From positions 1 through 35,803 of IMG/VR virus record IMGVR_UViG_3300027976_001356: a stretch of DNA of 35,803 nucleotides; one strand, 5' to 3'. Source of the stretch: a virus. How positions within the stretch are numbered: position 1 is the first letter of the stretch; each line of letters begins with the position of its first letter. A program made the position numbers and the translations under genes. The notes below the pieces were generated by a model. That model searched no databases. It saw only the letters and a program-made list of their open reading frames with translations, and was not told the origin of the DNA. Of this stretch, positions 1 to 35,803 are shown in pieces.

Positions 1-2
1 TG

Positions 3-194
3 TTCAACCAGCGTCGAATAAGTCTAGAGCAGAAACACTCATTATTACCTAGACGATGTTATCTAAGTGGCAAGCAGCTTTGGTTTAAGCGATGCGAAGT
101 AGTGCATTGTATGATTACAGGTGCTGGCGAACCACTGTTTGAAACATATTGGTGCGATCCTAAAGAATTCTTGTTGCACGAATTAAAGAGATAA
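3..194 (+). CDS. 3' end of an unknown conserved phage protein (5' truncated)
   Basis: An open frame enters from the left edge and stops at 192-194, leaving 63 C-terminal residues. The fragment is rich in Trp, Cys and Arg (for example RRCYLSGKQLWFKRCEVVHC and YWCDPKEFLLHELKR). No start codon lies inside the window, so the gene begins upstream. The stop is followed at once by a strong palindromic terminator, which supports this being the last gene of a plus-strand unit. I do not recognise the function. The three to four cysteines could suggest metal binding, but no standard spacing is visible. Confidence 0.6.
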   Translation, partial: FNQRRISLEQKHSLLPRRCYLSGKQLWFKRCEVVHCMITGAGEPLFETYWCDPKEFLLHELKR

Positions 195-218
195 AAAAAG
201 GACCTTAAGGTCCTTTTT
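195..218. terminator. Bidirectional intrinsic terminator between convergent genes
   Basis: A perfect palindrome: five A, the stem GGACC, the loop TTAA, GGTCC, then five T. The A and T tracts make it a rho-independent terminator in both directions. It sits between the plus-strand gene ending at 194 and the minus-strand gene ending at 234, so it can end both transcripts. Confidence 0.85.
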
Positions 219-233
219 CAATGAGTAAACAAA

Positions 234-542
234 TTACTTTGTTTTTTTAGTCTTAACTGCTTTAATTGCAGGTGGTTTTTTAACAGCAGTTTTCTTAGCA
301 GGTTTTGTTTCTGCAACTTTAGGAGCACGTGGTTTGCGAGGCTTTTTTTCTGCTACAGGAGTAGTAGATACTGCAAAATCTATTGGCTCTAAATCTAATG
401 CTACTGAAACTGGATCAACTTTAGATTCAGTTACTGGTTGAACAACTTCGCTTTCAAGACTAGGTGCATCAATTTTATATAGCACTTCTACTGGGGGCAC
501 TTTTTCTTTTCCTAAAAAAAGTTCTTTTAAAAATTTTAACAT
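234..542 (-). CDS. Small Lys/Pro-rich basic protein, unknown function
   Basis: A 102-aa protein with two halves. Residues 1-60 are mixed and mildly acidic, opening with the amphipathic MLKFLKELFLGKEK. Residues 64-102 are a low-complexity basic tail of Lys, Pro, Ala and Thr (KKPRKPRAPK, AKKTAVKKPP, KAVKTKKTK), resembling histone H1-type tails. Such tails usually bind nucleic acid by charge; that role here is inference. The start is ATG with an AAGGA ribosome site just upstream on the minus strand (region 543-560). It is one of only two minus-strand genes, so it is transcribed separately from the fibre operon it faces away from. I recognise no family. Confidence 0.65.
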   Translation of the reverse strand: MLKFLKELFLGKEKVPPVEVLYKIDAPSLESEVVQPVTESKVDPVSVALDLEPIDFAVSTTPVAEKKPRKPRAPKVAETKPAKKTAVKKPPAIKAVKTKKTK

Positions 543-574
543 GTTAATTCCTTATAATTAAAAAGATGAAATAT

Positions 575-604
575 TTACCTATAATATAATGTAGTTATAG
601 GTAA
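575..604. repeat. Perfect inverted repeat in the divergent intergenic region
   Basis: TTACCTATAA at 575-584 and its exact reverse complement TTATAGGTAA at 595-604 are separated by 10 nt. There is no T tract, so it is not an obvious terminator. It lies between the divergent genes starting at 542 (minus) and 726 (plus), where a repressor operator or an mRNA 5' hairpin would be expected. Function unknown. Confidence 0.5.
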
Positions 605-644
605 TATGGGCAGTTAACTAAGTTTTCATTATTGCCAAACTCTA

Positions 645-704
645 AATAAATACTATTATAGAAAATTTATGCTACAAAAGTGGCAATTTTACCTAGAATA
701 AATA
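645..704 (+). promoter_or_regulatory. Late-promoter-like octamers upstream of the fibre operon
   Basis: The octamer AATAAATA occurs twice, at 645-652 and 697-704, each differing from the T4 late core TATAAATA by one base. The second is 21 nt before the ATG at 726, the same gap as the CATAAATA/ATG pair at 23084-23113. A TATAAT hexamer at 708-713 overlaps the expected start region but has no -35 partner. An AGAGGA ribosome site at 716-721 fits translation from 726. Late transcription would suit the virion genes downstream. Confidence 0.5.
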
Positions 705-725
705 TGGTATAATGCAGAGGAAACC

Positions 726-3700
726 ATGGCTAATCAACAACTAATTAATATCGGAAGTCAACCAAACGACGGAACAGGCGACAGTATATATGTCGCAATG
801 CAAAAAATTAATTCTAATTTTAATGACATTTACACACTGTTGGGATTTGGTGCAGGATTTACATTCCTAAGAATGAAAGAGGCGCCTGCAGGACCTATGG
901 TACCTGCAGCACTTTTACAAGTCAATTCAACAGGTAACAAATTTGAATACAAAACGCTTGTTGCCGGAACTGGAATGCAGATTCTATCAACAGGATCTTC
1001 AATTGTAATTACTAATACAAGTTCAAATTTAAAGTCAGATCGAAATCCTACTCTAGCAGCAGACTTACAAGGTCAAAATGCTTTCAGTCTAGTTAACATG
1101 GATAATCAAGGGCCGCATGCTGACTGGGATGCTGTTAGTAGAAAGTGGGTATATGAAAACTTTATTAACAGAGACGGTGTTACAAAATACGATAGCACAA
1201 GTAGTTTAGAATTTTTCTACGGAGGATTAAGTACTATTAGAGGTAATGTTTCTTTATTACCTCTTCCTACAAATCCTCAACATATTGTTAATAAAGATTA
1301 CGTCGATAACCTAGTTGATCGCAGCGGTTATGCTAGTAAAACCAACTTCTATGTTGCAATGGACGGCGATGATGCAAGATTTGATTTACCTAGTAACAAA
1401 AGAGGTCGTGCGTTTGCTTATGCATTTAAAACTGTAAACCGTGCTGCTCGTGCTGCTGACCAATACATTAATGGCGGTGCAGTTACATTAGGACCATACC
1501 AAAAAACTATAACTCATGCCGAGGGTACATTTAAATCAGTTGTAACAGAAGTTACTACTAGCAGTGTATTAAGCCCTAACCTATTTGGTATTCGACTTAG
1601 AGTTGACTTAGATCCAAGTTCTGCAAATATTGGTACAGATCCGTTCATTAACAAAAGTATTTTTCCAGGAAACTACCTTGTTGGTGCAAGCAGTGAAGCA
1701 GTTGGTAGAATTGAAGCAATCGAATTAGACGACATCAATGGTTACGAATACTATCACGTTGCTCCGCATGATTATGCAGCACCATACAATGTTTCAATAA
1801 CTCCGGGAGATTGGGAAAATACAACTGCTACTGTATTCACTCTAGGTGTAAGCGAGTGTATTGATATTCCAGATTTTTGGGTAGGTCAGAAATATGTTGT
1901 AACAAATGTTTCTTATAATATAATTTCATACGGTATTATTACAGATCTAACAACAACATATGATTATCAAGGTAATGCTTGCGATACTATTACTGTTGAT
2001 TTTAGAAACGGTGTAGCATTAACTAGCGGTGTTACAATTGACGCTAACAAGTGGCATGTATATGCAGATGATTATGTGTTAAGTGAAGAACTAATTTGGG
2101 GTCAGAGACAGAACTTAAATCAGTGTACTATTATGATTGAGTCTGGTCAGCACGAAGATCAATATCCTATTAAAGTTCCAGAAAACTGTTCCATTCGTGG
2201 TGATGAATTTAGACGTAGTGTTATTAAACCTGCGCCATTGCAAGGAACTCGTTATCCAGGTGTTAGTAGTTCTAAATGGTCAAATACCTACTTTTATCGT
2301 GATGCACAAATTGATGGCATAGTAGTTACTCAGTTTAATACAGGAACAGATTATGCTTCGGCAGTTTCGATAACTGCTGATTCTATTAACAACGATCCTA
2401 TCACTGATACAGTAACATTTACTTTAGCATCGGGCGTTGCTGACAGCAGTTGGATTGGTAAGATTTTTAAAACTAGCGGAAGTGCTGATGCTCAAGGCGA
2501 AGTTCGATCAGTTAACAACGATACTTTTGAAGTATCTCTTGCACAAAATACTGTTGATTATCAGAAAGAAATAAACGATTACACTGTGAGCGTTGATTCA
2601 ATTGCATCAGGTGATTGGCATGTGTACGAACCATATCGTTATGGCTACCACTATTTAAGAGACGAAAGTCGTCCGTTAAATGTGTTAAACACTGTTACTA
2701 ACTTAGGCGGACACAACTTTGCAGCATTGTCTTTAGAAGAAAACAAAGAATTTATTCAAGAAGAGTGTATTGCATATTTAACAGCAACTTTTCCAAGTTT
2801 ATCATACGATCAAGATAAGTGTTATCGTGATGTAGGTATAATTGTTGATGCATTAATTTACGACATGCGCCAGAGCGGATGGACATGGTCAGTTAATGCT
2901 GCTGATAGTTATAGAAATGTTGCAGTAGTTAAGACAGCACAACTTACAGAAACGATTGCTGCAATTGAACATATATGGACTGTCGGTGTACAGGTTATTA
3001 TAAATCAGCCATCATTACCAGTACTTAACACTAATGGAATAGATCAGACTATTGAAGAACTTAGGGTTCCGGAAGCCAGTTCAGGCGCTGTCTTAAAAGA
3101 CTTGATTAACATGATGAAGGGTATTATTAATAATGATCCCGCATACAACCCGCCTAAGTATAACGACCAAATAGACGTATTCTTAATGAATGACGCTACC
3201 ATCAATCGTTATATCAGTGCTCAAGGCCATGGCGGCTTTATGAAAGTTTTAGATCCAGACGGTCAAATACTTGCTAAGTCCCCGTACACTCAAACTGCAT
3301 CAAGTTTCTCTAAGAGTAAAAATAGACAAGTGTTTAGCGGTGGTATGTTTATCGACGGTTTTGCAGGTAATACAGTTGCACAACCTGCATCAATAACAAA
3401 CGATTCAGAAGGTTACCCAGTTAAAATTAATATTACGGCAACCGGCGGGCTAGGTCGTCCTAGCATTGTACCAGGTGCAGGGTATATTAAACCACAGACT
3501 CCATGTTTCTTTGTACACGAAGGTACAACATATGAAGTAAGTTTTATCGGAAATTATGACCCGACATTTGGTACTGGCATTATTAACTTAAACCCACTAC
3601 GTGCAGGCGGTATAAGCGGTATTACTAATGCCGCAGGTTCTGGATTTAGAACAGGCGCTACTAGAACTATTCCTGTAAGATTTGGCAATCCGACAAGAGT

Positions 3701-6700
3701 AGGTGGCTTGAAGGCAACAGGTACTGCAACTATTAACAGTTCAGGTGCAGTTACCGGGCTTACTGTAGAGTTTCCAGGTAGTGGTTACGAAAATGGTGTT
3801 ACTGCATTTGCAGACTCAGATGGTCCAAAGATTGTTATTGGTAGTGCTCGTATAAGTTGGACATTAGGAACAACTGGCAATATTACTGCATACACTATTA
3901 TTGATGGTGGTGAAGGATATGCTGTCGGTACTGTTATTAATTTCTCAACTACTAGCGATACGGCGACTGCAACAGTTGCTACTGTAGATGCTAACGGTGC
4001 TATTACCAGTATTACTATTAGCAATGACGGCAGCGGATATGCTACTGATCCTTTTGTAACTTTCGGAACTGCACAAAACTATACTATCACAGTTAAGCCT
4101 GGTTTTAATGTAACTGCTGCGCATCCATTGCCTAGTGAAATTACATTAATTACTGCTGGTAACCGTTCTATGTTGGCAAACGACTTTACACAGATGAACG
4201 ATTTAGGATACGGTATTTTCTCAACCAACGGCGGTTTAGTTGAAAACGTTTCCATGTTTACTTACTATTGCTACAGTGCGTACTATTCATCAAATGGCGG
4301 CCAGTGTCGTTCTATTGGAGGATCAACTTCATACGGTCTTAATGGATTAAAAGCAGAAGGTAGCGATCCGTTAGAAGTTCCGGTATCAGTTAAAAACAAA
4401 TATGCAATGACACAAATTGCGTCAGTTGTTTCAACAGGAAAGTATACAAACAGAGCAGGCGATTTTACAATTTATATCGATGGGTTAGATTATCCTCCGT
4501 TACCACAAAGTCAATTGGAAATTAACCACAATGGTGAAGTAACGTTATACAACGTCAAAAGTGCAACACAAGATGCTGACGACGAAACAATTTACAGTCT
4601 GTCAATTGATAACGGACAAGGTGAAGGGTTAACATTAGCAGTTGCAGATAATGCCGAAGTTACTGTTCGTGTTTATTACAATCTAAGTTTGTTAGATTTA
4701 AATGCAGAAACTCTAAGTCGTCCAAGTACTGTATTGACATTTGACGAAGATCCTAGTAATGTATACAGAATTTTAAGTTATACAGACCAAGGTGCAGATA
4801 CTGCTCTTGCAGAAGGCGAAGCACCGTATAACTATATTCCAATGACTCCTTATATCGATGGCAGCGGACGATATGCACAAGGCTTGGGACAAATTACTAT
4901 TACCGGCGGTGGCAGCGGATATACTCCGAGCAGTACAGTAGCCGCTGTAATTCCTGCTCCAAGTGTTGCAGGTTCTGCAACAGTTAGCGGTACGCAAACT
5001 GACACTGACTTAGTGACAATTTCTGGTGCTGCTAATACCATAATGATTGGTAGTCAGGTTAAGGTAGGCGGAGTTGATCCTGCAGGCGGTCCTACATATG
5101 TTATTTGGGTAAATGCTGCACAGACACAAATTAGAGTAAGTACTATTAACAATTGGGCTAGCGGTGCTAGTCTAACATTCCCAGGTGTGCAAGCAGTTGG
5201 ATACGGTGTAACTAATGCATCTGGTGTTATTACTAGTTTAGTTCTTACTACAAACGGTGCAGGTTATGCGGCTACTACTGTAAGAAACATTACGTTTGCT
5301 AGCGGTGCTGCAACTGCTACTGCTTATGCAGACGGTATTGCTGGTACAAAATGGATTAAAATTGCAGAAATTGACCCTACTGATGAGGCTAGGATTGATT
5401 CCGGATTAACAGCAAGTACTCCTTATTACTATTACTTTGGTTTCGAAGGCGACATTTATAAGATTTTAGATTATAAGAGTGCAATCGAAACTGGTAACGT
5501 ATGGGGAGAAGTACAAGTTGAGCGTGCTAGTGATAGCGCAGCATTACAAATCCAGATCCTATCAGCAAGTTTGCAAGCAGGTATTACATCAAACCAAGAT
5601 GGTAGTGTAACATCACGTATTTCAACAATGCGTGTAACAGGACACGACATGCTGAACGTTGGTACTGGCGGATATGCTGACAGTAAGTATCCTAATGATT
5701 TATATGGTCCTCCAAATAATCCACCAGATACTGCATTAGAAGTTCAAGAAGTCGGAAAAGGTCGTGTATATTATACAACAACTGATCAAGACGGTAACTT
5801 CAAAGTTGGTAAGTATTTCTCCGTTGATCAAGGTAGGGGTACAGTAAGTATTAGTGCTCCGATCAGTTTAACAAATGTTGACGGTATTAGTTTCAAACGT
5901 GGCCAAACTTTAGTACAGGTATTCAGTGTCGACGGCACAATGGGTGGCAACAGCAATAACAGTGTACCAACAGAACGTGCAGTACAAAGTTATGTAAACA
6001 ATCGTTTAGGCTTAAACAGAAACAATACCACAGCAGGCGTTGTTCCTATTGGTAGCGGGTTCTTAGACTTGGGTGGCGTTCAGGAAATGGATGCTAACAT
6101 CAAGATGGGTGCAAATAGAATCACCGGAATGGCTGATCCTATAAACGACCAAGACGCTGTTACTAAGAAGTATGTTCAAGATACTTATGTAAACACCAGC
6201 GGCGATACAATGGTTGGTCCATTGTATACTAGAATAATGCAGCCTACTGCTGATAACACCTATTTCTTAGGTACAGCAAGTGCTAGGTACAGCGTTGTAA
6301 ATGCAGTTACAATAAACGGTACTACAGTAAATGCAGTTACAATAAACGGTACTACAGTAAATGCCAATAACTTTAACGGAACTGCTACAAGAGTATCAAA
6401 CAATTTAAGTTTAGGTGTATCAGGAACCGGTCTAAGCGGAAGTGCTACATTTGATGGTGCATCTGCACAGACATTTACTGTTACTAGTAATGCTACTAAT
6501 GCAAACACAGCAAATACAATTGTTGCAAGAGATGCTAGTGGTAATTTTGCTGCTGGTACCATTACATTAAACAGTATTACTAAGAGTGGTACTAACGGCG
6601 CTGGCGACATAGGTCAAACTGATAATAGATTTGCTACCGTGTACGCTACAACATTTAGTGGAGTTGCTGTTACTGCTAGATACGCTGACTTGGCAGAAAA

Positions 6701-7055
6701 ATATTTACCAGATGCAAAAATGACTCAAAGTACTGTTGTAGTATTTGGTGGTGAAAAAGAAATAACTAAATCATCCGGCTACATGGATCGTAGGGTAGCA
6801 GGTGTTATTTCTACAGATCCTGCTTACAAAATGAACAGTGAACAAGAGGGCGGAGTTTACGTTGCTCTACAAGGTCGTGTACCGTGTCGTGTAGTTGGCA
6901 AGATTAGAAAAGGTGATATGCTTGTTACTAGTGAAGTACACGGTGTTGCTACAGCATCTGATAATCCAGTAATGGGGTCCGTAATAGGCAAAGCATTAGA
7001 AAATTATGATAGCCAACATGTTGGTATTATTGAAGTTGTAGTAGGGAGAATTTAA
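726..7055 (+). CDS. Giant virion fibre/adhesin protein with beta-helix and C-terminal chaperone-like domain
   Basis: A 2109-aa structural protein, probably a tail fibre or baseplate-anchored adhesin. Residues 1-40 carry the module NIGSQPNDGTGDS...KINSNF, shared with the next gene and likely an anchor. Near residue 470 a pectate-lyase-like beta-helix begins (GQHEDQYPIKVPENCSIRGD). A helical insert follows at about 665-900 (EENKEFIQEECIAYL). Strand repeats ending in G-x-GY occur near 1018, 1061, 1101, 1394 and 1511. A second beta-helix-like stretch is near 1150-1210. Fibre-type repeats (NRITGMADPINDQDAVTKKY) occupy about 1690-1835. Residues 1986-2109 form the YADLAEKY domain, which resembles intramolecular-chaperone tail domains of other fibres and recurs in the protein at 10300-12606. 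It has an AGAGGA ribosome site. Fibre class is confident; receptor and exact virion position are unknown. Confidence 0.85.
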   Translation: MANQQLINIGSQPNDGTGDSIYVAMQKINSNFNDIYTLLGFGAGFTFLRMKEAPAGPMVPAALLQVNSTGNKFEYKTLVAGTGMQILSTGSSIVITNTSSNLKSDRNPTLAADLQGQNAFSLVNMDNQGPHADWDAVSRKWVYENFINRDGVTKYDSTSSLEFFYGGLSTIRGNVSLLPLPTNPQHIVNKDYVDNLVDRSGYASKTNFYVAMDGDDARFDLPSNKRGRAFAYAFKTVNRAARAADQYINGGAVTLGPYQKTITHAEGTFKSVVTEVTTSSVLSPNLFGIRLRVDLDPSSANIGTDPFINKSIFPGNYLVGASSEAVGRIEAIELDDINGYEYYHVAPHDYAAPYNVSITPGDWENTTATVFTLGVSECIDIPDFWVGQKYVVTNVSYNIISYGIITDLTTTYDYQGNACDTITVDFRNGVALTSGVTIDANKWHVYADDYVLSEELIWGQRQNLNQCTIMIESGQHEDQYPIKVPENCSIRGDEFRRSVIKPAPLQGTRYPGVSSSKWSNTYFYRDAQIDGIVVTQFNTGTDYASAVSITADSINNDPITDTVTFTLASGVADSSWIGKIFKTSGSADAQGEVRSVNNDTFEVSLAQNTVDYQKEINDYTVSVDSIASGDWHVYEPYRYGYHYLRDESRPLNVLNTVTNLGGHNFAALSLEENKEFIQEECIAYLTATFPSLSYDQDKCYRDVGIIVDALIYDMRQSGWTWSVNAADSYRNVAVVKTAQLTETIAAIEHIWTVGVQVIINQPSLPVLNTNGIDQTIEELRVPEASSGAVLKDLINMMKGIINNDPAYNPPKYNDQIDVFLMNDATINRYISAQGHGGFMKVLDPDGQILAKSPYTQTASSFSKSKNRQVFSGGMFIDGFAGNTVAQPASITNDSEGYPVKINITATGGLGRPSIVPGAGYIKPQTPCFFVHEGTTYEVSFIGNYDPTFGTGIINLNPLRAGGISGITNAAGSGFRTGATRTIPVRFGNPTRVGGLKATGTATINSSGAVTGLTVEFPGSGYENGVTAFADSDGPKIVIGSARISWTLGTTGNITAYTIIDGGEGYAVGTVINFSTTSDTATATVATVDANGAITSITISNDGSGYATDPFVTFGTAQNYTITVKPGFNVTAAHPLPSEITLITAGNRSMLANDFTQMNDLGYGIFSTNGGLVENVSMFTYYCYSAYYSSNGGQCRSIGGSTSYGLNGLKAEGSDPLEVPVSVKNKYAMTQIASVVSTGKYTNRAGDFTIYIDGLDYPPLPQSQLEINHNGEVTLYNVKSATQDADDETIYSLSIDNGQGEGLTLAVADNAEVTVRVYYNLSLLDLNAETLSRPSTVLTFDEDPSNVYRILSYTDQGADTALAEGEAPYNYIPMTPYIDGSGRYAQGLGQITITGGGSGYTPSSTVAAVIPAPSVAGSATVSGTQTDTDLVTISGAANTIMIGSQVKVGGVDPAGGPTYVIWVNAAQTQIRVSTINNWASGASLTFPGVQAVGYGVTNASGVITSLVLTTNGAGYAATTVRNITFASGAATATAYADGIAGTKWIKIAEIDPTDEARIDSGLTASTPYYYYFGFEGDIYKILDYKSAIETGNVWGEVQVERASDSAALQIQILSASLQAGITSNQDGSVTSRISTMRVTGHDMLNVGTGGYADSKYPNDLYGPPNNPPDTALEVQEVGKGRVYYTTTDQDGNFKVGKYFSVDQGRGTVSISAPISLTNVDGISFKRGQTLVQVFSVDGTMGGNSNNSVPTERAVQSYVNNRLGLNRNNTTAGVVPIGSGFLDLGGVQEMDANIKMGANRITGMADPINDQDAVTKKYVQDTYVNTSGDTMVGPLYTRIMQPTADNTYFLGTASARYSVVNAVTINGTTVNAVTINGTTVNANNFNGTATRVSNNLSLGVSGTGLSGSATFDGASAQTFTVTSNATNANTANTIVARDASGNFAAGTITLNSITKSGTNGAGDIGQTDNRFATVYATTFSGVAVTARYADLAEKYLPDAKMTQSTVVVFGGEKEITKSSGYMDRRVAGVISTDPAYKMNSEQEGGVYVALQGRVPCRVVGKIRKGDMLVTSEVHGVATASDNPVMGSVIGKALENYDSQHVGIIEVVVGRI
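6301..6360 (+). repeat. Exact 30-bp tandem duplication inside the fibre gene
   Basis: The 30-bp unit at 6301-6330 is repeated without a mismatch at 6331-6360, encoding two copies of the decapeptide NAVTINGTTV (frame offset by one residue). Four matching bases flank it on either side. Perfect identity at the DNA level points to a recent duplication, just before the C-terminal chaperone-like domain. Confidence 0.9.
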
Positions 7056-7576
7056 TGGCATTTTTATATATTAACACTGGTACAAGTTCGAACAAAGGAG
7101 ACGGTGATACTCTGCGAACTGCTTTCCATAAGATTAACACTAACTTTAGTCAGATAGGAAACGAAACTACTTCGACAGTTACTATTACTGATAATAGTGA
7201 TGTTGCAGTAGTTGATATTAAAGTATATCAAGGAAGTTTTGAGTTACCAGTAAGTCCTGCTACACATGCTCCGTTGTTTAGTTTTGATACTGCAATTCAT
7301 AGAAGCGCAAGCATTGATATATACGCAGAAGATACTATTGCAGGAACACAAGATTCCGGTAGTAGTTACATGGTAACATGGAATAGTACAACTAGTCATG
7401 TGCTAGGAACAGGCATCGTAAGCCTAAGTCAAAATGGAACTACTAGAAATGCATTGTGGGATTTAGATACTGATATAGTAGACAATGATTTAAGAGTATT
7501 AGCAAACAATGTATCTGGTACTACAACTAGTAATGTTATTTCGTGGAAAGCAAAAGTAAGTTTATTTAGGTTATAA
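7055..7576 (+). CDS. Small virion protein sharing the fibre N-terminal module
   Basis: A 173-aa protein whose ATG overlaps the stop of the giant fibre gene by one base (TAATG), so the two are co-transcribed and probably translationally coupled. Residues 1-35 (NTGTSSNKGDGDTLRTAF, KINTNF) match the N-terminal module of the giant fibre, suggesting both attach to the same virion site. The rest is a beta-rich, Ser/Thr-rich domain without cysteine that ends in a hydrophobic strand (NVISWKAKVSLFRL). It could be a short fibre, a fibre cap or a connector. The family is seen as a structural accessory in T4-like phages only by resemblance; no enzymatic motif is present. Confidence 0.65.
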   Translation: MAFLYINTGTSSNKGDGDTLRTAFHKINTNFSQIGNETTSTVTITDNSDVAVVDIKVYQGSFELPVSPATHAPLFSFDTAIHRSASIDIYAEDTIAGTQDSGSSYMVTWNSTTSHVLGTGIVSLSQNGTTRNALWDLDTDIVDNDLRVLANNVSGTTTSNVISWKAKVSLFRL

Positions 7577-7578
7577 AA

Positions 7579-10296
7579 ATGGCGGCACCAACATGGTTAA
7601 CAAAGGCAGGTCTATTAGGTACAGTAACGGAACGAACAGCCGTAACGATTCCGTTTGCAGCAAGCGGGTCTGATACTACCTTTACACTTCTTTCGGGAAC
7701 ATTACCTAACGGCCTTGTTCTAAAAGTATTAACGACTGCAACAAGTACAGCAACTACGGGTTACATAACCGGTAATCCTATGAGTGTTCCAACAAAAATA
7801 AGTTCGGAATTTGTCATTCGGGCTAGGAATGATGTTGGAATTTCAGATAGAACGTTTGTGCTAGACACTATAGGAACTACTGCTCCTATTTGGGTAACGC
7901 CGGCCGGTTATCTTCCAATAGGTACAAGCGGAGAATGTTTCGGTGTTAACCGTCATACTGTTGATTATCAATTATATGCATTGCCGAATATATTGTTTGA
8001 AAACATGAAGATGCGTTATTATATTGCAGATGGTGACGGACAAATTCCTAGAGGACTAAGGCTAACAGAAGACGGACGCATTATTGGTACTATTGACGAG
8101 ATTACTGTATCAGAAGAATATGGCGCAGCAAGTAGTGCAGGGTACGACACTGAGTTTTATGATAGATATCCATATGACAGTGCTGTAATTATTGGTGATA
8201 TTCCCACAAGACCCAAGTTGCTTAAAAAAATATATCAATTTTATATAACAGCAACTGATGGTTATGAAATTTCTAGAAAACAATTTAAAATTCAAGTATT
8301 AGACCATAACAGTTTAAGAGGCGACACTTCTTATATTTCTTCAGATGCAGAATGTTTTCAAGCAGGCGATAGTTACTTGTTTACTCCAACTTGGTTAAGT
8401 CCTGCTAACTTAGGTATCCGTCGTGCTAATAATTATCAAATAATTGATCTTAAAACATACGATCCTCATCCTGCAATTGGCACAAACGAATGGACATGGG
8501 ATACATTAACAGTTAATCCTGAAATAAGAGTAGAAGCAGACACACAAGCAAATACCGGTCCAGACGGGTTTGAAGTAGTAATGCGTGGAGTTGTAGACAC
8601 GTATGCATATTTGCCTGCGGCAATACAAGGTGATTTATATCGAGTGTCAGATGAAAATACTAATTATGTATTTGACGGCACAGATTGGATTTCAGCAGAT
8701 TTTTATCCTAAGTATAATAGAGCAGGAACATCAACAGTTCATATTAAAAATTTAACCAGTTTACCTCAGGTAGGTCATCAGTTTAGATTAGACAATTATT
8801 TAGAAAGCGCATTAAACACTACAACATATACAATTAGTTCAGTAACAGGAACCACAACAAGTTGTCAAATTGGTATACGATACAATGATCGATTAGTAGA
8901 TGATGTATTAATTTATGATACAATTTTGTTAGATAACATTTCAGACGGAACTGTTTTTTACATAGGTACTGCTAGTGAAAAGCCCTTAGGGTTTAACCTA
9001 AATCCAGAGACTGGTGATTTGTATGGACAAATTCCATACATACCTGCATATAACTTAGATTATAAGTTTACCATTAGAATGATTAAAAATGATGTTAAAA
9101 CTGGAGATACAAGTTATTTAGATAGAGTATTTCAATTAAGGTTGCAAGGAAGTATCAATACAGATTTGGGATGGATATCTACTGCAACAATTGGCACTAT
9201 AAGAGCAGGATTACAAAGTGAGTTGTTTGTAAAAGCAGAACATGAAAATTTTCCTGATCTAGACATTCAATATAAGTTAACTTCCGGAGAATTACCTAAC
9301 GGATTAGAATTTAAAAATGATGGTAGCATTGCAGGCAAAATACCATACGGCGGATTAACTGATGTAGATGCCGGCAATTTTACAATTGACAGTGATAATA
9401 CAAAAATAGATCGTGCGTTTACGTTTACTGCAGAAGCAACAAATGCATATAGGCTTGCTACTATTGATCAAACATTTACTATTTTAATAGATGATAATGA
9501 TAGAACTCCTTACAGTTCTGTCTATATTCGTCCGTTTATGAATAGAGATCGGCGTAAGAGTTATAGAAACTTTATTAATAGCACTAACATCTTTAATGAA
9601 GATGTGCTATATCGTCCTGCTGATCCAGCATTTGGTCTACAAAAAGAAATACGAATGACCATTGAATATGGTCTAGAAAGATTAAACCTTGCTGAATACA
9701 TTATAGGATTACAATATTATTTTTACAACAAGAGATTTTATTTTGGTGCAGTTAAAACTTTGCCTGCAGAGGACGAAAAAGGCAATTATGTATATGATAT
9801 TGTATACTTAGATGTGATCGACAATCAAATAAACTCAGCAGGTAAAAGTCCAGATAGTATAAGTTTTTTAATTAATTCACAATTAGTTGATTTATATTCT
9901 GACAGTACAGTCAATTGGCGAAATAGTTTAGAAAGTATTCCTATTTACGGCGATGTTATTAAAACTGACGAATACTTACGTCCGAGATTTATGCGTACTG
10001 TACAATCAATTACAGGTGCTCCTTTGGGATTTATTAAGGCGGTTCCTATTGCATATATAAAACCTGGAGAAGGTAAAAACATTGTTCGTAAGATACAGTT
10101 AAGTGGATTTGATTTTAAACTAATGGACTTTGAAGTAGACCGATTATTAATTGATCAAACCTTCGATTACGATGGCGATAAATACCTCAAGTTCCCAATA
10201 AAGAATATTGATGATCCGCAGACATTAAACGTGTTAGCAGGCCCAGACGGTATTATCATTCTTGACGAAGATGGAAACGAACTTTTAGTTGAATAA
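7579..10296 (+). CDS. Virion structural protein with putative Ig/cadherin-like repeats
   Basis: A 905-aa protein three bases after the previous stop. It contains several copies of a motif typical of He_PIG/cadherin-like Ig folds, LPNGL-x-L followed by a G-x-I-x-G strand: SGTLPNGLVL near residue 38, GQIPRGLRLTEDGRIIG near 155, EKPLGFNLNPETGDLYGQIP near 470, and SGELPNGLEFKNDGSIAGKIP near 570. These domains commonly bind carbohydrate or build extended stalks on phage surfaces. The C-terminal third (after about residue 640) is different: Tyr/Asp-rich with Tyr-Tyr-Phe patches (LQYYFYNKRFYFGAV), perhaps a globular tip or base. It lies between fibre genes in the same operon, so a role in the adhesion apparatus is likely. 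The precise T4 equivalent is not clear. Confidence 0.75.
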   Translation: MAAPTWLTKAGLLGTVTERTAVTIPFAASGSDTTFTLLSGTLPNGLVLKVLTTATSTATTGYITGNPMSVPTKISSEFVIRARNDVGISDRTFVLDTIGTTAPIWVTPAGYLPIGTSGECFGVNRHTVDYQLYALPNILFENMKMRYYIADGDGQIPRGLRLTEDGRIIGTIDEITVSEEYGAASSAGYDTEFYDRYPYDSAVIIGDIPTRPKLLKKIYQFYITATDGYEISRKQFKIQVLDHNSLRGDTSYISSDAECFQAGDSYLFTPTWLSPANLGIRRANNYQIIDLKTYDPHPAIGTNEWTWDTLTVNPEIRVEADTQANTGPDGFEVVMRGVVDTYAYLPAAIQGDLYRVSDENTNYVFDGTDWISADFYPKYNRAGTSTVHIKNLTSLPQVGHQFRLDNYLESALNTTTYTISSVTGTTTSCQIGIRYNDRLVDDVLIYDTILLDNISDGTVFYIGTASEKPLGFNLNPETGDLYGQIPYIPAYNLDYKFTIRMIKNDVKTGDTSYLDRVFQLRLQGSINTDLGWISTATIGTIRAGLQSELFVKAEHENFPDLDIQYKLTSGELPNGLEFKNDGSIAGKIPYGGLTDVDAGNFTIDSDNTKIDRAFTFTAEATNAYRLATIDQTFTILIDDNDRTPYSSVYIRPFMNRDRRKSYRNFINSTNIFNEDVLYRPADPAFGLQKEIRMTIEYGLERLNLAEYIIGLQYYFYNKRFYFGAVKTLPAEDEKGNYVYDIVYLDVIDNQINSAGKSPDSISFLINSQLVDLYSDSTVNWRNSLESIPIYGDVIKTDEYLRPRFMRTVQSITGAPLGFIKAVPIAYIKPGEGKNIVRKIQLSGFDFKLMDFEVDRLLIDQTFDYDGDKYLKFPIKNIDDPQTLNVLAGPDGIIILDEDGNELLVE

Positions 10297-10299
10297 TAT

Positions 10300-12606
10300 A
10301 TGAGTACCATAAGCAATTTACCATCGTTAACTACAGTTACAAATGATGTTTCTCTGATAGCAGCGCAGGAGGGGAAAACATATCAAACTACTGTAGGCGA
10401 CTTAGGAACATTCTTTAGTAGAGAAACTGCGGTAGGTGCAACTGGTGCCACTGGACCAATTGGTCTAAGAGGAGCAACAGGAAGCGGCGCAACTGGTGCT
10501 ACTGGATTAGTAGGTCCTGCAGGAGTTGATGGTGCTAGCGGTGCAACAGGCCCAAAAGGTGATAGAGGCGAACCAGGCGCTACAGGCGAACAAGGCATTG
10601 CAGGAACGGCGGCGGCTCAAGGTGCTACCGGATCTACAGGTGCAACTGGTGCAACTGGACCCTTAGGATCTACAGGCGCAACAGGTCCTGCAGGTGCAAC
10701 TGGTGCAACTGGACCCTTAGGATCTACAGGAGCATTAGGAGCAACTGGTCCGCAAGGTATTCCGGGCACTGCAACTTATGCAGGTGGTACAGGGTCAACC
10801 GGATCTACTGGTTCTACTGGCCCTGTAGGCAATGACGGCAATGACGGGGCTACTGGTGCAACAGGGCCGCAAGGCATTCAAGGCATTGCAGGAACTGCGG
10901 CATTGCAAGGAGCAACAGGTTCATCTGGTGCAACTGGACCTCAAGGAAATATAGGAACAACAGGTGCTACTGGACCACAAGGAATTCCAGGTACCGCAGC
11001 AGCACAAGGTGCTACAGGTGCAAGTGGAGCAACAGGTCCTGTGGGCGGGCCAGGTGCAACAGGTGCTTCTGGATTACAAGGATCAGAAGGCATACCAGGA
11101 CCACAAGGAAATATAGGCGCTACTGGTGCCAGCGGTGCTGACTCCACAGTACCAGGTCCACAAGGTGCTACTGGTGTTCAAGGTGCTACAGGTGCTGGCG
11201 CTACTGGAGCCGAAGGTATACCAGGACCAGATGGTGCAACAGGCGTAACGGGGCCTACTGGCGCTACTGGAGCAGGTGCTACTGGTGCTACTGGCATAGG
11301 ATCAACCGGTGCAACAGGTAACCAAGGAGAGCCAGGTGCTACCGGAGCAGGTGCTACTGGTGCTACTGGTAATCAAGGAGGCACAGGTGCTACTGGTGCG
11401 TTAGGTGCAACAGGAGAACTTGGTGCAACAGGTGCTACTGGACCTCAAGGTATTCAAGGTGTGAGCAATGTGCCTGGTGCAACAGGAGCAACTGGCCCAA
11501 ATGGACCGCCGGGTGTAAGTACTGAAGGCGGGACTGGCTCAACAGGCGCTACAGGATCAACTGGCCCGCAAGGAGAACTTGGTGCGCAAGGCGAAATTGG
11601 TGCTGATGGCGCTTTTGGTGCTACTGGTGCTACTGGTTTATATGTAACTACTGCAACATTAGTCGACGGTAATATTAATTTAGAGTTTACTTTAAATGAT
11701 AGTACTACAATAACAGTAGGGCCTATAACTGGCGCAACTGGTCCAACGGGTTCAACAGGTGCTACTGGTCCAGAAGGAAATTTTGGTGCAACTGGCGCAA
11801 CAGGGCCCGACGGAGCAACTGGCGCTGATGGTGCTACCGGTGCTACCGGACCTTCAGGTGCAACTGGTCCAGATGGTATTCCGGGATCATTTGGGGCTAC
11901 TGGATCTACTGGCGCAACTGGACCACAAGGAAGTGCTGGTGCAGTAGGTGCATCCGGAGTATCAATTACAACTGCTAGTATAATATTAGACGAATTAGTC
12001 TTAACGTTATCAAATGCAACTGATATAGTTGCAGGTAATGTTAGAGGTGCAACTGGACCAGCAGGTCCGTCAGGTGCAACTGGACCAGCAGGTCCGTCAG
12101 GTGCAACTGGTGCTGCTGGTACTGAGGCCAACACATTACTAGTTACAAGCACAACTGCTAGTACATACTATGCGGGGGCACAAGAATTAAATATCGGAAG
12201 TACAGTTGTAGCAAGAGATATAAACGGAATAATTTATGGTACAGCAACATCTGCACAATATGCTGACTTAGCAGAAAAATATCTAACAGATCAAGAATAT
12301 GATGTAGGTACAGTAGTAATGGCAGGCGGGGACCGAGAAGTAACTGCTGTGAAAAATAATGATTGTTATGCAGTAGGTGTTGTATCTGAAAAACCTGCAT
12401 ATAGAATGAACGAAGAATTAGAAGGCGGTACATTTATTGCTTTAACAGGGCGTGTGCCTGTTATGTTAGCGACATTTGTAAGAAAAGGTGACCCCATTTA
12501 TCCTTGGGGTGACGGTAAAGGTACTAATGTACCAAATAGTCGATCACCATTTGCATTTGCTTTAGAAGACGGTGGGCCCGGTTTAGTGGAGTGTTTAGTT
12601 AAATGA
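10300..12606 (+). CDS. Collagen-like (Gly-X-Y) tail fibre with C-terminal YADLAEKY domain
   Basis: A 768-aa fibre protein. Residues 1-42 are a globular N-terminal module ([20 protein letters not shown]) also used by the next gene. From about residue 46 to 600 the chain is Gly-X-Y triplets dominated by Gly-Ala-Thr, with [10 protein letters not shown]-type inserts, as in collagen-like phage fibres that trimerise. Two beta-rich breaks occur (near residues 447-475 and 549-582). Residues 654-768 are the YADLAEKY domain, homologous by eye to residues 1986-2109 of the protein at 726-7055 ([30 protein letters not shown]), likely assisting trimer folding or tip assembly. There is no clear ribosome site, so coupling to the upstream gene (stop three bases earlier) is likely. 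Receptor unknown. Confidence 0.85.
10637..10730 (+). repeat. 40-bp exact direct repeat within the collagen-like region
   Basis: Positions 10637-10676 and 10691-10730 are identical over 40 bases with a 54-base period (18 residues, six Gly-X-Y triplets). Identity at third codon positions indicates a recent duplication or recombination within the fibre stalk, which could change stalk length. Confidence 0.85.
12046..12099 (+). repeat. 27-bp perfect tandem duplication in the collagen-like gene
   Basis: Two identical adjacent 27-base units (12046-12072 and 12073-12099) encode two copies of GATGPAGPS, immediately before the C-terminal non-collagen part. It is a likely site of copy-number change by slipped pairing. 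Confidence 0.85.
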
Positions 12607-14054
12607 GTACCATAAGCAATTTACCAGTATTAACTACTGCAACGGGAGAAACAATAGTTCCTGCAATTGACACAAGCGTATTAGGTGCAAGGCCAACAGT
12701 TCAAGTAAGTTTAGATACAATAGCAGAATATATTCTAACACAACAAAATATTGCCACTACATCAACGCCCGGTGTTGTTATTGTAGGCAATGGATTAGAA
12801 ATAGATAGTACTGGAACTATATCAGTAAGTTTAGATGTGTCAGGAGCCACTGGCGCAACAGGTATTCAAGGTGCTACTGGAGCAACCGGCTTGCAAGGTT
12901 CAACTGGTGCTAGACTAACTGCTGTAATTTCAATTGTTAAACCTGCAGAATCTACGGCAGGTGACATGTGGCTAGACGTTGGAAACTCGGGACAATTATT
13001 AACATACAATGGCAGTATTTGGGTTGCAGCAGCACCTGGTGGAGCCATAGGAAATAATGGTGCTACTGGAGCAACTGGACTGCAAGGTATTCCGGGTACT
13101 GCGGCGGCATTAGGTGCAACTGGTTCTACGGGTGCAACCGGAGCACCAGGCGCAACTGGAAGTTTAGGTGCAACAGGGCCGCAAGGATCAGTAGGTTCTA
13201 CAGGTTCTACAGGAATAGGCTCACCGGGTGCAACCGGAAGTTCAGGCGCAACTGGGCCAAGCGGATTAAATGGCGTGGACGGAGATCCGGGCTCTACTGG
13301 TTCAACTGGACCACAAGGACCACAAGGAACTCCGGGTGGTGCTACTGGACCACAAGGTTCAACTGGTGCTACAGGATTCCCCGGTATAACTGGAAATGAA
13401 GGTGCTACTGGTGCTACAGGAAGTGGTGCTACAGGATTAACTGGTTCTCAAGGAGATCAAGGAGCAACTGGAGTACAGGGATTAACAGGTTTAACCGGTG
13501 CTACCGGTGCAGGTGCTACCGGTGCAACCGGTATTGGTACTCCAGGTGCTACTGGTGCAGGGGCAACAGGTGCTACTGGTCCACAAGGAGAATTTGGGGC
13601 AACAGGAGCGGCAGGATCTGAAGGTGCCACGGGTGCAACCGGTTTAGACGGTCCAGCAGGAGCAACAGGTGCTGATTCAACAATTCCTGGTTCTGCAGGT
13701 GCTACTGGTCCGCAAGGTCCAAACGGGCCCGACGGATCAACTGGTGCTACCGGGCTAGGAGCAACAGGTGCTACTGGTCCGCAAGGAAACGACGGGAACA
13801 TTGGAGCAACAGGTGCTACCGGTGCGCAAGGATTTGGTGCTACCGGCGCTACTGGATTGACGGTAACTGGTCCACAAGGAGAATTTGGTGCTACCGGCGC
13901 TACTGGATTGACGGGATCTGTTACAGTAACTAGTAGCGCACAGACTCCTACTTCTACAGGAAATCCGGGCGAAATTACTTATGATAGTTCATATATGTAT
14001 GTTTGTGTAGCAACTGACACATGGATAAGAACAACAATAGACACAACCTGGTAA
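12603..14054 (+). CDS. Collagen-like fibre, paralogue of the preceding fibre's N terminus
   Basis: A 483-aa fibre overlapping the previous gene by the ATGA tetranucleotide. Its first 24 bases are identical to those of the gene at 10300, giving the same MSTISNLP start. Residues 1-75 form the N-terminal module, followed by a short Gly-X-Y segment, a small beta-domain ([20 protein letters not shown], about residues 120-140) and a long Gly-Ala-Thr collagen-like stalk to about residue 440. The C-terminal domain ends in [19 protein letters not shown], a short Tyr/Trp-rich tip domain common at the ends of phage fibres and different from the tip of the preceding gene. The pair therefore seem to share an attachment module but carry different tips. 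Receptor binding is inferred from architecture. Confidence 0.82.
13832..13914 (+). repeat. 32-bp exact direct repeat near the fibre tip
   Basis: The 32-base sequences at 13832-13863 and 13883-13914 are identical with a 51-base offset (17 residues). They encode [10 protein letters not shown] twice, with a variable segment between. Another sign of recent duplication in the stalk. Confidence 0.8.
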
Positions 14055-14060
14055 TAAATT

Positions 14061-15050
14061 ATGGCAATAAGTTTTCCAAACGATCCTAACAACGGCGACA
14101 TATATACATATGATGGCTACCTTTGGGTTTACAATTCTACTTCAACTGCTTGGTTAGCAGGGCCACTACCTGGAGGTGCTACCGGCGCTACTGGTCCAGG
14201 AGGGGTCGGAGCAACTGGTGCAACCGGAGTTACTGGTGCTACTGGAATTCCAGGTACTGCTGCACTACAAGGCGGCACAGGTGCTACAGGTGCCAACGGC
14301 GCTACAGGGTTAACAGGTGCTACTGGTTCTGGAGCCACTGGTGCAACAGGGCCGCAAGGATCAACTGGTCCACAAGGGTCAACTGGAGCACAAGGAGTTG
14401 GTGGTACAGGTGCTACTGGAGCACAAGGTGCCACTGGCTTAGATGGAGCAACTGGACCTGCCGGTTCTACTGGTGAACAAGGTATTCCAGGAACCGCAGC
14501 AGCACAGGGCGGCACAGGCGCTACAGGTGCTGACGGGGCGACTGGGCCTGCCGGGGCGACTGGAGCAGGTGCTACAGGCGCTACTGGAACTAATGGATCA
14601 AATGGTTCTACTGGAGCGACTGGTCCAGCAGGTTCCACAGGACCTAGTGGAGTTGGATCGACAGGTGCTACTGGACCGACTGGTGCTACTGGCACAGCAG
14701 GTGTAAGTAATGTGCCAGGTGCTACTGGACCGACTGGTGCTACTGGTGCTGCTGTATTAGTCGGCAATACTTATACTGTTCAAACTCTATATGTAAACAC
14801 ATTGACAGTATCATCAGCAGGCGCTGCAAATATTGTTTCTGGTAATGACTTAAACTTATCAGCAGTAGGCAATGTCAAAGTAAACAGTCCGTTTATTCTT
14901 TCTACTTGCACAACTTCAACATTAACTACACTGTCATTAACTACTACTCCAGGTGCTATGATGTTTGCAATAGATGCTGTCGGAGTGGCGCAGCCAGTTT
15001 ATTTTGATGGCACTTATTGGTGGACATACGATAGAACAAGGATTTACTAA
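14061..15050 (+). CDS. Short collagen-like fibre with a distinct C-terminal domain
   Basis: A 329-aa fibre starting seven bases after the previous stop. Residues 1-35 form a small domain ([20 protein letters not shown]) resembling the G-D-x-x-x-Y-x-G-x-x-W-x-Y modules used as caps in phage fibres. Residues about 38-234 are Gly-X-Y triplets, mostly GATGATG, with GIPGTAA interruptions like those in the two preceding collagen-like genes. The C-terminal domain (about 235-329) begins with strand-rich [19 protein letters not shown] and ends [18 protein letters not shown]. It lacks both the YADLAEKY domain and the tip of the second fibre. Three consecutive genes thus share a stalk but have three different ends. 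It is likely a virion fibre; target unknown. Confidence 0.8.
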
Positions 15051-16627
15051 TGTTGCACAAGTTTTATGTTGTTGCAGAAGATGCAATTAGTAAAGACTCT
15101 TTAAAACAAGAATTAGTTTCAGATACAGGGGACGAAGCAATACCTACAAGAACAGTAGATATTGTAGACGACATGCCGCACAGCAATCATAACTCCGCGG
15201 TGTTACTAACACAGGAAGAAGCAGATGCATTGTTAAGCGATTTACGAATTGTAGATGTGCATAGAGATCCTTACGAATTAGGTGTGCAAAAAAGTCCATT
15301 TGGTATTAGACCAGGCAATTATAGTAAAAGTGCTATAGCAAACACTAATAATAAAAACTGGGGACTCCTTAGGGCTGTAAGCACAACACACAATTTTGGA
15401 CTGAATACAACTATAGCAGCAAATGTTCCGTTTAACTTAGATGGTACAGGCGTTGATATTGTTGTTATCGATACAGGAGTAGAACCTAATCATCCAGAGT
15501 TTGCAGTCAATACAGACGGTACAGGCGGTAGTCGTGTAGTAGATTATGACTGGTCACAGCACGGCATCATGAGTGTTCCTACTGGAGGATTTTTGGGTGA
15601 CTGTGACGGACACGGTAGCAATTGTGCAAGTATTGCAGGGGGTAATACATGCGGTTGGGCCAAAGGGTCTGCCATTTATACTCTACGTTCAGTAGGGGAC
15701 GGTACCGCTGGTCCCTATACAGATATTACAGACGGAAGAACATTGGCATTGTTGGACGATTTTCAAATTTGGCAAACTCTACGAGCATGGCATAACTCTA
15801 AGCCTGTAGACCCTGTAACTGGTTACAAACGTCCTACTATTGTTAATTGTAGTTTTGGATTTAACATAACCTATAGAGATGTAACCAACATTAATTATAG
15901 AGGAAGTTTAACCGGAGCAACTACTACAACTGTTGCATACGGTACTATAGGAGTTCCAGAAGGCGGCAGCGGTGTTCATGGATATAGGTATACTGCAATA
16001 GATGCCGAAGTTGCTGCTACTATTGCTGTTGGAATTATAGTTGTTGGTGCTGCCGGAAACGATCGTCATAAAATAGATGTGTTAGGCGGAGCAGATTATA
16101 ATAACTATTGGACAAGTTCTTACTACGGAAGTAGTTTTTATTATCATAGAGGTTCGACTCCTGCTGCAACATCGGGAGTAATCACAGTAGGATGTATTGC
16201 AGCAGTTGCTACTAGTAATCCTGATCCTGAACATAAACGCAATTTTAGTTGTGCTGGTCCTAAAGTAGATGTATGGGCACCCGGTGATTATATTATGGGT
16301 GCATATGCTAACGCTGCATATGCAGGTCCTGCGGTTGCTGATACAAGAAGTGCTGGTACATACACTTACTATCTAAATGCAATTTCAGGAACTAGTCAAT
16401 CAAGTCCTCAAGTTGTAGGATTATTAGCATGCATATTACAAGCAAGACCTTGGATGACCCAACAAGATTGTCGTAATTTTATCGAAGCATACGGTAGCAA
16501 TTGGCTTGCCGATGAAACATATTATAGTGGGACTAATTACGGTTCTTGGGGAAATCTACAGGGCGGCCCTGCTAGAGCACTATACCAACCATTTAATTTA
16601 CCTGACCCACTAACAATCCGTGGCTAA
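15050..16627 (+). CDS. Subtilisin-family (S8) serine protease in the fibre operon
   Basis: A 525-aa protease of the subtilase fold with the full catalytic set: Asp141 in VVIDTGVEPNHPEF, His188 in DCDGHGSNCASIAGG, oxyanion Asn337 in VGAAGND, and Ser449 in ISGTSQSSPQVVGL. Residues 1-80 are Asp/Glu-rich and may be a propeptide or chaperone segment. No signal peptide is visible, so it acts in the host cytoplasm or on the virion, unlike secreted bacterial subtilisins. The ATG overlaps the preceding stop by one base (TAATG) with AAGGA seven to eight bases upstream, so it is made with the fibres. Possible roles are fibre maturation, or a virion-borne protease attacking host surface protein; position supports either. 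The catalytic call is secure, the substrate unknown. Confidence 0.92.
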   Translation: MLHKFYVVAEDAISKDSLKQELVSDTGDEAIPTRTVDIVDDMPHSNHNSAVLLTQEEADALLSDLRIVDVHRDPYELGVQKSPFGIRPGNYSKSAIANTNNKNWGLLRAVSTTHNFGLNTTIAANVPFNLDGTGVDIVVIDTGVEPNHPEFAVNTDGTGGSRVVDYDWSQHGIMSVPTGGFLGDCDGHGSNCASIAGGNTCGWAKGSAIYTLRSVGDGTAGPYTDITDGRTLALLDDFQIWQTLRAWHNSKPVDPVTGYKRPTIVNCSFGFNITYRDVTNINYRGSLTGATTTTVAYGTIGVPEGGSGVHGYRYTAIDAEVAATIAVGIIVVGAAGNDRHKIDVLGGADYNNYWTSSYYGSSFYYHRGSTPAATSGVITVGCIAAVATSNPDPEHKRNFSCAGPKVDVWAPGDYIMGAYANAAYAGPAVADTRSAGTYTYYLNAISGTSQSSPQVVGLLACILQARPWMTQQDCRNFIEAYGSNWLADETYYSGTNYGSWGNLQGGPARALYQPFNLPDPLTIRG

Positions 16628-16632
16628 ATATA
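16623..16632 (+). promoter_or_regulatory. Weak late-promoter-like element
   Basis: The TAAATA core of the T4 late octamer occurs at 16625-16630 inside GCTAAATATA. The overlapping octamer TAAATATA matches the consensus at six of eight positions and ends 21 nt before the ATG at 16654, the same gap as two other late-type elements here. AAGAGA lies just before the ATG as a ribosome site. Weak evidence. Confidence 0.3.
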
Positions 16633-16653
16633 TACAACTAACAAGAGATTCTT

Positions 16654-17226
16654 ATGAGCAGTACAGCAACAACTTATATCAATAGTATTAACACCAATTA
16701 TCCAATTCCTGGAGTAGATAATGACACTCAGGGATTTAGAGATAACTATTCAAACATTAAAAATGCGTTAACATCAGTTGCAAGTGAAGTTAACGGACTA
16801 CAAACAAATACCGTAAGGCTAAAGGTAAGTAATGATTTCGGGTACGACGGAAATATCTACAGGGCTGTATTAGACTCAGTAGGCTTAAAAGTATTTACAG
16901 TTGACGAAGATGTGACTGAAATTAATGCATTAAATGGAAACTATCAACAAGTGGGTATTACAGGTAATGTCAGTTTAGGAGTTGTTAACTGGCCAAGCGC
17001 AGAAATAGAAGGCAAGGTTAAATTAGAAATTAAAAATAATTCTACTACAACTAATGCTACTGTAACTTTCAATAACACATTAGGCAGTATTAAAAAAGAA
17101 TCTAGCCTAACATTTCCCTACACGGTAAGTTCTACTACCTCGCCTGATCCATTTTTCTTTGAATTATGGACTGTAGATGCTGGTGCAAAGGTTTATGTAA
17201 AATTATTAGGGGGCCCTTTTGTTTAA
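16654..17226 (+). CDS. Small virion-type protein with a short helical N terminus
   Basis: A 190-aa protein with an N-terminal helix (INSINTNYPIPGVDNDTQGF, FRDNYSNIKNALTSVASEVNGL) that loosely recalls the KIN-x-NF modules opening the giant fibre and its short partner. A beta-rich domain follows and ends FFFELWTVDAGAKVYVKLLGGPFV. No cysteines or catalytic motifs are evident. It closes the late virion operon and is followed by a gene whose TTG start overlaps its end. A structural role (fibre connector or baseplate accessory) is likely from position and resemblance; I cannot assign a T4 counterpart. Confidence 0.6.
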   Translation: MSSTATTYINSINTNYPIPGVDNDTQGFRDNYSNIKNALTSVASEVNGLQTNTVRLKVSNDFGYDGNIYRAVLDSVGLKVFTVDEDVTEINALNGNYQQVGITGNVSLGVVNWPSAEIEGKVKLEIKNNSTTTNATVTFNNTLGSIKKESSLTFPYTVSSTTSPDPFFFELWTVDAGAKVYVKLLGGPFV

Positions 17227-17461
17227 TCCATTAATGGAAGATTTGTCTAAATTAAAGGACAACGAAGTTGAATCCAAAGTTTTAGAACTTGGTAAAAAAT
17301 ATGCTATTGCTGCACGATCTGGAATGAATGATGTTATTCCACAGATACTTGTTGCATTAGAAGCATATCGATTCGAAATGTCGAAAAGAAGTCAAAGAGC
17401 ACTGCAAGACACTTCAACTAAATTAAATGGTGAAATTGATGGCTTGATTAATGTAGATTAA
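17219..17461 (+). CDS. Small all-helical phage protein with TTG start
   Basis: An 80-aa, predicted all-alpha protein (MEDLSKLKDNEVESKVLELG, IPQILVALEAYRFEMSKRSQ). The TTG at 17219 is favoured over the in-frame ATG at 17234 because an AGGGGG ribosome site lies about six bases before TTG, whereas the ATG has none. The frame overlaps the end of the previous gene by 8 bases. If the ATG is used the protein loses five residues. It resembles short helical proteins common in T4-like marine phages, but I know no function. Its last codons contain the -35 element of the downstream promoter. Confidence 0.6.
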   Translation: MFNPLMEDLSKLKDNEVESKVLELGKKYAIAARSGMNDVIPQILVALEAYRFEMSKRSQRALQDTSTKLNGEIDGLINVD

Positions 17462-17478
17462 TCTGTTATACTTAACAG
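17444..17478 (+). promoter_or_regulatory. Sigma70-like promoter predicting a leaderless mRNA
   Basis: TTGATT (17444-17449), a 17-base spacer, then TATACT (17467-17472) and six bases (TAACAG) before the ATG at 17479. Transcription would start at or within a base of the ATG, and no ribosome site is visible. The same geometry recurs before the genes at 19066 and 27429. Confidence 0.65.
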
Positions 17479-17573
17479 ATGAAAACTACAGAATACGGTG
17501 ATATATTATTAACTTCAGATGAAGTTTTTAAAGCCATATATTCTGGACAAATAACAGATATTAAATCTGTTAT
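17461..17573. repeat. Four copies of an 8-mer forming two palindromes over a start region
   Basis: ATCTGTTA at 17461-17468 pairs with TAACAGAT at 17473-17480 (4-base gap). ATAACAGAT at 17551-17559 pairs with ATCTGTTAT at 17565-17573 (5-base gap). The first palindrome covers the -10 box and the first two bases of the ATG at 17479; the second is inside the gene, about 91 bases further on. A 13-base direct repeat (17460-17472 and 17564-17576) includes TATACT. It could be a paired operator or an RNA switch. Confidence 0.75.
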
Positions 17574-17997
17574 ACTCGCCGACTTAGACGAATTAATTAA
17601 ATTTAATTCTGCTGTTAAGATAAATTATGACGATATTTCAGAATTAAAATCTTATTCTGAACATACAGAATCTGTAGATCATTTTGACAAAAACAATCAA
17701 CAAAACTGGTTTATGCCGGATGAGTATAAACAAATAGATATTGAAGAGTATCTAGTTAGTATTTGTCCAACAGAAAACTACGAAAGATTAGTAGAAGAGT
17801 TAAGTCTATTCCGCCAGCATGGCATGATGGATGTATTAAAATATCTTAAATACTTTGTAGACACAATGCGTGAGCATAAAATTGTATGGGGAGTAGGTAG
17901 GGGCAGTTCGGTCGCTAGTTATTGCTTATACCTGTTAGGTGTTCACAAAATTGATAGTGTAAAATACAAACTTGACATTAACGAGTTTTTAAAATAA
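17479..17997 (+). CDS. Small protein resembling part of DNA polymerase III alpha (DnaE)
   Basis: A 172-aa protein. Residues 101-172 read like the segment of bacterial replicative polymerase DnaE just before its active site: YERLVEEL..., then VWGVGRGSSVASYCLYLLGV and a terminal Y-x-L-x-x-x-E-F-L. In DnaE the corresponding G-x-GRGS-x-x-GS-x-x-x-Y-x-LGI motif lies in the palm region, and the catalytic P-D-F-D-I-D-F follows shortly after. The phage protein stops right where those residues would begin, so it cannot itself be a polymerase. Residues 1-90 are acidic and unrecognised. It could act as a decoy, a DNA- or clamp-binding piece, or a host-polymerase modulator; this is inference. It is the first gene of a unit with a predicted leaderless start. 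Homology is moderately strong by motif. Confidence 0.7.
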   Translation: MKTTEYGDILLTSDEVFKAIYSGQITDIKSVILADLDELIKFNSAVKINYDDISELKSYSEHTESVDHFDKNNQQNWFMPDEYKQIDIEEYLVSICPTENYERLVEELSLFRQHGMMDVLKYLKYFVDTMREHKIVWGVGRGSSVASYCLYLLGVHKIDSVKYKLDINEFLK

Positions 17998-18007
17998 GGA
18001 GTCCAAT

Positions 18008-18274
18008 ATGAGACAATATAGAACAATGAAAGGCAAAATGGTCGACATGGATCAATTGCTAGAAAAGAATCAAACAATGCCAGCAGTTGGTAATGTCAGA
18101 ATGAATGCTCGAGGCGATGAATTAGGTCCTGGCGGAAAGATTGTTAAGCGTAGAGAAGAGCAGATTAATGCCTACTACGAAAATAATCCAGCAGCCGCAG
18201 TTAAACAAGCTACTCCTAAAGCATCGAACACAGTTGTACAAGATTCAGTAACTTATTCGAAAGGTAAAAAATGA
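18008..18274 (+). CDS. Small conserved phage protein with a GDELGPGGKIV motif
   Basis: An 88-aa basic protein with an AAGGAG ribosome site nine bases before its ATG. The core NVRMNARGDELGPGGKIVKR is a signature I associate with small proteins of unknown role in T4-like marine phages. The C-terminal 30 residues are low-complexity (Ala, Lys, Ser). Its stop overlaps the next start (ATGA). It lies between the DnaE-like gene and the GroES-like gene, so it belongs to the non-structural unit. No enzymatic or membrane feature is visible. Confidence 0.65.
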   Translation: MRQYRTMKGKMVDMDQLLEKNQTMPAVGNVRMNARGDELGPGGKIVKRREEQINAYYENNPAAAVKQATPKASNTVVQDSVTYSKGKK

Positions 18275-18648
18275 AAGTACAAGGCAAAATTGTTCCATTG
18301 TCTAATAAAGTTCTAATTTCAAATATGAACTTTGACGGACAAAAAACATTTTCCGGAATTATTATTCCGAGTGATAACGGTAAAGTAAGCGGTATCCATC
18401 CTCGATGGGGTAAAGTATGGGCAGTCGGTCCTGATCAATCTGATGTCAAAGTAGGTGAATGGATCTTAGTAGAGCACGGAAGATGGACTCGTAGCATCGA
18501 ACACGAACTTGATAATGGTAAAAAAATAGAGTTGCGTATGGTAGATAATAGTGCTATACTGATGTCAGCAGACAATCCGCCAAATGATATTTTGCTAGCA
18601 TTTCAAAATACTGAACCTGCAAAAGATGTACCGTTACCGGGAAATTAA
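18271..18648 (+). CDS. GroES-like co-chaperonin (T4 gp31-type)
   Basis: A 125-aa protein of the 10-kDa chaperonin fold. PLSNKVLISNM opens the beta-barrel, and FDGQKTFSGIIIPSDNGK sits where the mobile loop that contacts GroEL is expected, with the SGIIIP tripeptide core typical of GroES. HPRWGKVWAVGPD and VGEWILVEHGRWT correspond to the G-x-V-x-A-x-G-x-G and G-D-x-V strands. In T4, gp31 replaces host GroES so that GroEL can fold the major capsid protein; the same role is likely here but no capsid gene is in view. The start overlaps the preceding stop by ATGA. Residues 105-125 form a Pro-rich tail longer than bacterial GroES. The fold is confident, the GroEL partnership inferred. Confidence 0.88.
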   Translation: MKVQGKIVPLSNKVLISNMNFDGQKTFSGIIIPSDNGKVSGIHPRWGKVWAVGPDQSDVKVGEWILVEHGRWTRSIEHELDNGKKIELRMVDNSAILMSADNPPNDILLAFQNTEPAKDVPLPGN

Positions 18649-19014
18649 ATGACAAATTTATTTAGAGACCAAGAAAAATTTATGCGGGCATGCGATCAAA
18701 CAGTAGACGATCATAATGACAAGCAGTATAAACTTTACAGTGATTTAATTGCTGAAGAATTTAAAGAATTTAACGTAGCAGTTGAACAAGGAGATCGAGA
18801 AGAGCAGTTAGATGCATTGTTAGACATTCTTGTGGTTACTATTGGTGCTATCCATAGTGGAGGCTTCGATGGAGAAGCAGGCTGGAAAGAAGTCATGAGT
18901 TCTAACTTTGCTAAGATTGATCGAGAGACTGGCAAGGCACGCAAGCGTGAAGATGGAAAGGTCATGAAACCACTAGGTTGGGTAGCACCTAATCTAAAAC
19001 CTTTCGTTAAGTAA
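18649..19014 (+). CDS. MazG-like nucleoside triphosphate pyrophosphohydrolase
   Basis: A 121-aa all-alpha NTP pyrophosphohydrolase. The metal-binding motif is visible as EEFKE at residues 36-40, and EEQLDALLD at 51-59 supplies the second E-x-x-D, followed by a hydrophobic helix (ILVVTIGAI). These enzymes cleave (d)NTPs, or ppGpp-like alarmones, to monophosphates with release of pyrophosphate. In marine phages they are proposed to adjust nucleotide pools during replication. The C-terminal part (GWKEVMSSNFAKIDRETGKA, VMKPLGWVAPNLKPF) resembles phage members annotated as phosphoribosyl-ATP pyrophosphohydrolase-like. The start directly follows the GroES-like gene's stop, in the same transcription unit. 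Substrate is not readable from sequence. Confidence 0.82.
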   Translation: MTNLFRDQEKFMRACDQTVDDHNDKQYKLYSDLIAEEFKEFNVAVEQGDREEQLDALLDILVVTIGAIHSGGFDGEAGWKEVMSSNFAKIDRETGKARKREDGKVMKPLGWVAPNLKPFVK

Positions 19015-19022
19015 AAACATCC

Positions 19023-19045
19023 AATAGGGCTTGACTAGCCCTATT
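19023..19045 (+). terminator. Hairpin after the MazG-like gene; loop carries a -35 box
   Basis: AATAGGGCT (19023-19031) and its exact complement AGCCCTATT (19037-19045) flank the five-base loop TGACT. Only a short CTTCC follows, so it is a weak intrinsic terminator at best. The last stem base plus the loop form TTGACT, the -35 of the next promoter. Confidence 0.5.
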
Positions 19046-19065
19046 CTTCCATATATAATATCAAT
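19031..19065 (+). promoter_or_regulatory. Strong sigma70-like promoter predicting a leaderless mRNA
   Basis: TTGACT (19031-19036), a 17-base spacer, the perfect -10 TATAAT (19054-19059), then ATCAAT and ATG at 19066. The expected start of transcription falls on the ATG. No ribosome site exists in the six bases available. It drives the 19066-22196 unit. Confidence 0.8.
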
Positions 19066-19320
19066 ATGGGATATACAAGATCATACAATGTTGCCAAGGC
19101 TGCACAAGAAATTAATGCAGCAGCCTACGATGCAACTGATTCTAGAATGGACGGATTTATCTGTTGGGGAGCCAAACAGGATCTATATAGACTTAAATGG
19201 GTACTAGAAGATGCTTTGAATCGATGTCCAAAATTTTCAGTTGAAGACGATTGGCTTAAAGAACAAGAGCAGACAAGATTGTTAAATCTATTAAGGAAAA
19301 ATAATGGAAATGCTACTTAA
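19066..19320 (+). CDS. Small unknown protein, first gene of a leaderless unit
   Basis: An 84-aa, mostly helical protein (MGYTRSYNVAKAAQEINAAA, LYRLKWVLEDALNRCPKF, WLKEQEQTRLLNLLRKNNGN). I recognise no family. The start is fixed by context: the ATG lies six bases after a perfect TATAAT, leaving no room for a ribosome site, and no in-frame alternative with one follows. As the first gene behind a strong early-type promoter it may be an early host-directed protein. Its last codons overlap a tiny membrane-protein frame starting at 19304. Two cysteines (residues 33 and 54) show no metal-site pattern. Confidence 0.65.
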   Translation: MGYTRSYNVAKAAQEINAAAYDATDSRMDGFICWGAKQDLYRLKWVLEDALNRCPKFSVEDDWLKEQEQTRLLNLLRKNNGNAT

Positions 19321-19408
19321 TATTTTAATTCTTGTAGTTGTTGTAGTCGGCTATCTTATTAGCAAACTACCTAATGATTGCACAGGAGATTGCAAAAATG
19401 ATATTTAA
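19304..19408 (+). CDS. 34-residue single-pass membrane microprotein
   Basis: A short frame with an AAGGA ribosome site seven to eight bases upstream of its ATG, overlapping the ends of both neighbours out of frame. It encodes a hydrophobic helix (LLNILILVVVVVGYLISKL, about residues 4-22) followed by a short tail with two cysteines (CTGDC). The run of five valines and the small size resemble phage membrane microproteins such as superinfection-exclusion or lysis-control peptides, but no specific function can be read. Good ribosome-site placement and tight overlap with both neighbours argue that it is real. Confidence 0.6.
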   Translation: MEMLLNILILVVVVVGYLISKLPNDCTGDCKNDI

Positions 19409-19859
19409 TAAAATTAAACAACTAAAACACGACGGATTAAAAATTGGAATAACGTTTAGTACTTTTGATTTACTTCATGCAGGACATATTGCTATGTTAG
19501 CAGAGGCTAAAAATCATTGTGATTATCTAATTGCTGCGTTGCAAACAGATCCTACTATTGATCGGCCGGATAGCAAGAATCCGCCTGTTCAAACTATTGT
19601 AGAAAGACAAATACAATTGAGTGCTACTCGAAATGTAGACGAAATAGTTATCTATCAAACTGAAAAAGATCTCGAAGATCTCTTGCTTATTTTACCAATT
19701 GATGTTAGAATATTAGGTATAGAGTACAAAGATAAAGACTTTACTGGTAAAAATATATGTGCTAAACGAAATATTGAATTGGTGTTTAACGGTAGAGATC
19801 ATTCTTTTAGTTCTTCAAGTTTACGAAAACGAGTAGCACAAGCAGAAAGTAAAAAATGA
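19398..19859 (+). CDS. Cytidylyltransferase-like nucleotidyltransferase
   Basis: A 153-aa enzyme of the HxGH nucleotidyltransferase superfamily. The N-terminal GITFSTFDLLHAGHIAMLAE carries the catalytic HAGH at residues 27-30, as in glycerol-3-phosphate cytidylyltransferase (TagD) and the adenylyltransferase half of HldE. The C-terminal NGRDHSFSSSSLRKR corresponds to the family's (I)S-S-T-x-x-R nucleotide-binding segment. Such enzymes join a phosphorylated small molecule to CMP or AMP, giving an activated sugar, alcohol or cofactor. I chose the ATG at 19398 over the in-frame ATG at 19374 because an AGGAG site lies nine bases upstream of it; the upstream one has none. It overlaps the next gene by ATGA. 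Substrate unknown. Confidence 0.82.
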   Translation: MIFNKIKQLKHDGLKIGITFSTFDLLHAGHIAMLAEAKNHCDYLIAALQTDPTIDRPDSKNPPVQTIVERQIQLSATRNVDEIVIYQTEKDLEDLLLILPIDVRILGIEYKDKDFTGKNICAKRNIELVFNGRDHSFSSSSLRKRVAQAESKK

Positions 19860-20662
19860 AAATTCAGATAGTATCAGACCTCCATTTAGAATTTAGCGAT
19901 ATTGTTATAGAAAATAGCAAAGGTGCCGATGTTCTAATTCTCGGAGGAGATATTATGGTTGCGGCGAAAGTTCACAAGCCCGAAAGCGAATACGGTATAC
20001 GATTCCGTAACTTTCTAAAGCAAGTTAGTAATACATTCTCCCATGTTGTTTACGTTATGGGAAATCACGAGTTTTATGACGGTGGCCGCTGGGTTCAGGG
20101 TATTGAAGAAATGCGCACGGCCTGCGGTATTTACGACAACATTTATCTCCTAGAGCGTGATATGAAAATCATCGATGATGTGCTGTTTGTAGGCGGAACA
20201 CTTTGGACTGATATGAACAAAGGTGATCCTCTTACTCTACATGCTGTTAAAGACATGATGATGGACTATCGTGCTATTAAAAACGATGAAAAAGGGTATA
20301 CTTCTTTAAAGCCAAATGACTCAGCAATGCGTCATCGTGAAACAAAAGAGTATATTAAACACGTTGTCGGTGAAAACAAGGACAAGAAGATAGTTGTAGT
20401 AGGACATCACGCACCTAGTTACCAAAGTGTTCATGAACAGTATCGCAGTGACCCGTTAATGAACGGTGCGTACTATAGTAGCCTTGAGGATATTATGCTA
20501 GACAATCCGCACATCAAATTGTGGACACACGGCCACATGCACAATGCTTTTGACTACATGGTTGGTGAAACTCGTGTAGTATGTAATCCTCGTGGTTATC
20601 ACCAATCATTCGGGTGGAGTGAAGATACTGGTTGGGATCCTGAATTAATTGTAGAGGTTTAA
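19856..20662 (+). CDS. Calcineurin-like metallophosphoesterase
   Basis: A 268-aa phosphoesterase with all five family motifs in order: SDLHLEF (Asp8, His10), GGDI (Asp32), MGNHEFY (Asn70, His71), VGHHAP (His184/185) and THGHMHN (His227, His229). These residues bind two metal ions in enzymes acting on phosphomonoesters, phosphodiesters or nucleic acids. The sequence resembles single-domain Ser/Thr-phosphatase- or UDP-diacylglucosamine-hydrolase-like phosphoesterases, but substrate cannot be told from sequence. It overlaps the cytidylyltransferase gene by four bases and lies directly before the next gene, in a unit ending with the clamp loader. A paired role with the cytidylyltransferase in nucleotide or surface-sugar metabolism is possible but speculative. 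There are no signal peptide or membrane segments. Confidence 0.9.
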   Translation: MKIQIVSDLHLEFSDIVIENSKGADVLILGGDIMVAAKVHKPESEYGIRFRNFLKQVSNTFSHVVYVMGNHEFYDGGRWVQGIEEMRTACGIYDNIYLLERDMKIIDDVLFVGGTLWTDMNKGDPLTLHAVKDMMMDYRAIKNDEKGYTSLKPNDSAMRHRETKEYIKHVVGENKDKKIVVVGHHAPSYQSVHEQYRSDPLMNGAYYSSLEDIMLDNPHIKLWTHGHMHNAFDYMVGETRVVCNPRGYHQSFGWSEDTGWDPELIVEV

Positions 20663-21076
20663 ATGAAAATTGGTTTAAGTTTTAGTAGGTGTGTTAGAGA
20701 TATCTGGGAAGGTCGTGTAGACAGTCATGATGTACTAGTAATCATTGCTAGAACAAACTTTAACCCAAATGATGACGCACAATGGGAAGGTATTTGGCAA
20801 GGATATCATCACGGTGGTGTGTGGAATCACCCGGAATGGCAGGGCATTGACAACGAGGAAGAGTTTAGACATTTGTGTATGGAATTGTACAATAGTGGAC
20901 TGATACATCAGCCTCGTCAATTTGGGACGCATCCTGCTCGCAGATCAGAGATTTGGTTAGAGGCTGTTTTGCCTAATGAAGAATTAGAAAAAAATCCTAT
21001 GGCTAAAAAGGCCTGGAATAATTTTCAAACTATTGCCGGACTAACTAGTGTAGAATTAGATAAAGAATATCGATGA
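20663..21076 (+). CDS. Conserved phage protein of unknown function beside the clamp loader
   Basis: A 137-aa protein starting on the base after the phosphoesterase stop. It is aromatic-rich with strong motifs: IGLSFSRCVRDIWEGRVD at the N terminus, QWEGIWQGYHHGGVWNHPEW in the middle and LIHQPRQFGTHPARRSEIWL near the C terminus. I associate this pattern with a small conserved protein found near replication genes in many T4-like phages, without known role. Several His and Trp residues cluster in the middle, which could form a metal or nucleic-acid site; this is untested. The stop overlaps the next start (ATGA). Confidence 0.7.
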   Translation: MKIGLSFSRCVRDIWEGRVDSHDVLVIIARTNFNPNDDAQWEGIWQGYHHGGVWNHPEWQGIDNEEEFRHLCMELYNSGLIHQPRQFGTHPARRSEIWLEAVLPNEELEKNPMAKKAWNNFQTIAGLTSVELDKEYR

Positions 21077-21270
21077 AAACAAGAGAAGACATTATTAGAT
21101 CAATGTGTTATACTATAAGACACGATTACGGGCTAGATAAAGACATAGGAAACGGATTTGTTTCCGAAATGTCGGCTAGTATGACACAACAAGAAAGAGA
21201 TTCACTGTGGCGTGAAATGTCACAAGTGTTTGACAATGATATTGCACCTTATATGGAGTTTAAAGAATGA
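21073..21270 (+). CDS. Small acidic helical protein of unknown function
   Basis: A 65-aa protein embedded in a chain of four-base overlaps, with ATGA junctions to both the preceding gene and the clamp-loader gene. The sequence (MKTREDIIRSMCYTIRHDYG, MTQQERDSLWREMSQVFDND) is helical with no known motif. In T4 the small clamp-loader subunit gp62 lies downstream of gene 44. This protein is upstream and far shorter than gp62, so I do not call it gp62. It may be a regulator or accessory of the clamp loader by position only. Confidence 0.6.
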   Translation: MKTREDIIRSMCYTIRHDYGLDKDIGNGFVSEMSASMTQQERDSLWREMSQVFDNDIAPYMEFKE

Positions 21271-22196
21271 GAAAAGAGTTATGGGTAGAAAAATATCGTC
21301 CTAAAAAAGTAGAAGACTATGTTTTTAGAGACGGGCATCAACGCAAACAGGTAGAGACTTGGATTAAAGATCAAAGCATTCCTCATCTGTTGTTAAGTGG
21401 TTCAGCAGGTATCGGTAAAACTACTCTTGCCAAAGTACTAGTTAATGCATTAAACATTGAAGCACACGATGTATTAGAAATTAACGCAAGTCGCACTAAC
21501 TCAGTTGAAGATGTACGAGATAAGATTACTAATTTTGTGCAGATGATTGCATTTGGTAGTCCTTTTAAAATAGTGTTGCTTGACGAGGCTGATTACTTGA
21601 GTCCAAACGCACAGGCAGCGCTACGTGGCGTTATGGAGGAGTATCACAGCACAGCACGTTTTATTCTAACCTGTAACTATCCTAATCGTATTATTCCTGC
21701 TATTCACAGTCGTTGTCAAGGATTCCATGTCGATCGAGTAGATCAAGATGAATTCATGATGCGAGTTATTAATATATTAATGCAAGAAGGTGTAGATGAA
21801 TCATCATTTGTTAACCTTGACACCTATGTTAAAGTAACTTATCCAGACTTGCGTAAGTGTATTAACATGGTGCAACAGAATGTAAGTGAAGGCGTGTTGC
21901 AAAGTCCTGTATCGGGTGATGCCGGAGAAGCCGATTGGAAAATTGAAATGATTGAACTGTTTAAGAAAGGCAACATCCAAGGAGCAAGAAAACTTGTTTG
22001 CGGTAAAGCCCGTCCTGAAGAGATTGAAGACATCTATCGATGGATGTATGATAATCTCGAACTGTTTGGACATGACGAGGATTCTAAAGACACTGCATTG
22101 CTTATTATTAAACAAGGCTTAGTTGATCATGCTCTTATTGCAGACCCAGAAATCAATTTGGCTGCAACTTTAATTAAATTATCTAGACTACAATAA
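21267..22196 (+). CDS. 44: Sliding-clamp loader ATPase (T4 gp44-type)
   Basis: A 309-aa AAA+ ATPase of the RFC-small/gp44 family. WVEKYRPKKVEDYVF is the signature opening of clamp loaders. Walker A is GSAGIGKT (residues 45-52), the Walker B box is LLDEAD (104-109), and the SRC arginine-finger motif is in IPAIHSRCQGF (148-150). The length is close to T4 gp44 (319 aa). With gp62 it opens the gp45 clamp and loads it at primer ends for the replicative polymerase. Its partners gp45, gp62 and polymerase are outside this window. It is the last gene of its unit, and its stop merges with a terminator hairpin facing phoH. Confident. Confidence 0.95.
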   Translation: MRKELWVEKYRPKKVEDYVFRDGHQRKQVETWIKDQSIPHLLLSGSAGIGKTTLAKVLVNALNIEAHDVLEINASRTNSVEDVRDKITNFVQMIAFGSPFKIVLLDEADYLSPNAQAALRGVMEEYHSTARFILTCNYPNRIIPAIHSRCQGFHVDRVDQDEFMMRVINILMQEGVDESSFVNLDTYVKVTYPDLRKCINMVQQNVSEGVLQSPVSGDAGEADWKIEMIELFKKGNIQGARKLVCGKARPEEIEDIYRWMYDNLELFGHDEDSKDTALLIIKQGLVDHALIADPEINLAATLIKLSRLQ

Positions 22197-22197
22197 A

Positions 22198-22233
22198 AAA
22201 TCGGGTAATGCAGACCAATGTATTACCCGATTT
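22198..22233. terminator. Terminator between convergent gp44 and phoH genes
   Basis: A perfect 12-base stem (AAATCGGGTAAT at 22198-22209, ATTACCCGATTT at 22222-22233) with a 12-base loop. Six A at 22195-22200 give a U tract for minus-strand transcripts, so it works best for phoH. On the plus strand the U run is weaker (TTTAACTCTTT). Confidence 0.8.
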
Positions 22234-22259
22234 AACTCTTTAAATAAATCTTATATGGT

Positions 22260-23000
22260 TTATTCTATATCGTCTTCCTTGTAAATTCGTAGCACTTCTT
22301 TAACTACAGGATGACGTTCAATATCTTTTGTTTCAAACCTCGCCATCGCGATCATACGATACTCACCTCCTTGGCCGTATAATTCGCAAAATTGTAGCAA
22401 GCCGTTCTCCCTAGGACGGTCCGCTTGATTCAAATCTCCTGTAACTACCATTCTTGAGTTTTCACCTAACCGTGTTAGCAACATTTTCATCTGCGATGGT
22501 GTTGCATTTTGCATTTCGTCCGCAATAACAAAAGCGTTTTTAAACGTTCTGCCACGCATATATGCCAGCGGTGATATCTCAATAACTCCGTCTTCTAACA
22601 TCTCTGTGATTTCTTTGGGGTGATAATATTCTTCAAACACATCAAAGATTGGGCGTGTCCATGGCTCCATCTTTTGATTCAATGTGCCAGGTAAAAACCC
22701 ATGTTCTTCATCTACACTAACAGCAGGTCTTGTAACTATAATCTTGCTAATCTGCCCTTCTTTAAATAGTTTAATAGCAATTTGAACAGCCAACATTGTT
22801 TTACCAGTGCCAGCAGGCCCAATTGCAAATACTATAAATTTTCGTGGGTTTTTTAGCAATTCCAAGTAATTTTCTTGGCTTAAATTGCGAGGTACAATAC
22901 TAACTTGCTGCTTTTTGCGCAAATATTGATTGATTTGAATTAAATTTTGCTCGTTATCAGGGCGAGAATTAACTCTGTCCCTTCGTTTTGCTCTAGACAA
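22260..23000 (-). CDS. phoH: PhoH-family ATPase
   Basis: A 246-aa P-loop ATPase of the PhoH family, common in marine phages. Walker A is GPAGTGKT (residues 61-68); the Walker B region VIADEMQNATPSQ (158-170) has Asp161/Glu162; VVTGDLNQAD (185-194) is the sensor-like strand. The length matches the single-domain PhoH form. The start is TTG, chosen because a perfect AAGGAGG ribosome site lies about six bases upstream (minus strand, near 23007-23013) and no in-frame ATG is near. The N-terminal 35 residues are basic and probably unstructured. The role is unsettled: linked to phosphate stress in bacteria and to RNA metabolism in related PhoH proteins, without a proven phage function. It stands alone on the minus strand. 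Confidence 0.93.
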   Translation of the reverse strand: MSRAKRRDRVNSRPDNEQNLIQINQYLRKKQQVSIVPRNLSQENYLELLKNPRKFIVFAIGPAGTGKTMLAVQIAIKLFKEGQISKIIVTRPAVSVDEEHGFLPGTLNQKMEPWTRPIFDVFEEYYHPKEITEMLEDGVIEISPLAYMRGRTFKNAFVIADEMQNATPSQMKMLLTRLGENSRMVVTGDLNQADRPRENGLLQFCELYGQGGEYRMIAMARFETKDIERHPVVKEVLRIYKEDDIE

Positions 23001-23083
23001 ATTATGCCTCCTTTATGAGCGGTCTGCATATATAGTTATTCCAAATTTAAAATTCCCTAAGATAATAGGTCTTTTTTGGATAG

Positions 23084-23091
23084 CATAAATA
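23084..23091 (+). promoter_or_regulatory. T4-type late promoter (CATAAATA)
   Basis: CATAAATA at 23084-23091 differs from the T4 late consensus at one base and ends 21 nt before the ATG at 23113. An AAAGAGA ribosome site lies between. It would drive the 23113-27366 unit, which includes the lysis genes, consistent with late timing. Confidence 0.6.
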
Positions 23092-23112
23092 TTAACATTA
23101 AAGAGAACCACT

Positions 23113-23655
23113 ATGCGTGATATTGTAGAACTAATTAAAAATATTCAAACACTAAGCAGCAATGACTCAGCGTTTAAAATCTTAAAAGACTTTGAAAGAG
23201 TACTAGATGAGTTAGACATCTATGTATTTGCCAACTGGGAAGATGGTGAACTAGTCGAAGGTCCGGAAGTTAATAGATATTCGGTAGGCTGTAAGTTTAT
23301 GTGGCCTAGAGAAAAAATGCCAGACCCCGAGGGCGGCGCTAGACTGCTCGACTATGGCTGCAAAGTTATCTACGAAAAAGAAAACTTGATGGTTCCCCGT
23401 AAAGTTTACAGTCCGGATGATTTTCGTCCCGGAACTAAGAAAGGTAAGATTGATGCGCACCCAGTTTGGGTAGTAACAATTATTATGCCTAAAAAATTAA
23501 TGCAGGACATGTTCCAAGGACACGAAGATAAAGAAAACCGTGCATTAGCAGATTCTATGAGATACGAAGAAATGATGCAGCAAAATCAACAAGGCGCACA
23601 AGAATCAGCAGAAGAAATTGAATTAACAGGAGAAGAAAGTGAACCGACTATTTGA
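23113..23655 (+). CDS. Conserved phage protein, probably virion-associated, unknown function
   Basis: A 180-aa protein. Residues 1-45 are helical, then come YVFANWEDGELVEGPEV (about 38-54), CKFMWPREKMPDP and DYGCKVIYEKENLMVPRKVY, ending with VWVVTIIMPKKLM and an acidic, Gln/Glu-rich tail from residue 140. I have an impression of similar proteins in T4-like marine phages near structural genes, but cannot name a T4 homologue. It has a ribosome site (AAAGAGA) and a late-promoter-like octamer upstream. Its end overlaps the GTG start of the next gene by 17 bases, so the two are probably made together. A virion role is inferred from late-promoter position only. Confidence 0.6.
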   Translation: MRDIVELIKNIQTLSSNDSAFKILKDFERVLDELDIYVFANWEDGELVEGPEVNRYSVGCKFMWPREKMPDPEGGARLLDYGCKVIYEKENLMVPRKVYSPDDFRPGTKKGKIDAHPVWVVTIIMPKKLMQDMFQGHEDKENRALADSMRYEEMMQQNQQGAQESAEEIELTGEESEPTI

Positions 23656-24382
23656 AGGCCTAAGGGCTAAAGACCTAAGAGGCTTTGTAGAGTCTACTTT
23701 TACTATTGATCATTATACTAGTAAGATGGGTGAAGATAAAAATATTGCTGTATTAGCATTTAAAGTTAATGACAAAATGCCTGCAACTGATCTTATGGAA
23801 TTTATTGAAAAAGGTTATACTTTTGTACTTGATGCTGATATCAGTGCAGGTGAAGAGCGTGATGGAAAATATCAGGTGTTTGTAGAGTTAGAAAGAAATG
23901 ATAGATTACCTAAACATATTAAAAATATTTTAGAAGGTGTAGGAAAACTTTGTGACATTGACGACTGGCGTTTTAGATATCATAAAGATCTAAAAAGTTG
24001 CGAAGTAACTGAAGATAACATTATGGAATGTGTTCCGTTAAGTGCCGAAACATACAGTTCAAAAATTTTACAAGTTAAGACCGCTACTGTTGAAAGTTTT
24101 TTCAATCAAACACCGTTCGAGTCTATTCAGTTAGATGAAAACGATGTTATTACTGTTACTAAACCATTCTCAGGATATGTTGATATGAAATTATTAGCAA
24201 TGGGAAATTACACAGAAGTAAAAGATAGTTTACCAGGTGGCCTGCAACTTGATGAAGCAAGTCAAAGTCAAGTAACTTATTTAGAAAAGTATTTAGGCAA
24301 TTACGAAATTGCAAAAATTAACAACAAGTTTTTGATTCGTAATGGAAACCAAGCAGTTATTGTTGCAAAGGAGAGATGGTAA
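23639..24382 (+). CDS. Conserved phage protein with GTG start, unknown function
   Basis: A 247-aa protein starting at GTG (23639), with AGGAGA about six bases upstream and no ATG until residue 30. Features are an N-terminal amphipathic helix (MNRLFEGLRAKDLRGFVEST), an alpha/beta middle with LEFIEKGYTF-like strands, and a C-terminal half (from about residue 150) ending KYLGNYEIAKINNKFLIRNG. No catalytic motif is apparent. It pairs with the overlapping gene before it; both follow the late-type promoter at 23084. The gene ends TAATG, overlapping a tiny zinc-knuckle-like frame. It may be a virion or tail component; uncertain. Confidence 0.6.
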   Translation: MNRLFEGLRAKDLRGFVESTFTIDHYTSKMGEDKNIAVLAFKVNDKMPATDLMEFIEKGYTFVLDADISAGEERDGKYQVFVELERNDRLPKHIKNILEGVGKLCDIDDWRFRYHKDLKSCEVTEDNIMECVPLSAETYSSKILQVKTATVESFFNQTPFESIQLDENDVITVTKPFSGYVDMKLLAMGNYTEVKDSLPGGLQLDEASQSQVTYLEKYLGNYEIAKINNKFLIRNGNQAVIVAKERW

Positions 24383-24432
24383 TGGAACAAGAAGAATGCC
24401 CAAAGTGCGGTAGCAAGCACAACAAATCATAA
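24382..24432 (+). CDS. 16-residue zinc-ribbon-like microprotein
   Basis: A tiny frame, MEQEECPKCGSKHNKS, whose ATG overlaps the previous stop (TAATG) and follows AGGAGAG by six bases. It contains the CPKCGSKH knuckle used in zinc ribbons and rubredoxin-like sites (Cys6, Cys9, with His13 nearby). It ends 12 bases before the endolysin ATG. It could be a real metal-binding peptide or only a leader coupling translation to the endolysin gene. Short length makes it tentative, but the ribosome site and motif together are unlikely by chance. Confidence 0.45.
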   Translation: MEQEECPKCGSKHNKS

Positions 24433-24444
24433 GAAGGTGAAAAT

Positions 24445-25302
24445 ATGAGTTTTGATTTTAAATTTACAGTTAACAACCTGACAGAAATTATTGGTAACAA
24501 TTCTTATGCAAGTCAATGGCACGAAGCAATTTGCCAAGTATGCCCAGAGTATGGTATTGATACTCCTACAAGACTAGCAAGTTTTTTAGCACAGTGCGCA
24601 CACGAAAGTGGCAACTTTAAATTTCTAAAAGAAAATTTAAATTATCGTGCTGCTAGTTTAAGGAAAGTATTTCCTAAATACTTTCCAAATGATTCAATGG
24701 CGGAAGATTATGCATCAAGACCTAATAAACAAGAAGCAATTGCTAATCTTATCTATGCCAACCGTATGGGCAATAGCGATGAAGCAAGCGGTGATGGTTT
24801 TCGTTATTGCGGACGAGGTCTAATTCAATTAACAGGTAAGAATAATTATACTTTATTTGCAGCCAGTGTAGGCATCGAAGTAGAAGAAGCATCTGAATAC
24901 ATTAGCACTTTTGAAGGTGCTGTTCAAAGTGCTTGTTGGTTCTGGGATCAAAACAATCTTAATAACGAAGCAGATGCAGGTAACATCAAGAAGATGACTC
25001 GTAAAATTAATGGCGGGTATATTGGATTAGAAGATCGCATTAAGCACTATGAACATGCATTGCATATTTTTGGCGGTTATGTTGATCATATTGCACACGA
25101 AGAACCGTCTGGAGTATACGAGACAGTAAAAAAAGGCTCAAAAGGATCAACTGTAAAAGCATTACAGGAAAAATTGGGGTTGTCCGCAGATGGTGCATTT
25201 GGTCCTGGAACAGAGCAAGCGCTTATGGCATGGCAATCCGAAAATGGATTAGTAGCAGATGGCATAGCAGGGCCAGCAACTTTACAAAAACTTTTAGGAT
25301 AA
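24445..25302 (+). CDS. Endolysin: GH19 chitinase-like lysozyme with peptidoglycan-binding domain
   Basis: A 285-aa endolysin. Residues 20-210 form a glycoside hydrolase family 19 domain, with SFLAQCAHESGNFKFLKENL carrying catalytic Glu54, and YCGRGLIQLTGKNNY (121-135) the substrate-groove motif. Residues 226-285 form a peptidoglycan-binding type 1 domain (KGSKGSTVKALQEKLGLSAD, DGIAGPATLQKLL). GH19 phage enzymes cut the glycan chain of peptidoglycan. There is no signal peptide, so release needs the holin encoded at 26151. An AGAAGGTG ribosome site precedes the ATG. It opens the lysis group and is followed five bases later by the inner spanin gene. The domain order (catalytic first, binding second) differs from several enzymes with an N-terminal binding domain. 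Confident. Confidence 0.93.
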   Translation: MSFDFKFTVNNLTEIIGNNSYASQWHEAICQVCPEYGIDTPTRLASFLAQCAHESGNFKFLKENLNYRAASLRKVFPKYFPNDSMAEDYASRPNKQEAIANLIYANRMGNSDEASGDGFRYCGRGLIQLTGKNNYTLFAASVGIEVEEASEYISTFEGAVQSACWFWDQNNLNNEADAGNIKKMTRKINGGYIGLEDRIKHYEHALHIFGGYVDHIAHEEPSGVYETVKKGSKGSTVKALQEKLGLSADGAFGPGTEQALMAWQSENGLVADGIAGPATLQKLLG

Positions 25303-25307
25303 AAGAC

Positions 25308-25808
25308 ATGTTTGGTATTGGTGGAATTATTAAAGCCGTAGTTGCATTAGTAATAGTATTAATAGTTGCTGGCGGACTTTGGTATGTCACCGGGTTACGA
25401 GCAGACCTTGCAGTAAGTGAAGAGAACACTCGTAATATGTCTACGGCAGTGGAACAACAAACTCAAGCAATTAATCAACTAAAAGCAGAGCAGGCCAAAA
25501 TTCAAGAAATTAATAAATCTCTAAACGAAGTAGTCAAAGCACAAACAAAAGATTTGACAAGTTTACAAGACAGATTTAATACTGCTGCAAACGGTAATAA
25601 AAGAGACATAGGGTCTATTGCAATAGTAAAACCAGAAAGTATTGCTAGGGCAATTAACAATGGGACAGTAAATGCACTTCGGTGTGTTGAAATTGCAAGC
25701 GGTGCGACTTTAACTGAAAAAGAAAGAAATGCAAAACTACCAAGTGAAATCAACAAGGAATGTCCTTCGTTGGCTAACCCTAACTACAAGCCTGCTGCTG
25801 TTAACTAA
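25308..25808 (+). CDS. Inner-membrane spanin (Rz-like)
   Basis: A 166-aa protein with one N-terminal membrane helix (GIIKAVVALVIVLIVAGGLW, about residues 5-28), then a coiled-coil-like helix (residues 35-90, rich in Gln, Glu and Lys), and a periplasmic C-terminal end (GTVNALRCVEIASGATLTEK, ending NPNYKPAAVN). This is the i-spanin layout. Together with the lipoprotein encoded at 25729-26154, whose gene overlaps its 3' end by 80 bases in another frame, it forms the spanin complex that disrupts the outer membrane in Gram-negative lysis. I chose ATG 25308, with AGGA eight bases upstream, over an in-frame ATG at 25230 inside the endolysin gene that would add 26 residues. The nested Rz/Rz1 arrangement supports the call. 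Confidence 0.85.
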   Translation: MFGIGGIIKAVVALVIVLIVAGGLWYVTGLRADLAVSEENTRNMSTAVEQQTQAINQLKAEQAKIQEINKSLNEVVKAQTKDLTSLQDRFNTAANGNKRDIGSIAIVKPESIARAINNGTVNALRCVEIASGATLTEKERNAKLPSEINKECPSLANPNYKPAAVN

Positions 25809-26154
25809 TTTAACCGGCTGTGCAAGTTTAGACTTCTTTGGCAAAGAAGAAGTAAAACCTATCGAAATAATTTCTAAACCTATTGAAAAAACTCCGCTGT
25901 CTATTGCGTTACCTGATCCGCTGTCTATTAAACCTATTAAATGGGTAATAGTTACAAAAGAAAATGCTGAAGCAATTTTAATGCAGATAGAAGCAACAGG
26001 GTCTGATCCAGTTGTGTTTGGGTTAACAGACGATGGATATCAACAACTTAGTATTACAGTAGGCGAAATGCGAAACCTAATTGCACAGTATAGAGAAATA
26101 TTGTTAAAATATCAGGAATACTACGAACCAAAGATTACTAAGGACCAAAAATGA
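25729..26154 (+). CDS. Outer-membrane spanin lipoprotein (Rz1-like)
   Basis: A 141-aa lipoprotein. Its N terminus is basic then hydrophobic (LTLTTSLLLLTNLTGC), with a lipobox LTGC whose Cys31 would be lipidated. The mature part is proline- and isoleucine-rich (KEEVKPIEIISKPIEKTPLS) and ends with helical ITVGEMRNLIAQYREILLKY. It begins inside the inner spanin gene in another frame, the classic Rz1 position. Start choice is uncertain: ATG 25729 has only a weak GA-rich site, and a GTG at 25744 would remove five residues without changing the lipobox. The mature part is longer than the short Rz1 of lambda, as is usual in larger phages. Function follows from the pairing; membrane fusion is known for spanins in general. 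Confidence 0.82.
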   Translation: MQNYQVKSTRNVLRWLTLTTSLLLLTNLTGCASLDFFGKEEVKPIEIISKPIEKTPLSIALPDPLSIKPIKWVIVTKENAEAILMQIEATGSDPVVFGLTDDGYQQLSITVGEMRNLIAQYREILLKYQEYYEPKITKDQK

Positions 26155-26519
26155 CCAACGTTAAAAAAGAAGATTGGATGGATAACAAATGGCGTCCAAT
26201 GATGGGGTGGACTTACATGGTCACCTGTATTTTTGATTTTGTTATTGCTCCCATACTATGGAGCATTATACAAGCAGTTGCAGATGGACAAGTATACAGT
26301 CAATGGCAACCATTAACACTACAAGGTGCAGGGCTTTATCATATTGCTATGGGGGCGGTACTAGGGGTAACCGCATGGAGTAGAGGACAAGAAAAAATGT
26401 TGTTTACTCAAAATACGTCAACAACTGTTCAGGAACCGGTATTAGTTCCTAGAGCAACACCGGTAACTAAACCTGCATTTGTTGCTAAGCCAATTCAAGA
26501 AGAAGAAAAATTATTATGA
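26151..26519 (+). CDS. Holin-like membrane protein (3TM holin family type)
   Basis: A 122-aa protein overlapping the outer spanin gene by four bases. WTYMVTCIFDFVIAPILWSI (about residues 20-39) and LYHIAMGAVLGVTAW (about 63-77) are hydrophobic segments, preceded by NKWRPMMGW and followed by SRGQEKM. This pattern matches the Holin_3TMs/GTA-type holins. The tail (78-122) is Pro/Val-rich and charged. Holins form inner-membrane lesions that let the endolysin reach the cell wall at a set time. The call rests on pattern, position next to endolysin and both spanins, and the absence of another multi-pass protein nearby. Two segments are clear; a third short one is possible. Confidence 0.8.
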   Translation: MTNVKKEDWMDNKWRPMMGWTYMVTCIFDFVIAPILWSIIQAVADGQVYSQWQPLTLQGAGLYHIAMGAVLGVTAWSRGQEKMLFTQNTSTTVQEPVLVPRATPVTKPAFVAKPIQEEEKLL

Positions 26520-26749
26520 AAAAATTATTACTAGCGTTTTTTATCAGTGCAGTTGCGTTAAATTCTTATGCTGAAGATAAAAAAGTACCAGAAGTTAAAA
26601 TAGCACCAGAAGTTAAACTAGTATGTTTAGATATACAGGCTAAAGACGGTAAACCTGTTATTGATCCTAAAACTAATAAACCAAAACAACAATGTACAAA
26701 AGTTAAAATTCGCAAAAAGTTTGAAGGCACAACAGTTCCGAAAAAATGA
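26516..26749 (+). CDS. Small exported Lys-rich protein with signal peptide
   Basis: A 77-aa protein with a textbook signal peptide: MKK, a hydrophobic core LLLAFFISAVALNS, then a YAED cleavage region (likely after Ala19). The mature 58 residues are lysine- and valine-rich (VPEVKIAPEVKLV) with two cysteines (35 and 60) that could form a disulfide in the periplasm. Overlaps of four bases on both sides tie it to the holin and to the following lipoprotein gene. Function unknown; export suggests a periplasmic role in lysis or in blocking superinfection. Confidence 0.65.
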   Translation: MKKLLLAFFISAVALNSYAEDKKVPEVKIAPEVKLVCLDIQAKDGKPVIDPKTNKPKQQCTKVKIRKKFEGTTVPKK

Positions 26750-27135
26750 AACATTTATTTTTAATTTTATCATTTGTGAGTCTAACAGGATGTTCAACAG
26801 TAGTTAGTTGGATACCCAGTTTTTGGGACGACAATCAAAGTGCCAGAATAATCAATATTAGACAAACTGTAGAAAATATCGATTGTAAAAAACCTCAACT
26901 ATCACAAGCAACAGAAGTTCAAAAAGATATTCAATGGTTTGAGTTATACAGTACTAGCAAAGGTTTTAGGCAGCAAGATGTTTTAAAAATTATTGCTCCA
27001 ATGAAAGCAACTACCACAGATTGGATCAATCGATCTGCAGGAAAAGAAGGTAGTGAAGCATACTGCAATTTAAAGAAAAGAACATTACAATTACAGGCAG
27101 AAAGAGCCGCATCAGCAATTTTAGGGAGATATTAA
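26746..27135 (+). CDS. Small lipoprotein of unknown function
   Basis: A 129-aa protein with a short lipoprotein signal: MKHLFLILSFVSLTGC, with lipobox LTGC and Cys16. The mature part is helical (QATEVQKDIQWFELYSTSKG, LKIIAPMKATTTDWINRS, LQLQAERAASAIL) with two further cysteines (residues 47 and 107). It is distinct from the outer spanin: there is no embedded partner gene and no proline-rich stretch. Small phage lipoproteins are known to block receptors or DNA entry by later phages (for example Llp of T5), which is a possible role, not shown here. It is followed directly by a small helical protein gene. Confidence 0.68.
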   Translation: MKHLFLILSFVSLTGCSTVVSWIPSFWDDNQSARIINIRQTVENIDCKKPQLSQATEVQKDIQWFELYSTSKGFRQQDVLKIIAPMKATTTDWINRSAGKEGSEAYCNLKKRTLQLQAERAASAILGRY

Positions 27136-27366
27136 ATGGAACAATTACAAGCATTACTGGTTTCAGATAAACCGTGGGCACAAGAACGAGCACAACTAGC
27201 AATTGATTTATTAAATCAATTTCAAACAGGTCAAATTAGCAACGACGAATACAAAGAACTATTAGAAGATATTGTTAGAACAGATGCCTTAGATTCAGAA
27301 GCAGACGACCTAGAAACTAAAACTGCATTAGTAGAAGGGGTCAACGCTATTATGATGTTGGCATAA
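27136..27366 (+). CDS. Small acidic helical protein, last gene of the lysis unit
   Basis: A 76-aa protein starting on the base after the lipoprotein stop, with GGGAGA upstream. It is almost all helix and acidic (LLNQFQTGQISNDEYKELLE, TDALDSEADDLETKTALVEG). No motif is recognised. Its stop is 18 bases before a strong intrinsic terminator, which marks it as the end of the transcription unit that began near 23084. A cytoplasmic regulator or virion component are both possible. Confidence 0.6.
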   Translation: MEQLQALLVSDKPWAQERAQLAIDLLNQFQTGQISNDEYKELLEDIVRTDALDSEADDLETKTALVEGVNAIMMLA

Positions 27367-27384
27367 TATTCAGTTGTTAATTAG

Positions 27385-27412
27385 AAGGCAGACTTGACAT
27401 CTGCCTTTTTTT
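27385..27412 (+). terminator. Intrinsic terminator with a -35 box in its loop
   Basis: Stem AAGGCAGA (27385-27392) and TCTGCCTT (27400-27407) with loop CTTGACA, then a T run to 27412 (seven T in total from 27406). This is a strong rho-independent terminator for the lysis unit. Its loop contains TTGACA, the consensus -35 of the next promoter. Confidence 0.9.
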
Positions 27413-27428
27413 GTTTTAAAATAGTAAG
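27394..27428 (+). promoter_or_regulatory. Sigma70-like promoter overlapping a terminator, leaderless
   Basis: Perfect TTGACA (27394-27399), a 17-base spacer, TAAAAT (27417-27422), six bases (AGTAAG), then ATG at 27429. Transcription would begin at the start codon. It has the same geometry as the promoters at 17444 and 19031, and drives the chaperone/deformylase/ClpA unit. Confidence 0.8.
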
Positions 27429-28250
27429 ATGAATTACTATGATGTTTTGGGAGTGCCCAAAACAGCCTCCCCAGAAGATATAAAACGAGCATATCGTAAA
27501 CTTGCTAGTCAGCACCATCCTGACAAAGGTGGTGACACGGCTAAATTTCAGCAGGTAGAAGAAGCATATAGAATGTTAAGCGACCCTGCTAAAAAATCTG
27601 AATACGACAATCCTAATCCGTTTGGACAACCTCAAAGTAATTGGAGTCAATCAGGGGGCGGTCCATTTGATCAGTTTTTTCATCAATTTGGTCCGGATCT
27701 AGGATCATTATTCGGAGCAAGAAGAGGCGCTCCAAAAAATCGTAACATAAATTTATCAACAGATATTACATTAGAAGAAGCATTTTTTGGAAAAGATGTG
27801 GTTGCACAATACAATATATTCAATGGTCATCGTAGAACTTTCGAAGCAAGAATCCCGCCAGGTGTTGAAGGCGGCAATACATTAAGGGTGCCGGGTGCAG
27901 GAGATCACTCTGTACCACAATTGCCGCCTGGAGATGCGTTATTGGCTATCAATATTATTCCCCATGCTAGATTTAATCGATCAGGAGCAGACCTTGCAGA
28001 AGAATTAGAAATATCCGTTTGGGAAGCAATGTTAGGATGCGAAAAGGATATCCGAACTATAGATAATAGAGTAGTTACTATTAAAATAAAAGAAGGCACA
28101 CAACCAAATACTACAATGAGACTACAAGGATACGGAATGGTTATTATAAATTCTCATTCGAGAGGCAATCATTTAATTAATGTTAAAGTTAAAATTCCAA
28201 ACGGACTAACTGAATATCAAAAAAATACCATTAAATCATTTTTATCTTAA
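27429..28250 (+). CDS. J-domain co-chaperone (CbpA/DnaJ type II)
   Basis: A 273-aa J-protein. Residues 3-60 form the J domain ([27 protein letters not shown]) with the HPD tripeptide at 30-32 that stimulates DnaK ATPase. Residues 62-105 are a Gly/Phe-rich linker. There is no Cys-rich zinc domain, so it is the CbpA-like type II form. Residues about 106-273 carry the two C-terminal beta-sandwich domains ([38 protein letters not shown]). It should recruit host DnaK, as no phage DnaK is seen here. Its ATG is preceded by a consensus promoter with no room for a ribosome site, suggesting leaderless translation. It sits with deformylase and ClpA-like genes in a proteostasis group. Confidence 0.92.
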
Positions 28251-28258
28251 ATATCAAT

Positions 28259-28762
28259 ATGTTAAAAGTTATAACTAATCCAGACCCTATATTAAAAGAA
28301 TGTATGCCTGCGTTCGATTTTGAAAATCCCGTAATAGACCCGAGAGAACTAGAAAGGCAAATGCTAGAAATTATGTTTGCCAATGATGCATTAGGGCTAT
28401 CCGCTAATCAAGTCGGTGTTAAAACTCGAATGTTTGTTATGGGAGATAAACGTAATTTCTTAATGGCAAAAGCATACTTCAATCCTAAAATTGTTGCAAA
28501 TACAACAGATATGCATGATTTGGAGGAAGGATGTTTGAGTTTTCCAGGAATATATGTTAAAATTAAACGTCCAAGTTCGATTAAAGTAGAATATCAAAAC
28601 TCAAAAGGTGAAACTGAAACTGCAGAATTTAGAGGGTATGATTGTAAATGTTTTTTACACGAATACGATCACTTAGAAGGTATAACGTTTCAAGATAGAG
28701 TTAGCCAACTTAAATGGGCACTAGCAATTAAAAAAAGTAAATCAAAAAGGAAATACAAATAA
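28259..28762 (+). CDS. def: Peptide deformylase
   Basis: A 167-aa metalloenzyme that removes the formyl group from new proteins. All three motifs are present: ALGLSANQ (residues 44-51; the first Gly of the usual G-x-G-L-A-A-x-Q is Ala), EEGCLSFPG (metal ligand Cys92) and FLHEYDHLEG (His134, Glu135, His138). The length is typical of bacterial and phage deformylases, with a short Lys-rich tail. No ribosome site is visible before the ATG; the gene starts eight bases after the J-protein stop, so it may be translated by coupling. Phage deformylases are known in marine phages and thought to raise maturation capacity late in infection. Its stop overlaps the ClpA-like start (TAATG). Confidence 0.95.
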   Translation: MLKVITNPDPILKECMPAFDFENPVIDPRELERQMLEIMFANDALGLSANQVGVKTRMFVMGDKRNFLMAKAYFNPKIVANTTDMHDLEEGCLSFPGIYVKIKRPSSIKVEYQNSKGETETAEFRGYDCKCFLHEYDHLEGITFQDRVSQLKWALAIKKSKSKRKYK

Positions 28763-31026
28763 TGATCGAACCAAATGACGACTTAGGGAAAATTTTTGAA
28801 CAGGCAGTAAATATTGCTGCTCAACATAAACACGAATATATTACATTAGAACATTTTCTTTATAGTCTAGTGTTAGACGAAAAATTCAATAGTTTGCTTA
28901 AAGAATTTGGGTCAGAAGTTAATCAACTCAAAAAGAATTTAGAAAGATATATCGATCAAGAATTAGATAATATTAAAAGTACCAAAGCCAACTGTATTCC
29001 TAAAAAAACAAATACAGTTGAACGAATGCTTAATCGTGCGTTTACTCAAACGCTGTTTAGCGGTCGCAGCGTAATTGAACCGTTGGACTGTTTTATAAGT
29101 ATCTTTAGTGAAAAGAAAAGTTTTGCGCATTACTTCATGCGCAAGGCAAAAATTGATAAAGATAAGTTCCTTGAATTTTTGCAAAATATCGAAGATGCAG
29201 AAGATGGTGTTGAAAGTGCTGTGTCCGGTCAAACTGAACGCATAATAGTTCAATTTTGTACAAACATTACAAATCGAGTAAAGCAAAAAAGAATTGACCC
29301 TGTAATTGGGCGTGACAAAGAAATTGAAGAAATACAACTTGCCCTTGCCCGGCGACAAAAATCAAATGTTATTTTAATCGGTGATCCTGGTGTAGGTAAG
29401 ACAGCAATTGCAGAAGGCCTTGCACGTAAAATTGTAGAAGGCAAAGTTCCTAAATTTATTCAAGATCATGTTGTTTACAGTTTAGATATTACTGGAATGC
29501 TTGCTGGATCTAAGTATCGTGGTGATTTTGAAGAACGCCTAAAAGGTGTAATATCTGCCCTAGAAAAGAAAAAGAATGCTATTTTGTTTATTGACGAAGC
29601 ACATATGATGAACGGTGCAGGGTCAGCAGGTAGTGGCAGCAATGATATGGCCAATATGTTGAAACCAGCATTGGGCAAAGGTATACTTAAAGTTATTGCT
29701 TCTACTACCTGGGAAGAATTCCGTAAACACTTTGAAAAAGATCGTGCTTTAATGCGTCGATTCCAGCGTGTAGTCGTAAATGAGCCGAACGAATTAACTG
29801 CTATTAAGATCATCAAAGGTCTTAAAAAGTACTACGAACAACATCATGGTGTTAAGATTACCAATCAAGCAGTTATTGATAGTGTAAAATATTCTATTAA
29901 GTATATGACTGATAAGAAGTTACCTGACAAGGCAATTGATTTGATTGATTGTGCGTGTGCTCGTTTTAAAGTACGTGATCAAGAAGAGGGCATTGTTGAT
30001 CATGACGAGATTGTGTTCGAAGTTAGTAAATTAACTGGATTGCCTTTAGATCAAATTGCACAGAAAGAAAACAAAAACCTTAAAGATCTTGATAAAAATA
30101 TGCGCAGCAAGGTCTTTGGTCAAGAAAAAGCCATTGACATTTTGTTAGATAAAATTTTTATTGCACAAGCAGGATTGAAGAGTCTTAATAAACCAGTAGG
30201 CAGTTTCTTACTTACAGGTCCGACTGGTGTTGGTAAAACTGAAACTGCAAAGGTGTTAGCGGAAAGTATGGGAGTCGAACTTGTAAGATTTGACATGAGC
30301 GAGTATCAGGAAAAGCATACTGTTGCTAAACTTATTGGTGCTCCTCCTGGATATGTAGGTTACGACGACAATTCCGGACTGCTGATTACAAAACTGCAAG
30401 AACATCCAAATGCTATTCTGCTGTTTGACGAGATAGAAAAAGCACACCCTGATGTTGCTAACATTTTGTTGCAATTAATGGACAATGGTCATGTAACTGG
30501 TAGTAATGGTAAAATAGCAGACGGTCGCAATGCTATCTTAATGCTAACAAGCAATTTAGGATCGTCAGACAACGAACGTAATGCAGTAGGTTTCGGCAAT
30601 TTAGAGCGTGGCGACGAAACTGATGGTGCTATTAATAATTTCTTTAAACCAGAGTTCCGTAATCGGTTAGATGGTATTATCAAATTCGGCAAGTTAGATC
30701 ATGTTACTATGGCCAAAATTGTTAAAAAGTTTATTGACGAACTCAATTCATTGTTGAAAGATAAAAATGTTGCAGTTAAACTTGATGTAGAAACAGCAGA
30801 GTTTTTGATCAAGAAAGGGTTTAATCGCAAAATGGGTGCTCGTCCGTTGCAACGTACAATTGACGAAAAGATTAAGAAACCATTAAGTAAAGAAATCTTA
30901 TTTGGACGGTTAGTTAATGGCGGAATTGTTTCTGTAACAGTAGTCAATAACAGTATTGTTCTTACCTATCCTGAAATACTTCCAGTAGTAGAAGAAAAAG
31001 ATGAAACAGAACAAGCAGAAAATTAA
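28762..31026 (+). CDS. clpA: ClpA-like AAA+ unfoldase
   Basis: A 754-aa double-ring ATPase of the Clp/Hsp100 family. Residues 5-145 form a Clp N-domain. AAA module 1 has Walker A GDPGVGKT (207-214) and Walker B ILFIDEAH (274-281). Module 2 has GPTGVGKT (486-493), the pore loop GYVGYDD (530-536), Walker B LLFDEIEK (553-560) and the C-terminal KMGARPLQR sensor. The coiled-coil middle domain of ClpB is absent, so it is ClpA-type. Where ClpA has its I-G-L/F ClpP-docking loop, this protein has VGF (609-611). It may feed substrates to host ClpP or act alone. The start overlaps the deformylase stop by one base. The next gene overlaps its end by 26 bases. Confidence 0.92.
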
Positions 31027-31720
31027 TAAACTATTTTACAACAAATGGGCTTATAAAATTTGTTGTAAAATACAAGGAGCAAGTCAGATTAAGTACTATG
31101 GTGCCACTCGTATTAGATTGTGGACAGCATTAGATTACGAACTATTTTTTGAAGACTCATTAAGGTACAGCTGGAACAATCGCACTAATTTTAAAATTTC
31201 AATTGATAAAGTCGATGTAGCAAAGTTTGTCGATGCTGTTGAACCTTTTATGGAAATGAAAGAAGATGTACAAATTAGAGTAGAAGGAAGTTCTTTTAAT
31301 TTATTTTGTAAAGATTTAGATCTTAAAAATCAAATTGAACAGGCACTGTATCCTTGGGTTGTAGAAACAGTCGGTCCGGATTCAGAAGAAGAACTTAAAT
31401 TTATACTGGAAAACAAATACAAAATAATATGCAACAAACTACCATACGAAAAATTTAAATTTAAAGTTGTATTTAAAGATTGGATTAAAAATCCTGCTAC
31501 TAAAGAAAAATTACACAGTTATATTTTAAAATTAAATCCTGAAGATATTAAAATTAGTCCTACTACAAAAAAGTGGTTAGAAGGTCGATTATCGTATCAA
31601 CAAGAGCCGTTCCTGTATCTAGTAGATGCAAAACATCTAGTTTTTATGAGATTGATATCTACAGATATTAAAAGAGTATATGAATATGTAGAACAAGATA
31701 ATATAAATACTAGTTTATAG
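31001..31720 (+). CDS. Unknown Lys-rich alpha/beta protein
   Basis: A 239-aa protein overlapping the ClpA-like gene by 26 bases, with an AGAAGAAAAAG ribosome region upstream. N-terminal residues 10-40 are basic and aromatic (KLFYNKWAYKICCKIQGASQ), and the rest alternates helices and strands (YPWVVETVGPDSEEELKFIL, FKFKVVFKDWIKNPATKEKL). No catalytic motif is apparent and I do not recognise the family. Being last in the proteostasis group, it might be co-expressed with the ClpA-like protein as an adaptor, which is only a guess. Its final codons contain a perfect late-promoter octamer for the next gene, so the two belong to different transcription programmes. Confidence 0.6.
   Translation: MKQNKQKINKLFYNKWAYKICCKIQGASQIKYYGATRIRLWTALDYELFFEDSLRYSWNNRTNFKISIDKVDVAKFVDAVEPFMEMKEDVQIRVEGSSFNLFCKDLDLKNQIEQALYPWVVETVGPDSEEELKFILENKYKIICNKLPYEKFKFKVVFKDWIKNPATKEKLHSYILKLNPEDIKISPTTKKWLEGRLSYQQEPFLYLVDAKHLVFMRLISTDIKRVYEYVEQDNINTSL
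31702..31709 (+). promoter_or_regulatory. Perfect T4-type late promoter (TATAAATA)
   Basis: The octamer TATAAATA at 31702-31709 is identical to the T4 late consensus and ends 18 nt before the ATG at 31728. It is embedded in the last codons of the previous gene. It would turn on the 31728 gene and possibly the genes to the window's end at the time heads are assembled. Confidence 0.75.
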
Positions 31721-31727
31721 TAATATT

Positions 31728-32186
31728 ATGCCATCACTAAGTAAGAGTTTAAAATTTCAAGTTGAGACCGGACTTACATCTACCGGTACTAGCGTAGCAG
31801 TAGCATATCCTATTTGGTATAGTGTACAAACTACTACTACACAATATGTAACTAGTTTCCCTGACCAAGGTGCAGGTTATTACGGAACGACTAACGGATT
31901 ACACTCTCTTACTGTAAATACTAGCCCTAATTTCTTAGGAACTGCTACAATTCAAGCATCATTAGCAACTGCTCCAACAGAATCTGATTGGTTTGATGTT
32001 GTTGACGGGAAATTTGAGTACACTACCACAAGTACCGGATATATTCCATCATTGATAATAGATCTAAACCCTGCTACGCCAGATACTCGTACAAGGTATC
32101 TTAATTTTACTGGTCAATTTACTTGGATTAGATCGCAAGTACAAGTAGATCAAGGTGCATTAACTAGCATCAAGTATAATTATTAA
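31728..32186 (+). CDS. Small beta-rich virion-type protein
   Basis: A 152-aa, Ser/Thr/Tyr-rich, beta-strand protein without lysine-rich or membrane segments (KFQVETGLTSTGTSVAVAYP, NFLGTATIQASLATAPTESD, YLNFTGQFTWIRSQVQVDQG). The composition resembles tail or head decoration proteins, and the perfect late-promoter octamer just upstream fits a virion component. The alternation and the WIRSQVQV strand recall jelly-roll or Ig-like decorations; the fold is not certain. It is followed by a hairpin at 32202-32225. No homologue identified by eye. Confidence 0.62.
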   Translation: MPSLSKSLKFQVETGLTSTGTSVAVAYPIWYSVQTTTTQYVTSFPDQGAGYYGTTNGLHSLTVNTSPNFLGTATIQASLATAPTESDWFDVVDGKFEYTTTSTGYIPSLIIDLNPATPDTRTRYLNFTGQFTWIRSQVQVDQGALTSIKYNY

Positions 32187-32201
32187 GCAGTTATGTCTGC
32201 T

Positions 32202-32225
32202 AAATACTCTATAATTGGAGTATTT
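32202..32225 (+). terminator. Hairpin after the decoration-like gene, possible terminator
   Basis: AAATACTC (32202-32209) and GAGTATTT (32218-32225) form an eight-base stem with an eight-base loop, followed by only one more T. It may be a weak terminator or an mRNA processing/stability hairpin. The core CTAAATA of a late promoter (32200-32206) overlaps its left arm. No tRNA fits this gap. Confidence 0.4.
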
Positions 32226-32260
32226 TATGCTGGCTCCTTAACGCAGTATAAGGAAATATT

Positions 32261-32632
32261 ATGCTTTTGAATGAATTTTTTGGCTCGTATAACTTTAAAA
32301 CAAGTAACGATAAGCACAACAAAGATGCTGAAATGAAAGAGGCTGATCTAGTTTCTGAAATTTTTGAATACATCATCAATAACGACGATCTACACAAAGA
32401 GGATTTTCTACCTGTTGCCGAGCAAATGGCAAGAACAGCAACAAAAGAGCAAAAATCCGACCTTTGGATGCCTATGGCAAATAAAGGATGTCTTAAATTT
32501 TACAAAGAAAACAAAATGAAGGAAGATCCTAAAAAGATTTTTACAATAGAAATGCGTAAAGAATTATGCAATAAGTTAGCGGAGCATTACCAAGGTGATA
32601 TTCTCAAGGGTATCTACAATCTAGGAAAATAA
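32261..32632 (+). CDS. Unknown helical protein with MLLNE start
   Basis: A 123-aa, mostly helical protein preceded by AAGGA. It opens MLLNEFFGSYNF, sharing MLLNE with the following gene and MLLN with the gene at 34489. Residues 25-75 and 95-123 are helices rich in Lys and Glu (SEIFEYIINNDDLHKEDFLP, EMRKELCNKLAEHYQGDILK). The E-F after LNE is a poor fit to the prohead-protease consensus, so it is the weakest of the four genes for a capsid-targeting leader. No family recognised. It starts the last gene block and ends one base before the next start. Confidence 0.62.
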   Translation: MLLNEFFGSYNFKTSNDKHNKDAEMKEADLVSEIFEYIINNDDLHKEDFLPVAEQMARTATKEQKSDLWMPMANKGCLKFYKENKMKEDPKKIFTIEMRKELCNKLAEHYQGDILKGIYNLGK

Positions 32633-32633
32633 T

Positions 32634-33353
32634 ATGTTATTAAACGAAGGCGGCAATGTTGTTCCTGGTGCAGTTGAAATGCGCAAAATGGATTTTCCAT
32701 TAGTAATGGCAAACTTGAAAAAGTTTTTGCCTAAAGGCATTAACCTTTACCCTATTGGTTCAGCGGGTCATAAAGAAGTAAGCAGCGATATTGACGCATT
32801 AATTGATGCAAAAGAACTAATGACTGCATTCCCTGCTAAAGAACTAAAACTAAGCCGTAAAGCACTAGAAGATTTTTTTAAAGAAAAAGGACTATTTGCT
32901 GCCCGTACTGGAGTTAGTGTACATGTGGGTGTGCCCATTGGAGATACTGACAAATTAGTTCAAGTAGACTTAATGGCTGTAGATAATGCTGCGGCTGCAC
33001 AACCTTTGCATACACATGATTATACTGATTCTGGCATGAAGGGCGGAACATTGCACGGTATGTGGGCAGATCTTGCCAATATGAGTTCTGTAGAAGGACA
33101 CAAAAGTGTTATGATGAGTCCTTACAAAGGTCTTGTTGACAGGGCAACTAAAGAACTTGTCACTAATAACAAAGATGAGATTGCAAAAATCATCATCGGT
33201 CCTACTGCAACTGCTGCTGACATGGGCAATCCACAACGAGTATTAGTAGCACTAAAACAATATCCTGACAAGTATCAAACAATTAAAGACAAGTATTTTC
33301 CTACTGAAGGAACTAGAGACTGGTTTAGAACTTTATTGGATCGTGTAGCATGA
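32634..33353 (+). CDS. Pol-beta-superfamily nucleotidyltransferase-like protein
   Basis: A 239-aa protein carrying the minimal nucleotidyltransferase signature: YPIGSAGHKEVSSDIDALID (residues 39-58), with Gly42-Ser43 and the metal-binding D-x-D at Asp52/Asp54, and a probable third carboxylate in VQVDLMAVD (Asp112). Such folds include poly(A) and CCA polymerases, aminoglycoside nucleotidyltransferases and toxin-antitoxin NTases. The usual short G-S-x-x-x-x-D spacing is stretched here by a few residues. The substrate is not readable. An AGGA ribosome site precedes the ATG. The leader MLLNE-G fits an L-x-E/G cleavage site like those of T4 head proteins. The stop overlaps the next start (ATGA). 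Confidence 0.75.
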   Translation: MLLNEGGNVVPGAVEMRKMDFPLVMANLKKFLPKGINLYPIGSAGHKEVSSDIDALIDAKELMTAFPAKELKLSRKALEDFFKEKGLFAARTGVSVHVGVPIGDTDKLVQVDLMAVDNAAAAQPLHTHDYTDSGMKGGTLHGMWADLANMSSVEGHKSVMMSPYKGLVDRATKELVTNNKDEIAKIIIGPTATAADMGNPQRVLVALKQYPDKYQTIKDKYFPTEGTRDWFRTLLDRVA

Positions 33354-34489
33354 AGATAACTGAAATTTTAGTCGAAGCCTCCGTTCCTACAGTAGGACGC
33401 AAGTATCAGCATATTGAAGACTTAGTGTTTACCAATGGTAGTAACGGTGGAGTGCATGCTGTCGAGCGCTTGCGCAGTATGTCTTCACAGGGCGGTACTA
33501 TTGAATTAAAGTGGGATGGTAGTCCTGTTGTTTATTGGGGCAAGGATGAGCAGGGTCGATTTAGTATGATTCCTAAAAATGCCTGGGAATATCTAAAGCG
33601 TGGCAAAACTGAACTAGACAACGGTGTTCCTACTGTTATGTACAGCCCGGAAGATTTAAAAAACTTTATTGCAGGTACAGGTAAAGTAGAACCGGGTAAA
33701 GAAAAAATGCGTCAAGCATATGCAAATAGCATGGCCCAGTTGTGGAATTACTTTGAACAGGCAAGTCCTCCAAGAGGTTATGTAGAAGGCGGTATTCTTT
33801 TTAGTCCAGAAAAACCTGCCAAACTAAATCCCGAAACTGGCGACTATGATTTTACTCCTAACATTACCAGTTTTCATATTCCCGCAACTAGCGATTTGGG
33901 ACAAAGAATTGCAGGAGCAGATGTAATGGTTGCAGTCACTGGATACTTTGCCAAGTTAGGTAGCAGTGATGAAACAAGATTTCCCAATGCTGAAAAACTT
34001 TCAACAAAAGATGTTATTGTACAAGGTACAACATATGTTGAACAAGCACCAGATGTAGATAGCAAATTGCTAGATCAAGCAGAAGCATATATCGATAAAA
34101 ATGCAGGACTGATTGATGGATTCTTAGCACCTAAGCCAGGATTGAGCAAACCGGGCGATATTCTTTACAAATTTTATAATCAAAATTTAAGGCTGGCAGG
34201 AGTTAAAGAAAAATTCAAAGACTGGGCTGCACAAAATCTAAGTGCAGGGCAATCTGGTAAAGTACTAGCAGATCCCGGATTAGATGCAGTATTGACCGCA
34301 GTAGAATTATTGACAAAGGCCAAGATGGATATTATCAATAAGTTAAGTGCAGGAACACACAGCGGAATTAAACAAACAAAACCAGAAGGATATGTACAAG
34401 CACATCCAGGCGGTAAATTTAAAAGAGACTTGCCAGGACAATTTGTTAAAGCAATTGATCAAGGCAACTGGGCACCAAGGAAAGACTAA
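33350..34489 (+). CDS. Ligase-like protein with KWDG motif (possible polynucleotide ligase relative)
   Basis: A 379-aa protein. ELKWDGSPVVYWG contains K-x-DG (Lys54, Asp56, Gly57), the signature of covalent nucleotidyltransferases (DNA/RNA ligases and capping enzymes), in which Lys is adenylylated. GYVEGGILF (143-151) could be a later motif (E-G-x-hydrophobic) of that superfamily, but the final K-x-K motif is not clear. It resembles a family of T4-like phage proteins of uncertain function. Residues 185-379 are alpha/beta with a basic C terminus (HPGGKFKRDLPGQF). The leader MKITEILVE-ASV closely mimics the T4 internal-protein leader, ending in L-V-E then Ala. A proven ligase function cannot be claimed. 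Confidence 0.65.
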   Translation: MKITEILVEASVPTVGRKYQHIEDLVFTNGSNGGVHAVERLRSMSSQGGTIELKWDGSPVVYWGKDEQGRFSMIPKNAWEYLKRGKTELDNGVPTVMYSPEDLKNFIAGTGKVEPGKEKMRQAYANSMAQLWNYFEQASPPRGYVEGGILFSPEKPAKLNPETGDYDFTPNITSFHIPATSDLGQRIAGADVMVAVTGYFAKLGSSDETRFPNAEKLSTKDVIVQGTTYVEQAPDVDSKLLDQAEAYIDKNAGLIDGFLAPKPGLSKPGDILYKFYNQNLRLAGVKEKFKDWAAQNLSAGQSGKVLADPGLDAVLTAVELLTKAKMDIINKLSAGTHSGIKQTKPEGYVQAHPGGKFKRDLPGQFVKAIDQGNWAPRKD

Positions 34490-35803
34490 TGTTATTAAAC
34501 CAATTATTCGAAGCAGTTACAAGAACAGGTAAAGGCAACACAGCCGTAGTAGGTTGGGGTCGTGGCATGGGACACAAAGGACACATGATGTTGGCCAGCA
34601 GTGTTATTACCAAGGCAAAAGAAGCGGGAGGAGATCCTTACTTTGTTGTTAGTCGCACAGTAGGCAAAGATGATCCTATTACTCCGGAAGAAAAACTTGC
34701 GATCTACAAAAAAGTATTTCCAGAACAAGGACATATTTTTCAGGCGGCCAGCGACGAAATTCCAGATTTAACTCGTGTGTTGGCAAACTTAAACAAACAG
34801 GGCTACAAGAATTGTATAGTTGTTGTAGGTGCTGATCAAGTTAAAGCATTTCAGTATTTAAAAAAATACAACGGACACCCGGACAAAGCAGGCAATGTAG
34901 CATTTGAATTTGATAATTTAGATGTAATTAGTCGTCAGGAAACTAGCGATCCTAGTGCAGGCGAAGAAGGACCTCGTGCTACTCCGATGCGTCAAGTGTT
35001 AAATGATCCTAACAAAAGTGACGAAGAACAATTTAGTGTATGGCGTGATGCTATGAGTCCAGAAATTAGTGATAACGAAGTGCGTGATCTAATGAACAAG
35101 GCCAAGACTCGCATGGGTGCATTTGCTAAACCTAAGAAGAAAGGTGTAAGTGAAGGCAAAGTTAAAGATCTCATGATGGATCTTAAAGAACTGTCAGACT
35201 CAGAATTCCAACAGAAATACCACATGAGCAAAGCAGAAGCACGTGAAGGTGTAGCGGAGAGTATGGGCGACAAACGAACTGATCCTGCACCATCTAAAGA
35301 GTTTGTTTCAAATAAATTTTATGTTAAATTTACACCTAATGGTATTGAGTTTACTAGGCGTGGTGAATTAGTTTACACTAAACCTGGAGATTATAGTAAT
35401 CCCACAAGAGGTGATTATAATCTTGCTAAAGGAATTACTACCGAGTTATGGCGAAAAGAACAGCAAGGTGTGGCCGAGGGTGGATTTTTTGATCAAGATC
35501 GACCCAATATTGGTGATGTAGTTAAACATAAACATAGTGGCGCCATGGGTCGAGTCAAAAAGATAGGAACACAAGGTGACACTACTACAGTGTATTTCAA
35601 AGATGCCAAAACAGGCGCAATGAATTATGGTGAATGGAAGAAGCACGTGTTTCCAATTAAAAAGCAAGGTATGGCGGAGGGCTCTGCACAAAATACACCA
35701 CAACAAGCAAAAGTCCGTGCAGCAATAGTAGCGGGTATGAAGTCATCTGATGAGTTTAATGCTGCGAAAGTAGCCGCAGCTGGCGTAGCAAGAGACAAAA
35801 GCG
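34489..35803 (+). CDS. HxGH nucleotidyltransferase with modular linker-repeat tail (3' truncated)
   Basis: A frame of 438 residues open to the window edge, with its ATG overlapping the previous stop (TAATG). Residues 15-200 form an HxGH nucleotidyltransferase: VVGWGRGMGHKGHMMLASSV carries HKGH (29-32), NCIVVVGADQVKAF (108-121) the G-A-D strand, and RATPMRQ (163-169) the T-x-x-R segment, as in NMN adenylyltransferase-type enzymes. After residue 215 the protein is a chain of small modules separated by G-(V/M)-(A/S)-E linkers ending at E222, E257, E330 and E397. The module at 331-397 looks like a small beta-barrel (NIGDVVKHKHSGAMGRVKKI). The leader MLLNQLFE-AVT fits an L-x-E/A cleavage site. It could be a packaged, cleaved internal protein; inference. 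Confidence 0.75.
   Translation, partial: MLLNQLFEAVTRTGKGNTAVVGWGRGMGHKGHMMLASSVITKAKEAGGDPYFVVSRTVGKDDPITPEEKLAIYKKVFPEQGHIFQAASDEIPDLTRVLANLNKQGYKNCIVVVGADQVKAFQYLKKYNGHPDKAGNVAFEFDNLDVISRQETSDPSAGEEGPRATPMRQVLNDPNKSDEEQFSVWRDAMSPEISDNEVRDLMNKAKTRMGAFAKPKKKGVSEGKVKDLMMDLKELSDSEFQQKYHMSKAEAREGVAESMGDKRTDPAPSKEFVSNKFYVKFTPNGIEFTRRGELVYTKPGDYSNPTRGDYNLAKGITTELWRKEQQGVAEGGFFDQDRPNIGDVVKHKHSGAMGRVKKIGTQGDTTTVYFKDAKTGAMNYGEWKKHVFPIKKQGMAEGSAQNTPQQAKVRAAIVAGMKSSDEFNAAKVAAAGVARDKS

Follow-up and report, generated by a model that had tools for sequence, protein, structure and literature searches.

Gene content of the locus

The window, by which we mean the whole 35,803-nt stretch of viral DNA analysed, closes with a series of plus-strand genes behind a T4-type late promoter. 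The promoter octamer TATAAATA had been placed at 31702 in a preliminary description of this DNA, and it is indeed found there (31702..31709, +), 26 bp 5′ of the ORF starting at 31728 and as the only copy in the window, against 4.86 by chance. In related genomes about half to two thirds of TATAAATA copies sit 9–102 bp 5′ of gene starts. The first gene past the promoter (31728..32186, +) encodes a small virion-type protein, judging by its matches to phrog_13657 (E 2.5e-15) and phrog_14467 (virion structural protein, E 7e-4). It is followed by a small cluster ORF (32261..32632, +) that starts MLLNEFFG and has no Pfam or PHROG match, and whose homologs (MKLLEFFNKP) do not keep a cleavage-like site. 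A gene for a ClpB/ClpA-type ATPase lies nearby (28762–31026).

The next three genes had been described as consecutive carriers of a leader ending in (L/I)-x-E, and we confirmed the sites LNE/G, LVE/A and LFE/A (/ marking the predicted cut), with the Glu at residues 5, 9 and 8. The first (32634..33353, +) starts MLLNE/GGNV and has the GS...DxD motif, with D52, D54 and D112 invariant among homologs and G42 and S43 nearly so. Its AlphaFold2 model (pLDDT 88) matches pol lambda/mu/beta in Foldseek (E about 5e-6), so that motif and predicted fold both place the product in the pol-beta nucleotidyltransferase (NTase) superfamily, as previously suggested. The second (33350..34489, +) starts MKITEILVE/ASVP and is a DUF6267 protein (Pfam E 8e-16). 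The earlier view that it is ligase-like is weakly supported: the KWDG motif resembles ligase motif I and is invariant among homologs (K54 W55 D56 G57), and the best fold match, AsfvLIG, is weak (Foldseek E 0.05, prob 0.72). The third (34489..35803, +) starts MLLNQLFE/AVTR, and its HxGH motif (GMGHKGHMM) together with a phrog_3041 match (E 2.9e-24) puts it in a phage cytidylyltransferase family, in agreement with its description as an HxGH NTase. Behind the HxGH domain come four or more small modules, and the ORF is still open at the window end.

Internal sites and a 20-bp cassette element

Inside the 34489 gene, G[VM][AS]E sites that the preliminary description overlooked start at 35143, 35248, 35467 and 35668 (all +), and we therefore read the third gene as a probable modular polyprotein. 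GVSE/G (35143..35154) and GVAE/S (35248..35259) are candidate sites in diverged copies of a DNA element, and homologs of the module past 35143 carry SINE/ or MIKE/ before it instead. QGVAE/G (35464..35480) and QGMAE/G (35665..35681) lie in copies with 2 mismatches each, where 0 are expected by chance. In relatives such internal sites are encoded by the 20-bp element AGCAAGGTGTGGCGGAAGGC, which is in frame and in the sense orientation in 388/393 contexts.

Several trivial origins of the element were considered. An adapter or assembly artefact was dropped because the copies keep a single frame and sense inside ORFs (388/393) and variants retain the Glu. Chance was excluded by the reversed pattern, which had 0 matches in 19 records. 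A host or cellular origin was rejected because 257 Gb of bacterial and archaeal genomes contained only 3 exact matches, close to what chance would give. A Chi-like or packaging signal would not stay within one frame and gene class, and a conserved RNA fold seems not to be indicated, as the flanks of the element show no conservation. The element was not found in the cultured phages searched, and a literature search for GVAEG returned a match on HLA-E and none on phages.

The modules were clustered by strict mutual coverage, in place of a first blast clustering that had chained 241 of them into one cluster. Mostly 50–130 aa long and unannotated, they occur at equal length in different neighbourhoods. 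The only Pfam names on cassettes were DUF6321, GNAT, M48 and Tat signal, and 13 of the 19 carriers scanned had no Pfam match. Leader-like N termini are found on 37% of carriers vs 10% of other proteins. In six carriers a Tat-type signal has its RR pair 3–7 residues past a QGVAE site, where it would be N-terminal only if QGVAE is cut.

Protein homology breaks abruptly at AGCAAGGTGTGGCGGAAGGC, which thus appears to be the boundary of shuffled cassettes, and the rare codons GTG (8–13%) and GCG (4–6% in these phages) are conserved within it. Both observations would also be expected of a pure DNA-level recombination patch, a domain-shuffling linker in which GVAEG is a flexible and uncut joint, and conservation of the DNA by itself could reflect recombination without cleavage. 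We consider this unlikely, though the best of the alternatives, because selection also acts on the encoded peptide. The dN/dS-like ratios are 0.07 for E (P1), 0.35 for V (P3), 0.39 for P1′, 0.64 for A and 0.89 for G (P4), so that Glu and Val/Met are among the most constrained residues of the element and the Gly before Val is unconstrained. Moreover, PhixE persists at boundaries that lack the DNA: in module homologs counted as element-less by ≥12/20 mismatches, it lies exactly at the boundary in 30/167 vs 1–5/167 at shifted positions. The Tat signals directly past the sites are a further point against an uncut linker. The V at P3 of QGVAEG does differ from the L/I of T4.

Conservation of the leaders

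The bare motif [LI]xE[AG] falls within residues 1–14 in about 1–2% of genes by chance, and because this rate is so low a run of three successive motif genes is improbable; we estimate a few per million, rising to about 1e-4 once ~40 genes are allowed for. Counting the motif across genomes as proof was nevertheless dropped, as there was no clear enrichment. In relative G001 (196 genes) there are 6 motif-bearing genes vs 3.4 expected from internal windows and 2.3 from shuffling, and in relative G002 6 vs 7.4. Genome-wide the motif is mildly enriched at most and is weak evidence by itself. Because that enrichment is mild or nil, the motif alone does not carry the claim of leaders, which rests on conservation across homologs instead.

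This conservation is clearest in the DUF6267 protein, where [LIVFM]xE directly precedes the domain (GRKYQH) in 41/41 distinct homologs and P1′ is Ala in 37/41. In 24 of the 41 the protein is fused behind an NTase, and PhixE survives there as an internal junction in linkers that otherwise differ. The predicted leader, MKITEILVE (33350..33376, +), falls within a segment of low model confidence (pLDDT < 50 over residues 1–18). The NTase leader MLLNE (32634..32648, +), with its predicted cut LNE/GGN, precedes E5 G6 G7 N8 that are invariant across 10 homologs with identity down to 30%, and xE/GGN is kept behind leaders of 5–24 residues. The leader, residues 1–5, is also the sole segment of the NTase model with pLDDT < 50. 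Conservation is poorer for the third protein than for the other two. Its predicted leader MLLNQLFE (34489..34512, +) corresponds to M[LRF]LR[QN][LI]FE[ANTDL] in homologs, several of which have the Glu deleted (MLLREFLNRTG) or a Leu directly after it, and cyanophage and Melnitz homologs start MKKFSAFLNE/A, MKRFLQFLSE/A and MKKFSEIIE/A. Overall, the proposed (L/I)-x-E leaders are borne out as PhixE followed by a small residue, conserved in homologs and at fusion junctions.

An N-terminal xE/A or xE/G could instead be part of the folded domain or of the translation-start context, kept for structure rather than processing, and the invariant EGGN of the NTase family fits such a role. We regard this as improbable, as the leaders are predicted to be disordered and vary in sequence and length while PhixE is constant, the DUF6267 site is kept internally in fusions, and the motif is common to the capsid protein.

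Prohead protease and capsid maturation site

The processing of these leaders would call on a gp21-type prohead protease, a search for which had been proposed. None is encoded in the 35.8-kb fragment, but the related records with a capsid gene (9/19) all hold one. These are 4/4 large relatives (E ≤ 3.5e-26) and five further element-carrying records. In relatives the protease gene adjoins the capsid gene, and the G001 protease (G001 114410–115045) matches the T4 protease structure 5jbl.

In the capsid protein of the relatives, LxE/[STN] lies no more than a few residues from where the mature N terminus of T4 gp23 aligns. Its maturation motif, E/[ST]A[ST]AGATSAGN with LxE before the cut, reappears at the leaders of unrelated ORFs, a shared leader on unrelated cargos that includes G001 genes 33, 37, 39, 116 and 141 and many carriers. 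A different protease, be it host Clp or Lon or another phage enzyme, cutting in the infected cell, with products that work within the ongoing infection, would have the ClpB/ClpA-type ATPase gene close by in its favour, but is very improbable given that PhixE and then a small residue is the gp21 specificity (PMC9026906), that the sites match the capsid maturation site of related phages, and that a cyanophage homolog is present in virions (PMC3037559).

Proposed processing and comparison with known systems

Our main reading is that the products of the three genes are internal head proteins in a T4-like myovirus, the third also a polyprotein, and are trimmed by a gp21-type prohead protease. We give this a probability of about 0.68. 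Each protein would carry a short capsid-targeting and processing leader that is removed after PhixE. In the 34489 protein, made up of a cytidylyltransferase and small cassettes, the same protease would also cut at G[VM][AS]E between them. Across the wider phage population the cassette junctions have AGCAAGGTGTGGCGGAAGGC in common, which would serve as the point of module exchange, probably by homologous recombination, and since it would encode the cutting site, each newly joined module would bring its own processing signal. Once packaged and trimmed, the pieces would leave the head together with the DNA and enter the next host.

T4 IPI–IPIII and Alt have an N-terminal leader of ~10 residues that ends in L/I-x-E and is cut by gp21; the leader of the internal proteins is conserved while the cargo varies, and they are packaged, ejected and act in the next host (PMC9026906). 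The proteins described here likewise have short N-terminal leaders ending in PhixE on differing cargos, but the cargos are nucleotidyltransferases and modular polyproteins, with further candidate cut sites at the joints between modules. A counterpart of the 34489 domain is its homolog T4-GC190, a cyanophage core virion protein (cytidyltransferase; S-SM1, S-PM2) found by MS in S-SM1 virions, where its leader reads MKKFSAFLNE/A; processing is not reported in the portion of that study used here (PMC3037559). Ejection proteins of phiKZ and SPN3US are cut past S/A-x-E (PMC9026906, PMC10052503). There, a gp21 homolog cleaves many packaged proteins behind a Glu, which resembles the candidate sites here, although the cleavage specificity differs. 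We know of no common DNA element at the phiKZ and SPN3US cut sites.

Exchange at short motifs also has a precedent, as T-even gp38 adhesins recombine at conserved motifs (Tetart 1998, as cited in PMC12529663). As in that account, motif-coding DNA would act here as the exchange point for in-frame segments in T4-like phages. The gp38 adhesin is a tail-fibre tip protein of one gene family with structural motifs rather than protease sites, whereas here one 20-bp sequence is common to hundreds of unrelated modules. Polyvalent proteins are large and multidomain, occur in phages and plasmids and have a proposed role in intergenomic conflict (PMC5512222). They are not known to share a joining element; the modules here are mostly short and unannotated. 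An integron-like cassette system would have a dedicated recombinase and a structured recombination site; the element here lies inside ORFs and is translated, with flanks that are not conserved.

In T4-like phages the head is loaded with a handful of small proteins, which are then injected. To our knowledge, how this injected set is renewed is poorly understood. We see about even odds for a wider picture, in which a population-wide pool of in-frame cassettes is joined through one 20-bp seam that both recombines and encodes a prohead-protease cut. New effectors would then be added to a polyprotein loaded into the capsid and freed as individual injected proteins, some with Tat export signals, which would make up a combinatorial arsenal. 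If true, a large freshwater phage group would build its injected arsenal combinatorially via one short DNA seam that carries a protease cut, which would account for a large pool of phage proteins that lack annotation and provide a sequence rule that predicts injected effectors from genomes.

Gene cluster and enzyme identities

The window, a virus fragment of 35,803 bases from IMG/VR, ends in three genes whose positions and N termini match the preliminary description exactly. They encode an NTase with the pol-beta superfamily fold (32634-33353), a DUF6267 protein with an invariant KWDG motif (33350-34489) and an HxGH cytidylyltransferase (34489-35803, open at the window end). The fold and the HxGH motif bear out the earlier naming of the first and third, while a ligase-like identity of the KWDG protein is tentative, with an invariant motif and a weak fold match. 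The window and genes 26-34 of G001, a related record of 180,861 bases, share one arrangement: DnaJ, peptide deformylase, Clp ATPase, small genes, NTase, DUF6267, cytidylyltransferase. Upstream of the cluster, at 27429-31026 of the window, genes for a DnaJ-like protein, a peptide deformylase and a ClpA/ClpB-type ATPase lie side by side, ordered identically in G001. The T4 late octamer TATAAATA, previously proposed as a late promoter, is indeed present 26 bp before the 31728 gene, its one copy in the window vs 4.9 expected by chance.

Leader sites in homologs

All three proteins had been proposed to begin with T4-like capsid-targeting leaders. In T4, gp21 has the specificity L/I-x-E and the 10-residue leader has a targeting role (review PMC9026906). 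The motif [LI]xE[AG] by itself is weak evidence for leaders, since it occurs in the first 14 residues of 6/196 genes in G001 (3.4 expected) and 6/462 in the large related record G002 (7.4 expected); a run of three such genes is uncommon, yet would still fall short of proof.

Rather than the bare motif, it is the homologs, from 80 related metagenomic viral contigs with the cytidylyltransferase domain, that make the case for predicted leaders. In the DUF6267 family, [LIVFM]xE immediately precedes the conserved GRKYQH domain start in 41/41 distinct N-terminal regions, with Ala after the Glu in 37. Seventeen of these stand alone as proteins whose leaders include MKIRELIIE|A, MRAREFLFE|A, MKIQELLQE|A and MRLRQLFE|A; the other 24 are fused behind the NTase, with junctions INE|A, LLE|A, VNE|A, LQE|A or FFE|A and linkers dissimilar apart from this site. 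Such internal copies cannot be put down to a start-codon or N-terminal folding cause. The NTase family retains xE|GGN behind leaders varying from 5 to 24 residues, and AlphaFold2 models leave residues 1-5 of the NTase and 1-18 of the DUF6267 protein disordered. The proposal is supported in these two families, and less so in the cytidylyltransferase, where the leader varies more (MLLRQLFE|A, MRLRQLFE|N) and lacks the Glu in the MLLREFLNRTG form. The fusion, a protein of about 620 aa, is found at L038, L044, L063 and about 20 other related loci, where the downstream cytidylyltransferase leader is often changed to MLLREFLNRTG or MRLRQLFELDRTG.

Protease and capsid maturation site

Peptidase_S77 (the gp21 family) is present in 4/4 large relatives and in five further records carrying the cassette element described below, and these nine are exactly the records with a major capsid gene. 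G002, a jumbo-sized contig as assembled (399,796 bases) of the same lineage, has gp21, the capsid gene and the element. The known structure of the T4 prohead protease, 5jbl, is a match for the G001 protease, and the G001 capsid protein shares 67-72% identity with its counterparts in Pseudomonas PA5oct-like phages and Sinorhizobium phage Phosso. In the capsid proteins, LxE|[STN]A[ST]AGATSAGN or a slightly different form of it lies within a few residues of the position aligned with the T4 gp23 mature N terminus. Sequences of the type E|[ST]A[ST]AGATSAGN recur in 38 ORFs other than capsid genes, in most cases at the leader (MRLRELFE|TASAGATSAGN, HYVLE|TATSGATSAG), which ties the leaders to capsid maturation. 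Very small leader-bearing proteins of 60-90 aa (G001 gene 39; loci L096, L038, L016, L146) have the capsid protein's post-cleavage sequence TASAGATSAGN.

A 20-bp element at cassette boundaries

Beyond its enzyme domain, the 34489 protein consists of small segments divided by GVSE|G, GVAE|S, GVAE|G and GMAE|G. Sites of this kind are specified in relatives by a 20-mer that hardly varies, AGCAAGGTGTGGCGGAAGGC, with exact matches in at least 120 IMG/VR stretches and 3 in bacterial and archaeal genomes (257 Gb); none was found in the cultured phages searched. Among 393 distinct contexts at ≤4 mismatches in related loci, 388 are inside ORFs, in sense and in the single frame reading (Q/K/E)G(V/M)AE. 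The element uses the rare codons GTG (8-13% of its synonymous set in these phages) and GCG (4-6%), so that conservation extends to the DNA.

With identical contexts collapsed beforehand, the right flank was homologous in 5/103 site pairs with a homologous left flank, and the left in 5/99 with a homologous right flank; at control positions 90-120 nt from the element most pairs remain homologous (e.g., 63/68). Uncollapsed, and with pairs that match fully on either side of the site excluded, 166 pairs were homologous on the left only, 203 on the right only and 26 on both sides, the mean identity dropping at the element from about 0.88 to 0.28, though pairs are not phylogenetically independent and carriers were partly collected by means of the element itself. 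Equal-length modules (67, 58, 53, 56 and 160 aa) recur in different proteins with different neighbours. These patterns, from metagenomic contigs, mark the element sites as cassette boundaries. DUF6321 recurs in cassette proteins (L227, L162, L218, L196, L199, L148), as does a KWSxKYK segment preceded by LDE, IEE or LKE.

Processing site or linker

The element could encode a mere linker, but we favour a processing site on three grounds. When amino-acid changes are set against silent ones, relative to expectation, variant copies give ratios of 0.07 at Glu (P1), 0.35 at Val (P3, replaced mostly by Met or Ile), 0.39 at P1', 0.64 at Ala and 0.89 at the Gly preceding Val, a pattern that fits hydrophobic-x-Glu specificity. 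Where module-start homologs lack the element (at least 12/20 mismatches), hydrophobic-x-Glu ends exactly at the boundary in 30/167 vs 1-5/167 at shifted positions; one example is the window protein's first cassette, with GVSE|GKVKDL at the boundary here, and SINE|GKVKQL and MIKE|GRVKEL elsewhere. Finally, six carriers have the RR pair of a twin-arginine signal 3-7 residues after a QGVAE site (RRGFLK and a hydrophobic stretch). Such export signals normally function at the N terminus, where cutting would place them. The carriers of this Tat-type signal, with RRGFLK and an Ala/Gly-rich stretch directly after the boundary, are L227, L172, L187, L196, L199 and L148; L196 has an M48 metallopeptidase domain downstream. 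Leader-like N termini occur in 37% of carriers vs 10% of other proteins, frequencies that hinge on simple start-codon choice.

Cyanophage relatives

The cytidylyltransferase domain matches cyanophage family T4-GC190. Sullivan et al. 2010 (PMC3037559) analysed purified virions of S-SM1 by mass spectrometry and detected both T4-GC190 and gp21. The S-SM1 T4-GC190 gene begins MKKFSAFLNE|AERSF, and homologs in DSL-LC02 and Methylophilales phage Melnitz begin MKRFLQFLSE|A and MKKFSEIIE|A. In S-SM1 it (SSM1_190) adjoins a KWDG gene, SSM1_189 (T4-GC71; HLEHLED...KWDG), which is DUF6267-like by eye; as cyanophages retain these neighbours, the pair appears old in T4-like phages. For the lineage of the window, we infer that the leader-bearing proteins would be cleaved, packaged and ejected, and that the three enzymes may serve as a modification kit.
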